Assembly (NCBI RefSeq): GCF_000317125.1
Contig: NC_019695.1
Location: 1,352,336-1,416,335 of the forward strand
Reading direction: 5' to 3'
DNA from: Chroococcidiopsis thermalis PCC 7203
Lineage (GTDB): Bacteria > Cyanobacteriota > Cyanobacteriia > Cyanobacteriales > Chroococcidiopsidaceae
DNA length: 64,000 nt
Numbering within the stretch: position 1 is the first letter of the stretch; each line of letters opens with the position of its first letter. The notes under the pieces were generated by a model. That model was given only the letters and a program-made list of their open reading frames with translations. It did not search any database and was not told the DNA's origin. Positions 1 through 64,000 of this stretch are shown here, in pieces. Made by a program: the position numbers and the translations under genes.

Positions 1-515
1 GAAATTTTGTCGATCTAGTACAGCGGGGTGTCTATGATGGACTCGTATTCCATCGAGTCATCGGTCCCCAGAGCAGACCACCAGAACAACCTTTTGTAGT
101 CCAAGGAGGAGACCCGCAAAGCAAAAACCCCAATTTTTCACCTCAGCGTCTAGGAACTGGCGGTTTTATCGATCCAAATACAGGAACAGAACGTCAGATT
201 CCTTTAGAAATTAAGCCCACAGGGGCAACAGATCCGATCTACAGTCGGACGCTGAAAAGTGCGGGAGTCAGAAAACAACCAGTTTTACAGCATCTTAGAG
301 GGGCTGTCGCTATGGCGCGATCGCAACAGCCAGATTCCGCCTCTTCTCAGTTCTATTTCGCCCTTGCCGATTTGAGTTTTCTCGATGGGGATTACGCCGT
401 CTTTGGTAAAGTGACTAGCGGTATGGACGTGGTAGACAAAATTCAACAAGGCGATCGCATTGACTCTGCTAAGGTGACTGAAGGCAGTGACAAGCTGAAA
501 AACGGTGGCAAATAA
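1..515 (+). CDS. cyclophilin-type peptidylprolyl cis-trans isomerase, 3' part
   Basis: The window opens inside this gene; codons read in frame from base 3, giving about 170 residues to the stop at 513-515. Cyclophilins catalyse cis-trans isomerisation of Xaa-Pro bonds during protein folding. Visible family motifs are FHRVI (with the catalytic Arg), VVQGGDP, and [19 protein letters not shown] with the substrate-binding Gln-Phe. Compared with a minimal cyclophilin the protein has an extended loop between QGGDP and AVAMARS, with [11 protein letters not shown] and a long charged stretch, a form common in cyanobacterial cyclophilins. The N-terminus, and therefore any signal peptide, lies outside the window, so cytosolic or lumenal location cannot be told. 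A short hairpin at 526-542 follows the stop. Confidence 0.93.
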
Positions 516-525
516 TTAATCTCTG

Positions 526-542
526 GGCGCACGCCGTGCGCC
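526..542. repeat. GC-rich hairpin after the cyclophilin gene
   Basis: GGCGCACG, one central base, then CGTGCGCC form an 8-bp perfect stem. The arms resemble the GGGGCGCACAG palindrome family found at 9050, 36119 and 55322. It is probably a degenerate member and could act as a 3'-end hairpin, but no T-run follows. Confidence 0.55.
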
Positions 543-566
543 TACTCTTAACCCTCACCCCAAAGC

Positions 567-1751
567 GTGGAAGTTGTTGTCACAGGTATTAGTCTCATTT
601 CCAGCTTGGGAAAAAGCTTAGAAACTAGCTGGGAAAACTTAATACTCGATCGCATCGGCATTAGCTTACAGCAGCCTTTCCCAGAACTAGAGGCTAGACC
701 TTTAGCACTGGTTGACGAACAACCAACTAATGCGATCGAGTTAACTCAATTAGCAGTAGCAGCTGCTCTAAAAGATTCAGGCTTAGAATCACCTTTACCA
801 GACTGCGGGGTAGTCATCGGTTCTAGCCGCAGCCAACAAGCAGTTTGGGAAGAGCTGATAAAGTCAAAAGTTGAAAGTCAAAAGTCAAAAGTTGCTTCAA
901 CTCCCGACTCCCGTACGGGCAGGTTTCTAAACCCGCCCCTACCGACTCCCGAATTCTTAGAAATCTTACCAAACGCAATCGCCTCAATAGCAGCAAGACA
1001 AATTGGGGCAACAGGTGTAGTATTGTCCCCAATGGCAGCATGTGCTACGGGGATTTGGGCGATCGCTCAAGGGAGTTTATTAATCAAAACTGGGCAATGT
1101 CACCGGGTAATCGTTGGCGCAGTGGAAGCGCCGATTACCCCCTTAACTTTGGCTGGATTTGGGCAGATGGGCGCGTTGGCAACTACTGGCGCTTATCCAT
1201 TCGATCGCTATAGAGAAGGATTGGTGTTGGGGGAAGGTGCATCTGTATTAGTACTGGAATCAGCACGAGCAGCCCAGCAGCGTTCGGCAAAAGTTTACGG
1301 TCGCGTTCTAGGTTTTAGCTTGACAAACGATGCTTTTCATGCAGCTCAGCCAGAGCCAACGGGGAAAAGCGCGATCGTGGCAATTAAGCAATGCTTGGAG
1401 CGCGGTAATCTTACACCACAAGACATTGATTACATTCACGCACACGGTACGGCGACCCAGCTCAACGACAAGCGCGAAGCACAAATAATTCAGTATTTAT
1501 TTCCTCATGGAGTTCCCGTAAGTTCCACAAAAGGAGCCACGGGGCATACTTTGGGAGCTTCTGGGGCGATTGGTACGGCATTCTGTCTGATGGCATTACG
1601 CCATCAAATATTACCGCCATGTACGGGACTGCGATCGCCCCAATTCGATCTCGATCTAATCGTCACGTCGCGAAAAGCAGCACTCAGGCACGTACTCTGT
1701 TTGAGTTTTGGCTTTGGCGGACAGAATGCTGTTTTAGTCTTGGGCAAATAG
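567..1751 (+). CDS. beta-ketoacyl-ACP synthase, FabF-like, with repeat-derived insert
   Basis: The 394-residue protein starts at GTG, the only start that gives the canonical N-terminus EVVVTGISLISSLG. Ketosynthases condense malonyl-ACP with an acyl chain in fatty-acid or polyketide synthesis. The catalytic triad is visible: Cys in AACATG, His in HAHGTAT and His in GATGHTLGASG. Residues about 99-130 do not look like ketosynthase. They translate an SQKSKV-type heptamer repeat followed by a 30-bp palindromic element at 913-942, and the reading frame stays open through both. The length is slightly below canonical FabF (about 410 aa) despite the insert, so this is probably a divergent second ketosynthase rather than the main FabF. 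It is 51 bp downstream of the cyclophilin gene on the same strand. Confidence 0.88.
   Translation: MEVVVTGISLISSLGKSLETSWENLILDRIGISLQQPFPELEARPLALVDEQPTNAIELTQLAVAAALKDSGLESPLPDCGVVIGSSRSQQAVWEELIKSKVESQKSKVASTPDSRTGRFLNPPLPTPEFLEILPNAIASIAARQIGATGVVLSPMAACATGIWAIAQGSLLIKTGQCHRVIVGAVEAPITPLTLAGFGQMGALATTGAYPFDRYREGLVLGEGASVLVLESARAAQQRSAKVYGRVLGFSLTNDAFHAAQPEPTGKSAIVAIKQCLERGNLTPQDIDYIHAHGTATQLNDKREAQIIQYLFPHGVPVSSTKGATGHTLGASGAIGTAFCLMALRHQILPPCTGLRSPQFDLDLIVTSRKAALRHVLCLSFGFGGQNAVLVLGK
862..955 (+). repeat. heptamer repeat plus 30-bp palindrome inside the ketosynthase gene
   Basis: AGTCAAAAGT-type heptamer copies at 862-895 are followed by CTCCCGA-type copies that surround a palindrome at 913-942. 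Its arms, GTACGGGCAGGTTT and AAACCCGCCCCTAC, match the ends of a longer element at 24692-24759 in the GH31 gene. The same heptamers occur in intergenic DNA elsewhere in the window. Confidence 0.85.
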
Positions 1752-1834
1752 GAGCAAATAGGTTCGCCGCGAACGACATTTTTCTGTCACATTCATATAT
1801 CACTCTAGAGATAAAAAACTATTACAGCCAAATT

Positions 1835-3073
1835 ATGAAAGCAAAGATTGACGGTTGGATGAAAGGAGTAGGGAGTGCGATCGCCCTATTAGCCATTGCG
1901 AGTTGTTCTCTGACACAACAGCCTAACGCCTCTACGACTGCACAAACGACATCGCCCAATTTATCATCGAGCAATCTTAACGTATCTGACAGTGGGAATG
2001 TTGCTGTTGCTCAGGGCATTCAAAAAACAACTGTAGCAGAAGGCTTAGACCATCCGTGGAGCCTTGCATGGCTACCAGATGGAGCGATGTTAATCACCGA
2101 GCGATCGGGACAATTGCGAATTATGCGGGACGGGAAGCTCGATCCCACACCGATTGCAGGAGTTCCCGAAGTCCTTACGGGCGGACAAGCTGGTTTGATG
2201 GAGATCTCAGTTCATCCGCGCTTTGCTGAAAATCGCTTAGTCTATCTAACATATTCCCACGGCACAGAGCAGGCAAACCGCACCCGCCTCGCCCGCGCTA
2301 CATTTGACGGGAAAAGCTTGAGCAATCTGCAAATTATTTTTGAGGTTTCCCCAACTAAGTCTGGTCTGCAACACTTCGGTTCGCGGATCGTCTGGCTGCC
2401 TGACAGTACTATGCTATTGGCGATCGGTGATGGTGGCAACCCACCGATTCAACTCAATGGCGAGTTAATCCGCCAACAAGCGCAAAACCGCCGCAGTCGT
2501 CTAGGTAAAATTGTGCGGCTCAACGATGACGGTTCGATCCCACAAGATAACCCCTTTGTGAAATCTACTGATACTGAGCCTGCGATCTGGAGCTACGGAC
2601 ATCGCAACATTCAAGGCTTAACCTTCGATCCAGCAAATAACCGTGTATGGTCAACAGAACACGGTTCGCAGGGTGGTGATGAAGCCAATCTCGTGCAAGC
2701 AGGCGGAAATCATGGTTGGCCGATCGTCACGTATAGCCGCGAATATAGCGGAGAAGAAATTACTAAAGAGCGATCGCGCCCTGGTATGGTAGACCCCAAA
2801 CTGGTATGGACACCATCGATCGCACCTTCGGGTCTAGCATTCTACAGTGGGGGCAAATTTCCGCAATGGCAAGGCGATTTATTCGCAGGTGGACTCGTCT
2901 CTCAGGACGTGCGGCACATTGACTTAGATGCTCAGGGTAATGTGGTCAACCAGCAGGCGATCGAGATCGGTCAGCGCGTGCGCGACGTGCGCCAAAGTCC
3001 CGACGGATTGCTGTATGTCTTGACGGACGATAACAACGGGCAGTTGATTCGTCTCGAACCTACTGGAGGATAG
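1835..3073 (+). CDS. PQQ-dependent sugar dehydrogenase-like lipoprotein (GSDH/YliI family)
   Basis: I start this 412-residue protein at ATG 1835 because it gives a clean lipoprotein signal; the upstream open frame only overlaps the ketosynthase gene. The signal ends in a lipobox, IASC, with Cys at residue 24, so the protein should be a membrane-anchored exported lipoprotein. The mature part is a six-bladed propeller of the glucose/sorbosone dehydrogenase family: HPWSLAWLPDG near the start, TERSGQLR, SVHPRFAENRLVYLTYS, EHGSQGGDEANLV followed by GGNHGWP, and IAPSGLAFY. The family oxidises aldose sugars with PQQ. No PQQ synthesis genes lie nearby, so PQQ would have to be taken up or the enzyme may lack activity. 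It stands alone between two convergent-sense neighbours. Confidence 0.88.
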   Translation: MKAKIDGWMKGVGSAIALLAIASCSLTQQPNASTTAQTTSPNLSSSNLNVSDSGNVAVAQGIQKTTVAEGLDHPWSLAWLPDGAMLITERSGQLRIMRDGKLDPTPIAGVPEVLTGGQAGLMEISVHPRFAENRLVYLTYSHGTEQANRTRLARATFDGKSLSNLQIIFEVSPTKSGLQHFGSRIVWLPDSTMLLAIGDGGNPPIQLNGELIRQQAQNRRSRLGKIVRLNDDGSIPQDNPFVKSTDTEPAIWSYGHRNIQGLTFDPANNRVWSTEHGSQGGDEANLVQAGGNHGWPIVTYSREYSGEEITKERSRPGMVDPKLVWTPSIAPSGLAFYSGGKFPQWQGDLFAGGLVSQDVRHIDLDAQGNVVNQQAIEIGQRVRDVRQSPDGLLYVLTDDNNGQLIRLEPTGG

Positions 3074-3117
3074 GCAAGCTAAAAATATAGTGTTTCTCAT
3101 GTAGGTGTAATACATGC

Positions 3118-3144
3118 GTAGGGGCGCACAGTTTTGCGCCTCTA
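3118..3144. repeat. degenerate GTAGGGGCGCACAG palindrome
   Basis: GTAGGGGCGCACAG is followed by an imperfect complement (TTTTGCGCCTCTA). It is a decayed copy of the perfect 28-bp palindromes at 9050, 36119 and 55322, lying between the sugar dehydrogenase and amidase genes. Confidence 0.7.
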
Positions 3145-3215
3145 AAGATCTATGTACCTCATTCAACTGAGAATAGCTATAGCAACCGAAACACAAAAAT
3201 CAAAACTGTAGAATT

Positions 3216-4625
3216 ATGAATTCAATCGATCTAGCATTTGCTCCAGCTCTAGAACAAGCACGGCTAATTCGACATAAGGAAGTTTCGCCACGGGAGTTAG
3301 TGCAGCTTTATTTAGAACGAATTGAACAATTCAATCCGCAGTTAGGTTGCTATTTTACGGTGATGGCAGAAATGGCGATCGCCCAGGCACAAACTCAGAC
3401 AGAAATGCTAGCTGGCACTCAAGATCCGGCTGAGTTACCGTCTTTTTTTGGCGTACCGATCGCCATTAAAGATATGAATCCCGTGGCTGATGTCCCTTGT
3501 AGTTATGGCAGTCCAGCACTGCGCGATCGCGTCGCGACTTACGATGATGCCGTAGTCGCGCGGATGAAACAAGCTGGATTTATTATCTTGGGTAAAACCG
3601 CCACTTCCGAATTGGGTTCTTTTCCCTATACAGAGCCGATGGGATTTCCTCCTGCCCGGAATCCTTGGAATCCAGAATATACACCAGGGGGTTCTAGTGG
3701 GGGATCGGCGGCGGCTGTAGCCGCAGGATTGTGCGCGATCGCCCAAGGTTCGGATGCAGGTGGATCGATTCGCGGTCCCGCCTTCTGTTGTGGTTTAGTA
3801 GGCATCAAACCAGCACGGGGACGGGTCTCCTATGCACCATTGGGAGATCAATTAAGTGGTGTCGCCGCAAACGGTCCTATTGCCCGTACTGTCTCCGATG
3901 CTGCTGCCTTACTAGATGTGATGTCAGGATACGTGACGGGAGATCCGTATTGGTTGCCAGCCCCAAATCCCTCTTTCTTGGCTGCTGCGATGCGATCGCC
4001 CGATCGCCTGCGGATTGCTTTCACCAACTCGCTACCCCAAATTGGAACCGCAGATCCAGTCTGTCAACAAGCAGTTTTGGGTACGGTGAGGCTATTGGAA
4101 GCAATGGGTCATCAAATAGAAGAAGGCTGTCCTGACTTTACGGGATTAATCGAGCCATTTACTGCTGTGTGGCAAGCAGGCGTAGCTTATGCTGGACTAC
4201 CAAAAGAAATCTTGCAACCGATGAATCAGTGGTTGCTCGAACAATCGGGTTCTGCCGGAGATTATCTTCGTGCTGTCGCGCAGGTACAAGTCATTGCCAG
4301 ACAGATTGTGGCATTTTTTGACTCAGTAGACGCGCTAATCTTACCTACATACATGCACCCACCAATTCGAGTCGGCGAGTGGGCAGCATTAAGTCCAGAA
4401 GAGACGCTACAAAAAATCATTAATTGGGTTGCTCCCTGTCCGCCTTTTAATGCTAGCGGACTACCCGCGATCGCTATTCCTACTGGTTTTGCGCCTAACG
4501 GTTTACCCATCGGCATTCAAATTGTCGGTCGTCCTACAGCCGAAGCTACCATTATTGCGATCGCCGCTCAACTCGAAGTCAATAAATTCTGGAGTCAGCA
4601 TCGACCAGCTATTGGTAATGAGTAA
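3216..4625 (+). CDS. amidase signature family enzyme
   Basis: This 469-residue protein belongs to the amidase signature family, which hydrolyses C-N amide bonds through a Ser-cisSer-Lys triad. The catalytic Lys is K85 in GVPIAIKD. The Gly/Ser-rich signature GGSSGGSAAAVAAG is complete, and the nucleophile Ser lies in GSDAGGSIRGPA, followed by GLVGIKP. The C-terminal part ends with FNASGLPAIAIP and LPIGIQIVGR, as in the family. It could be confused with GatA, but no gatB/gatC is adjacent, and the C-terminal region looks like a general amidase (AmiC type). The stop codon borders a tract of tandem repeats. Confidence 0.9.
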   Translation: MNSIDLAFAPALEQARLIRHKEVSPRELVQLYLERIEQFNPQLGCYFTVMAEMAIAQAQTQTEMLAGTQDPAELPSFFGVPIAIKDMNPVADVPCSYGSPALRDRVATYDDAVVARMKQAGFIILGKTATSELGSFPYTEPMGFPPARNPWNPEYTPGGSSGGSAAAVAAGLCAIAQGSDAGGSIRGPAFCCGLVGIKPARGRVSYAPLGDQLSGVAANGPIARTVSDAAALLDVMSGYVTGDPYWLPAPNPSFLAAAMRSPDRLRIAFTNSLPQIGTADPVCQQAVLGTVRLLEAMGHQIEEGCPDFTGLIEPFTAVWQAGVAYAGLPKEILQPMNQWLLEQSGSAGDYLRAVAQVQVIARQIVAFFDSVDALILPTYMHPPIRVGEWAALSPEETLQKIINWVAPCPPFNASGLPAIAIPTGFAPNGLPIGIQIVGRPTAEATIIAIAAQLEVNKFWSQHRPAIGNE

Positions 4626-4834
4626 GTCAAAATTCAAAAGTCAAAATTCAAAAGTCAAAACTGAGGAGTCAGGAGTCAGGAGTCGAGGAAGAAAGCAGAG
4701 GAAGCAACTCAAAATTCACGTATTCACGCACTAATTCCGAATTCCGAATTCCCCCTACACCCTACACCCCACACCCTATTCATCACATACCACGCACTCC
4801 TCACTCCTCACTCCTCACTCCTCACTCCTCACTA
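4622..4834. repeat. intergenic heptamer repeat tract
   Basis: The gap holds successive short tandem arrays: TCAAAATTCAAAAG copies, GGAGTCA copies, AATTCCG copies near 4735-4751, CCCTACA copies and a CACTCCT array near 4795-4833. All are about 7-bp periodic. No gene is visible. Confidence 0.9.
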
Positions 4835-4892
4835 ATGTAATATTTCTGATTCGATCTGGGCATCTTATATTAGAGATGAATCAGAAGCATTT

Positions 4893-6293
4893 ATGACTAG
4901 TAGTGAAGATACTCTGCGGGCTTTGCGTGCAGCCTTGCTTGTTTCGCCCGATAATCTACCGCTCCGCCAACATTTGGCAGATATTCTCATGGAATTAGGG
5001 CAATTTGAGGAGGCAGAACAAGAGTATCGCCTTGCTCTGTCATTGATGCCTGAAAACCATTTTCTACAATTCAATTTGGCTTCTGCTTTTTATCACCAAG
5101 GCAAAAATTCACAAGCAATGGTGCTGGTCGAACAGTTGCTGAAAAGCGCTGAACCTCCGGCTATTGTGCATCTATTCTACGCTCGTTTGCTGCTGCACGC
5201 TGGCGATACTACCAATGCATCCGTACATTTTCATATAGCTGTTGCACTCGATCCAGAAATGAACGATCCTATCTTGGCGGAGCGGCTTGGCAATACCGAT
5301 GTATCCACTGATAAAATTGCTGTTTCAGAGTACAAATCACCAAAATCTAAATCTTCAGAATACAAACTACCGGAGTACGAATTAGATGTTAGTACTGCGG
5401 TTGAAGCACCTTTAGAACAACCATCAATTACTTTTCAAGACGTTGGTGGTATGGATGCCATTAAGGAAGAAATTCGGCTGAAGATTGTTCATCCATTAGC
5501 GCATCCAGAAATTTATCAAGCTTACGGTCAACGAATTGGAGGAGGAGTATTAATGTATGGTCCTCCTGGTTGCGGTAAAACTTATTTAGCCAGAGCTACA
5601 GCTGGAGAAATTAAAGCGAGATTTTTATCTATAGGTATCAATGATGTCTTGGATATGTGGCTGGGGAGTAGTGAAAAGAACTTACACGAATTGTTCGAGC
5701 AAGCACGACGATCTAAGCCTTGCGTGCTTTTTTTCGATGAAGTCGATGCTCTAGCTGCCAAACGCACTGATATGCGATATAGTAGCGGTCGCCAAATTGT
5801 CAATCAGTTTCTTGCCGAATTAGATGGTGTAGAAAGTCCTAATGATGGCATTTTGATTTTAGCTGCTACTAACGCTCCCTGGCATTTAGATTCAGCCTTT
5901 CGCAGACCAGGACGCTTCGATCGCATTATGTTTGTTCCACCACCCGATCGCCACGCCAGAACACATATTTTGCGTATTCTCTGCCGTCATAAACCAATTG
6001 AAGATATTGACTACGATTATTTAAGTAAAAAAACTGTCAACTTTTCTGGAGCAGATTTAAAGGCAGTTGTAGATTTAGCTATAGACAGAAAGCTACAGTT
6101 AGCAATTAAGCAAGGGATACCTAAACCTTTAACAACTAGAGATTTCCTAGCCGCAGTCGAATTAATTCATCCTTCCGTTACGGAATGGTTTGCCACTGCT
6201 CGGAACTATGCCACTTATGCTAACGAAAATGGCATTTATGATGATATTTTGAATTATTTACAACAAACAAAAGATAAAAACAAGCTATTTTAA
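4893..6293 (+). CDS. TPR-AAA+ ATPase fusion protein
   Basis: The 466-residue protein has an N-terminal TPR region (about residues 5-150), a polar Ser/Lys-rich linker (about 150-185) and one AAA+ module of the CDC48/Vps4/FtsH type. The AAA part shows DVGGMDAIKEEI, Walker A YGPPGCGKT near residue 222, Walker B CVLFFDEVDAL near 278, sensor 1 AATNAPW, and arginine fingers in FRRPGRFDR near 335. There is no zinc-protease motif (HEXXH), so it is an unfoldase or remodeller rather than a protease. It lies 88 bp ahead of a TPR membrane protein on the same strand, suggesting a functional pair. The substrate is unknown; the N-terminal TPR part probably selects it. Confidence 0.88.
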   Translation: MTSSEDTLRALRAALLVSPDNLPLRQHLADILMELGQFEEAEQEYRLALSLMPENHFLQFNLASAFYHQGKNSQAMVLVEQLLKSAEPPAIVHLFYARLLLHAGDTTNASVHFHIAVALDPEMNDPILAERLGNTDVSTDKIAVSEYKSPKSKSSEYKLPEYELDVSTAVEAPLEQPSITFQDVGGMDAIKEEIRLKIVHPLAHPEIYQAYGQRIGGGVLMYGPPGCGKTYLARATAGEIKARFLSIGINDVLDMWLGSSEKNLHELFEQARRSKPCVLFFDEVDALAAKRTDMRYSSGRQIVNQFLAELDGVESPNDGILILAATNAPWHLDSAFRRPGRFDRIMFVPPPDRHARTHILRILCRHKPIEDIDYDYLSKKTVNFSGADLKAVVDLAIDRKLQLAIKQGIPKPLTTRDFLAAVELIHPSVTEWFATARNYATYANENGIYDDILNYLQQTKDKNKLF

Positions 6294-6326
6294 GTTTAAT
6301 CTTTTAAAGATTAGCTAAAATTTGTA

Positions 6327-6354
6327 GTAGGATGCGTTAATCAACGCGCCCTAC
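6327..6354. repeat. imperfect 28-bp palindrome between the two TPR genes
   Basis: GTAGGATGCGTT and AACGCGCCCTAC form imperfect arms around a short centre. The size and the GTAGG/CCTAC ends match the other palindromes of the window. It sits between the AAA+ and TPR-membrane genes. Confidence 0.6.
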
Positions 6355-6381
6355 CGGATATATGTAACGGCAATAATTTTT

Positions 6382-7260
6382 ATGTTTGTAAATTTAGATA
6401 AAGCATTAATTTTAATCGAGCAATCGCGCTACAAATTAGCAGCAATAGAAATTGAGCGCCAATTAGCGACCGATCCAAATAGTTCTTTTGCCCATGCTTT
6501 GTTAAGTATATGCTTAATAGAAATGAATCGAGATCGAGAGGCAACTCAAGCAGCAAAGCGAGCAGTATATTTAGCTCCTGATTTATCTGATACTCATTAT
6601 AATTTAGCTAAGATTCTCTATATTCAAAAGCAACTTAAGCCAGCCAAAAAAGTAGTCCAAGAAGCAATTCGGTTAGAACCAGAAATTGCCGATTATTTTG
6701 CCTTATTGTCAGTCATTCAATTGGCACAAGGCGATCGCGATCGCGCATTATTCAGTGCGGAACAGGGATTGAGCTTGGATGCCGAGCATGTATTGTGTCT
6801 CAATCTTCGTGCTATGGCTTTATTACGCCTACGCCGCTATCAAGAAGCACAAACCACATTGGATGCAGCAATCTTTCAAAACCCCGAAAATTCAGCTACT
6901 TATGCGATTAAAGGTTGGGTATATTTATATTGTCGGAATAGAGATTTGGCTGAACGATGTTTTCGCGAATCGTTGCGACTCGATCCCGAACAAGAACAGG
7001 CACGCACGGGCATAGTAGAAGCTTTGAAGTTGAGATACTCGCTCTATAATTTTGTATTTAACTATAGGAATTTTTTGAGACAAATTAATATTTTTCTGCG
7101 GATAGCATTTGTTAGTATTTTTGTGGTTGTAAGTTTGTTGAATTGGCTCTTCTTACTAGTGCCACTCTCAATGTTACTATTAGAAACCACTCAAGCTTTG
7201 TTTAACCTACTGCTTAGATTTGATACCCAATGGCGATCGCTCCACGTCCCCTCGCATTAA
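6382..7260 (+). CDS. TPR protein with C-terminal membrane segments
   Basis: The protein has 292 residues. About residues 1-215 form consecutive 34-residue TPR helices, with repeated patterns such as ALLSICLIEMNRDREATQAA, PDLSDTHYNLAKIL and SATYAIKGWVYLYCRNRDLA. Residues about 230-285 are strongly hydrophobic (FLRIAFVSIFVVVSLL and WLFLLVPLSMLLL), predicting two membrane helices that anchor the TPR part at a membrane. The gene follows the TPR-AAA+ ATPase on the same strand and is likely its partner, perhaps a membrane receptor, which is inference. No specific family name is recognised. Confidence 0.82.
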   Translation: MFVNLDKALILIEQSRYKLAAIEIERQLATDPNSSFAHALLSICLIEMNRDREATQAAKRAVYLAPDLSDTHYNLAKILYIQKQLKPAKKVVQEAIRLEPEIADYFALLSVIQLAQGDRDRALFSAEQGLSLDAEHVLCLNLRAMALLRLRRYQEAQTTLDAAIFQNPENSATYAIKGWVYLYCRNRDLAERCFRESLRLDPEQEQARTGIVEALKLRYSLYNFVFNYRNFLRQINIFLRIAFVSIFVVVSLLNWLFLLVPLSMLLLETTQALFNLLLRFDTQWRSLHVPSH

Positions 7261-7346
7261 TTCTGCTGGCGCGTACGGTAGCATGAAGGAATCGGCAGCG
7301 CGATCGCATCGCGTTGATATCTGTTCCACATCGCGGGAGAATACCC

Positions 7347-7847
7347 ATGCCACCGAGAATTACCGATCCAGTTGCATGGCAACAGGCAGAACTCTTAATG
7401 CAACCTGCTTTTATTCGCATCATCGACCACATTCGCAAGCATTTGGACGAATCAGCGTGGCAGGGGACTTACGAGAACGTATTAATCTGGTCTCCAGACA
7501 CGACAGAGGAAATGAAAACTAGAGTAATCCTGCTATTGCAAGAATTGGATGCTGCTTCTCCAGAACGCACGGCAGAAATAGAACAGGCGATCGCCAACCT
7601 TCCGACTCCCCAGCCAGGATATCAGTTATCTCTACAAAACCAAGACCAACAGTATAATTTCGATCTGTGGGAACTGTGCTATCAGGTTTGCTTTCAGCAA
7701 TACAATGCAGACTTGACATCCAGTCATAGTTCGGTAGAAATTGACACTAGCTTGATTGATGAAACTGGCGAGGTAGACTGGCAGCGTTTAGATACTAAAG
7801 CAGGTGCAGCAGTCGAACAAGTCTTTAGTAGTTTACCGAAGATTTAG
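7347..7847 (+). CDS. conserved cyanobacterial protein of unknown function
   Basis: I start this 166-residue protein at ATG 7347, preceded by a GGGAG ribosome site, rather than at a start 33 bases upstream. It is acidic and soluble, without signal or membrane segments, and rich in Trp/Gln in the first half (DPVAWQQAELLMQPAFIRIIDHIRKHL). It ends in DTKAGAAVEQVFSSLPKI. It resembles uncharacterised cyanobacterial proteins but I cannot give a function. It follows the TPR membrane gene by 86 bp on the same strand. Tandem heptamers begin directly at its stop codon. Confidence 0.75.
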   Translation: MPPRITDPVAWQQAELLMQPAFIRIIDHIRKHLDESAWQGTYENVLIWSPDTTEEMKTRVILLLQELDAASPERTAEIEQAIANLPTPQPGYQLSLQNQDQQYNFDLWELCYQVCFQQYNADLTSSHSSVEIDTSLIDETGEVDWQRLDTKAGAAVEQVFSSLPKI

Positions 7848-7945
7848 TGAGGAGTGAGGAGTCAGGGGTGAGGAGCGAGTATTAAGTAGTGAGTAATGAG
7901 TAGTGAATTTTGACTTTTAACTTTTAACTTTTGATTTCCCCATTA
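7848..7945. repeat. heptamer repeats before ygfZ
   Basis: GAGGAGT-type copies, then TGACTTTTAACTTTT-type and CCCATTA-type copies. Both arrays recur across the window. No gene fits here. Confidence 0.8.
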
Positions 7946-7961
7946 CCCATTACATAAAAAT

Positions 7962-9053
7962 ATGATGAGAGAAAAGTTACAGGTAGTTCAAGCGGCGGCG
8001 GGAGCGGTTTTTGAGGAAATTGCCGGAGACAAAATTCCGGTGAGTTTTGGCAACGATGTAGCAGCTAAGCAAGCAGTAAGGGAAGGGGTAGCAATCTGCG
8101 ATCGCTCCCACTGGGGAATCATCCGCGTTACCGATGAAGACCGCATTCGCTTTTTACACAACCAAAGTACCAACGATTTTCAAATTCTCAAACCAGGGCA
8201 AGGCTGCGACACGGTTTTTGTCTCTTCTACTGCCCGCACGATCGATCTAGCAACGGCATATGTGACTGAAGACGCAGTACTGCTGATCGTTTCTCCTAAT
8301 CGCCGTCAGTATTTGATAGATTGGCTCGATCGCTATATCTTTTTTGCCGATCGCGTCCAACTAGAAGATGTAACTGGCGAAACTGCTATTTTCAGTCTGC
8401 TTGGCACTAAAAGCGATGAAATTTTGGCACAACTGGACTTAAGTTCGATTATCGGTCAAGCATATGCTAACCACCAGCTCGTTCAACTCCAAGATGTAGA
8501 AATTCGGGTGGCAGTTGGGATTGGATTAGCCACACCTGGATATACCCTAATTGTGCCAGCAGACAAAGCGGCGATCGTTTGGAATCACCTCATAGAAACT
8601 GGTGCAGTCCCTCTAGGCGATCGCGTTTGGGAACAATTGCGGATCGAACAAGGTCGCCCCGTCCCCGATAAAGAACTGACTGAAGATTACAATCCCTTAG
8701 AAGCAGGCTTGTGGCAAACTATTTCTTTCAATAAAGGTTGCTATATCGGTCAAGAAACAATTGCGCGTCTGAATACTTATAAGGGAGTCAAACAACACCT
8801 ATGGGGAATTCGCCTTAACGCTCCAGCCGAGCCAGGTAGTATTATTACTGTAGGTGAAGAGAAAGTAGGTATTCTCACCAGCTATACCGATACTGAGGAG
8901 GGTAGCTTCGGACTGGGTTACATCCGCACCAAAGCTGGTGGTATTGGTTTGAAAGTTAAAGTCGGAGAAGTTATAGGCGAAGTCGTTGACGTTCCTTTCT
9001 TAACCCGTAGTCCCGATCGCAGTGATTCTAGTACAGATGCAATACATTCGTAG
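7962..9053 (+). CDS. ygfZ: folate-binding YgfZ/GcvT-like protein
   Basis: YgfZ proteins bind tetrahydrofolate and help assemble or repair Fe-S clusters, notably for MiaB and related enzymes. The 363-residue protein carries the diagnostic YgfZ motif KGCYIGQETIAR near residue 260, with the conserved Cys. The N-terminal part has the GcvT-like fold signature DRSHWGIIRVTDEDRIRFLHNQSTND. It is not GcvT itself, because the glycine-cleavage T-protein lacks the KGC.GQE motif. The stop codon at 9051-9053 is the TAG within the left arm of a 28-bp palindrome, so the C-terminal residues directly adjoin an inserted element. Confidence 0.92.
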   Translation: MMREKLQVVQAAAGAVFEEIAGDKIPVSFGNDVAAKQAVREGVAICDRSHWGIIRVTDEDRIRFLHNQSTNDFQILKPGQGCDTVFVSSTARTIDLATAYVTEDAVLLIVSPNRRQYLIDWLDRYIFFADRVQLEDVTGETAIFSLLGTKSDEILAQLDLSSIIGQAYANHQLVQLQDVEIRVAVGIGLATPGYTLIVPADKAAIVWNHLIETGAVPLGDRVWEQLRIEQGRPVPDKELTEDYNPLEAGLWQTISFNKGCYIGQETIARLNTYKGVKQHLWGIRLNAPAEPGSIITVGEEKVGILTSYTDTEEGSFGLGYIRTKAGGIGLKVKVGEVIGEVVDVPFLTRSPDRSDSSTDAIHS

Positions 9054-9077
9054 GGGCGCACAGCTGTGCGCCCCTAC
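9050..9077. repeat. perfect 28-bp palindrome, family A
   Basis: Half-site GTAGGGGCGCACAG followed by its exact complement. Identical perfect copies occur at 36119-36146 and 55322-55349. Its TAG at 9051-9053 is the stop codon of ygfZ. A partial second copy (GCGCCCCTACAGATCC) follows. It may also serve as a bidirectional terminator hairpin. Confidence 0.95.
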
Positions 9078-9109
9078 AAATCCTAATATTCATTGCGCCC
9101 CTACAGATC

Positions 9110-9853
9110 CTAATATTCATAAGGATTTTGGGGTTCGGGAATTTTCTTGGGGGCAGCATTGGTTTGAATAGTTAATTGGCGTTTATCTTTTAAAGTTTCG
9201 GTGATCATTTGTCCTTCCACCTCCAGCCAAGTATCGGGCGGATAAGCCTGACGATCTTCCGTCAATTTGACTGGCAACCCCACCGGATAGGCATCAGCGG
9301 CGCAGCAGGTAATAACAAACCGCGAAAGGAGCAAGTAATTAGGTGGAAATTCCGGCGGATGGATCGTAAATCCTTGCACCTTGACTTTTTGACCTGTGTA
9401 TGCATCAGGTTCGGGATAAACATTCAGCGTGCGCACCCAATCTAACAGCGATCGCTCCTCTGGTTTGACAGAACCGTAAAAGGCTTGGGGTTGGGAACGG
9501 GTAGCAGCGAGAAAGTCTGTCACCCCCCTTTGCATGGCGGTTTGGCTGGCAAAAACGCGGGGAGTGAAAATCAACCCGGCGATCGCAGTTACCAATAGCA
9601 AAATACTGCTAAAACCAGGCGGAAGCAAACTGATATGACGCACTGGCAATATGCGGCGTTGACGCAGGAGTTGCCAAGCCTTTAAACCTGCTACACTTAA
9701 AAACCCAATTCCCCCAGCAATAACCAACCAAAAATAATCGGGGTGAATTAATAAATTTAGCTTACCAGTCAGCCAGTATTTCAGCATCAAACTGCCCCAA
9801 GCAGCGATCGCAAATACTTCTAACCAATTGTAAATTTTAGACTTTTGATTCAT
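9110..9853 (-). CDS. TIGR03943 family protein (YcgQ/UPF0703-like)
   Basis: The 247-residue protein starts at ATG 9853; the upstream in-frame extension translates a CAACTAC-type repeat and is ignored. The N-terminus has two to three membrane helices (YNWLEVFAIAAWGSLMLKYWL, PDYFWLVIAGGIGFLSVAGL, FSSILLLVTAIAGLIF), then an extracytoplasmic domain with an OB-like fold. That domain contains RFVITCCAADAYPVGLPV, the Cys-Cys motif typical of the family. Such proteins pair with UPF0718 permeases, as YcgQ with YcgR in Bacillus, and here the permease gene lies 50 bp upstream on the same strand. A metal-related export role is commonly inferred but unproven. Confidence 0.87.
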   Translation of the reverse strand: MNQKSKIYNWLEVFAIAAWGSLMLKYWLTGKLNLLIHPDYFWLVIAGGIGFLSVAGLKAWQLLRQRRILPVRHISLLPPGFSSILLLVTAIAGLIFTPRVFASQTAMQRGVTDFLAATRSQPQAFYGSVKPEERSLLDWVRTLNVYPEPDAYTGQKVKVQGFTIHPPEFPPNYLLLSRFVITCCAADAYPVGLPVKLTEDRQAYPPDTWLEVEGQMITETLKDKRQLTIQTNAAPKKIPEPQNPYEY

Positions 9854-9903
9854 GTAGTAGTAATTGGTAGTTGGTAGTTGGTAGTTGGTCACGCACTACG
9901 TAT

Positions 9904-10920
9904 TTAAATAACATATAAATTAACAAATAGAGTAAATAAAAATGTTAATTGAGCAACTAAGGCAAATAGATAAATAATTGCCCGGGGTTTAAAGATTGAT
10001 AGCATTAGACCAATGCCTTTGAGGTCGATCGTGGGTCCAAAGATTAAAAAGGCTAGTAACGAACCGCTGGTAAAAGTGGAGGCAAAGGATAGGGCAAAGA
10101 ATGAATCTACTGTAGAACAAATCGATACAACTGCTGCTAAGAGCATCATGGTGAGAATAGAGGTAATTTCACCACCACCAAGATTTAAAATGACCTCGCG
10201 GGGAATAAAAACTTGAATTAATGCCGCGATCGCGCTGCCAATGACTAAAACAGAACCGAGTTCGCGTAGTTCTTGAATGGTGTTATCTAATAACAACCGT
10301 AAGCGTTCTGATAATGGTTTAATTGGCGTAGCTGCTAAATTTGCCTGTAACACAGATGCATCTAACCTAATTGGATCTCCCGTTCCTGATAGCCAAAATG
10401 TACCCGATTGTAATAAGTCAGACGAGGTTTTTTTCCTATCTTTGTGCGGCTGTTTTGGTTGCCAAGCTGCTGCTAAAGCTGGTTGTAATAGGGGACGCAG
10501 ATCTTTTTGAACGCTGAATACCCAACCGATAATAGTGGCGATCGCTAATGAAAATACGACTCGTAAAACGACAATTTCTGGTTGATCGCGAAATGCCGTC
10601 CATGTTGCCCAAATAACAATTGGGTTGATCGTTGGTGCTGCTAATAAAAAGCCAATTGCTACGGGTGTAGGCACTCCCTGCATCAACATCCGTCTCGCCA
10701 CGGGGACGTTACCGCACTCGCACACGGGAAATAAAAATCCTACCATGCTACCAACCAAAGCACCTAACAGGGGGTTTTTGGGTAGTTTCGCAATTAACTT
10801 GCGTTCGTCTACAAATAGCAACAGTATCCCAGAGAATAACACCCCCAGCAGCAAAAACGGCATTGCCTCGACAAGCAAGCTGAGGAACAGGGTAAAAGCA
10901 TTGTTAAGCTGTTGGTTCAT
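9904..10920 (-). CDS. UPF0718/DUF318-type permease (YcgR/YraQ/ArsP-like)
   Basis: This 338-residue polytopic membrane protein has about eight hydrophobic segments in two halves separated by a cytoplasmic loop (about residues 155-205). Each half has the family signature: FPVCECGNVPVARRML in the first, with a paired CxC, and SICSTVDSFFALSFAST in the second. ArsP-like relatives export methylarsenicals; YcgR-like relatives are of unknown substrate. The pairing with the TIGR03943 gene immediately downstream favours the YcgR type. A thioredoxin/NHL gene ends 70 bp upstream on the same strand. The Cys residues could bind a metal or thiol-reactive substrate. Confidence 0.88.
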   Translation of the reverse strand: MNQQLNNAFTLFLSLLVEAMPFLLLGVLFSGILLLFVDERKLIAKLPKNPLLGALVGSMVGFLFPVCECGNVPVARRMLMQGVPTPVAIGFLLAAPTINPIVIWATWTAFRDQPEIVVLRVVFSLAIATIIGWVFSVQKDLRPLLQPALAAAWQPKQPHKDRKKTSSDLLQSGTFWLSGTGDPIRLDASVLQANLAATPIKPLSERLRLLLDNTIQELRELGSVLVIGSAIAALIQVFIPREVILNLGGGEITSILTMMLLAAVVSICSTVDSFFALSFASTFTSGSLLAFLIFGPTIDLKGIGLMLSIFKPRAIIYLFALVAQLTFLFTLFVNLYVI

Positions 10921-10990
10921 GCGTTGCGTAGCAGAAAGCGTTGTCGATTAGCAAACATCTGCCAAGCCATTGTAGCTAGATTTATTGACG

Positions 10991-12499
10991 CTACGGAATA
11001 CAAACATCAGGCGCGCATAAACCTGAAAATTCCATTGTATTTACGGTCAATGTATCTAATGCTACCCGCTTAATCGCATGGTTATTCGTATCGGCGACGT
11101 ACAAGTAAGCACCAAAAATACTCAGTCCAGAAGGCTCGTTAAAGCAGCTATTTTGACCTTGAGCATCGTGTAAACCCGCTACCCCTCCCAATATAGTTTG
11201 GCAATTACCGCTATGAGGACTGACTAATTTAATTTTGTGATTGTAAGTATCGGCTACCCACAAGAAATTTTGCGCAGATTCTATCCCCAAACAATGCTGG
11301 AGTCGTACGTCAGCACCAGTTCCATCGACATCGCCAAAACCGAATAATTCGCCACTCCCGCAGATTGTCCGTACTTGAGGATCGAGCATTAAGCCAATAC
11401 CGCGAATGGAACTACCTTCACTGTCAGCAACGTATAATTCTCTACCATTAGTGGTAATCCCGCTCGGTTGCGCAAAAGCCGAATCTGCGACTAAACCATC
11501 CAAACACGCTTCAGCACCTGTACCTGCGTAAGTTTGCAATATGCCTTTTTCTAAATCCATTTGCCAGATTTGATGATTTCCCGCCATCGCAATGAAGAGA
11601 TAATTCTTCAGCATCGTCAAATCCCAAGGGGAATTTAAAGCTATTTTTTGACCAATCCCACCATAAGGACGGATATTACGACTTTGTTCTCCGGTTCCGG
11701 CGATGGTTTCTACACGCTGTAACGGTAAGTTGATGCGGCGAATCGCGTGATTTTCGGTATCGGCTAGGTAGAGTAACTGGTTTTCATCATCCAATACCAT
11801 GCCTTGGGGGGCAAAAAATTGCGCTTGGGTAAAGTCTCCATCGGTTAACCCAGGTTTTCCCGTACCTATGACGTGGAGAATTTCTCCATCGAGGGTACTC
11901 CAAATAATGCGGTGATGTCCTGAATCAGCGATGAATAATCCAGTGGCAGTCGCCAATACTTTACCAGGAAATGCTATGGGTGTAGTTAAGGGTTGTCGTT
12001 GTTTTTCTAAAATTAGACTGAGTTCTTGAGATGCGATCGCACCTTTATCTCGATACTCTTGAATTAGTTTGGCAATTAATTCATCTAAAACTTCCCGATT
12101 TCCTTCCCCCGCAGCAGAGCTAATGACGTACCCTTCTGGGTCAATTATCATTAGCGTAGGCCACGCACGCACTGCATATTGTTGCCACACCTGAAAGCCA
12201 GTGTCAACTAAAACTGGATGCTCGATGTCATACCGCAGGATGGCTTGACGAATATTCTCGACTTCTTTTTCGTTATCGAATTTAGCCGAGTGAACGCCAA
12301 TAACCGTGAGGCTGTCCTTATACTTCTGTTCTAAATATTTCAAATCTGGCAGAACGTGCAAGCAGTTGATACAGCAATAAGTCCAAAAATCGAGAATGAC
12401 AATTCTACCTCTGAGTTGTTGAAGCGATAGCGGCTTGTCGGTATTTAGCCAAGGCTGATTTTGAGGTAGTTCCGGCGCTCTCACCCGTACAGTCTTCAT
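10991..12499 (-). CDS. thioredoxin-like/NHL-repeat protein (NHLRC2-like)
   Basis: The 502-residue protein has an N-terminal thioredoxin-fold domain (about residues 10-150) of the TlpA/AhpC type with the unusual active site CCINC in WTYCCINCLHVLP. A six-bladed NHL propeller follows (about 175-495), with repeated blades such as YLADTENHAIRRI, WVADTYNHKIKLV and YVADTNNHAIKRV. The layout matches animal NHLRC2, which has the same CCINC motif. No signal peptide is present, so it is probably cytoplasmic. Its 3' neighbour is the permease gene and its 5' neighbour the DUF202 gene, 8 bp away. The biological role in cyanobacteria is not known to me. Confidence 0.9.
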   Translation of the reverse strand: MKTVRVRAPELPQNQPWLNTDKPLSLQQLRGRIVILDFWTYCCINCLHVLPDLKYLEQKYKDSLTVIGVHSAKFDNEKEVENIRQAILRYDIEHPVLVDTGFQVWQQYAVRAWPTLMIIDPEGYVISSAAGEGNREVLDELIAKLIQEYRDKGAIASQELSLILEKQRQPLTTPIAFPGKVLATATGLFIADSGHHRIIWSTLDGEILHVIGTGKPGLTDGDFTQAQFFAPQGMVLDDENQLLYLADTENHAIRRINLPLQRVETIAGTGEQSRNIRPYGGIGQKIALNSPWDLTMLKNYLFIAMAGNHQIWQMDLEKGILQTYAGTGAEACLDGLVADSAFAQPSGITTNGRELYVADSEGSSIRGIGLMLDPQVRTICGSGELFGFGDVDGTGADVRLQHCLGIESAQNFLWVADTYNHKIKLVSPHSGNCQTILGGVAGLHDAQGQNSCFNEPSGLSIFGAYLYVADTNNHAIKRVALDTLTVNTMEFSGLCAPDVCIP

Positions 12500-12507
12500 G
12501 TAAAGTC

Positions 12508-12936
12508 TTACTCGACAATAACGGCGTTTAACGATTCTAGCGGAATGCTGAAGACGTAGTAGATGACTCCCACGCCTAACAGTAGCACGGCAATGCTAGT
12601 GACGATGACCCACCGATCGCCTGGTTCGTAAGTATCTGCATCAATGTCACGCCGAATCACAAAATAGTGTGCGGTTGAAAGCAGTACCATCGATAATCCT
12701 ACTATTCCAAAGGCTAAGCCCAATCTCCAACCATTACCAGGAGGTTGAGGCGCAAGCGGGGGACGGAGAATTCGCAGACGCACGATTAAGACACCAAATC
12801 CCATCAACGCGATCGCGCTGCGCATCCATGCTAAATAAGTCCGTTCGTTGGCTAAATGATCCCGCACGCGATTTGGATTTTTGAGCTGCGGTGTCAATGT
12901 TCCTGCATCAACTCGTTTAGGCTTGAATAATTCCAT
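12508..12936 (-). CDS. DUF202 (YidH-family) membrane protein
   Basis: The 142-residue protein starts at ATG 12936; an ATG at 12954 is an alternative. The DUF202 signature is clear: RDHLANERTYLAWMRSAIALM, with the first of three membrane helices starting there. Further helices are at GWRLGLAFGIVGLSMVLL and WVIVTSIAVLLLGVGVIYYVF. Function is unknown; related proteins sit in the inner membrane. The gene ends 8 bp before the thioredoxin/NHL gene, the tightest spacing in this cluster, so the two are very likely co-transcribed. Confidence 0.85.
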   Translation of the reverse strand: MELFKPKRVDAGTLTPQLKNPNRVRDHLANERTYLAWMRSAIALMGFGVLIVRLRILRPPLAPQPPGNGWRLGLAFGIVGLSMVLLSTAHYFVIRRDIDADTYEPGDRWVIVTSIAVLLLGVGVIYYVFSIPLESLNAVIVE

Positions 12937-13077
12937 GACTTCTACTTTCAGCACTGTGTACCGACATTAGTAGAAGAATACAAAAAATCTGTTTTGCAAA
13001 CAACGATTTGTCGAGCGGAATATAGTACGATAGGAAAGCCGCTTTAAATTACGGTATATCGGGCGATTTTATTGTAT

Positions 13078-14886
13078 ATGGATATTGCTCTTACCCTTGG
13101 TGTTCTGGGACTAGCCATAGTTTTCTTCATTTTTGAATGGCTCCCTGTAGATATTACCGCGATCGCGACAGCAGTTGTACTGATGCTACTGGGATTAATT
13201 ACCCCAGAAGAAGGGATAGCTGGCTTTAGCAACTCCGCAACCATCACGGTTTTAGCAATGTTCATTCTCAGTGGTGGGATCGAACGCACGGGTGCAATTC
13301 AAATCGTCAGCGATTTTCTACTGCGGCGAGGGGGAAAAAATCCGACACGGCAGATTTTTGTTTTAGGGGCGATCGTTGGTCCGATTACCGCTTTCCTCAA
13401 CAATACAGCAGTAGTTGCCGTTTTTATTCCAATTGTGGAGGAATGGAGTAGAAAGCGGAATATTTCTGTCTCTAAACTGCTCATACCGCTGTCCTACGCT
13501 ACGGTTCTAGGCGGAATGATTACAGTTATTGGCACTTCGACAAATGTTGTCGCCAGCAGTTTGTCAAAAAAGTTGGGATATGGAGAATTTAGTTTATTCC
13601 AATTTACCCCAGTAGGATTAATTACATTTGCGATCGGCTTAGTCTATCTTGCCTTCGCTGCACCTAAACTGTTACCAGACCGAAAAAAGCCAGCTGCGAC
13701 TCCAGCGATCGCCAACTACGGATTAAAAGATTACTTTAGTGAAGTTGTTGTCGCGCCACGCTCCAATTTAATCGGACAAACTTTACGTTCTAGCCAGATC
13801 GAGCAGCGATTCGATATTGACGTAGTGGAACTCTTTCACAACAGTCGCCGTTATACCAAACCTGTAGCAGATAAAGTGCTAGCGGGTGGCGATATTATGA
13901 TCGTGCGCGGTAATCGCAGCGACGTACTCAAAATTAGAGATGAGCGGGGGATTGAAATCTTACCAGAAATCGAATTTCAGCAAGAATTCCCAACATCTGA
14001 GTTAAGTTCGGAAAATCGAGCTATTTCTGAAGCTTTGATAATTTCCAACTCTAGTTTGATTGGCTCTACGCTCAAAGAGTTACAGTTTCACCAGCGTTAC
14101 AACCTCACAGTACTGGCAATTCGACGCAATGAGGAAATCATTCGCGATCGCTTGGGTAAAGTCAGATTGCAATTTGGCGATGTCTTACTATTACAAGGTG
14201 CAAGAGATAGTTTTATCGGACTGCAAAATAGTGCAGATTTACTGGTGGTAGAACCGCGAGAGGTGGAAACGCTGCGCCGAGACAAAGCCGCGATCGCGAT
14301 CGCGATTGGCTTAGGTGTAGTTATTACTGCTGCTTTTGAGTGGATACCAATTTTAGTCAGTTCCTTGGCAGGAGTTGTCTTAATGGTAGCGACTGGAGTG
14401 TTAAAGCCAAGAGAGATCTATCGGTCGGTACGTTGGGATATTATCTTCCTACTAGCCGGACTGATTCCCCTCGGTACGGCGATGGATAATTCAGGTGCAA
14501 CCAAGTGGTTAGCGGGTGGTTTAGCATCGCTCGGCGGTCAATTCTCTGGTTTTTGGTTACTAGTCTGCTTTTACATTGCCACAACCGTACTCACAGAGAT
14601 TCTATCTAACAATGCTGCCGTGGTGCTGATGCTTCCAGTTGCGGCTAATGTAGCAGAAACCTTGAGTCTCAATCCGTTTGCTTTTATGTTTGTCGTGACA
14701 TTTGCTGCTTCTAACAGCTATCTCACGCCAATTGGTTATCAGACGAATACGATGGTCTATGGTCCTGGTGGCTACAAATTCCTCGATTTTACCAAGGTAG
14801 GAGCGCCACTAAATTTAATTTTGACATTTCTGACACCTTTACTCATTGCTTGGCTGTATGGCGTGAACCAGCTGCCTGTAGATTAG
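13078..14886 (+). CDS. SLC13/DASS-type anion transporter with two TrkA-C domains
   Basis: The 602-residue protein has an N-terminal membrane half, two cytoplasmic RCK_C/TrkA-C domains in tandem (about residues 215-300 and 310-400) and a C-terminal membrane half, as in sulfate/sodium symporters of the DASS family. Family motifs are GPITAFLNNTAVVAVFIP, VIGTSTNVVAS and TEILSNNAAVVLMLP followed by NSYLTPIGYQTNTMVYGPGGY. The TrkA-C domains (SNLIGQTLRSS and SSLIGSTLKELQ) may gate transport by ligand binding. ATG 13078 is chosen over a TTG six bases upstream. The substrate is probably sulfate or another small anion, which cannot be told from sequence alone. Confidence 0.88.
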   Translation: MDIALTLGVLGLAIVFFIFEWLPVDITAIATAVVLMLLGLITPEEGIAGFSNSATITVLAMFILSGGIERTGAIQIVSDFLLRRGGKNPTRQIFVLGAIVGPITAFLNNTAVVAVFIPIVEEWSRKRNISVSKLLIPLSYATVLGGMITVIGTSTNVVASSLSKKLGYGEFSLFQFTPVGLITFAIGLVYLAFAAPKLLPDRKKPAATPAIANYGLKDYFSEVVVAPRSNLIGQTLRSSQIEQRFDIDVVELFHNSRRYTKPVADKVLAGGDIMIVRGNRSDVLKIRDERGIEILPEIEFQQEFPTSELSSENRAISEALIISNSSLIGSTLKELQFHQRYNLTVLAIRRNEEIIRDRLGKVRLQFGDVLLLQGARDSFIGLQNSADLLVVEPREVETLRRDKAAIAIAIGLGVVITAAFEWIPILVSSLAGVVLMVATGVLKPREIYRSVRWDIIFLLAGLIPLGTAMDNSGATKWLAGGLASLGGQFSGFWLLVCFYIATTVLTEILSNNAAVVLMLPVAANVAETLSLNPFAFMFVVTFAASNSYLTPIGYQTNTMVYGPGGYKFLDFTKVGAPLNLILTFLTPLLIAWLYGVNQLPVD

Positions 14887-15205
14887 TTTTTTTTGTAAGG
14901 TGAGCGTTGCCTACCCTACAAATGAATTTCTTTTTTGAGGCAGCCTCTAATAAAGCATGACCGTATCCTTGTCCGCGCCAAGTTTCATCTATCGATAAAA
15001 TATCGATATACAACCACTGCCAATAAGTCGAACCAATCAACCCGCCAGCCAGACGATCGCCTTCATTTCGTAAAAAGATAGCTAACTGCTGGAAATGTCC
15101 CTCACCTGCGCGATCGCGATTAAATGCCAGCAGTTGTTGCAAAATAAATTCTATGTCTTTAGGATGCGGCTTCTCAGTTATGTCAATCCTAAGCGGCTGT
15201 TTCAC
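14843..15205 (-). pseudogene. truncated GNAT acetyltransferase interrupted by a palindromic element
   Basis: From a GTG at 15205 the frame encodes a GNAT N-terminus: about 94 residues including GDRLAGGLIGSTYWQWLYIDIL and the acetyl-CoA loop TWRGQGYGHALLEAA. It then runs into KKKFICRVGNAHLT, which is translation of a 25-bp palindrome at 14895-14919, and reads on antisense into the end of the SLC13 gene. The C-terminal third normal for the family (the region usually ending with FYQKxGY) is missing. This is best read as a gene truncated when a repeat or rearrangement removed its 3' end. The product is probably inactive. Confidence 0.75.
14895..14919. repeat. 25-bp imperfect palindrome, family C
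   Basis: GTAAGGTGAGC, a short centre, then GCCTACCCTAC. The same 25-bp layout occurs at 19447-19471 with better symmetry. This copy lies at the break point of the truncated acetyltransferase gene. Confidence 0.8.
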
Positions 15206-15358
15206 AAAAATTCATCCCACTTAAAAAAGTTTAGCGTGCGTACAAATAGACTGTATCATCGCAAATAGAAGTAAAAAACTGTGGCTCATTCAGAGGTTTG
15301 TCGTATGTTGCGCTCGTAAATCATATAAACAGTTACTTTCAAACACTTTCGTTAAAAA

Positions 15359-16999
15359 ATGGGCAAATTTTACCCCCTCCTAGTCAGTGGTATTAGCATT
15401 CTGTGCTTTCTAGCTCAGATAACTCCACTACAAGCCCAAACTTTCATGAGGGAGCAGGGACGAGCTGGGAGCAGGGAGCAGAGGGGAAAGACAAGGGAGA
15501 AGGGGGAGACAAGGGAGAGGGGGGAGAAAAAACCAACAACTACCAATTACCAATTACCAATTACCCAAGTTTCCCAATTATCCGACGTGCAACCCGATGA
15601 CTGGGCAAGTCGAGCGTTACAATCTTTAATCTGGCGCTATGGAATAGTTACAGGCTATCCGAATGGGAAATTTCTCGGCAATCGTGCTTTGAGTCGTTAC
15701 GAATTTGCGGCGGCTTTAAGTACGGTAGTACGCCAATTGGAGGGAGCGATCGCTAATGGCAAGCCAGTACAAGCAACTCAAGATGATTTAGCGACTCTCG
15801 AAAAACTTCTGCAAGAGTATACTGCGGAATTAAAAGCTTTACAAAGCCGTTTAGATTCCCTGGAAGCTCGAAGCGCCGTACTCCAAGCACATGAGTTTTC
15901 CACAACGACTAAACTTGCAGGTCAAGTTATCTTTGCAATTAATGGGGGTGGCTTTGGCGGCGATTCCCTTCGCGACCCTACAGGTACAGAAATTGCCAAT
16001 AATAATCCTGTTACTACGTTATTTTACAGGACTCAGTTAGATTTTGATACGAGTTTTTCTGGTACTGACTTACTCAAAATTCGTTTGGATACTGGTAGTA
16101 ACGGCAACCGCGATAATGCAGCCGGAGTATTAGAACCTAATTTCGGCAGCGGACTTGATTTCTCGACCAGATCATCTCGAAATGGAGAATTGGGGCTGGG
16201 TCGGCTTTACTACAGCTTTAGCGCCGCTAAAAATCTCCAAATTGTTTTAGGGACTGCGATCGCACCTACAGATTATCTCGATCGCAATCGTTATGCTAAT
16301 CGCAGTTTTGTTGATTTTTCGACTCAAGCACTGGTTAACAACTACCTTCTCTTTCCGATTGACGAACAAGGTGCTGGGGCGGTTGTTAACTGGCAAGCGA
16401 ACGAGTTTTTTACATTACGGGCAATGTATCTTGCGGCAGACGCTGAAAATTCTGGCAGTCGCGATGAGGTTGAAGGTGTATCGGCTTTAACAAGGCTACT
16501 CTACCCAGATGAGGGTGGAGATCGCGGTTTATTTGGCAATCCTTATCAGGGGACGGTTGAGTTAGAATACTCTCCTAACCCAGGTTTTACTCTACGCTTG
16601 CAGTACAGTGGTGGAAATACTTTCGATCGCCATTTCGATGTATTGGGAGCGAATGTCGAACTCAATTTATCGCGCCAACTTGGAGTTTTTGGGCGTTATG
16701 GCTACGGCAGCTATGACGATACTATTTTTGGAGATCTCGAACCGTCTTACTGGATGGTGGGGATATCGTTACGCAATTTGTTACTACCTGGCGCTGTAGC
16801 GGGAATTGCGGCAGGTCAGCCTTTTGTGGAAAATGCTGTAGGGGATGCGACTCAAACAAACTTTGAAGCCTACTATAACTTTCCCCTAAATGAAAATCTA
16901 GCGATCGCTCCTTTAGTTCAAGCGATCGCCAACCCTAGCAATCAAGCAGATAATGGCACAATTATTACTGGTACTCTCCGCACCGTGTTCTCTTTTTAA
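15359..16999 (+). CDS. iron-uptake porin / SLH-OprB outer-membrane protein with repeat insert
   Basis: The 546-residue protein begins with a signal peptide (residues 1-27, ending LQAQ). Cyanobacterial porins of this family combine an SLH domain, which binds peptidoglycan-linked polymer, a coiled coil, and an OprB beta-barrel in the outer membrane. SLH motifs are visible near residues 77-120 (DVQPDDWASRALQSLIWRYG, GYPNGKFLGNRALSRYEFA). A coiled coil follows at about 140-180, then the barrel, ending in the typical terminal Phe (TLRTVFSF). Residues about 30-71 are a highly charged EQGRAG.../TTTNYQLPIT stretch translated from tandem repeats and do not belong to the family. The insert lies exactly between signal peptide and SLH domain. 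Confidence 0.9.
   Translation: MGKFYPLLVSGISILCFLAQITPLQAQTFMREQGRAGSREQRGKTREKGETRERGEKKPTTTNYQLPITQVSQLSDVQPDDWASRALQSLIWRYGIVTGYPNGKFLGNRALSRYEFAAALSTVVRQLEGAIANGKPVQATQDDLATLEKLLQEYTAELKALQSRLDSLEARSAVLQAHEFSTTTKLAGQVIFAINGGGFGGDSLRDPTGTEIANNNPVTTLFYRTQLDFDTSFSGTDLLKIRLDTGSNGNRDNAAGVLEPNFGSGLDFSTRSSRNGELGLGRLYYSFSAAKNLQIVLGTAIAPTDYLDRNRYANRSFVDFSTQALVNNYLLFPIDEQGAGAVVNWQANEFFTLRAMYLAADAENSGSRDEVEGVSALTRLLYPDEGGDRGLFGNPYQGTVELEYSPNPGFTLRLQYSGGNTFDRHFDVLGANVELNLSRQLGVFGRYGYGSYDDTIFGDLEPSYWMVGISLRNLLLPGAVAGIAAGQPFVENAVGDATQTNFEAYYNFPLNENLAIAPLVQAIANPSNQADNGTIITGTLRTVFSF
15445..15572 (+). repeat. nonamer and heptamer repeats inside the porin gene
   Basis: Purine-rich GGGAGCAGG and GGAGACAAG copies are followed by CCAATTA heptamers around 15540-15568. 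The heptamer orientation is the one that reads PITNYQL without stops. The same sequences are intergenic elsewhere, for example at 40335 and 54440. Confidence 0.88.
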
Positions 17000-17023
17000 A
17001 AACGCAACCCAAGATAGCAATCT

Positions 17024-17392
17024 CTAGCGTTTGTTCTCAACTTCTGCTTGAGCCTCATCCATAGCTGCTTTTTTGTTCGGCTCGTTAGTGTCAAATGTTA
17101 CTTTAGTTTGCTTGGCTTTGAGGTTGAGGACTTCAGGAATCTTTTTGGGCAGCGTCTTGATATTTTCTAGCCCGGTATCACCTATTCTTCTACCTGGCGC
17201 ATCTCCCAAATCTTCAGCTTTTTCTTGAATGCGCTTGACAGTATCAGGAGTGACAGGGTTGTATTCTCCCGTTGCAGATTCTACAGCGTTTGCTTGGAAT
17301 GCTGGCAGTGCGACAAATAAAATCGTTGCTAAAAATACGGTAACGATTCGACGCAAGCCCATGTGCTTCAACTTATCAACTACTTGCTTCAT
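17024..17392 (-). CDS. small secreted hypothetical protein, Lys/Glu-rich
   Basis: A 122-residue protein with a strong ribosome site (GGAGGA) just upstream of ATG 17392. A signal peptide is evident: RRIVTVFLATILFVALP, with probable cleavage after QANA. The mature part is about 85 polar residues with VTPDTVKRIQEKAEDLG and KAAMDEAQAEVENKR, likely helical, and contains no Cys. Size, signal and composition resemble the small secreted protein at 36248, and small exported cyanobacterial proteins sometimes annotated as low-temperature-induced, but I cannot confirm a family. It is convergent with the porin gene. Confidence 0.72.
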   Translation of the reverse strand: MKQVVDKLKHMGLRRIVTVFLATILFVALPAFQANAVESATGEYNPVTPDTVKRIQEKAEDLGDAPGRRIGDTGLENIKTLPKKIPEVLNLKAKQTKVTFDTNEPNKKAAMDEAQAEVENKR

Positions 17393-17826
17393 TTGAATCC
17401 TCCAATGATTTTGATTACTAAAATTAGCGTTTCTTTAGAGTAAAAACTTTTAGAAACACAATTGCTAAGGTTGCTAACAATAAGCGCTCCTTAATTGCTT
17501 TGTTTTAATTTTAGTTTTCGGATCGATCTTGCCGTAGGAGGCGATCGCATATCTTCTCTCTTGAGTAGGAGTTTTGAGCGAATGCCATAAATGAGTGAAT
17601 TTAACTTTAGTTAGACTTGGAGAGCGTTAAAATACTTCGTAGGTTTTGATTCGATCCCCCCAACCCCCGATGAATTGGGGGGCTAAGAACGATTCTGTCT
17701 TTTTTGTTGAAAAAAGGGGCTAAGAACGATTCTGTCTCCCCCTTTTTAAGGGAGATTAAGTAAGTACAATCTTGTCTCCCCCTTTTTAAGGGGGATTGAG
17801 GGGGACTTTTCCTTACCTCTCTAGAT
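17393..17826. repeat. gene-free spacer with C-rich repeated element
   Basis: No gene is visible in this gap. Bases about 17640-17815 hold copies of a CCCCCTTTTTAAGGGGGAT-like palindromic element with the spacer CTAAGAACGATTCTGTC duplicated. The same element type appears at 31360-31510 and 33805-33845. The rest is AT-rich and probably holds the promoter of the minus-strand secreted-protein gene. Confidence 0.75.
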
Positions 17827-19389
17827 TCAATTTCCTTCCCCTGACTTGAGTTGCCATAAGTAAGGTAGAATTGGTTCTATTTTGTATTTGTTCTTATTAA
17901 GACTATCGCGCACTGGTTCTGTACAATCTCCATAAATAAAGATATCGCCAGAATTTTGTGGTATCTCTTTTAAAGGAGCGATATCAACTAATCTTAATCG
18001 AACTTTTGGTTCTAATAAGTAGCTAAGGGAAAGTAAATTACCATTGTTGATGCAACCATTAGTAGAAACTATGAGAGGATTATTTGCTTTATTGAGAAAG
18101 CTAGCTACTTGAGGATTACTATAACTAATTTCTTTAATCCACCAGGTATTAGCTTGGGAACTCAGCGTACAAGATATGATTCCAGCCAAAATGAGTAAAG
18201 TTGCGATCGCTTGCCAAATTCTGCGAGACAATAATCTCGATTGACTAATTTTTTGACTCAATAAGTAAGCAACTGCTAGCTGAATACTTAAATAACCAGG
18301 AAACAAATAACGAGGCACGATCGATCTTTGTCCGCCTTTGATGATATCTGGTATCAGTAGTGGTAGCGTAGTTGCAGCCATTAAGGTAATAATAAATAGC
18401 CAAATCCTTAAAGGTGCGCGACGTATTGTGAAATAAAATGCATAAACTATTAGAAGTAATATCAAGAAATAGACAATCAGAAATTCTGGATCTTTTTCCA
18501 AACCCAGATCGAAAAACACATGACCGATATTGAGTAGCCAGCGACGACTAAAAATGTCTGCGGGTAAAGCATTATTTGTCCATCCCGTCGTCATCTGAAA
18601 CATGGAATAGTTCTGAATTAAGCTCAATATCCAAGGAGTAAAAAGTAATAAGCTCGAACCCGAGGAGAGAAGATAAGCGATCGCTCTTTTGCTCAACCTA
18701 AATTTTTCAATTATGAAAACGTAAACTCCATGACCGACAGCTACTAATCCAGACAAGAAAAAAGTATAAAAACTAGTTGCTAAAGCGAAGGCATATACAA
18801 TCCAAATCCTTGTTTGATTCAATTGGATTGCCCTGAGTAAAGCGGCACTCGATCCTAGAATTGTTACCGTCCATAAAGCGTATTGCCTTGCTTCTTGAGC
18901 AAATAAAACATGCACTGGAGAGACTGCTAAAAGCGCGATCGCCATCCATGCTATGAGAGACGATTGAAATAATTCTAGACACAACCAATACAAACAAAGA
19001 AATACTAAGAAGCTAAATAAAATGCTTAAACTTCTAATTATCGTAATACTATTGCCAAACAATTTTACCCAAAATCTCAACAAAACATAATACAAAGGTG
19101 GATGTTGAGAGTCTTCTATAGCAAGAGAATGAATTGTATCTTTTAATTGGCTTCCAGGTTTGAAACGTTGAAACGTTTGCAAGTATTTAATACTGCTGTC
19201 TCGATGAGCGTATGCTCCTTGAGAGAAATCTTTCATCGTGTAGCCAGCAATTCTTAAAGAAGTATAAGCTTCGTCGTGCCAATAAACTTTTTTATCGATA
19301 TTTGTAACTCGAAAAGCTATTCCTACACACAAAATAATTATAAATAGTAAGCGCAGCCATTTAAAATTGAATTTACGATACTTCTCCAT
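17827..19389 (-). CDS. GT39-type membrane glycosyltransferase (ArnT/PMT-like)
   Basis: A 520-residue polytopic membrane protein of the GT-C superfamily, which transfers a sugar from a polyprenyl-phosphate donor on the outer side of the plasma membrane. The acidic motif in the first external loop is present (WHDEAYTSLR, near residue 34), as are SQHPPLYYVLLRFW and VLFAQEARQYAL. About ten to eleven hydrophobic helices follow, then a C-terminal soluble part (about residues 425-520). The acceptor could be a lipid or exopolysaccharide; it is not predictable. A family C palindrome lies just upstream of the gene (19447). No glycan cluster surrounds it. Confidence 0.85.
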   Translation of the reverse strand: MEKYRKFNFKWLRLLFIIILCVGIAFRVTNIDKKVYWHDEAYTSLRIAGYTMKDFSQGAYAHRDSSIKYLQTFQRFKPGSQLKDTIHSLAIEDSQHPPLYYVLLRFWVKLFGNSITIIRSLSILFSFLVFLCLYWLCLELFQSSLIAWMAIALLAVSPVHVLFAQEARQYALWTVTILGSSAALLRAIQLNQTRIWIVYAFALATSFYTFFLSGLVAVGHGVYVFIIEKFRLSKRAIAYLLSSGSSLLLFTPWILSLIQNYSMFQMTTGWTNNALPADIFSRRWLLNIGHVFFDLGLEKDPEFLIVYFLILLLIVYAFYFTIRRAPLRIWLFIITLMAATTLPLLIPDIIKGGQRSIVPRYLFPGYLSIQLAVAYLLSQKISQSRLLSRRIWQAIATLLILAGIISCTLSSQANTWWIKEISYSNPQVASFLNKANNPLIVSTNGCINNGNLLSLSYLLEPKVRLRLVDIAPLKEIPQNSGDIFIYGDCTEPVRDSLNKNKYKIEPILPYLWQLKSGEGN

Positions 19390-19446
19390 AAAGCATTAAT
19401 ATTGTTAGATAAAAACAATTGCACGGTAAAATTTAGAATTTCAAAC

Positions 19447-19471
19447 GTAAGGTGGGCATTGCCCACCCTAC
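19447..19471. repeat. 25-bp palindrome, family C
   Basis: GTAAGGTGGGC ATT GCCCACCCTAC, nearly perfect. It matches the element at 14895-14919 and lies between the divergent GT39 and dapB genes. Confidence 0.88.
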
Positions 19472-19623
19472 TATAAAGGAATTCTCAAGGTTTATTTAGG
19501 TTACAATAGCTAATATTTCAAAAGAAAAGCTCTGTGTCAAAGGGAAGCACTCCAGTATACATTAGACGTTGCTATCCTTAATTAGTCTAAAATGCCCTTG
19601 ATAAGACTGAGATCGACGAAGCA

Positions 19624-20454
19624 ATGAACAGCCAATATCCAATCCCAGTAGTCATCAATGGTGCTGCGGGCAAAATGGGACGCGAAGTTGTCAAAGCAGT
19701 TTCCCAAGCTACCGATCTGACCTTACTAGGGGCGATCGATCGTAACCCAGAGCATCAAGGTAAAGATGCAGGAGAACTAGCGGGTTTACCAGAACCATTG
19801 GAAGTCCCAATTACCGACCAATTAGAACCAATGCTGGCGATGGCGGGGCAAGAAAGGCAAATTGGGGTGATGGTAGACTTTACCCATCCGAGTACAGTGT
19901 ATGACAATATCCGCTCGGCGATCGCCTATGGAGTGCGTCCAGTCGTCGGTACGACAGGTTTAAGTCCCGCACAGATTCAGGATTTGGCTGAATTTGCTGA
20001 CAAAGCCAGTACTGGATGTTTGATGATTCCCAACTTCTCAATTGGGATGGTTTTGTTACAACAAGCAGCGGTTCAAGCCTCTCAATATTTCGATCACGTC
20101 GAAATTATCGAACTGCACCACAACCAAAAAGCTGATGCACCCAGCGGTACGGCATTGCAAACCGCGCAGATGTTAGCTGAGTTGGGGAAAACTTTTAACC
20201 CACCCCAGGTAGAAGAAACAGAAAAATTACCAGGTGCGAGAGGTAGCGTCGCAGCAGAAGGTATTCGCATTCATAGCGTCCGCCTACCAGGGTTAATCGC
20301 CCATCAAGAAGTCATTTTTGGCTCAGCGGGTCAAATTTATACTTTGCGCCACGACACGAGCGATCGCGCCTGCTACATGCCAGGAGTGTTGCTAGCGATC
20401 CGTAAAGTCGTCCAACTCAAAGCCCTTGTTTATGGGTTAGAAAAAATATTGTAA
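19624..20454 (+). CDS. dapB: 4-hydroxy-tetrahydrodipicolinate reductase
   Basis: DapB reduces 4-hydroxy-tetrahydrodipicolinate with NAD(P)H in the diaminopimelate/lysine pathway, which also feeds peptidoglycan synthesis. The 276-residue length is normal. The N-terminal Rossmann motif is [17 protein letters not shown]. The catalytic signature is complete: [19 protein letters not shown], with the proton-donor His pair and the Lys. GTTGLS and [13 protein letters not shown] are also as expected. The gene stands alone, with a perfect 34-bp palindrome 4 bp after the stop that could form a 3'-end hairpin. Confidence 0.97.
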
Positions 20455-20457
20455 AGA

Positions 20458-20491
20458 GTTGACAGTTAACCGTTAACGGTTAACTGTCAAC
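20458..20491. repeat. perfect 34-bp palindrome after dapB
   Basis: Half-site GTTGACAGTTAACCGTT followed by its exact complement. A shorter perfect palindrome of related composition (half-site CGGTTAACTGTT) is at 27314-27337. It could act as a rho-independent-like hairpin, but only ACAAAAC follows rather than a T-run, so a mobile-element origin is as likely. Confidence 0.9.
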
Positions 20492-20514
20492 AAAACCCTA
20501 CTCCCCAGTCCCTC

Positions 20515-21252
20515 ATGCTCGTCCCACTCACGCGCCAGAAGTTTGAACAACTCATTCCTCGTATTGCTACGGGCGATCAATATCGCTACGTTTGGGGAAA
20601 ATTTTCTGACTTTTTGCGCCGATTGTTAGCTTCTGTTGTCGCTGTTGTCGTCGTGTTGTTGTTGCGATGGCTGTTGGGTGAGGGATTTGGGGGTTTGCTA
20701 CTTCCCTTTGGGGTGGTTGGCGGTTTTTATTGGCTGTGGGGTCCCGTACTGTGGGCGAGTTTGCGTAACGCACAGTACCGCAAATACAAATACAGTGGTT
20801 TCTTTCGCGGTCGCATTTTGGATGTTTACATTTCAGAAGAGCTAATTGGGAGAGAAGAAACAGTTAACAATAAAGGCGAACTAGTCTATGTTGATAACTT
20901 AGAGCGCCGTCTAAATGTCGAAGTTGGAGATGAAACTGGTTTTTCCATCCAGGTACAAGTGCCACTGCGCCGCAGTCACAAAGGGATTGCCCGTCGTCAA
21001 GTGGCGGAAATGATCGTACTGTCAAATCGCGCTGATTTGAGCAATATTACCAAAGTGACCGATATTTACATCCCCAGCCGCGATATTTGGGTGAGTGACT
21101 ATCCATTCTTGCAACGAGATGTCTTTGTGGAAGTCAGCAACCGCATCCGTCGCGATCGCTTAGAATCCGAAGAAGAATCACCTCGTACTCCGCGCCGTCC
21201 TCCTCAAAGAAAAGAACCACCTCAGCTACCGAGACAAGATCGGGAATGGTAG
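20515..21252 (+). CDS. conserved cyanobacterial membrane protein
   Basis: A 245-residue protein with two adjacent hydrophobic segments in the first third (LLASVVAVVVVLLLRWLLG and FGGLLLPFGVVGGFYWLWG). A soluble beta-rich domain of about 130 residues follows, with YSGFFRGRILDVYISEELIGREETVN. The C-terminus is disordered and Arg/Pro-rich (TPRRPPQRKEPPQLPRQ). Similar cyanobacterial proteins exist, sometimes labelled as phosphate-transporter permeases, but nothing here supports transport. The domain is probably membrane-associated, facing the cytoplasm or lumen. Start at ATG 20515; it is 23 bp after the dapB palindrome. Confidence 0.78.
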   Translation: MLVPLTRQKFEQLIPRIATGDQYRYVWGKFSDFLRRLLASVVAVVVVLLLRWLLGEGFGGLLLPFGVVGGFYWLWGPVLWASLRNAQYRKYKYSGFFRGRILDVYISEELIGREETVNNKGELVYVDNLERRLNVEVGDETGFSIQVQVPLRRSHKGIARRQVAEMIVLSNRADLSNITKVTDIYIPSRDIWVSDYPFLQRDVFVEVSNRIRRDRLESEEESPRTPRRPPQRKEPPQLPRQDREW

Positions 21253-21261
21253 ACAGTTATC

Positions 21262-21332
21262 AGTTATCGGTGACCAGTGACCAGTGACCAGTTATTTGCA
21301 GAAAGTGGGGTGCAATTTAATTCCGAATTCCC
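21262..21332. repeat. GTGACCA and AATTCCG heptamer copies
   Basis: AGTTATC and GTGACCA copies at about 21253-21293 are followed by an AATTCCG pair. They lie between convergent genes. Confidence 0.7.
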
Positions 21333-21953
21333 TCAGCTTTCTTCAGGGATGTAAGCCAGCCAAGCTAGTTCTAGCAATCCGTCCAAAATTGCGGTGGCTA
21401 CAGTAGCACCACCCTTGGAACCCTCCGTCCAAATTTGGGGTACGGCAAATTCCTGCAAGCGTTTTTTGGTCGCATCCACATCGACAAATCCCGCAGGCGT
21501 GGCAATTACCAAAGCTGGTTTGATTGCGCTAGCGGCAATTAAATCTATTAAAGTGGCTAATGCACTTTGGTCTTGACCGATCGCAAAAACTGCTTCGGGA
21601 TAGCGCTGAGCGAGGTTTTCGATTCCCCAAGCTGTAGCAGTCTTATCTTTTTGCGGACGAGCGATCGCGTCTAAGCTGCAATAAAGGGGATTGGCAAAAG
21701 TGTTTTGAATCTGGGGTAAAATGCCCACTTGGATTGTCGGTACATCCACCACAATCGTACAGCGAGCAGCGATCGCCGCCGCGCCTGTTTGCATTGCCGT
21801 TTCTGAGAAATGAATTAAATTCTTATACTCAAAATCGGCAGTAGCATAAATGACACGACGGACGATCTCGTATTCTGCGGGAGAGAAGTCATAATCGCCA
21901 ACCTCGCGATCGACGATCGCCAGATTTTGGGCATCAATCATCTGCCATTCCAT
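21333..21953 (-). CDS. cobH: precorrin-8X methylmutase
   Basis: CobH/CbiC moves a methyl group from C-11 to C-12 of precorrin-8X to give hydrogenobyrinate, a step in cobalamin ring synthesis. The 206-residue length starting at ATG 21953 fits the family. The longer open frame upstream (LVPLVPLVP...) is translation of a GGGACAAGG repeat and is not used. Visible features are VDREVGDYDFSPAEYEIVRRV, HFSETAMQTGAAAIAA and VVDVPTIQVGI, and the C-terminal VGFVDVDATKKRLQ-like loop in TPAGFVDVDATKKRL. No other cob genes lie nearby, as is common in cyanobacteria. Confidence 0.93.
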   Translation of the reverse strand: MEWQMIDAQNLAIVDREVGDYDFSPAEYEIVRRVIYATADFEYKNLIHFSETAMQTGAAAIAARCTIVVDVPTIQVGILPQIQNTFANPLYCSLDAIARPQKDKTATAWGIENLAQRYPEAVFAIGQDQSALATLIDLIAASAIKPALVIATPAGFVDVDATKKRLQEFAVPQIWTEGSKGGATVATAILDGLLELAWLAYIPEES

Positions 21954-21974
21954 AGAGAAAGGCTGGGAGCTAGG

Positions 21975-22120
21975 GACAGTGACCAGTTTAACAGTTATCA
22001 GGGAGCAGGGAGCAGGGACAAGGGGGACAAGGGGGACAAGGGGGACAAGGAGGACAAGGGAGAATAATAACCAACTACCCATTACCCATTACCCATTACC
22101 CATTACCCATTACCCATTAC
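21975..22120. repeat. nonamer and CCCATTA heptamer tracts between cobH and psb32
   Basis: GGGGGACAA nonamers occupy about 22008-22065 and CCCATTA heptamers 22075-22120. The stop codon of psb32 (minus strand, 22117-22119) lies within the last heptamer copy, which is TAATGGG on that strand. Confidence 0.92.
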
Positions 22121-22923
22121 GTTTCCGAAGCAGAAGAACGCCCAAATATCGGCGTGAGATAAGCTACGAGCGCTCCAATCAGAAAGCCTGAGATATTGCG
22201 GATTAGAGGTAGCCATTCTGTAGTGCGCGTGACAACTGGTCCAATACCGAAAGCAATGAATAATATGCCCCACAACGGCGAGAAAATCAAAGCCCACTGC
22301 CAAGCTAGAGCTTGTCCTGGACGACGGGGTTGAGCGGCAAAACCACAAATTACGCCTCCCAGTGTTGATGTGATTAGGGTGAGAATCCACTGTTCTCTTG
22401 GTAGACCTGGAACGACGTTACAACCGCCTTTGACTAAACAGCCTTCAACGGATTCTAAAGCTCCAAGAATGGCGCGGTCTTCCCCATGTTCTCGCACGTA
22501 GTACAAATTACCAAAGCGGGTTTGTAGTTCGATCCAAAACGTGCGGGGGAGAAGTTCGTAAACTGCGTCGCCAACGCTAAAACTGAGAATGTTACCACCG
22601 CGAGAGTCGGCAACTAGAAGAATACTTTTGTCATCTAAACCCCAAAAGTTAATTACTGCTCTACCAGGAGTGCGATCGTATTGAGTTAAAACTCTCAGTT
22701 TCCAGCCAGTATCAGCGGCAAACTTATTTAAATCTGCTACGAGTTGTTCTTCCTGAATATCGGTAAAAGTCTTTGCTAGGTCAATGACCGGGGTAGGGCG
22801 ATCGGGTAGCAGTTCTGGATTGTCATAAGCTAGGGCTGCTGATGGCTGCATCATCCAAACCAACCCTGCCAGAAAAAATGTTGTTACTAAAACCGGGATT
22901 TTTCGCCAAAATGAACGCTGCAT
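22117..22923 (-). CDS. psb32: TPM-domain protein, Psb32 photosystem II repair factor
   Basis: Psb32 (Sll1390 in Synechocystis) and its plant homologue TLP18.3 protect and repair photosystem II. The 268-residue protein starts at ATG 22923, with a signal-type N-terminus (RKIPVLVTTFFLAGLVWMM) and cleavage near ALAY. The TPM domain (about residues 40-180) includes DLAKTFTDIQEEQLVADLNKF, KLRVLTQYDRTPG and DDKSILLVADSRGGNILSF. Three membrane helices follow (WILTLITSTLGGVICGFA, WALIFSPLWGILFIAFGIG, ISGFLIGALVAYLTPIF), so the domain should face the lumen or periplasm. The stop codon is provided by a TAATGGG repeat. Confidence 0.88.
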   Translation of the reverse strand: MQRSFWRKIPVLVTTFFLAGLVWMMQPSAALAYDNPELLPDRPTPVIDLAKTFTDIQEEQLVADLNKFAADTGWKLRVLTQYDRTPGRAVINFWGLDDKSILLVADSRGGNILSFSVGDAVYELLPRTFWIELQTRFGNLYYVREHGEDRAILGALESVEGCLVKGGCNVVPGLPREQWILTLITSTLGGVICGFAAQPRRPGQALAWQWALIFSPLWGILFIAFGIGPVVTRTTEWLPLIRNISGFLIGALVAYLTPIFGRSSASET

Positions 22924-23320
22924 GGGCAATTATAAGTTGTAGATCGGAGTCTCAAAATCGCTACTGTCGTAAGAATTATTATAATTAAGTCGCGTTTTTT
23001 TACATTTGTTTACTTTACTCTAATTTAGCGACCCCAAGCAAATCAATCGGAAGTCAAAAGTCAAAAGTCAGCAGTGATGGTAATGGGTAATGGGTAATGG
23101 GTAATGGGTAATGGGTAATGGGTAATGGGTAATGGGTAATGGGTAGTTGATGGTTTTTTCTCCCTTGTCTCCCTTGTCTCCCTTGTCTCCCTTGTCTCCC
23201 CTGCTCCCTGCTCAGAAGCTCCCTGCTCCCTCAGAAAGAAATCTACGTTTGTGTAGATACGGGAAAATTGACTGTGGGGATAGAATTCCTGCTGTAAATG
23301 CGCGATTTGGGGAAAGGTTT
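22924..23320. repeat. repeat-rich spacer upstream of the GH31 gene
   Basis: The gap has AT-rich divergent-promoter sequence to about 23045, then AAGTCAA heptamers, then about nine TAATGGG copies (23080-23143), then five TTGTCTCCC nonamers (about 23165-23206) and CTCCCTGCT copies. Although the last part is open in the GH31 frame, I see no coding value in it. Confidence 0.85.
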
Positions 23321-25830
<2,510 letters not shown>

Positions 25831-25834
<4 letters not shown>

Positions 25835-25858
25835 AGACGTTCCAGGGAACGTCTCTAC
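25831..25858. repeat. 28-bp palindrome, family B variant
   Basis: GTAGAGACGTTCC AG GGAACGTCTCTAC, near-perfect. The outer arms are those of family B (GTAGAGACGTTACA) but the centre differs. The TAG at 25832-25834 ends the GH31 gene. Confidence 0.9.
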
Positions 25859-26055
25859 AAAGCGATCGGTGTAAAGACTTTGCATGTATAGAAAAAATTC
25901 TACCTTTTTATAGATGACTTCAGCTTGATGAATGTACTTACCTTTTGATAGATGCCGCTATCTGGGGAATCTGTCACTCTGAAGCAAAGCAATGACAACT
26001 GATTCAGTGACCGCCAATCGTCGCTCGCTAACAATTTCGTGTAGAGGTAGAGTGC

Positions 26056-27273
26056 ATGTTGACAGATAATTTCGTCCAGCAAATCCAGTCCATGCAAGGA
26101 CGGTTGGACCTGCTGCTTCATGATGTAGATTGTCCGCAGTTTCAACCAGACCTGTTACCCACAGCACTTAAGGAACTTGGTGTTGCTTCGGAAGAGATTC
26201 AAGTCACTCTGGAAGAACTACATCGGCAGAATGCAGAACTTTTAGCGATGCGTAGAGCTTTAGAGGAAGAACGCAGGCGCTACAAAGATTTATTTGAGCT
26301 GGCACCGGATAGCTACGCGATCGTCGATCTCTCAGGTACGATTCGAGAAGTGAACCAGGCGACTGCTAAGCTTTTGAATGTATCGCAGCGCTTTTTAAGC
26401 GGAAAACCGCTGACTACCTTTCTTAGTGCCGAAGACCGAGAAATATTTTGGTACAAATTCAATGAGTTACAAGGTATGGAAGAATCGCAGGAATGGACGA
26501 TGCACCTTTGTCCGCGCGATCGCCAGCCTGTAAAAGTGGCAGTTGTGGCAAGTCTGTCTAACTGCGAGAAAACGGGTCAGCCAAAGACTATCCTGCTATC
26601 GCTGCGCGAGATTGGCGATCCCAATCGACATTTGTATCTATCTGACAAACTTGAGCCACACAACCAAAACATAGATCTATCCATCGACGAGCTAGATCTC
26701 AGTCAAAAACAGATTTATTTGAAAGGGGAAACGATCCGACTCAGACCGGAGACCGTTTGGTTAGTGTGTCGCGGGATTGTCAAGCTGGCAATAGCCTGCG
26801 AGACTGGCGAAGAGGTGCTACTGGGTTTGGCAGGAGTGGGTTCGCCATTCAGTGCCTTAGATATAGATGCTTTCGGACTTTGTGAAGCTACAGCATTAAC
26901 TGAAGTCGAACTGACCTGTTTTTCTTGGTCGGAGTTAGCAGCAAATTCCGATCTCGCCCAAAAATTATTACCTAAAATTAACCAACGGCTACAGCAAACA
27001 ACAGCTCTTTTAGCAATTTCTGGCAAGCGTCATGCCAAGAGCCGCTTGCATCACTTGTTATTGTTGCTAGCTAAGCAAATCGGTCAACCTACGGAGCGAG
27101 GTATTCGTTTGGGCATTCGTCTAACTCATAGCGATCTTGCTGCTGCTTGCTCGACTACCAGAGTTACGATCACCCGCATGTTAGGCAAATTACAGGCGGA
27201 AGGAAAAATTGAGATTGATAGCAAGAATCATTTTATTGTCTGCCACGAGCAGCGACCGCAGATAAGTGCTTGA
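26056..27273 (+). CDS. PAS-domain/CRP-FNR fusion transcription regulator
   Basis: The 405-residue protein starts with a helical region (residues 1-85, with a coiled coil ELHRQNAELLAMRRALEEE). A PAS domain follows at about 87-200 (LFELAPDSYAIVDLSGTIREVNQATAKLLNVS). Then comes a CRP-type sensor fold (about 215-320, QKQIYLKGETIRLRPETVWLVCRGIVKL) and a C-terminal winged HTH with LTHSDLAAACSTTRVTITRMLGKL. The recognition helix resembles that of NtcA (GSTRVTVTRLLGDL). CRP domains fused to a PAS domain are unusual. No cAMP-type phosphate-binding Arg/Ser cassette is obvious, so the ligand may be sensed by the PAS part. The next gene lies 242 bp downstream. Confidence 0.85.
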   Translation: MLTDNFVQQIQSMQGRLDLLLHDVDCPQFQPDLLPTALKELGVASEEIQVTLEELHRQNAELLAMRRALEEERRRYKDLFELAPDSYAIVDLSGTIREVNQATAKLLNVSQRFLSGKPLTTFLSAEDREIFWYKFNELQGMEESQEWTMHLCPRDRQPVKVAVVASLSNCEKTGQPKTILLSLREIGDPNRHLYLSDKLEPHNQNIDLSIDELDLSQKQIYLKGETIRLRPETVWLVCRGIVKLAIACETGEEVLLGLAGVGSPFSALDIDAFGLCEATALTEVELTCFSWSELAANSDLAQKLLPKINQRLQQTTALLAISGKRHAKSRLHHLLLLLAKQIGQPTERGIRLGIRLTHSDLAAACSTTRVTITRMLGKLQAEGKIEIDSKNHFIVCHEQRPQISA

Positions 27274-27313
27274 AACGAATTATCTGGGAGATCGCGCCCA
27301 TATAGTTCGCTGA

Positions 27314-27337
27314 CGGTTAACTGTTAACAGTTAACCG
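27314..27337. repeat. perfect 24-bp palindrome
   Basis: Half-site CGGTTAACTGTT and its complement. Composition matches the 34-bp palindrome at 20458. It follows the PAS-CRP gene by 40 bp and may be a 3' hairpin or repeat element. Confidence 0.85.
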
Positions 27338-27515
27338 CCACAACCGTAAGTCAGTCGATTGCTAAGACCGGATTGATAAATAATGCTATATATTTAGTTG
27401 CAGATCTGTTTTAAGGTATAAATTAAATCGTTATAGCCACATAACATTAGATTGCAAATGGGGAGGTACGCTCATCAGCCATCGAATACCGCTCGCCAAT
27501 CATCAATCGTGAATA

Positions 27516-28280
27516 ATGCTCTTACCTGGATTTCTGTTCGAGCTTTCCCTGATTGTGGCAGTTGCACTAGCATTAGTGCAATTATTTGCTGGTAGGCTGC
27601 GATTTCTGAGCGCGACTCCGCGTAGCATATGGTTGTCTGCCAGCAGTGGGGCTTCGATCGCTTATGTATTCGTTCATATTTTGCCAGAATTAGGCGAGGC
27701 ACAAGCAGTCATTCGAGAAGTTGTAGGTGGATGGCTGGCTTTTTGGAGATACCATATTTACGTAGTCGCGCTTTTGGGTTTAGCGATATTTTATGGTTTG
27801 GATCGGGCGGCGATCGCATCGCGTCGTTACAACCGCAAAGAGAGCCGAGGAGATGTAACGGCAGCAAGTGTCTTCTGGCTGCATATCATTGTTTACGGTT
27901 TTTACAATACCATCATCGGTTACTTACTACTCAATCGCGATGATAATGATGCGATCGGGATGCTGCAATTTGCTTTAGCAATGGCATTACACTTTGCAGT
28001 CAACGATTATGGCTTGCGAGAACATCACAAGTTTATTTATAACGGTATTGGTCGCTGGGTATTAGCAACAGCAGTAATTGTTGGGTGGACGCTTGGTAGT
28101 GGCGGTATGGGAGTTGACCGCACGGCGATCGCACTTATGTTTGCTTTCCTGGCTGGGGGAATTATTCTCAATGTCTTGAAGGAAGAACTACCAGCCGAAA
28201 GAGAAAGCCGTTTTTGGGCATTTGCTCTCGGTGCGGGAGCTTATACTATACTGTTGGCGTTATCGCCCTCTTCTTCTTAA
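27516..28280 (+). CDS. polytopic membrane protein, ZIP-like
   Basis: A 254-residue protein with about seven to eight hydrophobic helices. Motifs are reminiscent of the ZIP metal-transporter fold: SGASIAYVFVHILPELGEA early, LQFALAMALHFAVNDYGLREHH in the middle and FLAGGIILNVLKEELP near the end, with His and Glu/Asp residues in helices. It lacks the exact ZIP motif HSVPEG, so I treat the relationship as weak. It could transport a divalent cation. Neighbours are the PAS-CRP regulator upstream and trpB 33 bp downstream; functional linkage is not evident. Confidence 0.72.
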   Translation: MLLPGFLFELSLIVAVALALVQLFAGRLRFLSATPRSIWLSASSGASIAYVFVHILPELGEAQAVIREVVGGWLAFWRYHIYVVALLGLAIFYGLDRAAIASRRYNRKESRGDVTAASVFWLHIIVYGFYNTIIGYLLLNRDDNDAIGMLQFALAMALHFAVNDYGLREHHKFIYNGIGRWVLATAVIVGWTLGSGGMGVDRTAIALMFAFLAGGIILNVLKEELPAERESRFWAFALGAGAYTILLALSPSSS

Positions 28281-28313
28281 CTATCCTCAAACCTATTTCC
28301 TCAAACTTATATA

Positions 28314-29594
28314 ATGATGGGAGTATCGTCATTCTCCGCAGGTATCGTGACCCTTACACCGATCTCCCCCAACTCCCAACCATCTACACAACGTCCTGAC
28401 TCTTTCGGACGATTTGGACGTTTTGGCGGAAAATACGTACCAGAAACGCTGATGCCTGCCCTAAGCGAGTTAGAAGCAGCGTACCAAAAATATCGACATG
28501 ACACGGACTTTCAACAAGAACTGCAAAATCTTCTTTGCGACTACGTAGGACGAGCCACCCCCCTCTACTTTGCCGAACGCCTCACAGCACATTACGCCCG
28601 TCCAGATGGGACGGGGGCGCAAATCTACCTCAAACGAGAAGATTTAAATCATACGGGCGCTCACAAGATTAACAACGCTCTGGCTCAAGTTTTGTTAGCT
28701 AAACGGATGGGCAAGCAACGCATCATTGCCGAGACAGGGGCGGGACAGCACGGCGTTGCTACAGCTACTGTCTGCGCTCGGTTTGGGCTAAAATGCGTCA
28801 TCTACATGGGCGTACAGGACATGGAACGCCAAAGCCTGAACGTGTTTCGGATGCGCTTGATGGGGGCAGAGGTACAACCTGTAGCAGCTGGTACGGGGAC
28901 GCTCAAAGATGCCACCTCTGAAGCTATTCGCGACTGGGTGACGAACGTAGAAACAACTCATTACATCCTCGGTTCTGTAGCTGGTCCCCATCCTTACCCA
29001 ACAATTGTCCGAGACTTTCAAGCAGCAATCGGTCAAGAAACCCGCGTCCAAGCAATGGAAAAATGGGGTGGCTTACCAGATATTTTGCTGGCTTGTGTAG
29101 GTGGCGGTTCTAATGCTATGGGGCTATTTCACGAATTTGTCAACGAGCCAACCGTCAGACTCATTGGTGTTGAAGCCGCTGGAGAAGGAGTCACTACGGA
29201 AAAACACGCCGCAACTTTAACCAAAGGTAGAGTTGGGGTACTACATGGAGCAATGAGTTACTTGTTGCAGGACGAAGACGGACAGGTGATTGAGGCACAC
29301 TCGATCAGTGCGGGATTAGATTATCCTGGCGTGGGTCCAGAGCATTCTTTTTTAAAAGAGATTGGTCGGGCAGAATATTACAGCATTACCGATGAGGAAG
29401 CGATCGCGGGATTGCAGCGTCTCTCGCAGTTAGAAGGGATTATTCCCGCGCTCGAAACCGCCCATGCGATCGCCTATCTCGATATCCTTTGTCCGCAGCT
29501 AGACGGTAGCCCTCGCATTGTCATTAACTGTTCGGGACGCGGTGACAAAGACGTACAAACCGTTGCTAAGTACCTAAAAATGATTGGCGATTAG
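28314..29594 (+). CDS. trpB: tryptophan synthase beta subunit
   Basis: TrpB joins indole and L-serine to make tryptophan with PLP. The 426-residue protein has [20 protein letters not shown], where the Lys forms the Schiff base, [20 protein letters not shown], the phosphate-binding GGGSNAMG, and [18 protein letters not shown]. The N-terminus before [18 protein letters not shown] is a 30-residue low-complexity lead that may be partly noncoding; ATG 28314 and ATG 28317 are equally possible. trpA is not adjacent, which is usual for cyanobacteria. It is a housekeeping trpB1-type sequence. Confidence 0.97.
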
Positions 29595-29719
29595 CAACTC
29601 ACAATTAGCACTTAACACTTAGCAATTAGCAATACTTTCCGAAAATACCCAACTAGAGCAGGTAGATCTTCATGATATGCCTGCAAAATTGTTATACATC
29701 AATCTAAGTTGTAAATAAC

Positions 29720-29766
29720 TCACTTTTGACTTTTGACTTTTGACTTTTGACTTTTGACTTACGACT
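29720..29766. repeat. ACTTTTG heptamer array
   Basis: About five copies of ACTTTTG in tandem, followed by CGACTTA. It is adjacent to the ribosome site of the methyltransferase gene. Confidence 0.9.
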
Positions 29767-29784
29767 TATTCAAGAGGTGGAAAC

Positions 29785-30933
29785 ATGGATCGGCAATTCC
29801 AACACCCAATGCTACCACAAGTCACTCATGATGAGCTGGCGCGACAAAACTTTGTAAAAAGCCTGAAACTACACATCGTTAAAAATCTCAGTCCCGGCAA
29901 TAAAAGAGTATACGAGCAAGTTGTCAAGCCCCAATTTGAACGCGAACACCAGCGATCGCCCCAAAACCGTCACGAAATCCGCACTGCTATGCAAGGACAC
30001 CCGCATTATCGTTGGTGGAGTGCTTTGCGGCGCATCAACCAGGAAATGTTGTGGGATGCGGTTAATACCAGTGTAGAGCGACAACTACCAGAACTCATCG
30101 ACCGGGCAAAACAGAGCGATCGCCACTTGGGTACGCTGACCCTAGACCCCGATTTCAAAATTCCTGCTTACCAAACTGCTGTCGATATCCACTGTATGCC
30201 TGGTAGCTATCACAGCGAATATACAGCAGACGATCTAGCGGCGGGAGCGACCTACGATCGCGGTGTTTATATTTACGGTGCGGGGTGGTTAGGTCCGCTC
30301 AACGATGATATGGGCTTGTCCATTGTCAAAAACTACCTGAAACCAAAATATCCCGACTTTCGACCCGCCAAAATTCTCGATTTGGGTTGTTCTGTCGGTC
30401 ACAGTACTTTACCCTATGTCGATGCCTATCCAGAAGCCGAAGTCTACGCGATCGATATTGGCGCACCAATGCTACGCTACGCTCACGCTAGAGCAGAAGC
30501 TTTAGGCAAACGAGTCCATTTTTCTCAACAAAATGCCGAACGGACTCACTTTGAAGCGGCTTCCTTTGACCTGATAGTTTCTCATATCCTGCTGCATGAA
30601 ATTCCCCTTCCAGCCATCCGTAACGTGATGCGAGAATGCGATCGCCTCCTAGCTCCTGGGGGGATGACGATCCACGTAGAAGCACCCTTGTACAGCCACA
30701 TGGATGCCTTCAGCGCTTTCATGTATGACTGGGAAACTGCCAACAACAACGAACCTTTTTGGAGTGCCATGCGGGAGTTGGACTTGACAGCCGTTATGAC
30801 TGAAGCTGGATTTGCCGCAGATCGAGTTATACAAACCTTCGTTCCCAATGGTGCTTGGAAAACTGCGGCTGACAATTCCCAACAAGGAGGAGGTAGTAGA
30901 GGTAGCTGGTTTATTGTTGCTGCGACTAAGTAA
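29785..30933 (+). CDS. class I SAM-dependent methyltransferase
   Basis: A 382-residue protein with an AGAGGTGG ribosome site before ATG 29785. The C-terminal part (about residues 185-375) is a Rossmann methyltransferase: motif I KILDLGCSVGHSTLPY near 195, EVYAIDIGAPMLRYAHARA, and motif VI-like ECDRLLAPGGMTIHVEAP. The N-terminal 180 residues are helical and substrate-specific, with FKIPAYQTAVDIHCMPGSYH and GAGWLGPLNDDMG. The substrate is unknown; the layout resembles uncharacterised methyltransferases found next to natural-product or lipid genes. The next gene starts within 13 bp, so the two are probably co-translated. Confidence 0.88.
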   Translation: MDRQFQHPMLPQVTHDELARQNFVKSLKLHIVKNLSPGNKRVYEQVVKPQFEREHQRSPQNRHEIRTAMQGHPHYRWWSALRRINQEMLWDAVNTSVERQLPELIDRAKQSDRHLGTLTLDPDFKIPAYQTAVDIHCMPGSYHSEYTADDLAAGATYDRGVYIYGAGWLGPLNDDMGLSIVKNYLKPKYPDFRPAKILDLGCSVGHSTLPYVDAYPEAEVYAIDIGAPMLRYAHARAEALGKRVHFSQQNAERTHFEAASFDLIVSHILLHEIPLPAIRNVMRECDRLLAPGGMTIHVEAPLYSHMDAFSAFMYDWETANNNEPFWSAMRELDLTAVMTEAGFAADRVIQTFVPNGAWKTAADNSQQGGGSRGSWFIVAATK

Positions 30934-30945
30934 ATGGAGGAAGTC

Positions 30946-31227
30946 ATGGGGATGAAAAAAGCCAAGGGCAAACGCCCCGTTTACTTTGACGAGCCGCAAC
31001 TCGATAAATTGCTGTCCGCGATCGTCGCGTTAACAGGTGAGGTGTCTGTCTTGCGGGAACGTCTCGATACTGTAGAACGTTTACTGGCGACAAAAGAAGT
31101 TATATCACTGGCAGAGATTGAAGCATATCAGCCAGAGGAATCAGTAGTGCAGGCACGGGAACAATGGCGTAGCGAGTATATTGCGCGAGTGTTAGGGGTA
31201 TTGCAGGAAGAAACCGTTTCAGAATAA
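30946..31227 (+). CDS. small coiled-coil partner of the methyltransferase
   Basis: A 93-residue protein with a clear GGAGG site 5 bp before ATG 30946; an in-frame ATG 12 bp upstream is less likely. It is charged and helical: VYFDEPQLDKLLSAIVALTGEVSVLRERLDTVERLL predicts a coiled coil. The C-terminal half has ISLAEIEAYQPEESVVQAREQW. No known domain is visible. It begins 12 bp after the methyltransferase stop, so it may be an accessory subunit or dimerisation factor. Function unknown. Confidence 0.8.
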   Translation: MGMKKAKGKRPVYFDEPQLDKLLSAIVALTGEVSVLRERLDTVERLLATKEVISLAEIEAYQPEESVVQAREQWRSEYIARVLGVLQEETVSE

Positions 31228-31290
31228 TTTAGAGCGCGTGGTCGTACGCTTTTCTTACGTTGCGAAATTGCAAGATTGAAGATCCCCCAG

Positions 31291-31317
31291 CCCCCGCAAA
31301 CTCGGGGGTTTTGTTTT
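31291..31317 (+). terminator. intrinsic terminator after the methyltransferase pair
   Basis: CCCCCG and CGGGGG form a 6-bp stem with loop CAAACT, followed by TTTTGTTTT. It lies 64 bp after the small coiled-coil gene and suits it. Repeat origin is possible because the flanks are C-rich repeats. Confidence 0.6.
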
Positions 31318-31810
31318 GTGCGGCGGGTTAGGGGGCAATACTTCGTGGGTTTTGATTCGATCTCCCCAACCCCCCTTAAAAAGGGGAGCCACTTACGTGC
31401 GGGGGTGGCGCTATTGCGGACTTCGTCGCCCCCGTTGAAGCACGTCGCGTTAAAGTGGCATGGGATAAGAATAGCTTTTTTCCCCCTTTCCAAGGGGGAT
31501 TAAGGGGGATCTTCAAAGACTATGTACTCTAACCGAGAAGTATTGGGTTAGGAGGGTTCTTGCCTTAACTGAAAAGCCTTGAGTGAAATACGGCTCGCCA
31601 TACGCTATCAACAGTCTAGTATTTGTCACTAATTCAGAATTTATATAGCTGAGTTTTCAGTAAAATTACTTCGATATATAGCTTCAGTAATAATTCGCTT
31701 GTTAGCTAATTAGAGATAAAGTTGAATAGATTTGTAGGCTATATTTTTGCAGTTAATTTTAAATCTTTCTGCAAAAAGTTTCAAGAGTGACCGCATTAGA
31801 TTAAACTGTA

Positions 31811-31900
31811 CATTTGCTAATTCTTTTAGCAACGGTTCAGTTTGGAAAATAAACTCATCTGCTAATTCTTTTAGCAGCGATTCATCCTGAAAATTTTCAG
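31811..31900 (+). repeat. tandem 45-bp duplication with small hairpins upstream of the CAP gene
   Basis: Two copies begin with CATTTGCTAATTCTTTTAGC and CATCTGCTAATTCTTTTAGC. Each contains a GCTAA/TTAGC stem with a 5-base loop, at 31815-31829 and 31860-31874. The second copy ends about 35 bp before the CAP gene start, so it lies in the leader region. Confidence 0.8.
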
Positions 31901-31935
31901 TTTCACTTGCTTATTCTTTCATTGGAAATCATTGC

Positions 31936-32490
31936 ATGAAGCATTCTGTTTTGTTCAAACTAGCCTTGTGTTCAGTCATTTTCACCACTGGAACAACAAT
32001 TGTAGCTAACGCTAAAACCCCTACTTTTTACCGAGAGATTGCTAAGAAAAACATACTTGCAAAGCCGAAACCTAATACGACTATCCTAGCTCAGGCTGAT
32101 ACTTCCTCCGTAGAACGGGCTGTTTTCAACCGAATTAATCAATATCGCCAAGGGCGTAATTTAGCTCCTCTAACTTGGGATAATAGCATCAGCAATCAAG
32201 CTCGAATTCACAGTCAAAATATGGCAAGTGGTGCAGTTCCTTTCAGCCATAATGGTTTTCAGCAGAGAGTGCAAGAGATTGCCAAAGTCATTTCCTATAG
32301 GGGAGCAGCAGAAAATGTTGCGTATAATCAAGGTTACGCCGATCCTGCTGCCAATGCCGTTCAAGGCTGGTTAAATAGTTCTGGACACCAACGGAACATC
32401 GTAGGTAGTTACAACCTAACTGGTATTGGTGTTGCCAGAAATTCAAAAGGAGAATACTACTTCACGCAAATATTTATCTTGAAGCGATGA
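31936..32490 (+). CDS. secreted CAP-domain (SCP/PR1-like) protein
   Basis: A 184-residue protein with an N-terminal signal peptide (LFKLALCSVIFTTGTTIV, cleavage near VANA). The CAP domain covers residues about 57-180: FNRINQYRQGRNLAPLTWD, ARIHSQNMASG, HNGF, AAENVAYNQG and SSGHQRNIVGSY. The two conserved His and the Glu of the family cavity are present (SHNGF, AAENV, SGHQRN). Bacterial CAP proteins act outside the cell or in the periplasm; the biochemical activity is debated. It stands alone with a terminator-like hairpin after it (32536-32569). The leader holds a tandem duplication. Confidence 0.9.
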   Translation: MKHSVLFKLALCSVIFTTGTTIVANAKTPTFYREIAKKNILAKPKPNTTILAQADTSSVERAVFNRINQYRQGRNLAPLTWDNSISNQARIHSQNMASGAVPFSHNGFQQRVQEIAKVISYRGAAENVAYNQGYADPAANAVQGWLNSSGHQRNIVGSYNLTGIGVARNSKGEYYFTQIFILKR

Positions 32491-32535
32491 AGGTAAAATT
32501 TGTCCGGTTGTTAGAATCCCAATCAACTTAATTGC

Positions 32536-32569
32536 TAGGGTGCGCCGATCGCGTACCCTATTATTTTTT
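32536..32569 (+). terminator. rho-independent terminator after the CAP gene
   Basis: AGGGTGCGC, loop CGATC, then GCGTACCCT gives a 9-bp stem with one mismatch, followed by ATTATTTTTT. It is 46 bp after the stop codon. The loop borrows a HIP1 core. Confidence 0.7.
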
Positions 32570-32830
32570 GATAAAATTAATCATATTTTCCGTGGATTTA
32601 CCGACATAATTAAAACCCCCTCTACCCTCAGAGGTATTTTCAGTAAAATCTACCTTGAGAGTAGAATATTTTCTCGTTAAACTCATCGGTTATAGTTTTT
32701 ATATTCGCATTCTACTGAAGAAAGTAATTATTTTACTTATGTATGATTTTACCAAGCTAGCATGTAAACTCAAACTATTGGCTCGAGAACAAAAGATATT
32801 TCTAGCTAAGAGGACAAGGATGATAATCCT
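32570..32830. other. AT-rich spacer with no recognised gene
   Basis: I see no coding region here. The sequence is AT-rich with a poly-pyrimidine CCCCCTCTACCC stretch and is presumably the promoter of the next gene. Confidence 0.5.
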
Positions 32831-33664
32831 ATGATTGAGACGACTATTAAAAACTTTTTCAACTTGCCCGGAGTCGTTGGATTAGGAATTATTCTCATTC
32901 AAGAACAACCGAAATCTTACCTATGTTTAAAAGAGCAAGCCGTACAATGGCAAGTGAAAGAATTTCTCAATCATAATTTTATCCGTAATATTATCAAAAA
33001 TCCCGATGCATTTGATGTTTTTGAATTTCCAATTCACACGAATTACGTTTATACATATAAAGTGAGTTCGCAAGTCACCTTGTTAGTTTTGACGAGTATG
33101 GGACTAGCAGCAATTAAAACGATCGCTAACCTACAACTAAAAACTGTACTCAAAAAAGATGTCGAACAAACAATTGCTATATTTCAGAAATTAGCTAAAG
33201 AATTTCCTCTCGTTCGCGCGATCGCACAGCCAATTTCGCAGACATTTCCTCACGTATGCGATGGCAATCAAAGCTTATCTCTCAAGCAAAAAGAAAAAAT
33301 TACTGTTTTAGAACTATTAAATGCTCTCAACCATTTAAGTAAATTTACCAGTACTTACATGGGAAGAAAATCGACAATAAAATACTGGGATTCTACTCGC
33401 CCCAAACAAATTGAGTGTCTGGCATACTTTCAGATGGATGAGAATGCGGAATTCATTTTTACTGGCAACGATGCAGAGATTGTCAATCAAATGCAGCACT
33501 ATTGGATTAGAAAGTGGACTAGTATCTTTCTCAGAAAGACAGCACTAATTCTACCCAATTTGCCGGAGATGGTTGCCCAAAAATGCTTGAGCGATCGCGA
33601 AAAATTTTTAGTTTTTCCTCTCCAAGTTGACAATACTGAATCTCAAACTCCGGTTACTGTATAA
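32831..33664 (+). CDS. hypothetical protein, possible roadblock-like N-terminus
   Basis: A 277-residue soluble protein of unknown function. The N-terminal 110 residues have alternating strands and helices (LPGVVGLGIILIQEQPKSYLC, YKVSSQVTLLVLTSMGLAAIKTIA) that resemble a roadblock/LC7 fold, which is a weak guess. The middle has ITVLELLNALNHLSKFTSTYMG and the C-terminal part YFQMDENAEFIFTGNDAEIV, then WIRKWTSIFLRKTALIL. AT-rich codon use and the position between unrelated genes give no clue. No signal or membrane helix is seen. Similar proteins are probably restricted to cyanobacteria. Confidence 0.72.
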   Translation: MIETTIKNFFNLPGVVGLGIILIQEQPKSYLCLKEQAVQWQVKEFLNHNFIRNIIKNPDAFDVFEFPIHTNYVYTYKVSSQVTLLVLTSMGLAAIKTIANLQLKTVLKKDVEQTIAIFQKLAKEFPLVRAIAQPISQTFPHVCDGNQSLSLKQKEKITVLELLNALNHLSKFTSTYMGRKSTIKYWDSTRPKQIECLAYFQMDENAEFIFTGNDAEIVNQMQHYWIRKWTSIFLRKTALILPNLPEMVAQKCLSDREKFLVFPLQVDNTESQTPVTV

Positions 33665-33949
33665 TAATTTACTATAAAATTAATTCACATTGCACAAAAA
33701 ATATTTAAATAAAAGTACCTACCCGATTGGGAATAGGAAAGATTTGTATTACAACAACTCAGCCTAGCTAGCCCATACTAATTCTATTTGTTTTTGCACA
33801 GATCCGATCCCCGAACCCCCCTTATTAAGGTGACTATGGGGGATATTCTGCGATGTAGTCACAAAGAATTGGTATTACAATAAATTCATACCATTTTGCT
33901 TTTTGACTGCAACCAACGTAACTGAACAAATACCAACAAGAGACAAACA
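33665..33949. repeat. spacer with CCCCC/GGGGG element
   Basis: Bases about 33805-33845 carry GATCCCCGAACCCCCCTTATTAAGG followed by ATGGGGGATA, a decayed copy of the C-rich element at 17640 and 31360. No gene seen. Confidence 0.65.
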
Positions 33950-34927
33950 ATGCACTTGCGATCTGTTGGAGAATTACTAAAAGAGACATTTCAGGAGTGG
34001 AACCAGGATAAAGCATCGCGGCTAGCAGCAGCCTTAGCATATTACACGATATTTTCGATCGCACCACTACTGATGATCGCGATCGCTGTGGCAGGTGCAG
34101 TATTCGGTGAAGAAGCTGCTAGAGGAGAAATTGTCACCCAAATTCAAGATTTAGTAGGAGAAGCAGGGGCAACAGTCGTACAAACTGCACTTGCTAACGT
34201 CAATCAAACCAAAACGGGTATTGTTGGCACTTCGATCGGTCTTGCTACACTTCTATTAGGTGCGACAGGTTTATTTGGTGAAATGCAAGACGCACTCAAT
34301 ACAATTTGGGAAGTTGCACCAAAATCAGGACAAGGAATCTGGGTATTAATTCGCCGCCGCCTGATCTCATTTAGTATGGTTTTAGGGATTGGCGTTTTAT
34401 TGTTATTATCCCTATTTTTGAGTACGGCACTAGCAGCATTTAGTAGCTTTATGAATAGTTGGATACCAGGTTTAGCAACTGGATTATCTATTCTCAACTT
34501 TGTCGTTTCTTTTAGCTTGATGACATTATTATTTGCGATGATTTACGTCATCCTGCCTGATGTCAAAATTGCTTGGAAAGATGTTTTAGTTGGTGCGGCA
34601 ACAACGGCTTTCTTATTCACAATTGGCAGAACGTTATTGAGTATGTACCTCGGTAGTGCCGCCGTCAGTTCGACCTTTGGTGCAGCTAGTTCCCTTGCCG
34701 TTCTCTTAGTTTGGATCTACTATTCTGCCCAAGTTTTCTTTTTAGGGGCGGAATTTACTCAAGTTTATGCCCGTAAATATGGTTCTGAAATTGTGCCAAC
34801 AAAAAATGCTGTTTCTGTTGCTGCTAACCGACTACCATCTGTAGATCCTCAGAATTCACCGCGTATCCGCCCTCGCCGCCGTTCTGGTTTTTTGACAAAG
34901 ATAAAAAACTGGTTTGGCAGACGATGA
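33950..34927 (+). CDS. YihY/BrkB family inner-membrane protein
   Basis: A 325-residue polytopic protein with six hydrophobic segments. The family hallmarks are NQDKASRLAAALAYYTIFSIAPLLMIAIA at the start, the GTSIGLATLLLGATGLFGEMQDALNTIW stretch and VWIYYSAQVFFLGAEFTQVYA near the end. The family was once called RNase BN, which was wrong; a transport or envelope role is likely but unproved. The C-terminal tail (PRIRPRRRSGFLTKIKNW) is basic and cytoplasmic. It stands alone; the next gene begins 88 bp later. Confidence 0.9.
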   Translation: MHLRSVGELLKETFQEWNQDKASRLAAALAYYTIFSIAPLLMIAIAVAGAVFGEEAARGEIVTQIQDLVGEAGATVVQTALANVNQTKTGIVGTSIGLATLLLGATGLFGEMQDALNTIWEVAPKSGQGIWVLIRRRLISFSMVLGIGVLLLLSLFLSTALAAFSSFMNSWIPGLATGLSILNFVVSFSLMTLLFAMIYVILPDVKIAWKDVLVGAATTAFLFTIGRTLLSMYLGSAAVSSTFGAASSLAVLLVWIYYSAQVFFLGAEFTQVYARKYGSEIVPTKNAVSVAANRLPSVDPQNSPRIRPRRRSGFLTKIKNWFGRR

Positions 34928-35015
34928 CAGAGGTAAAACCAAACTCATCCCTACTACCGAGGCAGAGCGGGCATAAAATCTGTTCAAATAGAGAAGGTGC
35001 AACAATTCTGGATTG

Positions 35016-36122
35016 ATGACAGATCGAGTTTTAATTCTTGGTGGCAGGGGAAGAATCGGCAGCAGTGTAGCCCAAGACATTGCCAGTCATACATCAGCAG
35101 AAATTACCATCACTAGCCGTAACCCCGATATAGCAGCCGCAGTTAGCAAGCAACTAGGATCGCAGGTTCGATCGCTAGCATTAGACTTAGCAGACAAAGC
35201 CAAATTAAGAGAAGCGATCGCCGCTTCCAATCTCGTCATTCATTGTGCCGGACCCTTTCACTTCCGTGACGCTAGCGTTCTGAAAACTTGTATCGAAACG
35301 GGTGTAGATTATCTCGATGTTAGCGATCATCGGTCTTTTACTCGCAAAGCTTTAGATTTATCTCCAGCGGCTTCAGCTGCTGGAGTGACAGCAATCGTCA
35401 ATACAGGCGTTTTCCCTGGAATCTCAAACAGCATGGTACGCCAGGGAGTGGAAAAATTAGACCAGCCGGAACGCATCCACTTAAGTTACTTAGTAGCGGG
35501 TTCTGGCGGTGCTGGCGTGACAGTCATGCGAACGACATTTTTGGGGTTACAGAAGCCTTTCACCGCTTGGATCGACGGTCAGTGGGTGGAAATTAAACCA
35601 TATAGCGATCGCGAAGTCGTAGATTTTCCCGCGCCTTATGGTAAATCTGGCGTTTACTGGTTTGATATGCCAGAAGCTTTTACCTTACCGGAAGCCTTCC
35701 CCGTCAAAACCGTAATTACCAAATTTGGTTCCGTTCCCGATTTTTACAATCATCTCACTTGGATTGCCGCCCATGTCTTCCCCAAATCTTGGATGCAACG
35801 GCGCAGTGCGATCGAATTTTTAGCCCATGTCAGCCACTATATGACCGATGTAACAAATCGTTTTAGCGGGATTGGAGTCGCAATTCGTTCCGAAGTCACG
35901 GGGTTAAAAGACGGACAGCAGGCGAGTTATTGTTCGACGTTGATTCACGATAACACCGCGATCGCTGCTGGCTGCGGTACTGGTAGTATTGCCCAACTTT
36001 TATTATCAGGCAAGCTCAAGCACCCAGGAGTTTCGACTGTAGAACAAGCCTTGCCCACAGACTTATTTGAACAAACTATGGCAAGTCGTAATATTCACAT
36101 TCAGCAGCAAATATATTTGTAG
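35016..36122 (+). CDS. saccharopine dehydrogenase-like NADP-binding oxidoreductase
   Basis: The 368-residue protein begins at ATG 35016, giving the Rossmann start VLILGGRGRIGSSVAQDIA. It has TITSRN and VIHCAGPFHFRD, then GVDYLDVSDHRSF, typical of the saccharopine-dehydrogenase superfamily. The C-terminal domain is family-specific. The exact reaction is unknown: relatives act in lysine catabolism, carboxynorspermidine synthesis, or as trans-acting enoyl reductases. The stop TAG at 36120-36122 lies in the left arm of a family A palindrome, so the natural C-terminus may have been altered. No lysine-pathway neighbour is present. Confidence 0.85.
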   Translation: MTDRVLILGGRGRIGSSVAQDIASHTSAEITITSRNPDIAAAVSKQLGSQVRSLALDLADKAKLREAIAASNLVIHCAGPFHFRDASVLKTCIETGVDYLDVSDHRSFTRKALDLSPAASAAGVTAIVNTGVFPGISNSMVRQGVEKLDQPERIHLSYLVAGSGGAGVTVMRTTFLGLQKPFTAWIDGQWVEIKPYSDREVVDFPAPYGKSGVYWFDMPEAFTLPEAFPVKTVITKFGSVPDFYNHLTWIAAHVFPKSWMQRRSAIEFLAHVSHYMTDVTNRFSGIGVAIRSEVTGLKDGQQASYCSTLIHDNTAIAAGCGTGSIAQLLLSGKLKHPGVSTVEQALPTDLFEQTMASRNIHIQQQIYL

Positions 36123-36146
36123 GGGCGCACAGCTGTGCGCCCCTAC
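36119..36146. repeat. perfect 28-bp palindrome, family A
   Basis: GTAGGGGCGCACAG and its exact complement, identical to the copies at 9050 and 55322. TAG at 36120-36122 terminates the upstream reductase gene. Confidence 0.95.
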
Positions 36147-36247
36147 CTACATTTATGAAAAATGGTAACATCGTACTTCTGGTAGAAGGAATAGATATAG
36201 CAGAAAATGTAAGCTGCTCTCATCGTCAAACTTTTTGAGAGACTGTC

Positions 36248-36619
36248 ATGCGTGGGATTTTATCCAATCTAAAACAAGGGCTTTTGCAAAAGCTTTTACT
36301 GTTATTTCTCGTGAGTTTACTTGGCTTTTTTGGCACTGCGATCGCGGGCTATTCACCAGTTTATGCAGCGACTTTAGAAGAGACACAACTCATCCCTCCA
36401 GAATATAAACCTACTCCAGAAGAGAAGATCGAGCGAGCATATGAGTATAGCGAAGCCACGGGATTGATGGAAGAGGCAAAACAAGCAAGGACTAACTCTA
36501 ATCGAAATTTCGATCCCAACTTAAAGGCTAATATCAAAAATATCGATGCTCAAGCCCAAGAAGGTAAAACTAGTCTCAAAGATAAGGCAAAAGGCTTACT
36601 GGAAAAAATAGCAAAATAG
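36248..36619 (+). CDS. small secreted Lys-rich hypothetical protein
   Basis: A 123-residue protein with a signal peptide (KLLLLFLVSLLGFFGTAIA, cleavage near VYAA). The mature part is about 83 residues, polar and helical, with LIPPEYKPTPEEKIERAYEY, EEAKQARTNSNRNFDPNLK and TSLKDKAKGLLEKIAK. The overall plan matches the 122-residue protein at 17024-17392: signal, then a proline-lead segment and Lys/Glu helices, no Cys. Function unknown; possibly stress-related exported proteins. An imperfect 28-bp palindrome follows the stop. Confidence 0.75.
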   Translation: MRGILSNLKQGLLQKLLLLFLVSLLGFFGTAIAGYSPVYAATLEETQLIPPEYKPTPEEKIERAYEYSEATGLMEEAKQARTNSNRNFDPNLKANIKNIDAQAQEGKTSLKDKAKGLLEKIAK

Positions 36620-36626
36620 TACAAAT

Positions 36627-36654
36627 ATAGAGACGTAATATGATACGTCTCTAT
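36627..36654. repeat. imperfect family B palindrome between convergent genes
   Basis: ATAGAGACGTA-6 bases-TACGTCTCTAT. It is 8 bp after one stop and 8 bp before the other, so it may also serve as a bidirectional terminator hairpin. Confidence 0.8.
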
Positions 36655-36661
36655 GCATTAT

Positions 36662-37957
36662 TTACTCGCTTTGTTCGGGTAGAGTTGCGTGTTTTGCTCG
36701 CCTGCTCTTCCCTCTGATTCTACGCTCGTACCAACTCATTAAAGGTGTGGCACTAATTCCATGTAAAACTACAGAAATAACAATTGTTGTGAAAGTAATC
36801 CAGGCAATTTGTTCTGCCGCACTGTCTTTTAAACCTTCACCAAAAGCGTAGAAGAGATAGTACAAAGAACCAACACCGCGAATACCAAACCAACCAAATA
36901 ACCACCGACTGGCAGGATGCAAGCGACGGCGATCGCATTCTACCGGAGGATTTGTTGCAATCGTGCTAATCCACGCTCCTACGGGACGGATGACAAAGAG
37001 TAATAATCCTGCCACAATCAGTGAATTTCCGAGATATTGCCACAAGGGTTGCATTCTCAACAGCGATCCTAGTAACAGAATTGTGCCGACTTCCATTAAC
37101 TTTTCAATTCGTTCGACAAATTCTAATTCAGACTCGCGTTTTTCTAGATTGTCTGCGTAATTTCGCTGGACGACTAACCCCGCAACAAATACGGCAATAA
37201 ATCCATAGCCGTTAACAATTTCTGCCAAGGAATAGGTAACCAAAATCGTTCCTAGAGCAACAAAATCCTCCATCAAAACATCAGCAGGACGACGTTTTTG
37301 CAGCTGGCGATCGATCCAAGTAATAGCTTTGGCTACGGCAATTCCCATCACAATTCCAGATGCGATCGCCCAAATTAAATCCACGGCTACCCATTGTTTA
37401 AACCAATTATCTAAATTGGGGTCTTTGAATAAATGCAAGCCAAAATAGACAAAGGGAAATGCCAGTGCGTCATTCAAACCTCCTTCGGAAGTCAGACCAA
37501 AACGTAATTCATCCTCATCGTCAATGTCTGCTAGCTGCACTTCTGAAGCTAATACGGGATCGGTAGGAGCGAGAATTGCACCCAGTAACACGGCTGCACC
37601 CCAATTCATTCCCAACAACCAATGTCCTACTGCTGCCAGCGCTACAATTGAAATGGGCATGAGAAATCCAATCAATCTGGCTGTAATTTGCCATGCTCGC
37701 AATTGTAAGGGACGGTTCATTTTTAAGCCGCAACTGAACACCGAGACAATCACGACAAATTCGGTCAGTCGTTGCAAAAACTCAGCATTTGGTTGCACTT
37801 GAATGAGTTTAAAACCGTAGGGACCGAGAATAATTCCTACAACTAAGTAAATGAGGGCAAAAGAAAAAGGTAAGCGGGAAATCCAACCCGAACCAAGGGT
37901 AACTGCTAGCAGCAGCACCCCAATGACAAACAAATCGAGAATATAAATATCCACCAT
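36662..37957 (-). CDS. CPA1-type Na+/H+ antiporter (NhaP-like)
   Basis: The 431-residue protein starts at ATG 37957, ignoring an in-frame TTG upstream. It has about twelve hydrophobic helices. The CPA1 ion-site motifs are present: ILAPTDPVLASEVQ in the middle (the DP pair) and LTSEGGLNDALAFPFVYF, with the conserved Asn-Asp. The C-terminal tail after WYERRIRGKS is short, so no regulatory domain is attached. These proteins exchange Na+ or K+ for H+ at the plasma membrane. The gene is convergent with the small secreted protein gene. Confidence 0.92.
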   Translation of the reverse strand: MVDIYILDLFVIGVLLLAVTLGSGWISRLPFSFALIYLVVGIILGPYGFKLIQVQPNAEFLQRLTEFVVIVSVFSCGLKMNRPLQLRAWQITARLIGFLMPISIVALAAVGHWLLGMNWGAAVLLGAILAPTDPVLASEVQLADIDDEDELRFGLTSEGGLNDALAFPFVYFGLHLFKDPNLDNWFKQWVAVDLIWAIASGIVMGIAVAKAITWIDRQLQKRRPADVLMEDFVALGTILVTYSLAEIVNGYGFIAVFVAGLVVQRNYADNLEKRESELEFVERIEKLMEVGTILLLGSLLRMQPLWQYLGNSLIVAGLLLFVIRPVGAWISTIATNPPVECDRRRLHPASRWLFGWFGIRGVGSLYYLFYAFGEGLKDSAAEQIAWITFTTIVISVVLHGISATPLMSWYERRIRGKSRRAKHATLPEQSE

Positions 37958-38120
37958 AGCGATCGCCAACGAGAAAACGCTAGGAAAGTTTAAGGCGATC
38001 GCGGTTGACTCTACATCTGCTTGGGGTAGATTATTTCAGTAATGCAGTATCTGTATTTTGACTACTTAAGGCTGGCGTAACAATAAAAAAGATTTAGAAA
38101 GAGAGTTAGAGCAAGAAATT

Positions 38121-39542
38121 ATGTTTCTACCCCAAGGTCCAAAAACTCCACCGCTCGTTCAACTGTTACAGTGGATTGCTAATCCCTTTGCTTTAATGGA
38201 GTCTTGCGCTCAACGTTATGGTGACTGGTTTACTCTCAAGGTAGGTTTAAATTATCGTCCCCTGGTCTATGTCAGCAGTCCCCAACTGTTACAGGAGATA
38301 TTGACCAACGACCATTACAAGCAGTTTGACGCACCTGGAGAGATCAACGGCATTTTCGCTCCATTATTAGGGGATTTTGGAGTCATCATGCAAAGTGGCG
38401 ATCGCCACCGCCGCCAGCGCCAACTGATGGTTCCACCCTTTCATGGCGATCGGATGAAGGCATACGGTGAAATCATTACCGAGATCGCCAAACAAGTCAC
38501 CAGCCAATGGAACCCGAATCAGCCTTTCTCTGTGCGGGATTCCATGCAAGCTATTTCCTTCAATGTCATTTTGCAAGCTGTTTTCGGTTTGAGGGAAGGA
38601 GAACGCTATCGACAGATCGAAAAACTCCTCTACAACATGCTGGAGTTAACGAACTCGCCCCTCAAAGCTAGCCTCTTATTCTTTCCCTTTTTACAACGAG
38701 ATTTAGGTGCATGGAGTCCGTGGGGGAACTTTTTGCGTCAAAAACAACAACTCGATCGACTACTACATGCTGAAATAGAAGCACGTCGCGCCAATCCCGA
38801 TCCCGGGCGTACCGACATCCTCAGCTTACTCATGGCGGCGCGGGATGAAGCCGGAGAACCGATGAAAGATGAGGAACTACGCGATGAATTGATGACGCTG
38901 CTTGTTGCAGGTCACGAAACCACGGCTACAGCTTTGACATGGGCATTATATTGGATTCACAAACTGCCCGAAGTCCGGCAAAAGTTGCTGGCAGAACTTG
39001 ACATTCTAGGCGATACACCAGACCAAAACGCGATCGTGCGACTGCCCTATCTCAACGCCATCTGTTCTGAAACCCTGCGGATTTATCCCGTGGGAATGCT
39101 AACTTTTCCGAGAGTCGTGCGATCGCCCGTTACTCTTTTAGGGCAACAGTTAGAACCAGGTACGGTATTAGTAGGTAGCATCTATCTCGCCCATCAACGC
39201 CAAGACCTGTACCCCGAACCAAAGCAATTTAAACCAGAACGCTTCCTAGAACGGCAATTTTCTCCTTACGAGTACTTACCCTTCGGCGGCGGCGTGCGGC
39301 GCTGTATTGGTGCAGCTTTTGCCCTGTTTGAGATGAAACTCGTCTTGGCTACCATCCTATCTAACTTAGAACTCTCGCTAGCCAACAACCGCCCCGTACA
39401 TCCCGTAAGGCGAGGTTTAGTCTCAGCCCCTACCAAAGTTGAAATGGTTATGACTGGACGGAGAATTGAGGGGGACAAGAGGGACAAGGGAGAGGGGGGA
39501 GACAAGGGAGACAAGGAAGCAATTCCAGCCACCAGCTATTGA
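38121..39542 (+). CDS. cytochrome P450, CYP110-like, with repeat-derived C-terminus
   Basis: A 473-residue P450. The N-terminus LPQGPKTPPLVQLLQWIANP is of the CYP110 type typical of cyanobacteria and has no membrane anchor. The I-helix has LVAGHETTATALTWAL, the ExxR is ETLR, and the heme-Cys motif is FGGGVRRCIGAAFAL near residue 393. Residues about 450-473 (EGDKRDKGEGGDKGDKEAIP) translate GGGAGACAA-type nonamers, so the original C-terminus has been extended or replaced; the core ends at about VEMVMTGR. The substrate is unknown; known CYP110s hydroxylate fatty acids and alkanes. No dedicated redox partner is nearby. Confidence 0.92.
   Translation: MFLPQGPKTPPLVQLLQWIANPFALMESCAQRYGDWFTLKVGLNYRPLVYVSSPQLLQEILTNDHYKQFDAPGEINGIFAPLLGDFGVIMQSGDRHRRQRQLMVPPFHGDRMKAYGEIITEIAKQVTSQWNPNQPFSVRDSMQAISFNVILQAVFGLREGERYRQIEKLLYNMLELTNSPLKASLLFFPFLQRDLGAWSPWGNFLRQKQQLDRLLHAEIEARRANPDPGRTDILSLLMAARDEAGEPMKDEELRDELMTLLVAGHETTATALTWALYWIHKLPEVRQKLLAELDILGDTPDQNAIVRLPYLNAICSETLRIYPVGMLTFPRVVRSPVTLLGQQLEPGTVLVGSIYLAHQRQDLYPEPKQFKPERFLERQFSPYEYLPFGGGVRRCIGAAFALFEMKLVLATILSNLELSLANNRPVHPVRRGLVSAPTKVEMVMTGRRIEGDKRDKGEGGDKGDKEAIPATSY
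39466..39525 (+). repeat. nonamer repeats at the 3' end of the P450 gene
   Basis: GGGGGACAAG, GGAGAGGGG and GGGAGACAA-type copies read as GDK triplets in the P450 frame and carry it to the stop at 39540. Confidence 0.85.
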
Positions 39543-39569
39543 TCGCTCTTTCCACTCACCACGCACCAC

Positions 39570-40301
39570 TTACCGAATATCCCGATACAGTCGCTTTAAA
39601 TATGTGGGAGAAATACCAAATCCCCACAAAAAACCGACATATAGATATATTGCTGTTGCTTGCCAAAACCCCCAACGGGCAACACGGCGATCGCTACTTT
39701 GGACGATGCGATTGACTTGCCGGATGCGCCCTTGCCGCACTAATTTCAAGCAGAAATCGGCTTCTTCCATAATTGCCAGAGTGCGATCGAAGCCACCACA
39801 TTGCCAAAAATCAGTTCGACGACAGAAAATCGCCTGATCGCCGAATAGTAACCTCAAACCCTGAAAAAATAAGTGGGGACGAAATAGTAACGGCGCGTAA
39901 TAAGTTTTGAGAAAATTGTGCAGAGACATCCACCAACGAGTTTTGGAGGAACCTGCCATGAGGGAAACAAAACCCCCACCTGCAACTCCAGGATCTGCCA
40001 AAGTCCGCTCGATTATTTCAACGAGATCGTCTGGAACCCAAGTATCGGCATGGATGAAACAAAGAACTTCTCCGCTGGCAGCTTTTGCCCCTTGGTTCAT
40101 TTGAATTGCACGCCCTCGCTCAGTACAGAATAAAACTTGCACTCCCGCAGCTTGAGCGATCGCAACCGTACCATCTTCGCTACCACCATCGACAACTAGC
40201 ACCTCCCATGCTGGAGGATCGAGTATGCTTAGCTGTCGCAGAGTACGCCCGATACAGCTTGCTTCATTCAACGTTGGAATAATAATTGAAATCCGAATCA
40301 C
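39570..40301 (-). CDS. family 2 glycosyltransferase, TIGR04283-like
   Basis: A 243-residue protein read from GTG 40301. The GT-A fold motifs are ISIIIPTLNEASCIGRTL, VVDGGSEDGTVAIA, the DxD-type HADTW in VLCFIHADTWVPDDL, and GGFDRTLAIMEEADFCLKL. The family is the TIGR04283 group, often next to radical-SAM or arsenosugar genes, but nothing similar is nearby. It is likely a cytosolic or peripheral membrane transferase; donor and acceptor are unknown. It is convergent with the P450 gene. Confidence 0.85.
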   Translation of the reverse strand: MIRISIIIPTLNEASCIGRTLRQLSILDPPAWEVLVVDGGSEDGTVAIAQAAGVQVLFCTERGRAIQMNQGAKAASGEVLCFIHADTWVPDDLVEIIERTLADPGVAGGGFVSLMAGSSKTRWWMSLHNFLKTYYAPLLFRPHLFFQGLRLLFGDQAIFCRRTDFWQCGGFDRTLAIMEEADFCLKLVRQGRIRQVNRIVQSSDRRVARWGFWQATAIYLYVGFLWGFGISPTYLKRLYRDIR

Positions 40302-40324
40302 AAGAAAAGGGAGTAGGGAACAGT

Positions 40325-40380
40325 TGTCAGTTATTAGTGGTAATTGGTAATTGGTAATTGGTAGTTGCTCCCTGCTCCCT
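40325..40380. repeat. GGTAATT heptamers
   Basis: TAATTGG-type copies around 40338-40366 and CTCCCTG copies. The tract separates the glycosyltransferase and ccmK4 genes. Confidence 0.85.
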
Positions 40381-40393
40381 ACTCGATCGCTCT

Positions 40394-40729
40394 CTATCTT
40401 TGAATTATCGGTCGTTCCACCGAGTCGCGGAAGCGCTGGACTTCATCTGTAAAGCCGATGGGTAGTACGACTTCTACGTTTTCGTGTGGGCGCGGAATGA
40501 TCACCCAGGATTCAAGCGTACCTCCGTATACATTTTCTACTGCCTCAATTCCTGCGGCAACGGCGGTTTTGACTTCTTGGACATCACCGCGCACGTTGAC
40601 ATTAAAACGAGCGCTACCAACTCGAATATAACCAACTAAAGTGACTCTTCCGGCTTTAACCATTGCATCTGCTGCGGCTAACACAGCAGGAAAACCCTTC
40701 GTTTCAATCGATCCAACTGCCTGTGGCAC
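40394..40729 (-). CDS. ccmK4: carboxysome shell protein CcmK4
   Basis: A 111-residue BMC-domain shell hexamer protein of the beta-carboxysome. The start is GTG with a GGGGAG site. Family residues are VGSIETKGFPAVLAAADAM, RVTLVGYIRVGSARFNVNV and VIIPRPHENVEVVLPI. The pore loop is GSAR, the form typical of CcmK4 (compare CcmK4 in Synechocystis, GSARFTLNI). CcmK3 and CcmK4 form a small satellite locus away from the main ccm operon and together make heterohexamers. The two genes here are 204 bp apart rather than nearly contiguous. Confidence 0.93.
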   Translation of the reverse strand: MPQAVGSIETKGFPAVLAAADAMVKAGRVTLVGYIRVGSARFNVNVRGDVQEVKTAVAAGIEAVENVYGGTLESWVIIPRPHENVEVVLPIGFTDEVQRFRDSVERPIIQR

Positions 40730-40933
40730 TGGCTATCTCCCCAAATAGATCGTGTCAAGAATTTGTAAGTATAGAGCTTAAGAAATACATTCTATAAATG
40801 CTCATCCTATATTTTGACAGAGCGAAAGCATTTTGTGTCATCTCTTCTTTGTCAATAGATATTTATTCCTAATTTTGACAATAAGCTCTGACAGGCGATC
40901 GCGTCGCGCCCTCACTTTTTATTGCCAGTCGCC
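40730..40933. other. spacer between ccmK3 and ccmK4
   Basis: No gene. On the minus strand it contains TTGACA hexamers (for example complement near 40850 and 40756), so ccmK4 may have its own promoter, which is inference. A HIP1-type GCGATCGCG is near 40896. Confidence 0.4.
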
Positions 40934-41245
40934 TTAAAACGTGCGGAACTGCTCTACTTTTTGAGTGTATTGAATTGGTAATACCGTTTCTATGTTTTCT
41001 GTCGGGTTGGGAATGATGTAGTGAGCGATGACTTGAGCCCCAAACACTTCTTCAGCAGCCGCAATTCCCGCTTCTACAGATCTATTAACCTCTGCTACTT
41101 TACCGCGAACCGCGACTAAAAACTCTCCCTTTTCGGCAATCCCATAGTAAACAAGGGTGACTTCGCCTGCTTTCACCATTGCATCTGCTGCGGCGAGTAT
41201 GGCTGGAAAACCCAAAGTTTCAATGACTCCTACTGCTGCTGGCAC
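40934..41245 (-). CDS. ccmK3: carboxysome shell protein CcmK3
   Basis: The 103-residue length fits CcmK3. I start at GTG 41245, preceded by AGGAG, because an open extension upstream to 41350 does not look like the family. The BMC domain has VGVIETLGFPAILAAADAM, EVTLVYYGIAEKGEFLVAVRG and HYIIPNPTENIETVLPI. The pore loop carries the acidic AEKGE form (compare AERGN of Synechocystis CcmK3), unlike the GSAR loop of CcmK4, so CcmK3 is thought not to form an open homohexamer pore. Both ccmK genes use GTG starts. Expression is probably coordinated with its neighbour. Confidence 0.92.
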   Translation of the reverse strand: MPAAVGVIETLGFPAILAAADAMVKAGEVTLVYYGIAEKGEFLVAVRGKVAEVNRSVEAGIAAAEEVFGAQVIAHYIIPNPTENIETVLPIQYTQKVEQFRTF

Positions 41246-41472
41246 GATCGCGACTCCTAGATCAATTGCATCAATGCATTTTATTGTAAGTGCCGCGATC
41301 GCAAAATTGACGATTGGCGATCGCCCAAAGCTAGATGATAAAGATCCCACCGCGAAAAAACTCCGAGATGGGATTGGTTTGCTATTCAGAGTCGATTAAA
41401 TTTCTAACGCTCTTTTGATGTTCTACGTAAGTAGCTTCGTCTTTTTTTAATTCCGGCTTCTGACTTCTTACA

Positions 41473-41937
41473 CTAGTTATCTCTAAGGTTTTTCTGCGTA
41501 TCCGTATGATGTTGTAACTGAGTTACAACATTGTATACTTCCTGATCTTTTGGTGCTTGAGACTCAACAATCCCTTCTGTAGGACCTGCGATCGCCTTCC
41601 ATGCAGGAAAACCGCCTTTAAGTTCCGATACATGCTCAAATCCTGCCGACCGGAGACTTTGAGCAGCTTCAGCAGTTTGCTCGTCTGTTTCACCGTAAAC
41701 GTAGATATCGCGGCTCGGAGCTAAGGAAGATTTTGCCCGTTCAGCTAAACTTTCCATTGGCATGGGCATAGCTCCCATGATATGACCGTCGTTATATGCG
41801 TTTCGAGGGCGCACGTCAAGGATGGTAAAAGCAGGTTCTCCCCATTCCAAGCGCGATTTCAGTTCGTGTACGCCCGACTGAGCTTTAATCGGAGGCTCAG
41901 GTGGAATCACCCCTTGCATAAGATTATCTTTATCCAT
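41473..41937 (-). CDS. rhodanese-like protein lacking the catalytic Cys
   Basis: A 154-residue protein from ATG 41937 with a GAGAGGAAG site. The rhodanese fold is evident: FTILDVRPRNAYNDGHIMGAMPMP, SRDIYVYGETDEQTAEAAQSLRSAGFE and ELKGGFPAWKAI. In active rhodaneses the loop after VVY/VYV begins with Cys; here it is VYGETDEQT, so the persulfide-forming Cys is replaced by Gly. The protein is therefore likely a non-catalytic (binding or regulatory) rhodanese. The N-terminus has MQGVIPPEPPIKAQSG. Lies upstream of ccmK3, with no proven link. Confidence 0.85.
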   Translation of the reverse strand: MDKDNLMQGVIPPEPPIKAQSGVHELKSRLEWGEPAFTILDVRPRNAYNDGHIMGAMPMPMESLAERAKSSLAPSRDIYVYGETDEQTAEAAQSLRSAGFEHVSELKGGFPAWKAIAGPTEGIVESQAPKDQEVYNVVTQLQHHTDTQKNLRDN

Positions 41938-42315
<378 letters not shown>

Positions 42316-44178
42316 ATGAAATCTGGGATTCTACCTTTACCTACTGAGGTCGTACATTTAATCGCGGCTGGAGAAGTTATCGATTCTCTGGCTGCTGTCG
42401 TGCGGGAACTCGCAGAAAACTCTCTAGATGCTGGAGCAACGCGGGTAGTTATTTATCTCTATCCGCAACAGTGGCGCGTTCGCATTGCCGATAATGGCTG
42501 TGGCATGGATTTGGAGAATTTACAAGCGTGTGCTACTGCCCATAGCACCAGCAAAATTCGTAGCTGTGAAGATTTGTGGCAAGTTACGAGTTTGGGATTT
42601 CGTGGCGAGGCGTTACATAGTTTGGCTCAACTGGCTGAATTAGAAATTTTGAGCCGTGCTGCTGAGACTGGTGAGGGATGGCGCGTGAGATACTGCGATC
42701 GCGGCGAAGTTCTAGAGACAGAAACAGTGGCGATCGCTCCTGGTACAGTCGTCACAGTCTCTAATTTATTTGCAAATTGGGCAGAACGCCGTCAGGGAAT
42801 GCCTTCTCTGAGTCAACAAACCAGAGCGATCCAAAATACAATTCAGCAAATTGCCCTGTGTCATCCTCACGTCACCTGGCAAGTCTGGCAAGACGATCGC
42901 GAATGGTTTACCCTCTCCCCAGGAGCAACTACCCAGCACTTAATCCCACAAATTCTACGCCAAGTCAGTTTGAGCGATTTGCAATATCTTAAGGTTGAAG
43001 TGCCAACTCCTTTTGAGGGAGCAGGGAGCAGGGGAGCAGGGGAGCAGAGGGAGAATTTAATTCCGAATTCCGAATTCCGAATTCCAAATTCTCACTATTC
43101 ATCCCTTCAATTGGTTCTGGGTTTACCGGATCGCTGTCATCGTCATCGTCCAGACTGGGTGAGGGTGGCAGTGAACGGTAGAATGGTGAAGTTTGCAGAA
43201 TTGGAACAAACAATCTTTGCGGCGATGACACGGACGTTACCCCGCGATCGCTATCCAGTTTGTTTTCTCCATTTGAAAGTTGCGCCGTGGCAGATCGATT
43301 GGAACCGCCAGCCAGCGAAAACCGAAATTTACCTACATCACCTGAGTCATTGGCAAGAACGCACGGCAAGTGCTATAGAACAAATACTGCGGCTCAATAG
43401 TAACAGCGTGTCGGACTCGGCTCATAATACACGAGTTACTCAACTCATTAAAGTTGCGGAAGAAAAAGGCGTATATAGTACGAGTCGGGCGATCGCACAG
43501 GGAGACAAGGGAGACAAGGGAGACAAGGAAGACAAGGGAGACAAAGAAGTTGAGGGGGGATCGACTCTACACCCTACACCCCACAACGCCAGTTGCTTTA
43601 ACGGAGGGAACCTCCGCAACGCACTGGCTCCCCTACACCCTTTTCTGAAAGCGATCGCCCAGGTACACAACATGTATATCTTGGTAGAACATCCTGGTGG
43701 GATGTGGTTGGTGGAACAGCACATCGCCCACGAACGAGTATTGTACGAGCAACTGTGCGATCGCTGGCAACTCGTCCCCCTAGAACCGCCAGTGATTCTG
43801 AATCATCTTTCGCTGGCTCAAATAGCTCAATTACAGCGTTTGAATTTAGAAGTCGAACCGTTTGGCGATCGCTTGTGGGCAGTCCGTAGCGCCCCTGCAA
43901 TGCTGGTACAGCGCGACGACTGCGCCGATGCCTTAGTAGAACTAAGTTTAGGTGGCGACTTACAAGCGGCTCAAGTTGCGACTGCTTGTCGCTGTGCCAT
44001 CCGCAACGGTACGACTTTGAGTTTAGAAGAAATGCAAACGCTACTCAATCAATGGCAGCGTACCCGCAACCCCCGTACCTGTCCCCACGGTCGCCCAATT
44101 TATTTATCGTTAGAAGAATCGGCTTTATCGCGTTTTTTCCGCCGTCACTGGGTGATTGGTAAAAGCCACGGAATCTAA
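42316..44178 (+). CDS. mutL: DNA mismatch repair protein MutL with two repeat inserts
   Basis: MutL couples mismatch recognition by MutS to downstream processing. The 620-residue protein starts at ATG 42316. GHKL ATPase motifs are VHLIAAGEVIDSLAAVVRELAENSLDAGA, IADNGCGM, SLGFRGEALHSL and the GTVVTVSNLF loop. Residues about 234-260 translate nonamer and AATTCCG repeats, inside the N-terminal domain. Residues about 394-440 translate GDK-type nonamers and a 42-bp palindromic element, inside the natural linker. The C-terminal dimer domain has EQHIAHERVLYE, ACRCAIRNG and CPHGRP. In the first, the endonuclease motif DQHA(X)2E(X)4E is altered (Asp to Glu, Ala to Ile), so nicking activity is doubtful. 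Confidence 0.92.
   Translation: MKSGILPLPTEVVHLIAAGEVIDSLAAVVRELAENSLDAGATRVVIYLYPQQWRVRIADNGCGMDLENLQACATAHSTSKIRSCEDLWQVTSLGFRGEALHSLAQLAELEILSRAAETGEGWRVRYCDRGEVLETETVAIAPGTVVTVSNLFANWAERRQGMPSLSQQTRAIQNTIQQIALCHPHVTWQVWQDDREWFTLSPGATTQHLIPQILRQVSLSDLQYLKVEVPTPFEGAGSRGAGEQRENLIPNSEFRIPNSHYSSLQLVLGLPDRCHRHRPDWVRVAVNGRMVKFAELEQTIFAAMTRTLPRDRYPVCFLHLKVAPWQIDWNRQPAKTEIYLHHLSHWQERTASAIEQILRLNSNSVSDSAHNTRVTQLIKVAEEKGVYSTSRAIAQGDKGDKGDKEDKGDKEVEGGSTLHPTPHNASCFNGGNLRNALAPLHPFLKAIAQVHNMYILVEHPGGMWLVEQHIAHERVLYEQLCDRWQLVPLEPPVILNHLSLAQIAQLQRLNLEVEPFGDRLWAVRSAPAMLVQRDDCADALVELSLGGDLQAAQVATACRCAIRNGTTLSLEEMQTLLNQWQRTRNPRTCPHGRPIYLSLEESALSRFFRRHWVIGKSHGI
43015..43096 (+). repeat. repeat insert in the N-terminal part of mutL
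   Basis: GGGAGCAGG nonamers (43018-43050) then AATTCCG copies (43061-43086). Reads EGAGSRGAGEQ then NSEFRIPNS without a stop. Confidence 0.9.
43496..43640 (+). repeat. nonamers plus palindromic element in the mutL linker
   Basis: GGGAGACAA copies at 43500-43552, then CCCTACAC copies, then an imperfect palindrome at 43588-43629 bounded by GCCAGTTGCTTTAA and GCACTGGC. The same element type occurs intergenically at 48194-48234 in reverse orientation. The frame reads GDKGDKGDKEDK then NASCFNGGN. Confidence 0.9.
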
Positions 44179-44198
44179 GCAAGTGTTTTGCTTCATTC

Positions 44199-44723
44199 TT
44201 AAACGCAATCGAACAAAGATGGATACTTCACCATCCCGCTAACTCCATTTAATGCCCCAGGTACGAGTTCCAGTACCATAAATGCTTCATCTGGAACAGA
44301 AAAAGGCGATCGCAATCCTCGATCGATCGCAGGCACAAAACCAAAGCGACTGTAGAAGTTCGGACGACCCAGAACTATCACAATTTTGTATCCTAAAATC
44401 TGACACTGTTTCAACCCTGCTCTGACAAGTTGAGAACCGACACCTTGATTTTGAAACTGAGGCAGAACAGCTAATGGAGCCAAAGCTAATGCTATCACAT
44501 CACCTTGAGGACTAACGATCGCAATTTCGCTAAATAAAATATGCCCGACGAGGCGATCGCTGTCAATTGCTACCAAAGATAGAGCAGAGTTAAAATTAGG
44601 TAAATAGCGAATACTTTCGACTAATTTCGCTTCATTCTCTTGACCAAACGCAAGTCGATTAATCTCGAAAATACCATCATATTCTATAAAATTCTCAGAA
44701 CGAACTATTCTCATAAGTTCCAT
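44199..44723 (-). CDS. GNAT family N-acetyltransferase (YhbS-like)
   Basis: A 174-residue acetyltransferase. Core features are IDSDRLVGHILFSEIAI, then APLAVLPQFQNQGVGSQLVRAGLKQCQ with the acetyl-CoA loop QNQGVGSQL, and the later IVLGRPNFYSRFGFVPA. This C-terminal motif is typical of the YhbS group. The substrate is unknown. Start may be ATG 44723 or ATG 44714; a GGAA sequence before the latter makes it slightly more likely. It is convergent with mutL, only 20 bp away. Confidence 0.88.
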   Translation of the reverse strand: MELMRIVRSENFIEYDGIFEINRLAFGQENEAKLVESIRYLPNFNSALSLVAIDSDRLVGHILFSEIAIVSPQGDVIALALAPLAVLPQFQNQGVGSQLVRAGLKQCQILGYKIVIVLGRPNFYSRFGFVPAIDRGLRSPFSVPDEAFMVLELVPGALNGVSGMVKYPSLFDCV

Positions 44724-44962
44724 TTAAACAAAACATAATATAAGTCAATTATTCCCAACGCAGCACTCCTTGCTATCTCTCTATCTTTCATTTCCGTAAT
44801 AAAATGTAAACATCCTAATTACTCTTTGCGCCTACTCTTCGAGAACGCTCCGCGTATGCGTCTTTGCGCGACATAATTCTTCCAATTCCAAACTACAAAT
44901 AGTTCTATTGTGTCCTTAAACTAGAAATAAAACCTTTAACTCCAAAATTGTTAGATTTGCTT

Positions 44963-45355
44963 ATGTCTGAAGCCATCCCCAACTCCATGACTGATGTAGC
45001 CGAACTCCTCAACCAATATGCGGCTGGAAAACGAGACTTTACAAGCATAGAACTTGGTGCAGTCGATCTTAAAGCTACCGATTTGAAGGGCGCAGACTTA
45101 AGTTATGCCGAACTAAGTGGAGCCGATCTAAGTGGCGCAAACTTGAGAGGAGTAGACTTAAGCTATGCTAACCTCAACGAAACTAACCTCAATGGAGCCA
45201 ATTTACGCGGAGCAATTCTAATTGGTACAGATTTACGTCACGCCAAACTCGAAACAGCAGACTTACGCGAAGCAGATTACGACCCCGATACCACCCACTT
45301 TCCCCCAGGATTTGACCCCATACAAGCAGGAATGCGATCGGATCGCCCCAGCTAA
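44963..45355 (+). CDS. pentapeptide repeat protein
   Basis: A 130-residue protein from ATG 44963 (TTG upstream ignored). After an N-terminal leader (VAELLNQYAAGKRDF) it has about eleven A(D/N)LXX pentapeptides, such as ADLSYAELSGADLSGANLRG and ANLNETNLNGANLRGAILIG, forming a right-handed quadrilateral beta-helix of about three coils. The C-terminus DYDPDTTHFPPGFDPIQAG is a motif common in cyanobacterial pentapeptide proteins. Function unknown. The next gene begins 51 bp later on the same strand. Confidence 0.9.
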   Translation: MSEAIPNSMTDVAELLNQYAAGKRDFTSIELGAVDLKATDLKGADLSYAELSGADLSGANLRGVDLSYANLNETNLNGANLRGAILIGTDLRHAKLETADLREADYDPDTTHFPPGFDPIQAGMRSDRPS

Positions 45356-45406
45356 TGTTCATCAGTAATGACAAATGACCAATTACCAATCATCAAGGAG
45401 ATAATC

Positions 45407-45829
45407 GTGGATCTACAAGGTAAAAAGAGAATTGAAGCTGCTTTAGCGATTGCGGGTTATGCTGCTAGTGGCGGTGCTGTATCGGCTCTCCCTTCTCCAG
45501 GCGCAGAAATGCCAAAACAGTTTGTCTTAACTGCTGCTGATATTGGCATGTACACATTAATTTGGAAAATCTATTTTGAGGAAGATCTATCGCAGAAAAA
45601 TCTATTAGAAATATTGGCTGAGTTAGGTATGGTTACTATTGGTGCGGTGGGAACAGCCTATGTCGTTGCTAAAGTTAGTACGGCGATTTTAAACGAAATT
45701 AACGATTGGCTAGGACCTGTGGGATGGGGTGTCAAAGCTGCGATCGCAGGTTCTCTATCGAGTTTATTTGGATTGGGTTGGATGCTCTATTGCGATCGTC
45801 TATACTCACAAAAAGAAGTAGCTTTTTAG
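45407..45829 (+). CDS. small Gly-rich membrane protein
   Basis: A 140-residue protein. I choose GTG 45407 because AAGGAG lies 6 bp upstream; the longer frame from 45368 translates a CCAATTA-type repeat. Two to three hydrophobic Gly/Ala-rich segments are seen: ALAIAGYAASGGAVSALPS, LGMVTIGAVGTAYVVAKVS and WGVKAAIAGSLSSLFGLGWML. No domain is recognised. It may be a channel-like or scaffold membrane protein. The preceding pentapeptide gene is 51 bp away, so the two may be co-transcribed. Confidence 0.72.
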   Translation: MDLQGKKRIEAALAIAGYAASGGAVSALPSPGAEMPKQFVLTAADIGMYTLIWKIYFEEDLSQKNLLEILAELGMVTIGAVGTAYVVAKVSTAILNEINDWLGPVGWGVKAAIAGSLSSLFGLGWMLYCDRLYSQKEVAF

Positions 45830-45852
45830 GCTTTAATTTTCAAATTTTACAA

Positions 45853-46308
45853 CTAGGAATTTTTGACTGCTTTAACAGTCACTTTCTTGCGAAGTTTAGG
45901 ACTTTTATCTCGCTCTCGCAACCATTGTAAAGAGACAATATTTAACAATAACCCATTCACAAATAACAAGACAATCGAAACAATTTGATGCCAAACGATC
46001 GGTTGTACCGATAGATCGAAGACGATGTGAATAAAATTTATGACAGTGAACAGAACTGTCAGGCAAAAATGTATGAGTCTATATCGTCTCGAATTATTAA
46101 ATGCAGTCACTACAATTGCGATCGCTGGTAAGACAAACATGCCTAACATTAACCATGACTCGAATGCCGGCATTTTTCCCTGAGTATCAGGCATCATTAC
46201 ATTTTCACCATAAAGCAGCGGCATTAAAGCTAACTGCGTGTGAAAAACTGTTCCGAATAGAAATACTATCCAAAGAGCAATTATTTTTCCTTGCTTACTG
46301 ATGCTCAT
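45853..46308 (-). CDS. four-helix membrane protein of unknown function
   Basis: A 151-residue protein with four hydrophobic helices: IIALWIVFLFGTVFHTQLALM, SWLMLGMFVLPAIAIVVTAF, FCLTVLFTVINFIHIVF and IVSIVLLFVNGLLLNIVSL. A basic tail (RERDKSPKLRKKVTVKAVK) would be cytoplasmic. No family is recognised. It is convergent with the Gly-rich membrane gene at 45407. Confidence 0.72.
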   Translation of the reverse strand: MSISKQGKIIALWIVFLFGTVFHTQLALMPLLYGENVMMPDTQGKMPAFESWLMLGMFVLPAIAIVVTAFNNSRRYRLIHFCLTVLFTVINFIHIVFDLSVQPIVWHQIVSIVLLFVNGLLLNIVSLQWLRERDKSPKLRKKVTVKAVKNS

Positions 46309-46410
46309 ATATCGGGTTTAGGGGTTAGAGGTTAGGACAGTGACCAGTTCGACAACGACTAGCGATCGCAATTAAAAACCTTGGTAACTAGTATCTGATG
46401 ATTCCTAATA

Positions 46411-46438
46411 GTACAGACGTTACATGTAACGTCTGTAC
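46411..46438. repeat. perfect 28-bp palindrome, family B
   Basis: Half-site GTACAGACGTTACA and its exact complement. Variants of the same element are at 48460, 51068, 58681 and 63681. It lies between two minus-strand genes. Confidence 0.93.
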
Positions 46439-46500
46439 ATTGACAATCGGTCACTGCGTCCATTCTCCCTCCTAACAGCTAACAACCCAGGAGAGATAAA

Positions 46501-48063
46501 CTATCTTTTAATCAACAGCTCAGAAGTGTTAGCTCGATTCCAGACCGATTGACCTGTAATCAATTCAACCGCATCCATACCGTTACCAATGACTCCTGGG
46601 ACACTGGGATATCCAGCACTAGCACCAACGAAGAAAAGATTTGGCAATTCAGTTGTATATCCTAAACGATTCAAACCGACTTGCTTGGGGATTAACTTCG
46701 CACCGTAAATGTTTCCTTGTGGTTGTCCGAGATAATATTCGCTAGTGGTGGGAGTTCCAGAAATCTTCATACGAGTATAAGCATTCACGTCAGGAATCAA
46801 ATCTCGCACGCTTGTCATCATATCTTGATAAAATTGCCGTTTTTTCGTCTTGTAAGCTTTAAGATCTGTTGAGTGCAACTGTTTAAATGGTTCGTAGGGA
46901 CACACGGTAGCAATTTCTAATACGTGATGTCCTGGCGGAGCCATACCACCTGCTGGAGATTTCATCGTAGGACAAGAGAGAAAAATCCAAGGATGGTGTA
47001 AGTCACCCAGCAATTGTTGGCGATAGGCTTGATTTAAATCGCCATTGGGATAATACCAAATATTCCAATTGCCAATCCCATATTTTTCTGGCTCAAAGCG
47101 GCTATCTAAACCTAAATAAATATTAAAAGCACTAGCAGAATATTCGTAACCAGTCAGGCGTTGACGCTCCCGATTACTTAATTCTTCGACAGTTTCCCGC
47201 ATTAAATGTAATGTTAACTTGGGGTCTAAGTCGCTGATATAAGCACGAGTAGCCTGATAAGTTCTACCTCCAGCAATGACTTTTTGTACTTGACGGTCTT
47301 CAACTTCGATATATTCTACGGGAGTTGAAAATTGCACGACGCTACCACCAGAGGTAATGGCTGCAACAATCTCATCAACCAAGTGTTTGAAGTGGTGCTG
47401 AGGGTAATAGGCTCCTTCCGAGTAATCCCATACTAAAGAAGTATGAGTAAAAAGCGCAATTTCCTCGGGTGGCAAAGCATAGTCTCCGCTTTGTCCTGCT
47501 AATATCGTTTGTAGTTTGGGTGACAAACCGACACGATTGTAGAGATCTTGTAGCGTCCAATTTCGCCTTACAAATAAATTCCAATACTTGGGTAACTTCA
47601 ACCAATCTGATAGATGGCGATTGTACCAACGGACTTCTTGAACTAAGCTGCGAATCTCTTGGTGTATTTGCTTGATTTCGTCACAATAGCGATTAATTGG
47701 TGTGGCTTGCTCTGGAAAAGTTGAGAGCAAACGCTGACGTAGGTTTTCCCAACCTAAAGGAATTTTAAAATCAATTTCTGGAGCAATAACGCGATCGATG
47801 CAATCGGGATTGAGGGAAACAAAGGGGACATCCCGCTCAATGTAATTAAGAAATTGCGCGATCGCCTGACCCGAGCCACACTGGGAAATATAGTGAACGT
47901 CTGCACAAAATCTATATTCCCCATAATCAAATGTATGACAGCATCCTCCCGCTAAGTAATGCTGCTCCAAAACCACAACTCGATATCCTTGTCGAGTCAA
48001 ACAAGCGGCAGCTGACAGTCCTCCTAGTCCAGCTCCCATAATGACAAAATCGAAGCTTTCCAT
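46501..48063 (-). CDS. CrtISO/phytoene-desaturase-like FAD oxidoreductase
   Basis: A 520-residue flavoprotein. The N-terminal FAD dinucleotide motif is FVIMGAGLGGLSAAACLTR with YRVVVLEQHYLAGGCCHTF. The C-terminal FAD-binding region has LPNLFFVGASAGYPSVPGVIGNGMDAVELI. Such proteins include carotenoid isomerase CrtISO (CrtH), carotenoid ketolase CrtO and retinol saturase; the domain order fits the CrtISO group, but I cannot assign the reaction. A soluble or membrane-peripheral enzyme is expected. It has no carotenoid gene neighbour. A family B palindrome lies after the gene. Confidence 0.85.
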   Translation of the reverse strand: MESFDFVIMGAGLGGLSAAACLTRQGYRVVVLEQHYLAGGCCHTFDYGEYRFCADVHYISQCGSGQAIAQFLNYIERDVPFVSLNPDCIDRVIAPEIDFKIPLGWENLRQRLLSTFPEQATPINRYCDEIKQIHQEIRSLVQEVRWYNRHLSDWLKLPKYWNLFVRRNWTLQDLYNRVGLSPKLQTILAGQSGDYALPPEEIALFTHTSLVWDYSEGAYYPQHHFKHLVDEIVAAITSGGSVVQFSTPVEYIEVEDRQVQKVIAGGRTYQATRAYISDLDPKLTLHLMRETVEELSNRERQRLTGYEYSASAFNIYLGLDSRFEPEKYGIGNWNIWYYPNGDLNQAYRQQLLGDLHHPWIFLSCPTMKSPAGGMAPPGHHVLEIATVCPYEPFKQLHSTDLKAYKTKKRQFYQDMMTSVRDLIPDVNAYTRMKISGTPTTSEYYLGQPQGNIYGAKLIPKQVGLNRLGYTTELPNLFFVGASAGYPSVPGVIGNGMDAVELITGQSVWNRANTSELLIKR

Positions 48064-48303
48064 ATCAGACTCTCCCCGGAATATGTCTACTTTTACACTA
48101 AGTAGAAAAGTTGAGAATCTTGTGAGTTTGTTTCAACCGAATGAAGTTAGTTGAACAAATATGTACAAAGTTAAAAGTCAAAAGCCAAAAGGAGCCAGTG
48201 CGTTGGGCGGCTCTGCCGACTTAAAGCAACTGGCGTTCAAAATTTGGCTCTTACTATCACCATAACAAATGACAAATGACAAGTGAATGATTAATTATAA
48301 AAA

Positions 48304-48337
48304 AGTTCCGCACTCACCACCATAGAACGTGCGGAAC
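48304..48337. repeat. inverted repeat GTTCCGCAC/GTGCGGAAC
   Basis: Arms AGTTCCGCAC and GTGCGGAACT flank a short loop (TCACCACCATAGAAC), giving a 10-bp stem. It could terminate transcription of either neighbour. Confidence 0.7.
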
Positions 48338-48459
48338 TATATCAGCGCAAAGGCGTAGCATCTACCAGTCACACTACCGTCATTCACAGATGACTCAGAT
48401 GACTTGATATTTAATATAGAAATAGAATTTGAGGAACTTGTGAGGAAACAGTTGTCAGT

Positions 48460-48487
48460 GTAGAGACGTTACATGTAACGTCTGTAC
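48460..48487. repeat. 28-bp palindrome, family B
   Basis: GTAGAGACGTTACA paired with TGTAACGTCTGTAC, one mismatch. Located 65 bp upstream of the DUF1338 start. Confidence 0.9.
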
Positions 48488-48551
48488 AAAGTTATCAGTC
48501 AGCAGGGTGAACAATGCCCACCTCTTCATCCCCTTCTTCCTTCATGATGTT

Positions 48552-49463
48552 ATGAAAGCTGAAATTGCGCTTCATCTTTGGGATCGGCTCTGGCAACAAT
48601 ACCGTGCTAGAGTCAGCTACGCTCAAGTTTACGAACAAATGATTTTACAAGCAGGTGGTACGGTTGCCAACGACCATATTGCTTTTCGTTCGCTGCGGTT
48701 AAATATTGATACGCCCGAAGGAAAACAGAATTTAGGCATTGAGTATTTAGCTAGTGTTGCTGAGGCGTTGGGTTACACAGCAGCGGGAGAATATATTTTT
48801 CCAGCACAGAAATTATACGCTCGCCACTATCAACATCCAGAACAGGAACAGTATGACTTACCCAAACTATTTATTAGTGAATTGATTGTAGAAGAATTAC
48901 CAGAGGCGATCGCATCTCTCATCTATCAAACTGTTAGCGATGCCTCTCTAGGGTGGGCAATGCCCTCTAATGCAACTAATCCAACCGATATAGATCTAAT
49001 CGTAGATCGGCTCCAAGGCGTATTCACCCGCCCTTGGTCGCCTCCCAAACAATCTGTGGTAGAAGAAGTTAATCGAGTTACCCAATATGGAGCTTGGGTA
49101 TTATTACATGGATATGCAGTCAATCATTTCACTGGCTATGTCAACCGTCAGCACACTCTACAATATCCAGATATAGAGACTACAGCTAACGGCTTAGCTA
49201 CTTTGGGAGTACCGATGAAAGCCCAAATTGAAGGTAGCTTAGAAGTTGGTTTGCGTCAGACTGCTACTCATGCAGTGAAAGAGATAGTAACAGTCATAGA
49301 TGATGTGACTGGAGAATTAATGCAAATTCCTTGGACTTATGCTTATTATGAAATTGCCGAACGCTACCCAGTAGAAGCAGCGGGAAAGAAAGTATTATTC
49401 GATGCATTCTTAGGACAAAATGCCCAACATTTATTTGAAATGACGAGGAAGGTATCTTCATAA
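48552..49463 (+). CDS. DUF1338-family VOC-fold enzyme
   Basis: A 303-residue protein starting at ATG 48552. The family includes the 2-oxoadipate dioxygenase/decarboxylase HglS of the D-lysine pathway, a non-heme Fe(II) enzyme of VOC fold. A first metal-type His is in VANDHIAFRSLRL, and other conserved residues are in WVLLHGYAVNHFTGYVNR and YYEIAERYP. The reaction in this organism is inferred only. Bases 48943-48966 (AGGGTGGGCAATGCCCTC) resemble part of the family C palindrome, giving LGWAMPSN in a loop. The gene is single. Confidence 0.85.
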   Translation: MKAEIALHLWDRLWQQYRARVSYAQVYEQMILQAGGTVANDHIAFRSLRLNIDTPEGKQNLGIEYLASVAEALGYTAAGEYIFPAQKLYARHYQHPEQEQYDLPKLFISELIVEELPEAIASLIYQTVSDASLGWAMPSNATNPTDIDLIVDRLQGVFTRPWSPPKQSVVEEVNRVTQYGAWVLLHGYAVNHFTGYVNRQHTLQYPDIETTANGLATLGVPMKAQIEGSLEVGLRQTATHAVKEIVTVIDDVTGELMQIPWTYAYYEIAERYPVEAAGKKVLFDAFLGQNAQHLFEMTRKVSS

Positions 49464-49721
49464 AAGTAGCCAAAGACAGCGAGAACAATTACGTTTTTGG
49501 ATGTTAGTTAGCAAAATTGATTTTGCTAATTTAATCGCACTAGCAATCGAGCTTTGCCAACCGGAATATTGGGCTTAACATCATCGAGAGCATTAAATTT
49601 ACGCCTTAAGAGAGATATTTTAGCTCAAAAGTCAAAGTCTATCTTTGAGATACTTTAAATTATCGACGAGCGTGAAATCATTGCAATAGAGGTAAAAAAC
49701 TAAATTGTAGAGATTTTAGCC
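49464..49721. other. AT-rich spacer, no recognisable feature
   Basis: An inverted repeat AGCAAAATTGATTTTGCT (49509-49526) could be the terminator hairpin of the DUF1338 gene. I see no gene remnant that I can identify. Confidence 0.45.
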
Positions 49722-51014
49722 ATGACAGAAGCAAAGCGGCGGCTTGGATTTGAACAAGAGTTTTTCCTCGTCGATCGCACTGGGGCAATTTCTCATCGTG
49801 CCGATGAATTTTTATCGCGCTGTCAGGCGATCGCAACTGAAAAAGGCAGCAATCCAGATTGTTTTGCACCTGAATGGGTTAAGCATATTGTTGAAATTAA
49901 TACAAACCCGGTCAATTCAGTTACTGAACTCACTCAAGAGTATTTTAGTAACCTGCAAATAGCAATCCAGGCGGGACAAGAATTGGATTTGAGACTCTAT
50001 CCCTTGTCTACTTATCCCTTGCACGTCATGCCGATAATTCGTAATAAGTTATGGTATCACGTTCAACTGCGTACCGTAGGTTACGATCGCTTCTTGCACG
50101 CAGGCAGGTGTACGGGTACGCACCTACATTTGGAAGTTGAACCAGGGGCGATCGATCCGCGTATAGGAGTATCTTACGACGCTACTTTAGCAGCCAAAGC
50201 AGAAATCTTGAATCTCTTCAATCTAGCGACAGCTTTAGACGCTGCACTGATCGCGCTTTCCCGCGCTTGTCCGTTTTACGAAGGACGGGGAATGAATGTT
50301 TCAGCGCATACCGTACATTATCGCGGACGAAATATTTTTGGCTGGGAGGGAGTTTACACCAATCTGCAAGCCGTGGGAGGACTTCAGCCTTACGTCCATA
50401 GCGTAGAAGAATTAGTAGAGTTGCAGTTTGGGCGCTATCATGCTTGGTTGGAAGCGATGGATCGTGCTGGAGTAGAACGCCATCTGTTTTATGAGGCGGG
50501 AGGTAGCATGTTAAAAACGGCATGGAATCGCGTCCGACTCAATAAAATCGGGACGATCGAATTGCGCGGTACAGATAGTAACTATCCCGATCGCGTATTA
50601 GCGATCGCAACTTTAGTAAGTAACGCCGCCGCCAGAGTCAGACGCGAGAATTTAACCGTCAGACCAAAAGCAGGCGTTAAGACTTTTCAATTAAAGGGCG
50701 ATCGGTTAGACGTACCAGAATTTGAATATTTAGATAACGATCTACTCTATACAGCCGTAACCGAAGGAGTGAAAAATCGAGAAGTTAAGGATTATCTCGA
50801 CTCCATATTTGAATTTGCCACTCAAGACGGTGAAAATATCAATTTATTAACTAAATTTCGTTCCGATCTCGGTGAATATCAAACTACAGAAGCGGAACTG
50901 TTACAAGAATTCCAAACCTCCACAGGTGAAATTTCTCTAGATGAAGGACTGAGACTTGTACGCCAGTCGTGCGACAAGTTAGAGCAACAAGTTTTTAGTG
51001 TTATTGGTCATTAG
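49722..51014 (+). CDS. glutamate-cysteine ligase family (GCS2-type) carboxylate-amine ligase
   Basis: A 430-residue protein of the GCS2 family, which forms gamma-glutamyl or similar amide bonds with ATP. The first motif is LGFEQEFFLVDR, with Glu residues that bind metal-ATP, then CTGTHLHLEVEPG and LRGTDSNYPDRVLAIATLVSNAA. It is not the short cyanobacterial GshA, which is shorter and begins with a KGFEVEM-type motif. The substrate is unresolved. The gene is single; a family B palindrome lies at 51068. Confidence 0.85.
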   Translation: MTEAKRRLGFEQEFFLVDRTGAISHRADEFLSRCQAIATEKGSNPDCFAPEWVKHIVEINTNPVNSVTELTQEYFSNLQIAIQAGQELDLRLYPLSTYPLHVMPIIRNKLWYHVQLRTVGYDRFLHAGRCTGTHLHLEVEPGAIDPRIGVSYDATLAAKAEILNLFNLATALDAALIALSRACPFYEGRGMNVSAHTVHYRGRNIFGWEGVYTNLQAVGGLQPYVHSVEELVELQFGRYHAWLEAMDRAGVERHLFYEAGGSMLKTAWNRVRLNKIGTIELRGTDSNYPDRVLAIATLVSNAAARVRRENLTVRPKAGVKTFQLKGDRLDVPEFEYLDNDLLYTAVTEGVKNREVKDYLDSIFEFATQDGENINLLTKFRSDLGEYQTTEAELLQEFQTSTGEISLDEGLRLVRQSCDKLEQQVFSVIGH

Positions 51015-51067
51015 TCATTGGTCATTGGTCATTGGTAGTTGACGGTTGACTGATAACTGATAACTTT

Positions 51068-51095
51068 GTACAGACGTTACATGTAACGTCTCTAC
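51068..51095. repeat. 28-bp palindrome, family B
   Basis: GTACAGACGTTACA with TGTAACGTCTCTAC; one mismatch in the outer arm. It lies between convergent genes. Confidence 0.92.
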
Positions 51096-51109
51096 ACTGA
51101 TAACTGACC

Positions 51110-52033
51110 TCACGATGCAAATTTAACCGCAGGTGATTTAACACCCCGCAACACGTCTAAAAAAGTAAATACCGCCGGAGTTAGCAGCGTATTTGCTAGC
51201 ACAGCTACTCCAATGATTCTTTCTAATGGTACTGGCAAACTACACGCATGTACGGCTGATGGGATTGGTTCTGCTGCTAGCCGTGGCATAATTGTTGCGC
51301 CTAAACCTTGTAATACCATGCTGACAACAGTAGAGTCTTCGTTAACTTGGTAAGCAACCTGATGATCGATCCGAATACTTGCGCTTAGCAGGTGGTTGCG
51401 AAGCGTGGTAAAACACGCATTATTGGTACTAGGAACGATTAAAGGATAAGCAAATAATTCTTCCCAAGTACACTGATTCTGCCGCAAATTAGCAGATGGT
51501 GGTAGTAGAGCGACATATTCATCCCGCAAAATTTCCCAAGTCTCAAATTCCGCACTGGTAGGGAGGTGGGTAAAGCCTACATCAGCTTGACCTTCCCGCA
51601 AAGCTTTTTCTACGTCCAAGTGGTCGAAATGTTCTAAGATGTCGATCGCAATTCCTGGACTACGACGGCGAAATTGGGCGATCGCAGACGGTAAGATATG
51701 GGTAGCTGCACTCCGTATACAAGCAACTCTGACAGTGCCACTCTGCAAGCTTTTTTCTGATTTGGCTGCTGCAACCATCTCTTCCAATAGCTGCAAGATT
51801 TTTTCAGCATAACCGATGACCTGTTCTCCTACAGGTGTGGGAGATGCGCCTTGCCGACCGCGAGAGAATAATAAGATGCCTAATTCATCTTCTAATGATG
51901 CGATCGCGTGGCTGACTGCTGATTGAGACAAATCCAAGCGTAAAGCCGCTTCACTAAAATTACCGTATTCGGCTACTGCCAATAATGCTCGCAGTTGGGA
52001 GAGTTTGATCTGACTATTGCTAAGCTCTAGCAT
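51110..52033 (-). CDS. LysR-type transcription regulator
   Basis: A 307-residue regulator starting at ATG 52033; the frame upstream to 52075 is less likely. The N-terminal HTH is KLSQLRALLAVAEYGNFSEAALRLDLSQSAVSHAIASLEDELG. The inducer-binding domain shows GTVRVACIRSAATHILPSAI, the second lobe LREGQADVGFTHLP, and DSTVVSMVLQGLGATIMP. The ligand and targets are unknown. Divergent to it at 52221 is a small gene; LysR regulators often control the divergent gene through their shared intergenic region. Confidence 0.92.
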   Translation of the reverse strand: MLELSNSQIKLSQLRALLAVAEYGNFSEAALRLDLSQSAVSHAIASLEDELGILLFSRGRQGASPTPVGEQVIGYAEKILQLLEEMVAAAKSEKSLQSGTVRVACIRSAATHILPSAIAQFRRRSPGIAIDILEHFDHLDVEKALREGQADVGFTHLPTSAEFETWEILRDEYVALLPPSANLRQNQCTWEELFAYPLIVPSTNNACFTTLRNHLLSASIRIDHQVAYQVNEDSTVVSMVLQGLGATIMPRLAAEPIPSAVHACSLPVPLERIIGVAVLANTLLTPAVFTFLDVLRGVKSPAVKFAS

Positions 52034-52113
52034 GGCTTCAACGATAAATGATGAATGAATTTGGCTCAATGCCACCCATTCATAACTTACCTTATTTTCG
52101 AGCTATCGATTTT

Positions 52114-52131
52114 ATTCATACAACTATGCAT
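52114..52131. promoter_or_regulatory. possible LysR operator in the divergent promoter region
   Basis: ATTCATA-CAAC-TATGCAT is a 7-bp inverted repeat with one mismatch, 83 bp upstream of the LysR start and 89 bp upstream of the divergent small gene. LysR sites are interrupted dyads of this kind. No test of it is possible here. Confidence 0.35.
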
Positions 52132-52220
52132 AGATTGCTTTGTCATCAGAATTAGTAGTTGTTAGATTAGATTTGTGCCGCAAAACAAAGACTTATTTTT
52201 ACTTTCAATTACCTCGAACT

Positions 52221-52508
52221 ATGAAAGCTAATTGCGATTACTTAATTTCCCGTGGAAATGAAACAACTGACCGTAAATCTCACACTAAATTTGTTGTGGC
52301 AAAGCCAAACGACTATGCCAAGGTTTCCAAATTTTTTCAGCACTTATTTGCTTGGTTATTTCAAAGCAACGAACTACAAGTAAAGCAACGCCGCGATCGC
52401 CAAGGCAATACATGGTGGCAAGCATTCGATCCAAATACAAATGAGTCAACAAGCTTTGGCTCTGAAGCAGAAATGCGTTCTTGGATCGAGCAAAGATATT
52501 ACCGCTAA
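52221..52508 (+). CDS. small conserved cyanobacterial protein
   Basis: A 95-residue protein starting at ATG 52221 rather than at the ORF start 81 bp upstream. It is basic, with NDYAKVSKFFQHLFAWLFQSNELQVKQRRDRQGNTWWQAFDPNTN, ending in EAEMRSWIEQRYYR. No domain is recognised. It has no signal peptide. It is divergent from the LysR gene and 36 bp before another small gene that shares its strand. Confidence 0.7.
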   Translation: MKANCDYLISRGNETTDRKSHTKFVVAKPNDYAKVSKFFQHLFAWLFQSNELQVKQRRDRQGNTWWQAFDPNTNESTSFGSEAEMRSWIEQRYYR

Positions 52509-52544
52509 TTTTGTCAAAAACTGTAATTAATTTAGGAGACGAAT

Positions 52545-52712
52545 ATGAGAGATACTTCTTATCAACACACCGATCGCGCACCTGTTAGTCACAGACAGCA
52601 AGCCTACAACTTTGCTAAAAAAAGCTATCGTTCCGTGCGGCATCTAATTGTCGAATTCTGGAAATTCAGCAACTATTATGCAGAATATAAAGCCAGAATG
52701 AGAGGACAATAA
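52545..52712 (+). CDS. 55-residue basic small protein
   Basis: ATG 52545 is preceded by an AGGAG site at 52533-52537 with 7-bp spacing, and the frame runs to TAA at 52710-52712. The product has 55 residues, highly basic and aromatic (SVRHLIVEFWKFSNYYAEYK). No domain is recognised. It is 36 bp downstream of the 95-residue gene in the same direction. A hairpin terminator follows at 52741. This, with the good ribosome site, supports a real gene despite its small size. Confidence 0.65.
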   Translation: MRDTSYQHTDRAPVSHRQQAYNFAKKSYRSVRHLIVEFWKFSNYYAEYKARMRGQ

Positions 52713-52740
52713 AAGCGCGACCGCACGAAAAATAGATTTC

Positions 52741-52784
52741 ATAACCCCCTCTTTATGCTTTTTTAAAGAGGGTTATCAATTTTT
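52741..52784 (+). terminator. intrinsic terminator after the small-gene pair
   Basis: ATAACCCCCTCTTT and AAAGAGGGTTAT pair (with a two-base bulge) around ATGCTTTTTT, then a short T-rich run CAATTTTTA. It lies 28 bp after the 55-residue gene. Confidence 0.6.
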
Positions 52785-52964
52785 ACCTTCTTACCAAAGA
52801 AGCAGAAATAAAAAAGCTTAAATTTAACTTTTGAAGAATGATAAAGCCCGACTGCATGAGGAATTGCCTCAACTAAAATCATTGGGTGATTTCCGTACTA
52901 CAACAGCATCTTGTAGATTACACTTAAGAATAGACCTAACGAAGTTGGTAACTTATCTGTATCT

Positions 52965-53237
52965 ATGGTACTTAACACCCCTAAGTTTCAGCAGGCGATC
53001 GAAACGGTAGAAGCTTTATCAATCGACGAGCAAGCAGTGTTGCTAGAAATTCTACACAAAAGACTTTTACAACAACAGCATGAGCAACTGTTGCAGGAAG
53101 CCATAGCAGCAGAACAAGATGACGCTCAGGGGAATGTAAAGAGTGATTCAGCCGGAGATTTTTTAGCAGAAGTAGACAATTTTTTACTGAGAATTGCACC
53201 TAGAAGTAAATTTAGAAAGGCTGAATCTACTTTCTGA
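52965..53237 (+). CDS. small acidic protein, antitoxin-like
   Basis: A 90-residue protein with the pattern AIETVEALSIDEQAVLLEILHKRLLQQQ, then helical Gln/Glu. This VEALSxxEQxxLLExLxxRL pattern is typical of antitoxin-type small proteins paired with RelE/ParE or PIN toxins. No toxin gene is adjacent: the next gene downstream is a methyltransferase on the opposite strand, 2 bp away. It may be an orphan antitoxin or a structural small protein. Confidence in function is low, but the reading frame is clean. Confidence 0.65.
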   Translation: MVLNTPKFQQAIETVEALSIDEQAVLLEILHKRLLQQQHEQLLQEAIAAEQDDAQGNVKSDSAGDFLAEVDNFLLRIAPRSKFRKAESTF

Positions 53238-53239
53238 AT

Positions 53240-53902
53240 CTATCGCTTTAATGCTAAAGTCAATCCATCAGAAATTGGTACTAAACTTAAGGCTATTCTT
53301 TCATCATGATATAATTTCTCATTGAGCGCTCGAATTGCTTGAGTACTTCGATTTTGAACTTGAAAATTAGCCACATCTCCACCCCAGAGAACATTATCAA
53401 TTGCAATTAATCCACCAGGACGAACTAATTGAAGCGATCGCTGGTAATAGCAGTCATAATTTTCTTTATCTGCATCGATAAAAGCAAAATCAAAAGATTC
53501 TGATTGTCCCGATGCCAATAATCGATCTAGTGTTTCTATTGCTGGCGCTAAGTGCAAATCTATTTTGTTAGCGACTCCAGCCTGCTGCCAATAACGCCGC
53601 GCTATATTTGTGTATTCTTTACTCACATCGCAAGCAAATATCTTACCATGAGCAGGCAGCGCTAGAGCCACAGATAAAGAACTATAACCCGTAAATACCC
53701 CTATTTCTAAAGTTTTTGTTGCTCCTAACAATTGAACTAGTAAAGCCATAAATTGACCTTGTTCGGGAGCAATTTGCATCATTGCTGCGGGATGATTAGC
53801 TGTTTCTTGACGCAACTGAGATAAAATTTCTGGTTCCCGTAGAGAGACAGATAGAAAGTAATCGTAGAGGCGATCGTCTAAACCAAGAGATCTTTTTTGC
53901 AT
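53240..53902 (-). CDS. family 3 O-methyltransferase (CCoAOMT-like)
   Basis: A 220-residue protein using ATG 53902; GTG 53929 would add nine residues. Motifs are LEIGVFTGYSSLSVALALP (SAM binding), FDFAFIDADKENY with the metal-ligand Asp, and GGLIAIDNVLWGGDV. The family methylates catechol or phenolic oxygens with a divalent metal. Family members are also known in cyanobacteria, such as SynOMT with broad phenolic range. The gene is convergent with the small antitoxin-like gene. Substrate unknown. Confidence 0.9.
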   Translation of the reverse strand: MQKRSLGLDDRLYDYFLSVSLREPEILSQLRQETANHPAAMMQIAPEQGQFMALLVQLLGATKTLEIGVFTGYSSLSVALALPAHGKIFACDVSKEYTNIARRYWQQAGVANKIDLHLAPAIETLDRLLASGQSESFDFAFIDADKENYDCYYQRSLQLVRPGGLIAIDNVLWGGDVANFQVQNRSTQAIRALNEKLYHDERIALSLVPISDGLTLALKR

Positions 53903-54011
53903 AATTGACTGCTCGATAGAGTCATTCACAGTTTATACTAACTCTAGAAAGTTTCATATATCTAGAGTTCATTTGAGTTGCTGTCTCTTGTCGCCCACGA
54001 ATGCAAGTTCT

Positions 54012-54436
54012 ATGTACCGAAAATTACCGCTCGTTTTAATTGGAATCTTGCTAATATTTCTGACAGCATGTAGTAGCACTCCAATCGTAATCCCAAACGA
54101 GCGACTGGTGCAAAAAGCTTTAGCAGTTCAATTATCTCAAATACAACAACAAATCAGTCAGAAACTCCACCTATCTACACCACTTAAACTAGAAATTGAT
54201 CGCCTGCGAATACAAGAACAGCAACAACTCAAAATTGGAAACTTACCAGCATATCGAATTATCGGAACTTACGATCGCACCTTACAAATTTCTCAACGAC
54301 GGATAACGCAAGAAAATAATCCATTCGAGGTCTATTTACAACTTCAGAAAGAGGGGAAAACCTGGCGTTTAGCAATTCCTCAAACTACCGATGAAGATAA
54401 AATTCAATCCTGGCGTACTTATTTAATTGATGGGTG

Positions 54437-54440
<4 letters not shown>
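54012..54440 (+). CDS. hypothetical lipoprotein
   Basis: A 142-residue protein from ATG 54012. It begins with a lipoprotein signal: YRKLPLVLIGILLIFLTACSS, where the Cys of LTAC would be lipidated. The mature part has LAVQLSQIQQQISQKLHLS, IDRLRIQEQQQLKIGNLPAYRIIGTYD, and KTWRLAIPQTTDEDKIQSWRTYLI, probably an alpha/beta fold. Similar cyanobacterial lipoproteins exist without function. The stop is followed directly by GGTAATT heptamer repeats. Confidence 0.75.
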
Positions 54441-54608
<168 letters not shown>

Positions 54609-54652
54609 CATGGCATTATGTTATACGGAAACGGCTACAGGAAAGGAAAATA

Positions 54653-55279
54653 ATGCGCCGACAACGCTTGTTCCTACTACCGATCGCCTGCATTGGTATA
54701 GTTGGCTTAGGAATAACTGGTTACAGTCTCACTACCCAAACTAACGCTCAAACTCAAACAATTGCCCAAGATACGCAAGCACCACTACGCGAACCAGATG
54801 TCGTCTACGTACCTACACCTCAAGAGACGGTAGACGAAATGCTCAAAGTTGCTAAGGTGACTAAAAATGATACGCTCTACGACCTTGGTAGTGGCGACGG
54901 ACGCATCCCAATTACTGCTGTACAAAAATATCAAGTGAAAAAGGCAGTTGGGATAGACATCAACCCAGAACGGATTAAAGAAGCAAAGGAAAACGCTAAA
55001 AAAGCAGGCGTAACAGACCGCGTGACGTTTCTCAATCAAGACCTGTTTAAGAGCGACTTCAGCGATGCAACTGTCGTAACGCTTTATTTGTTGCCCGAAC
55101 TTAATGTTAAGCTCAGACCGCAGCTATTTAAACAGCTCAAACCTGGGACTCGTATCGTGTCTCATGCGTTTGATATGGGCGATTGGAAGCCAGAAAAAAC
55201 CTTGCAGACTCCTGGTGGTTCTACCATTTATTACTGGGTAATTCCTAAAGAGATTCCTAAGAATTTAGGTGACGGTTAA
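54653..55279 (+). CDS. exported class I SAM methyltransferase-like protein
   Basis: A 208-residue protein from ATG 54653 with an AAGGAAA site. It begins with a signal-like or anchor segment (LFLLPIACIGIVGLGITGYSL, then TQTNAQTQ). After this lies a methyltransferase fold: LYDLGSGDGRIPITAV (motif I near residue 80), GIDINPERIKEAKENAK, VTFLNQDLFKSDFSDATVVTLYLLPELN. Proteins with a signal peptide and a methyltransferase are unusual, since SAM is cytoplasmic. The likely outcome is a membrane-anchored protein with the domain on one side; topology is not clear. A family A palindrome follows the gene. Confidence 0.82.
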   Translation: MRRQRLFLLPIACIGIVGLGITGYSLTTQTNAQTQTIAQDTQAPLREPDVVYVPTPQETVDEMLKVAKVTKNDTLYDLGSGDGRIPITAVQKYQVKKAVGIDINPERIKEAKENAKKAGVTDRVTFLNQDLFKSDFSDATVVTLYLLPELNVKLRPQLFKQLKPGTRIVSHAFDMGDWKPEKTLQTPGGSTIYYWVIPKEIPKNLGDG

Positions 55280-55321
55280 ATTTAATGGCGTTACACGCTG
55301 CGAAAATTAGGATTTCGTAAA

Positions 55322-55349
55322 GTAGGGGCGCACAGCTGTGCGCCCCTAC
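55322..55349. repeat. perfect 28-bp palindrome, family A
   Basis: GTAGGGGCGCACAG plus its exact complement. Followed by two partial copies of its right arm (GCGCCCCTA and similar, 55350-55384), separated by ATTTTG spacers. Confidence 0.95.
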
Positions 55350-55400
55350 CTAATTTTGTGCCCCTACCTAATTTTGCGCCCCTAGCAATTTTGTGTATTC

Positions 55401-55985
55401 CTACCAATTTTTATGAGGATTTCTCAAACTATACTTCACCACCTCGCGCTCGATTTCTGGGTGAACGTACTTTAATTCAAACTTTAACCCTGCTTTTTCC
55501 ATCACCCGACTAGAAGCTCGATTTTCTGCCAATGCAGAAGATACGATGCACTGAGTCCCTAATTCGGCAAAGCTTTTTGTGACGAGGGCGCGAGAACCTT
55601 CAGTGGCATATCCTTTACCCCAAGAAACTCGACGCAAACGATAACCTAATTCGATTTCATCAGCATGGAAGAAATTTGAACTAACATTAAATTGACTATC
55701 TAATGCCGGTCGTAAATGAAACCAACCGATGAATTCTTGACTCGATTTTTCAATAGTTGCCCAAAATCCATAACCTGAATATTGTTGATAATATTGCATC
55801 CATTTGGGTAAAACATTATTTTGATAGTCTTCAGAACTTTTCTCTAGAGGTTTTCCTTCTTTAATCATCCCTAAATCTACATAACGGATAACTTCAATGT
55901 CACTATCTAAAGCTAATAAATGTTGAGCATCATCCGGCGTAAATTGACGGAGAACTAGTCTAGGAGTTTCCAAAAAAACTTTCAT
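55401..55985 (-). CDS. GNAT acetyltransferase, RimJ/RimL type
   Basis: A 194-residue acetyltransferase; ATG 55985 is preferred and ends 9 bp downstream of the SMP-30 gene stop. The start LETPRLVLRQFTPDDAQHLLALDSD is typical of RimJ/RimL-like enzymes. The acetyl-CoA region is ELGYRLRRVSWGKGYATEGSRALV, then VSSALAENRASSRVMEKAGLKFE. The acceptor could be an N-terminal amine, an antibiotic or a metabolite. The preceding gene on the same strand nearly overlaps it, so the two are probably cotranscribed. Confidence 0.88.
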   Translation of the reverse strand: MKVFLETPRLVLRQFTPDDAQHLLALDSDIEVIRYVDLGMIKEGKPLEKSSEDYQNNVLPKWMQYYQQYSGYGFWATIEKSSQEFIGWFHLRPALDSQFNVSSNFFHADEIELGYRLRRVSWGKGYATEGSRALVTKSFAELGTQCIVSSALAENRASSRVMEKAGLKFELKYVHPEIEREVVKYSLRNPHKNW

Positions 55986-55993
55986 CAGAAATT

Positions 55994-56872
55994 TCACCAT
56001 CGCTGCACTGCGCCTGCAACTAATAATTCTATTCTGTACAAGGCGTGTTCGCTCGTCATAAATAAAGTCTTACCGTCTTCCCCACCAAAGGCGAAATTAG
56101 AAATAGCGCTCGGGGTCAAAATTTTACCTAGTAGTAAACCTGTAGGAGAAAAAATGTGGACACCATCGCCGCAACCTACATAAATATTGCCATTAGTATC
56201 TACGTCAACCCCATCAGCTCCCCAATCATTATTATCAATTTGACAGAGTTTTTCTCCACTAGAAAGAGTTCCATCTGAGTTAACAGTAAATACCCAAATA
56301 TAGCGATCGCCTGCTGCTGAGTTACCTACATATAGCTTGGTTTCATCTGGAGAAAAAGCAATGCCATTCGGCATACTCAAATCTTGAATAACTACAGTTA
56401 ATTCTTGTGTTTTTGGAACGTAGCGAAATACGCCATTAAAATCTATCTCTTTAGTTCCATCACCCAAACCATAAGGTGGATCGGTAAACCAGATCGTCCC
56501 ATCCGATTTAATTTCCAAGTCATTCGGTGAATTGAACCGCTGACCTTGAAAGCGATCGCATAAAATTGTCCGGCGATCGTCTTGATCTGTAATACTTATT
56601 GCCCGCGTTTCGTGTTCGCAAGTATAAAGATTACCCACAGAATCAAGCACATTGCCATTTGGCTGATAACTGGGTTTGCGGTAAGTGTGCAATCCTTGAG
56701 TTTTACTCCAAGATTTATGTTCGTTTGCCCCAGTATCGCTAAAAATAAGTTGCTGATGCTGCTTGTCCCAAACTGGTCCTTCACCAAAAAGCATTCCATC
56801 AGCAAGTTGGATCAATTCGATATTGGCTGCTAATATGCCTGAAATTCCAGTATTTTGGTTATTAGCGCTCAT
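55994..56872 (-). CDS. SMP-30/gluconolactonase-like propeller enzyme
   Basis: A 292-residue six-bladed propeller of the SMP-30/luciferin-regenerating family, which hydrolyses sugar lactones with a divalent metal. Metal-site residues are the Glu in FGEGPVWDKQHQQLIFSD, the Asn/Asp in RFNSPNDLEIKSDGTIWFTDPPYG, and PNGIAFSPDETKLYVGNS with the Asn. No signal peptide is seen. It lies ahead of the RimJ/L-like gene on the minus strand with a short gap. Substrate is inferred only from family. Confidence 0.9.
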   Translation of the reverse strand: MSANNQNTGISGILAANIELIQLADGMLFGEGPVWDKQHQQLIFSDTGANEHKSWSKTQGLHTYRKPSYQPNGNVLDSVGNLYTCEHETRAISITDQDDRRTILCDRFQGQRFNSPNDLEIKSDGTIWFTDPPYGLGDGTKEIDFNGVFRYVPKTQELTVVIQDLSMPNGIAFSPDETKLYVGNSAAGDRYIWVFTVNSDGTLSSGEKLCQIDNNDWGADGVDVDTNGNIYVGCGDGVHIFSPTGLLLGKILTPSAISNFAFGGEDGKTLFMTSEHALYRIELLVAGAVQRW

Positions 56873-56874
56873 AT

Positions 56875-56988
56875 TAGAGAGTAGTGAGTAGTAAGTAGAG
56901 AGTAGTGACTAGTGGCTAGACATAAAACTCCACCTACTTATCAACTACCATCTACCAACTACCAATTACCAATTACCATCTACCAATC
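56875..56988. repeat. AGTAGTGA and CCAATTACC repeats
   Basis: GAGTAGTGA copies (56876-56910), then CTACCA/CCAATTA copies (56945-56985). They separate two minus-strand genes. Confidence 0.82.
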
Positions 56989-58035
56989 TTAATCTTGCAT
57001 TGCTAGCACCCCCGTTGGTAATGATGGCTTGAGTAATCCATTGAGTAAAGACGCTGGGCGATCGCCATAGGGCCAAGCAAAGGCATGGCGGAAGGCTGCA
57101 TCTTGACAAGCTTGCAATTCGTCAAAGTCAATAATATCTAGCGTCAGCAGATTTTCATACTCAAATGGCAACCGGACGTTGTGCAATCCGGCGTTATCCG
57201 TGCAAATGGCAATATCTACCCCAGCATCCAAACAACGATCGAATACCAACTTCAACTGGCGCATGTCCTGTAGGGTTCCCGTCTTTAAATAAGTTGTGGG
57301 ACAAACCTCTAAACATTGCTGCCTGCTGGCTAAATCTGGTAATAGTTCGGGATGCAGCAGGGGAATTTGGATACCGTGACCGATCCGCATCAGATAGGGC
57401 AACAGTTCGGGATAACAACCTGCGGGAGTTTCATATAAGTGTCCCGTGGTATTTAAACCAAGCGATCGCGCGTAGGCATACAATTGCACGAACTCTTCGA
57501 GGCGTTCTGCATAATGTCCATCGCCACCAGCGACATCCACAGCACAGACATATTCTCGTTTTTGGGCAGCCAAGTCCACAATTGCCCGATTTACCTCATA
57601 GGGTAGCCGCGAATGCATACACAAAATTTGGCTAGTGACAATCGGATATTCGGAAAGTTGGCTTGCTTTGCCTACCACGTCAACAATCTCCGCCATCTGT
57701 TCGATCCGTTGGGATTGAGTTAAATGCTCTGACGTGCGTAAATATGGCGTGTAGCGAATTTCTAAGTACGCCAAATTTTCAAAAATATACGCCCCACGAA
57801 TCAAGCGATAGACAAAGTAAGGCAAAGTCTCAATTGTTTGCACGCTCTCAACTAAAGTGTGCAATTCTAAATACTCGTCCAACGTATTGCGGGGACGGGT
57901 GTAGAAATCTTCAAACGCAGCATAGTCAGCAAACCGCTCGATTTTGTCGTCAGCGTGACGCTGGAAGTAGCGCCAGAGTACGCGAGGTACGACCGAACCC
58001 CCCAAGTGGCGGTGCAATTCAGCGTATAGAGCCAC
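56989..58035 (-). CDS. adenosine deaminase-like enzyme with altered active-site Asp
   Basis: A 348-residue amidohydrolase; I choose GTG 58035 with a GAGAGG site, giving the start ALYAELHRHLGGS. The zinc ligands HxH are in LHRHLGG, a third His in TTGHLYE, and the motif RIGHG. In canonical adenosine deaminase the last motif is SxDDP; here it is CTDNAGL, so the second Asp is Asn. The retained HLYE matches HAGE in position. The enzyme is probably a divergent amidohydrolase or an adenosine deaminase-like protein with a different purine or pterin substrate. Single gene. Confidence 0.85.
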   Translation of the reverse strand: MALYAELHRHLGGSVVPRVLWRYFQRHADDKIERFADYAAFEDFYTRPRNTLDEYLELHTLVESVQTIETLPYFVYRLIRGAYIFENLAYLEIRYTPYLRTSEHLTQSQRIEQMAEIVDVVGKASQLSEYPIVTSQILCMHSRLPYEVNRAIVDLAAQKREYVCAVDVAGGDGHYAERLEEFVQLYAYARSLGLNTTGHLYETPAGCYPELLPYLMRIGHGIQIPLLHPELLPDLASRQQCLEVCPTTYLKTGTLQDMRQLKLVFDRCLDAGVDIAICTDNAGLHNVRLPFEYENLLTLDIIDFDELQACQDAAFRHAFAWPYGDRPASLLNGLLKPSLPTGVLAMQD

Positions 58036-58129
58036 AATACCTCTCTTAATTATTCTTAACAATATCTATGGTTATTATCAAAGATAGCAATTTTGTCCAG
58101 CAGTCGGAAGTTTGCTGGAATACTAGGAA

Positions 58130-58200
58130 GAAGTCGTAAGTCGCAATTACTAGCCACTGGTTCCACTAGCCACTAACCACTAGCCACTGATAGTTGACTG
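58130..58200. repeat. CCACTAG-type heptamer array
   Basis: CTAGCCA/CCACTAG copies at 58150-58187. The array separates the deaminase and response-regulator genes. Confidence 0.85.
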
Positions 58201-58208
58201 TGCAGGGT

Positions 58209-58637
58209 TTACGGCAGCCTCACGATGGTGAACCAAAAGTTTTCAATCGATTGCACGATTTTGACAAAGCGGTCAAAGTCAACTGGTTTGATAATGTAAC
58301 AATTGGCGTTGAGATTGTAGGCGTTGAGTATATCTGTCTCAGCTTGAGAAGCTGTCAGTACGATAACAGGAATGCGCTTGAGGTTGGGGTCTGCTTTAAT
58401 CTCTGCTAGCACTTCTCGCCCATCCTTTTTAGGCAGATTGAGATCGAGCAAGATTATATCTGGATGTTTTGTGTTAGCATACTTTCCCTCTTTTCGCAAC
58501 AATGCTAACGCTTCTACACCGTCCTCAACTACGTGCAAGTTTACAGACATTTTGCTTTCTTCTAAAGCCAATTTAGTTAACTGCACGTCGCCAGAGTCAT
58601 CTTCTACCAACAAAATCTCAATTGGTATAAATAGCAC
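58209..58637 (-). CDS. CheY-like response regulator (Rcp1 type)
   Basis: A 142-residue receiver-only response regulator read from GTG 58637. The receiver shows EILLVEDDSGDVQLTKLALEE (acidic Asp pair), phospho-acceptor Asp in DIILLDLNLPKKDG, the Thr in VIVLTASQAE and Lys in YIIKPVDFDRFVK. The Gly-Asp-Val and IIKPVDF forms are typical of cyanobacterial Rcp1-like regulators. It sits downstream of the sensor kinase with an 82-bp gap that holds a family B palindrome. The two probably make a two-component pair. It has no output domain. Confidence 0.93.
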   Translation of the reverse strand: MLFIPIEILLVEDDSGDVQLTKLALEESKMSVNLHVVEDGVEALALLRKEGKYANTKHPDIILLDLNLPKKDGREVLAEIKADPNLKRIPVIVLTASQAETDILNAYNLNANCYIIKPVDFDRFVKIVQSIENFWFTIVRLP

Positions 58638-58680
58638 AGTAGAATTTACCAGAATTCACAAATTAATAACCGATAACTTT

Positions 58681-58708
58681 GTAGAGACGTTACATGTAAC
58701 GTCTCTAC
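58681..58708. repeat. perfect 28-bp palindrome, family B, between kinase and regulator
   Basis: Half-site GTAGAGACGTTACA and its exact complement. It lies in the gap between the kinase and receiver genes, so it may attenuate or cap the kinase transcript. Its outer arms differ only slightly from the other family members. Confidence 0.95.
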
Positions 58709-58719
58709 AAAGTTATCGG

Positions 58720-60840
58720 TCAAAGACAAGTCACGCCACTACCGTTAATGTTTTCCTCAACTTTTATACTTTTGACGGAGCTAATGGAGTCTAGTCTTTT
58801 GGATTCTTCTATGATTCTCTCTCTCAAGTCATCCTCTAGTAAAGCTCTCTGTTCGTTTAAATCAAAATTGCTGTCGCTGGTGGAGTGCGATCGCTCTGAT
58901 AGCTGCGTCTCCAAGCTGGGAGGAGACGGCAAAGGATCGACTAACGGTAAGCTGATTTCTACAGTAGTCCCTAGACCGATACCAGGACTACTGAGGGCAA
59001 TGCGACCCCCCATTAATTCAATTAAATTGCGGGAAATTGCCAATCCTAAGCCAGTCCCGCCTAGCTTGCGGGTAGTAGTACCATCTACCATGGCGAAGGG
59101 ACGAAAGAGCTTGTGTTGTTGAGCCGGATCGATTCCCAGTCCCGTATCCTCTACAGCCACAGTGACCCAAAATGTAGTACTGCCATCTTGTACGGGTTGG
59201 GCAGTAACTTCTATTTTGATACTGATGCTGCCGCGATCGGTGAACTTGACAGCATTACCTATAACATTGATCAGCACTTGCTTAAGTTTGGCAGCATCGG
59301 CATGAACTAGTAGCGGTTCTTGCCACTCTGTAGCGATCAATTGCAGCCCTTTTTGCTGAATTTGTACCTTTTGCAGGTCGATCGCTTCTCGTAATACTTG
59401 CCGTAAATCGAGCGCTTCCGTAACGACTGAGAGTTTACCAGCTTCAATTCTGGCAATATCGAGCAAGTCATTAATAATACCTAATAAGTGAATAGCTGCC
59501 TCATCAGCCCGTGCCAAAAACTCTAGTTCTTCGGTGCGATCGTCGCAGCAGCCGTCGCGGACGAGGCGAATACATCCGATGATGGCATTGAGAGGGGTGC
59601 GTAACTCGTGGGAGGTATTGGCTAAGAATTCACTTTTCATCTGGTTGGAAGTCTGGGCTTCTTGCCAAGCGGTTTCTAATTCTGCTGCCGAAGCATTTAG
59701 CCGTCCTAACATTTCTTCCAAGGCTTCTGCTAGCTGTTCTACCTCGCGGACTTTGAAATTGTGCGGGACTCTCTCGGCAGCGTGGTGGCTTTGGAGGTTG
59801 AGGGCGTAGTCCCGTAGTTTTTCTAAAGGTCTTGCTAAATCGCGAATGATATGCAGCGCGGCGATTAAGGTTGCTACTAACAAGCCAATGGTCAGTACGA
59901 CAAGGATAACTTTAATTTCTTGCAGTCCGTACAAGGCATGATCCAGACGGGTAACGGCTAAAATCAGCCAGTATCCGTTGGCTCGATCGATCGGACTGGG
60001 AATGACGTTATAGCCCGCTAGCAAATCGGGACCGTTGCGGTCGAACGACAAGTGGATAAAATCTTGGCGCGTGCGTCCGGCGATCGCATTTTTGAGCAGA
60101 TGTTGTAACTGTCCTGCATCTTGCTCTTGCGCGACGTTGCGTCCAATGCGGTTAGCCATTGGGTGAGCTAAGATCGTGCCGTTGCGATCGATTACGACGG
60201 TGGAGCCAGCCAGCAATCCTGGTCGATCTCGTTCTCTTTTGTGCAGTGCCGATAATACGTTGAGGCTGTAGGTCAATCGCCCGCTACTGTTGTACACGGG
60301 AGCCGATAAAACTAATTGTAGTTGTCCTAGAGAGCGTTGAGGATCTAGCGAGGCGGATAGCTGTAGCGATCGCCGCGCGTCAATTTCGACTAGTGGCTGA
60401 ACGCGAATCAAAGGCGAGATTTTTTGATTTTGCTGCTGTTCCCAAGCGGGATCTGCTTTAGCAGAAGCAATTCGAGTATTACCACAAGTACTGGCTACCA
60501 AATTACCCGTGCCGATCTCAGTCACCTGCAAGCACTGAGTATTTGGCAGCGTTGACGCTAACTGTTGAAGAAACTCCCGAGCCTGTGCAGGCGAACCTGT
60601 TCGGATGACGGTGGTTTGACTTGCCAGCAGCAGGTTTGATTTCAGTGCCGCGATCGCGTTGCTGATATTTTCTCCCTTGTTCACCGCACTTTCAGTTAAA
60701 TTCCAGCGCGCGGTTTCTAGCAAGCTAGAACGTGCTTTCCTGAAAGTCACCGCTTCCCCAATCAACAACACTGGTACGGTCAGCAGCAGTATTCTTGCAA
60801 GTAAGATACGGCGAAATGAGGATTGACTGGGCTTAGCCAT
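58720..60840 (-). CDS. membrane sensor histidine kinase (Cache-HAMP-HisKA-HATPase)
   Basis: A 706-residue kinase. The first TM is at about residues 12-30 (LLARILLLTVPVLLIGEAV). An extracytoplasmic Cache-type domain lies at about 35-300, with GSTVVIDRNGTILAHPMANRIG. A second TM follows (VILVVLTIGLLVATLIAALH), then a HAMP (LARPLEKLRDYA) and a coiled coil. The H-box is EFLANTSHELRTPLNAIIG, with the phospho-His. The N-box is QVLINVIGNAVKFTDRG, and the G-boxes VEDTGLGIDP and LGGTGLGLAISRNLIELMGG are intact. The last residues (DSISSVKSIKVEENINGSG) are non-conserved. It pairs with the receiver gene downstream; the external signal is unknown. Confidence 0.93.
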   Translation of the reverse strand: MAKPSQSSFRRILLARILLLTVPVLLIGEAVTFRKARSSLLETARWNLTESAVNKGENISNAIAALKSNLLLASQTTVIRTGSPAQAREFLQQLASTLPNTQCLQVTEIGTGNLVASTCGNTRIASAKADPAWEQQQNQKISPLIRVQPLVEIDARRSLQLSASLDPQRSLGQLQLVLSAPVYNSSGRLTYSLNVLSALHKRERDRPGLLAGSTVVIDRNGTILAHPMANRIGRNVAQEQDAGQLQHLLKNAIAGRTRQDFIHLSFDRNGPDLLAGYNVIPSPIDRANGYWLILAVTRLDHALYGLQEIKVILVVLTIGLLVATLIAALHIIRDLARPLEKLRDYALNLQSHHAAERVPHNFKVREVEQLAEALEEMLGRLNASAAELETAWQEAQTSNQMKSEFLANTSHELRTPLNAIIGCIRLVRDGCCDDRTEELEFLARADEAAIHLLGIINDLLDIARIEAGKLSVVTEALDLRQVLREAIDLQKVQIQQKGLQLIATEWQEPLLVHADAAKLKQVLINVIGNAVKFTDRGSISIKIEVTAQPVQDGSTTFWVTVAVEDTGLGIDPAQQHKLFRPFAMVDGTTTRKLGGTGLGLAISRNLIELMGGRIALSSPGIGLGTTVEISLPLVDPLPSPPSLETQLSERSHSTSDSNFDLNEQRALLEDDLRERIIEESKRLDSISSVKSIKVEENINGSGVTCL

Positions 60841-61267
60841 GGAAGCTCCCTCAAAATAGATGCAAGACCCTCTAGTAATAGCTTGCTAGCAAACAGATTA
60901 GTTTTAGCATTTAAATACCATTAAACGCGATCGCTGCCAAGCAAATTCTGTTAAAATCTTTGTCTGATTTAACAAATCATACAAAACAAAGTTCGCGATT
61001 TACGGATGCCAAGCTCAATTGCGTTCTTGATGTTTTCGACATTTTCACAGCATATCTAAAAGCTCTAGCTGCTACCATATATGTTGTATAAAAAGATTCG
61101 TTGGTTAATCATAAGAAATGTTTTATCTTTAAACATTAACTCAAAATTAATTAAAGTGTGACTTTTTACGCTAAAACTTCCGGCAGATTTTGCCAGCGCA
61201 GAGACAGTGTTTTCTACGACTGTATGGTTGCCAACATGCTCGATCGTTTAAAACTAGGTAGCAGCTC
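60841..61267. other. divergent AT-rich promoter region
   Basis: No gene is visible in these 427 bases between the sensor kinase and the RibD-like gene. The region is AT-rich with several TTGTTAA and TATAAA-like stretches but no repeat elements, which is unusual for this window. Confidence 0.5.
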
Positions 61268-62176
61268 GTGGATCGATCTCGAAGTCGTCCCCATACAACA
61301 GTTATCTTGGCAATGAGTGCCGATGGCAAGATTGCCGATGCGAGGCGATCGCCTGCTCGCTTTTCCTCCCAGCGCGATCGGTTCCATCTCGAACAACAAA
61401 TAGCTGCTGCCGATGCCACACTATTCGGGGCTGGTACGCTTCGCGCTTACGGCACAACCTTAAGCGTAACTAGTGCTAAATTACTGCATCAAAGACTACA
61501 AAATCATCAAAAATCACAACCAATTCAGATCCTGGCTTCTGCTAGTGCCAAGATCGATCCTCAGTGGCGATTTTTTCGCCAACCCGTACCTCGTTGGTTG
61601 CTCACATCTGCGGCTGGGGCAAAGTCTTGGCAGGGGCGATCGGAATTTGAGAAAGTGATTGTGGGGGAGCAGGGAGTCGGAGACAAAATTCAAAATTCAA
61701 AATTCAAAATTCAAAATTGGGACAAGGAAGACAAGGGAGACGAGGGGGACAAGAGAGACAAGGGAGACAAGGGAGACAAGGGAGACAAGGGAGACAGGGA
61801 GGATAAGAAGGCTGACGAGACTGAGGGAGCAACTACCAATTACCGATTCCCGACTCCCGATTCCCGACTCCCGATTCCCGACTCCCGACTCCCAACAATC
61901 AACTGGACATTTGCTTTAGAACAGTTATTCTCTTTGGGAATCAAACGCTTAGCCGTTCTCGGTGGGGGTGAGTTGGTGGCAGCGATGCTAGCAGTCGATT
62001 TAATCGATGAGATGTGGTTGACTGTCTGTCCTTTACTTTTGGGGGGGACAAACGCCCCTAGCCCAGTGGCAGGGATGGGTTTCCCAGAAAATTTAGCGCC
62101 GCGACTGGAACTATTATCAGCTCAAGTTGAAGCACAAGAAGTATTTCTCCACTATCGCCTGCAACGATCGCAATAG
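61268..62176 (+). CDS. RibD-C-like reductase with a large repeat insert
   Basis: A 302-residue protein read from GTG 61268. The first part TTVILAMSADGKIADARRSPARF and AAADATLFGAGTLRAYGTTL are RibD C-terminal/dihydrofolate-reductase-fold signatures, and the last part has LAVLGGGELVAAMLAVDLIDEMWLTVCPLLLGG. RibD reductase acts in riboflavin synthesis. Residues about 132-210 are entirely repeat translation: QNSKFKIQN, GDKGDKGDK and PDSRLPIPDSR; without them the length would fit the family. The insert lies between the substrate-binding part and FALEQLFSLGIKRLAVLGGG. Activity is uncertain, and the deaminase domain is absent. Confidence 0.88.
   Translation: MDRSRSRPHTTVILAMSADGKIADARRSPARFSSQRDRFHLEQQIAAADATLFGAGTLRAYGTTLSVTSAKLLHQRLQNHQKSQPIQILASASAKIDPQWRFFRQPVPRWLLTSAAGAKSWQGRSEFEKVIVGEQGVGDKIQNSKFKIQNWDKEDKGDEGDKRDKGDKGDKGDKGDREDKKADETEGATTNYRFPTPDSRLPIPDSRLPTINWTFALEQLFSLGIKRLAVLGGGELVAAMLAVDLIDEMWLTVCPLLLGGTNAPSPVAGMGFPENLAPRLELLSAQVEAQEVFLHYRLQRSQ
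61663..61897 (+). repeat. three stacked tandem-repeat arrays in the RibD-like gene
   Basis: AAAATTC heptamers (61684-61717), GGGAGACAA nonamers (61719-61800), and CCCGACT/CCCGATT heptamers (61847-61892). All read without stops. This is the longest repeat-derived coding segment in the window, about 78 residues. Confidence 0.95.
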
Positions 62177-62189
62177 TTAGATTAACTTA

Positions 62190-62414
62190 AGTAACAGTGG
62201 CTAGTTGTCAGTTATCAGTTATTAGTAAGAGCGTGAAGAGTGGTAGTTGGTAATTGGTTGTCATTCCCCCTTGTCTTCCTTGTCCCCCTTGTCCCCCTTG
62301 TCTTCCTTGTCCCCCTTGTCTTCCTTGTCCCCCTTGTCCCCCTTGTCTTCCTTGTCCCCCTTGTCCGCCTTGTCCCCCTTGTCTTCCTTGTCCCCCTTGT
62401 CCGCCTTGTCCCTC
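62190..62414. repeat. repeat tract upstream of the COG3146 gene
   Basis: GGTAATTGG copies near 62243, then sixteen or so CTTGTCCCC-type nonamers (CTTGTCCCC, CTTGTCTTC and CTTGTCCGC variants) from about 62268 to 62412. All three forward frames stay open through the nonamers, giving artefact ORFs that I do not accept. Confidence 0.93.
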
Positions 62415-62434
62415 TACTCCCTACTCCCTAAATA

Positions 62435-63628
62435 ATGGTGGAACAACTTAAACCGCAATATTCTGTTGCCTGGACGAACAAAATTGCTGAAATTCCTCAG
62501 TCGGCATGGGATGCTTTGGCATTACCTCTAGCAACTCCGTTTTTGGAGTGGGAGTGGTTGAATAATCTAGAAACTTCTGGTAGTGCTACGGCGAGGGCTG
62601 GATGGTTGCCGAATCACTTAACAATATGGCGCGATCGCACGCTGGTTGCAGCTGCCCCGATGTACCTGAAAGGTCACAGTCAAGGTGAGTTTGTCTTCGA
62701 CCACCAATGGGCAGATCTGGCACAGAGGATCGGTGTAGAGTACTATCCAAAACTCTTAGGCATGACACCTTTTACCCCTGCTGAAGGCTATCGGTTTTTG
62801 GTTGCGCCAGGGGAAGATGAGGATGAAATGACGGCGTTGATGGTGAGTGCAATCGACCATTTTTGCGATCGCCACAATATTTCTGGGTGTCATTTTCTCT
62901 ATGTCGATCCTGCATGGCGACCCACATTAGAACGACACGGATTTACAACGTGGTTGCACCACAGTTATGTCTGGCAAAATCTCGGTTTTGCCACTTTTGA
63001 CGATTATCTCGGAGTCTTCAACGCCAACCAACGCCGTAACATTAAGCGCGAACGCAAAGCCGTAGCAAATGCAGGCTTAGAGTTAGTGACTCATACGGGA
63101 GATGAGATCCATAAGTCTTTATTTCCGCAGATGTATCATTTTTATGCCGATACCTGTGATAAATTCGGCTGGTGGGGTAGCAAGTATTTGACCAAGAAGT
63201 TTTTCGAGCAGTTGCACGCCCATTATCGCCATCGCGTGTTGTTTGTGGCAGCTTACCATGCAGGAGATAAGGCAGGAGATAAGCGTCAACCGATGGGTAT
63301 GTCATTTTGTTTAACGAAGGGCGATCGCCTCTACGGTCGTTATTGGGGCAGTTTTCAAGAAATTGATTGCTTGCACTTCGAGGCTTGCTACTACAAGCCG
63401 ATTGAATGGGCGATCGCCAATGGTATTCAAACTTTCGATCCTGGCGCGGGGGGAAGGCATAAAAAGCGGCGCGGTTTCCCTGCTACTGTCAATCACAGCT
63501 TACATCGGTTTTATCATCGACGGTTGGCGCAAATTCTAACTTCCTACATTCGTGAGGTCAATGAGTTAGAACGGCAAGAAATCGAGGTAATTAATGCTGA
63601 ATTACCTTACAATCGGCGGGATACGTAG
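62435..63628 (+). CDS. COG3146 predicted N-acyltransferase
   Basis: A 397-residue protein of the COG3146 family, related to FemAB/GNAT-type aminoacyl transferases. Features are the start IPQSAWDALALPLATPFLEWEWLNNLETSGSA (early consensus of the family), FDDYLGVFNANQRRNIKRERKA near residue 190, CDKFGWWGSKYLTKKFFEQLH and FEACYYKPIEWAIANG followed by DPGAGGRHKKRRGF. These proteins are thought to modify peptidoglycan or other cell-wall intermediates, but that is not proven. Repeats reach up to 20 bp before the start. The gene is convergent with the glf fragment. Confidence 0.9.
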   Translation: MVEQLKPQYSVAWTNKIAEIPQSAWDALALPLATPFLEWEWLNNLETSGSATARAGWLPNHLTIWRDRTLVAAAPMYLKGHSQGEFVFDHQWADLAQRIGVEYYPKLLGMTPFTPAEGYRFLVAPGEDEDEMTALMVSAIDHFCDRHNISGCHFLYVDPAWRPTLERHGFTTWLHHSYVWQNLGFATFDDYLGVFNANQRRNIKRERKAVANAGLELVTHTGDEIHKSLFPQMYHFYADTCDKFGWWGSKYLTKKFFEQLHAHYRHRVLFVAAYHAGDKAGDKRQPMGMSFCLTKGDRLYGRYWGSFQEIDCLHFEACYYKPIEWAIANGIQTFDPGAGGRHKKRRGFPATVNHSLHRFYHRRLAQILTSYIREVNELERQEIEVINAELPYNRRDT

Positions 63629-63680
63629 CAAGCGGTTGATAGAACCAGATTTTCGTTCTCGTCTAGTCACGAATAAATTT

Positions 63681-63708
63681 GTAGAGACGTTACATATAAC
63701 GTCTCTAC
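63681..63708. repeat. 28-bp palindrome, family B
   Basis: GTAGAGACGTTACA with TATAACGTCTCTAC, one mismatch near the centre. It lies between the convergent COG3146 and glf genes. Confidence 0.93.
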
Positions 63709-63719
63709 ACTGACAACTG

Positions 63720-64000
63720 CTAACCTACCCGAACCAGCTTTTGGTCTAGTTCCGGCGATCGTCTATTCTCAGTTTCTCTCAGCTTTTTGTAGATTGTCAG
63801 AGCCTGAGCGACGACTTGATCCATGTTGTAATACTTGTAAGTTGCCAACCTGCCGACAAAATGCACCCCGGAAGTTGCGTCAGCTAGTGCCTGATATTTT
63901 TTGTAGAGTGCAGTATTTTCCGATCGCGGTACGGGATAATATGGATCGCCTTCGGCGCGTGGGTACTCGTAGACAATACTTGTTTTAGGATGTTCTTGTC
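63720..64000 (-). CDS. glf: UDP-galactopyranose mutase, C-terminal part
   Basis: The complement strand reads QEHPKTSIVYEYPRAEGD, PYYPVPRSENTALYKKYQ, FVGRLATYKYYNMDQVVAQAL and ends at a TAG complement at 63720-63722. These are the C-terminal features of Glf, a flavoenzyme that interconverts UDP-galactopyranose and UDP-galactofuranose, where YEYPR and GRLATYKYYNMDQ lie near the flavin site. The 5' part lies beyond the window's right edge. About 93 codons are visible. Glf supplies galactofuranose for surface glycans; adjacent glycan genes may lie outside the window. Confidence 0.9.
   Translation of the reverse strand, partial: QEHPKTSIVYEYPRAEGDPYYPVPRSENTALYKKYQALADATSGVHFVGRLATYKYYNMDQVVAQALTIYKKLRETENRRSPELDQKLVRVG

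Follow-up and report, generated by a model that had tools for sequence, protein, structure and literature searches.

Three open reading frames follow one another on the plus strand at positions 4893 to 7847 of the window (the whole stretch of 64,000 nucleotides that was analysed), and the question raised by this locus is whether their products belong together and what they might do. In the preliminary description, they were put forward as a candidate for an undescribed system composed of a remodelling ATPase, a TPR-membrane adaptor and an accessory protein. The three frames were found as described. The first two, coding for a p97-like ATP-driven motor and for a membrane protein that accompanies it in bacteria of distant relationship, were recognized as a pair which is most likely a little-studied machine pulling apart or reshaping proteins at the cell membrane.

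The ATPase gene

The first gene (4893..6293, plus strand) encodes a protein of 466 amino acids, as deduced from the open reading frame, Pfam matches, the alignment and a predicted model (m1083488a2048). Its N-terminal TPR region (residues 1-131, 4893..5285) was recognized by model helices, mostly with pLDDT above 90, and by Pfam TPR matches from residue 6, among which those at 6-45 and 27-55 were the best and above the cut-off, with weaker stretches up to 118. A linker (residues 132-172, 5286..5408), modelled at pLDDT below 50 for residues 135-167 and fast-evolving (dN/dS 0.5-1.4), leads to a single classic AAA module with its lid (residues 173-427, 5409..6173), assigned by Pfam AAA (residues 219-349, E 1.8e-40), AAA_lid_3 and structural matches. 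The motor motifs are Walker A GPPGCGKT (5559..5582), the pore-loop aromatic W256 in MWLG (5658..5660), Walker B FFDE (5730..5741) and the arginine-finger stretch R338-P-G-R341 (5904..5915). The C-terminal tail WFATARNYATYANENGIYDDIL (6174..6290), defined by the alignment and the model, is family-specific and contains two helices; it was part of the search key for the genomes of the phylum and for the wider relatives. No membrane helix was predicted on the ATPase.

For the motif counts, the ATPases of at least 280 amino acids among 98 loci were used as 92 homologues, and the shorter ones (L071, L074, L089, L117, L127 and L136) were dropped. Walker A, and Walker B as two hydrophobic residues plus DE, were present in 92/92; Walker A, the DE of Walker B, sensor-1 N327 and R338/R341 were invariant in the 61 homologues aligned. 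The residue at pore-loop position 256 was W in 79, Y in 7, H in 5 and unread in 1 of the 92, a recount which superseded an overly strict regular expression (65/92); the expression for the C-terminal tail was also overly strict (47/92), and that for sensor-1 and the arginines matched 84/92. Outside the 92, Walker A was GPPGAGKT in Nonomuraea and GPPGTGKT in Actinomyces. N-terminal TPRs were detected in 82/92, the ten others being six copies of the lineage f47, two cut by contig ends (L135 and L114), L143 and L103. An HExxH protease motif was found in 0/92 homologues and an HbYX-type C-terminus was likewise absent from all 92, and the features of a classic AAA ATPase (Walker A, Walker B, sensor-1 Asn, two arginines and the AAA fold) were all present in the family. 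The view of a single-module AAA+ protein with TPRs at its N-terminus and without a protease domain was thereby confirmed.

The TPR-membrane partner

The second gene (6382..7260, plus strand), identified by its open reading frame, the partner family profile and hydropathy, encodes a protein of 292 amino acids. As the preliminary description had it, TPRs (6382..7032, Pfam TPR) are combined with two C-terminal membrane helices at residues 241-259 and 260-278, respectively (7102..7215, hydropathy). Not visible from the window sequence alone is that this protein is a short form, lacking the part that carries membrane helices 3-6 in full-length relatives: it covers positions 1-296 of 419 in the partner family profile. 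As 64 of the loci scored also served to build this profile, their matches follow by construction. The usual partner has five or six membrane helices (among 72 complete partners, six were predicted in 31 and five in 31, and the model of the full-length partner L076 has six), whereas the window copy keeps two, and likewise both sampled congeners. Short partners with two helices occur in the genus of the window and in the lineage f47 (L064-L068), L063 being cut by a contig end. Remnants of membrane helices 3-6 were looked for 3' of the window partner, and the best match (E 0.17 over 9 residues) was taken as none. In two Streptomyces records and one Actinomyces record, partners with 2-4 predicted helices overlap the neighbouring gene by 4 bases; the matches of the actinomycete partners to the family profile were weak (47-111 bits) and mainly in the TPR part.

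The TPR superhelix is predicted to be cytosolic, based on the model of L076 and the charge pattern: mean K+R was 3.9/2.8/1.1/2.2 in the predicted cytosolic stretches versus 0.7/0.4/1.0 in those outside, the stretches being of unequal length. For the membrane region, no convincing Pfam or NCBIfam match was obtained with 32 members, and the 50 matches listed in the structural search of the partner were all to TPRs and thus do not cover the fold of the membrane domain. Because natural partners range from 2 to 6 predicted helices, the membrane part is likelier to be an anchor than a channel, and the window partner is more likely an anchor-only form, which suggests which half of the partner is dispensable.

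Pairing of the two genes

The partner starts within 300 bp of the ATPase gene in 65 of the 76 loci whose downstream sequence is 900 bp or longer, and within 1.05 kb in 3 more; these loci were drawn from the best 80 of 240 matches and are not a random sample, and L099 was scored as adjacent though its partner is divided over two frames. Among 75 pairs, 35 overlap (by 1 or 4 bases), 19 are separated by 0-30 bp and 21 by more than 30 bp, with the overlap counts depending on the start codon chosen in the analysis. For the remaining 8 of the 76 loci, the membrane profile elsewhere in the genome was strong for L107, L123, L127 and L138, weak for L106 (local partner split) and L113, and not found for L100 and L124; strong matches elsewhere were also obtained for L110 and L128, loci without downstream room. 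The partner is split or missing in a cyanobacterial clade (L099, L100 and L106), and one genome (G137) keeps both genes although they stand at 1.16 and 4.93 Mb on a single contig. As a control, 1.5 kb of sequence on either side of the AAA match was searched at other AAA loci, and the partner was found at 0/32.

In the window's phylum, the ATPase tail was found in 16/386 genomes, and the partner membrane profile in 7/16 of these versus 0/370 others (Fisher p 5e-11, uncorrected for relatedness); at most 7 candidates were scored per genome, and G170 and short forms were missed, so that the absences are softer than they appear. A second partner-like gene follows in 7/75 loci. By clustering of the neighbours, the partner was the only gene family widely shared beside the ATPase. 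The ATPase gene and the TPR-membrane gene are a conserved module, and their pairing, as originally proposed, is strongly supported; the opposite picture, in which the ATPase would mostly occur apart from the TPR-membrane gene, is contradicted.

Beyond close relatives, neighbours recurred only weakly: a class of 710 aa, for instance, stands immediately upstream in L081, L113 and L116, and a helicase-like class was present in 9 loci, of which 6 belong to f47.

The third gene

The third gene (7347..7847, plus strand) was examined by its genome distribution and neighbours and excluded from the module. Its open reading frame extends from 7314 to 7847 (177 aa from TTG, with an ATG at 7347) and has no Pfam match. 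Its conservation among cyanobacteria was verified, as it occurs in 56/60 genomes, but only 5 of them have the pair, and it lies on other contigs than the pair in two non-congeneric f12 genomes having both (G029 and G056). A ygfZ-like gene stands beside it in 4/6 relatives (28-42 bp away in L174-L177); the distance is 2.4 kb in L178, and no ygfZ match was found in L179. The accessory role assigned to its product was rejected on these grounds, and it is a separate cyanobacterial gene.

Distribution and sequence evolution

Relatives of the ATPase were found in many bacterial phyla, including Planctomycetota, Verrucomicrobiota, Cyanobacteriota, Actinomycetota and Bacteroidota. The sequence is strongly conserved and its conservation follows the phyla. 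Copies of the pair are present on two Streptomyces linear plasmids, and a narrow query, made from five closely related sequences, found no relative among viral contigs. The dN/dS values, given without a significance test, were below 1 for both genes (0.05-0.10 for the AAA domain, 0.11-0.17 for the partner TPRs and 0.46-0.52 for the partner membrane tail), and the fast evolution of the linker and membrane tail of the window pair is compatible with relaxed constraint. The ATPase family tree (84 rows) was constructed by a quick method. In a quick tree with CDC48 and FtsH, from which row L008 (branch 9.99) is to be ignored, the family formed a separate clade with a stem of 1.97 changes per column, for which the program warns of long branches meeting.

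Proposed mechanism and its alternatives

The pair probably constitutes a two-gene module of a non-proteolytic, single-ring classic AAA unfoldase or disassembler and its membrane receptor or adaptor. Counted in its support were the conserved pairing, the intact motor motifs, the architecture of TPRs plus membrane helices, dN/dS below 1 and the lack of another widely common neighbour. The partner would reside in the cytoplasmic membrane, its TPR superhelix extending into the cytosol, and bind substrates or complexes at the membrane; the ATPase hexamer would be recruited by it, possibly via the ATPase's own TPRs, and would thread the substrate through its pore by the W256 loop, and membrane-associated proteins would be extracted, unfolded or disassembled and then released instead of degraded. 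The ATPase may act alone in the clade of L099, L100 and L106 and in L124, where the partner is split or not found.

The ATPase might instead remodel a membrane polymer of the PspA/Vipp1/Snf7 type as Vps4 does in an ESCRT-IV-like manner; contact with the membrane would then be made by the TPR-membrane protein in place of Snf7. This we consider unlikely, though very probably the same ATPase is called VPS4-like and placed beside ESCRT-type systems in the accessible text of Ravi et al. 2024 (PMC11237479). The Trp pore loop fits such a role, as does the structural search (VIA-align), in which p97 (Z 27.7) and Vps4 (Z 26.9) were the top matches of the ATPase model and, being less than 1 apart in Z, are tied and unranked. 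PspA_IM30 was above the cut-off in 9/16 ATPase genomes, the window's included, but no match reached it in the other 7/16, all of the lineage f47 (among them G085, with an ATPase fragment only); f47 keeps the pair without PspA above the cut-off, and PspA is therefore not needed there. PspA and the pair share one contig of the window genome, at 5.95 Mb and 1.36 Mb, respectively, and no PspA-like recurrent neighbour was seen by clustering of the neighbours without a PspA or Snf7 model scan. Furthermore, TPRs take the place of MIT, the model leaves no room for a beta domain, and the CdvC score (177 bits) is below those of CDC48 (223), FtsH (218) and PAN (215).

The membrane protein could also be a client instead of a receptor, i.e. 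a dedicated substrate whose assembly or turnover is controlled by the ATPase; adjacency fits both, and one-to-one pairing and overlapping frames suit this reading as well as a motor with its receptor. It is judged just as improbable as polymer remodelling, for the shrinkage of the membrane part to two helices while the TPRs persist, and the second partner-like genes in 7/75 loci, suit an adaptor better. The TPR plus AAA outline is shared with EccA of type VII secretion, and the Pfam EccA1 N-terminal model touches 25/56 partners at E up to 0.1; a role as accessory to a secretion or export machinery is nevertheless very unlikely, as the score with the EccA model was 29.7 bits (cut-off 466.65) and only the partner is widely common as a neighbour. 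Least probable of all is an anti-phage or other conflict system, which would agree with the patchy distribution, the compact two-gene layout and the plasmid copies. Against it stand the strong conservation tracking the phyla and the absence of relatives in viral contigs under the narrow query; the PADLOC and NCBIfam matches are AAA-wide (IteA/IetA, 118.4 bits for IteA against a cut-off of 510), and those of PHROGs and PADLOC were interpreted as AAA- or TPR-wide.

Disposal of unwanted membrane proteins in bacteria is thought to proceed mainly by FtsH-type proteolysis. If the motor-receptor reading is true, a conserved motor that is non-proteolytic and has a membrane receptor of its own would offer a general route for extracting or disassembling membrane proteins in several phyla. 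Only tentatively can this be extended to a widespread, non-proteolytic bacterial counterpart of p97/Msp1, patchy in many phyla, which might clear or remodel membrane proteins through a dedicated membrane receptor without ubiquitin, and of which the cyanobacterial copy would be a natural minimal version with an anchored TPR receptor only.

Comparison with known systems

A "VPS4-like AAA+ ... TPRs and a 6TM domain" with the example ACB74714.1 is described in one sentence of the accessible text of Ravi et al. 2024 (PMC11237479), where a transfer from archaea is claimed. As far as that text goes, the pair is very probably the same module as the window pair, so that "undescribed" no longer holds for its existence; it still holds for its function, as none was found in the literature covered (subscription journals and preprints lay outside it) beyond this one sentence. 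ACB74714.1 presumably comes from Opitutus, and an Opitutaceae locus (L121) carries the module. An AAA+ gene adjoining a TPR plus 6TM gene is shared at the family level, with two helices in the window partner; compared with the accessible description, the window ATPase itself bears TPRs, the Vps4 features fail and the distribution is counted here. The Cdc48-like protein Cpa of actinobacteria (PMC6017811) is likewise a bacterial CDC48 homologue, but it is titled a proteasome interactor, and TPR or tetratricopeptide terms occur 0 times in its main text.

FtsH likewise carries a classic AAA domain (the identity with an annotated Arthrobacter FtsH is 39.7% over 57% of the query), whereas the window ATPase has no predicted membrane helix and no HExxH (0/92 homologues). 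The beta-domain insert of Vps4 sits in the small AAA subdomain. With Vps4/CdvC, the window ATPase shares a single AAA module and the fold (Z 26.9); it differs by TPRs instead of MIT (no MIT among Pfam matches with E up to 0.001), by the lack of the insert (helix 386-407 is followed by 415-422 with 7 residues between in the model) and by its adjoining TPR-membrane gene, no ESCRT-III neighbour being seen by clustering without a Snf7 or PspA model scan. The NCBIfam scores were 223 bits for CDC48 (cut-off 802.65), 218 for FtsH (cut-off 600), 215 for PAN and 176.6 for CdvC (cut-off 650). Membership in Vps4, CDC48 or FtsH was rejected on the basis of the cut-offs, MIT, the beta domain, tandem modules and HExxH.

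The closest system by profile and, tied with Vps4, by structure is p97/CDC48 (38% identity, Z 27.7; Z 26.6 for the D2-only entry 8vls), with which the Trp pore loop and the arginine fingers are shared, whereas the window ATPase has one AAA module instead of two in tandem, a TPR N-domain and a tail of its own, and forms a separate clade. Msp1/ATAD1 is a membrane-linked single-ring AAA extractor with the anchor on the ATPase itself. By analogy and with no kinship implied, the window pair may work in a similar mode, with the anchor provided by a separate TPR protein.

Gene organization and pairing of the ATPase and the partner

The region at 4893-7847 of the window was put forward in the preliminary description as a possible remodelling module of an ATPase, a TPR membrane adaptor and a third accessory protein. 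The observation as a whole is real, and the three ORFs were found by an ORF check at the positions claimed. Gene 1 (4893-6293) encodes an ATPase of 466 aa with TPRs at the N-terminus, followed by a single classic AAA module with its lid, as assigned by Pfam. Gene 2 (6382-7260) begins after a gap of 88 bp and encodes the partner, a TPR protein of 292 aa with two hydrophobic helices at the C-terminus. Heptamer tandem repeats (AAGTCAA, AGGAGTC, CACTCCT, AGTGAGG and others) crowd the intergenic sequence at 4624-4833 and 7846-7934, flanking the three genes.

Genome contigs were scanned with the family-specific C-terminal stretch of the ATPase (the tail), and the best 80 of 240 relatives were retained. 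At least 900 bp of downstream sequence was available for 76 of these 80 loci, and the partner started within 300 bp in 65 of the 76, so the two genes had been rightly described as a pair; the 65 include L099, although its partner is split between frames. In the remaining 11 loci, the partner lay 0.76-1.05 kb away in three (L079, L091 and L120) and was split in one (L106), and no nearby partner was found in seven. Most partners scored 400-630 bits against the partner profile, which was made from 64 neighbours that score high by construction. In a separate set of 17 loci, 16 of them with room downstream, the partner was linked in 10 when the threshold was 100 bits and in 14 when it was 60 bits. 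Among 75 pairs, the two genes overlapped in 35 (by four bases in 22 and by one base in 13), were 0-30 bp apart in 19 and further apart in 21, as counted with the start codons chosen by the analyst. When 12 genomes without a plain local partner were searched with the membrane profile, matches were strong in seven (that of L120 being the local copy), weak in two and absent from three; a match on another contig shows presence in the genome, not distance from the ATPase.

Two Streptomyces records and one Actinomyces record carry an 'ATP-binding protein' or 'AAA family ATPase' gene overlapping the next gene by four bases, and the downstream products matched the partner profile weakly (47-111 bits). 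These actinomycete pairs (L198, L199 and L200) lie on two Streptomyces linear plasmids and in one Actinomyces oris plasmid record; their ATPases bear a short TPR-like stretch, and their partners have 2-4 predicted helices. Immediately upstream of the ATPase, a gene class of ~710 aa, by eye prolyl-oligopeptidase-like, was seen in L081, L113 and L116, which belong to different phyla. In the f48 lineage (L058, L060 and L061), an adjoining same-strand upstream gene of 384-399 aa appeared FHA-like by eye.

Co-occurrence and exceptions

Of 386 genomes in the phylum, 16 matched the tail profile and seven matched the partner membrane-domain profile, every one of the seven being within the 16 (Fisher p 5e-11, uncorrected for relatedness). 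In eight further genomes of the 16 the partner was recognised by inspection of the locus. An adjacent partner in genome G170 (364 bits) had been overlooked by the membrane-domain profile, the window genome carries the short form, and six genomes of lineage f47 have a short partner 1-4 bp from the ATPase, L063 being truncated at a contig end. Only an ATPase fragment was found in G085, where no partner was seen.

G137 (L055) is the clearest case in nature of the two genes being kept apart, with the ATPase and the partner at 1.16 and 4.93 Mb of a single contig. In the related cyanobacterial loci L099, L100 and L106, which form a supported clade, the partner either is divided between two frames or was not found, which counts against a strict dependence of the ATPase on the partner. 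It is possible that the partner is decaying there beside an open ATPase frame.

Distribution of the family

Five of 60 genomes had full-length orthologues: besides the window genome, these were two congeners and, at 64-65% identity, two members of another family. In the best hits of the remaining genomes the motor alone aligned. Among the best 80 of 240 relatives, mostly metagenome bins with taxa as labelled, Planctomycetota, Verrucomicrobiota and Cyanobacteriota dominate, and Bacteroidota, Calditrichota, Chloroflexota, Armatimonadota and others are included; the actinomycete copies were found in a plasmid collection. A quick ATPase tree of 84 rows mostly tracked phyla (13 label changes vs 36.8 when shuffled), with the window ATPase clustering with L056 (SH-aLRT 98). 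On this tree L105, from a contig labelled Klebsiella pneumoniae, nests within Verrucomicrobiota and is likely a mislabelled bin.

The third gene, which had no match in Pfam or NCBIfam, was rejected as a member of the module: it was present in 56 of the 60 genomes vs five for the pair, and in both pair-bearing f12 genomes it lay on other contigs. Six relatives were inspected, and in four of them a ygfZ-like gene adjoins the third gene; the GCV_T/YgfZ-like gene at 7962-9053 of the window travels with the third gene in relatives.

Anatomy and constraint of the partner

The full-length partner of L076 was modelled with a mean pLDDT of 93 as a TPR superhelix until about residue 217, followed by helices at 221-234, 238-258, 265-294, 305-331, 334-355, 359-385 and 391-413. 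The charge distribution favours a cytosolic TPR domain. By hydropathy, 72 complete partners had six (31), five (31), four (8), three (1) or two (1) helices; f47 partners scored too low for this set, and those of L064-L068 have two helices each. The window partner, also with two, stops after position 296 of the 419 in the partner profile, and both congener partners have the same length of 292 aa. In L069, L070, L082, L089, L101, L108 and L139 the partner is followed by another partner-like gene, which outscores it against the family profile in L069, L070, L082 and L139.

From three pairwise comparisons within the genus, made without a significance test, dN/dS was 0.05-0.10 for the AAA domain, 0.17-0.30 for the TPRs and up to 0.5-1.4 for the linker of the ATPase, and 0.11-0.17 for the TPRs and 0.46-0.52 for the membrane tail of the partner. 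These values suggest that the short partner is being maintained, with weaker constraint on its tail.

Proposed function and comparison with known systems

The pairing, the motor and the TPRs are conserved. The pair is most likely a membrane-recruited non-proteolytic unfoldase, in which receptor and motor would be co-encoded, the receptor TPRs would select clients or dock the ATPase ring, and the Trp pore loop of the motor would do the pulling. The interaction of the two proteins, their location and their clients are what we infer. The existence of partners with 2 to 6 helices argues for an anchor rather than a channel as the membrane part. Of the 16 tail-positive genomes, nine had a PspA_IM30 match over the cut-off, and the other seven all belong to f47.

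A VPS4-like AAA+ protein with a TPR-6TM neighbour, mentioned by Ravi et al. 2024 (PMC11237479), very probably corresponds to this pair, with no function stated in the portion of that paper available; in the portion available of Makarova et al. 2024 (PMC10936438) the pair is not described. The system, put forward as the best candidate for an undescribed one, has already been glimpsed in print, and is uncharacterised as far as the literature was searched.

Across 61 aligned homologues no variation was seen in Walker A (GPPGCGKT), the DE of Walker B, sensor-1 N327 or R338/R341, and HExxH was found in none of 92 homologues of at least 280 aa. N-terminal TPRs were not detected in six f47 ATPases (296-345 aa). 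The model of the window ATPase was of good quality apart from a disordered linker (135-167), and its best structural matches, p97 (Z 27.7, 263 residues, 2.3 A) and Vps4 (Z 26.9, 265 residues, 2.6 A), were tied. On a quick tree of 40 rows, run without Vps4 and carrying a long-branch warning, the family and the actinomycete copies formed one clade (support 99) separate from CDC48 and FtsH. The ATPase falls outside Vps4 proper, lacking an MIT domain as well as the beta domain.
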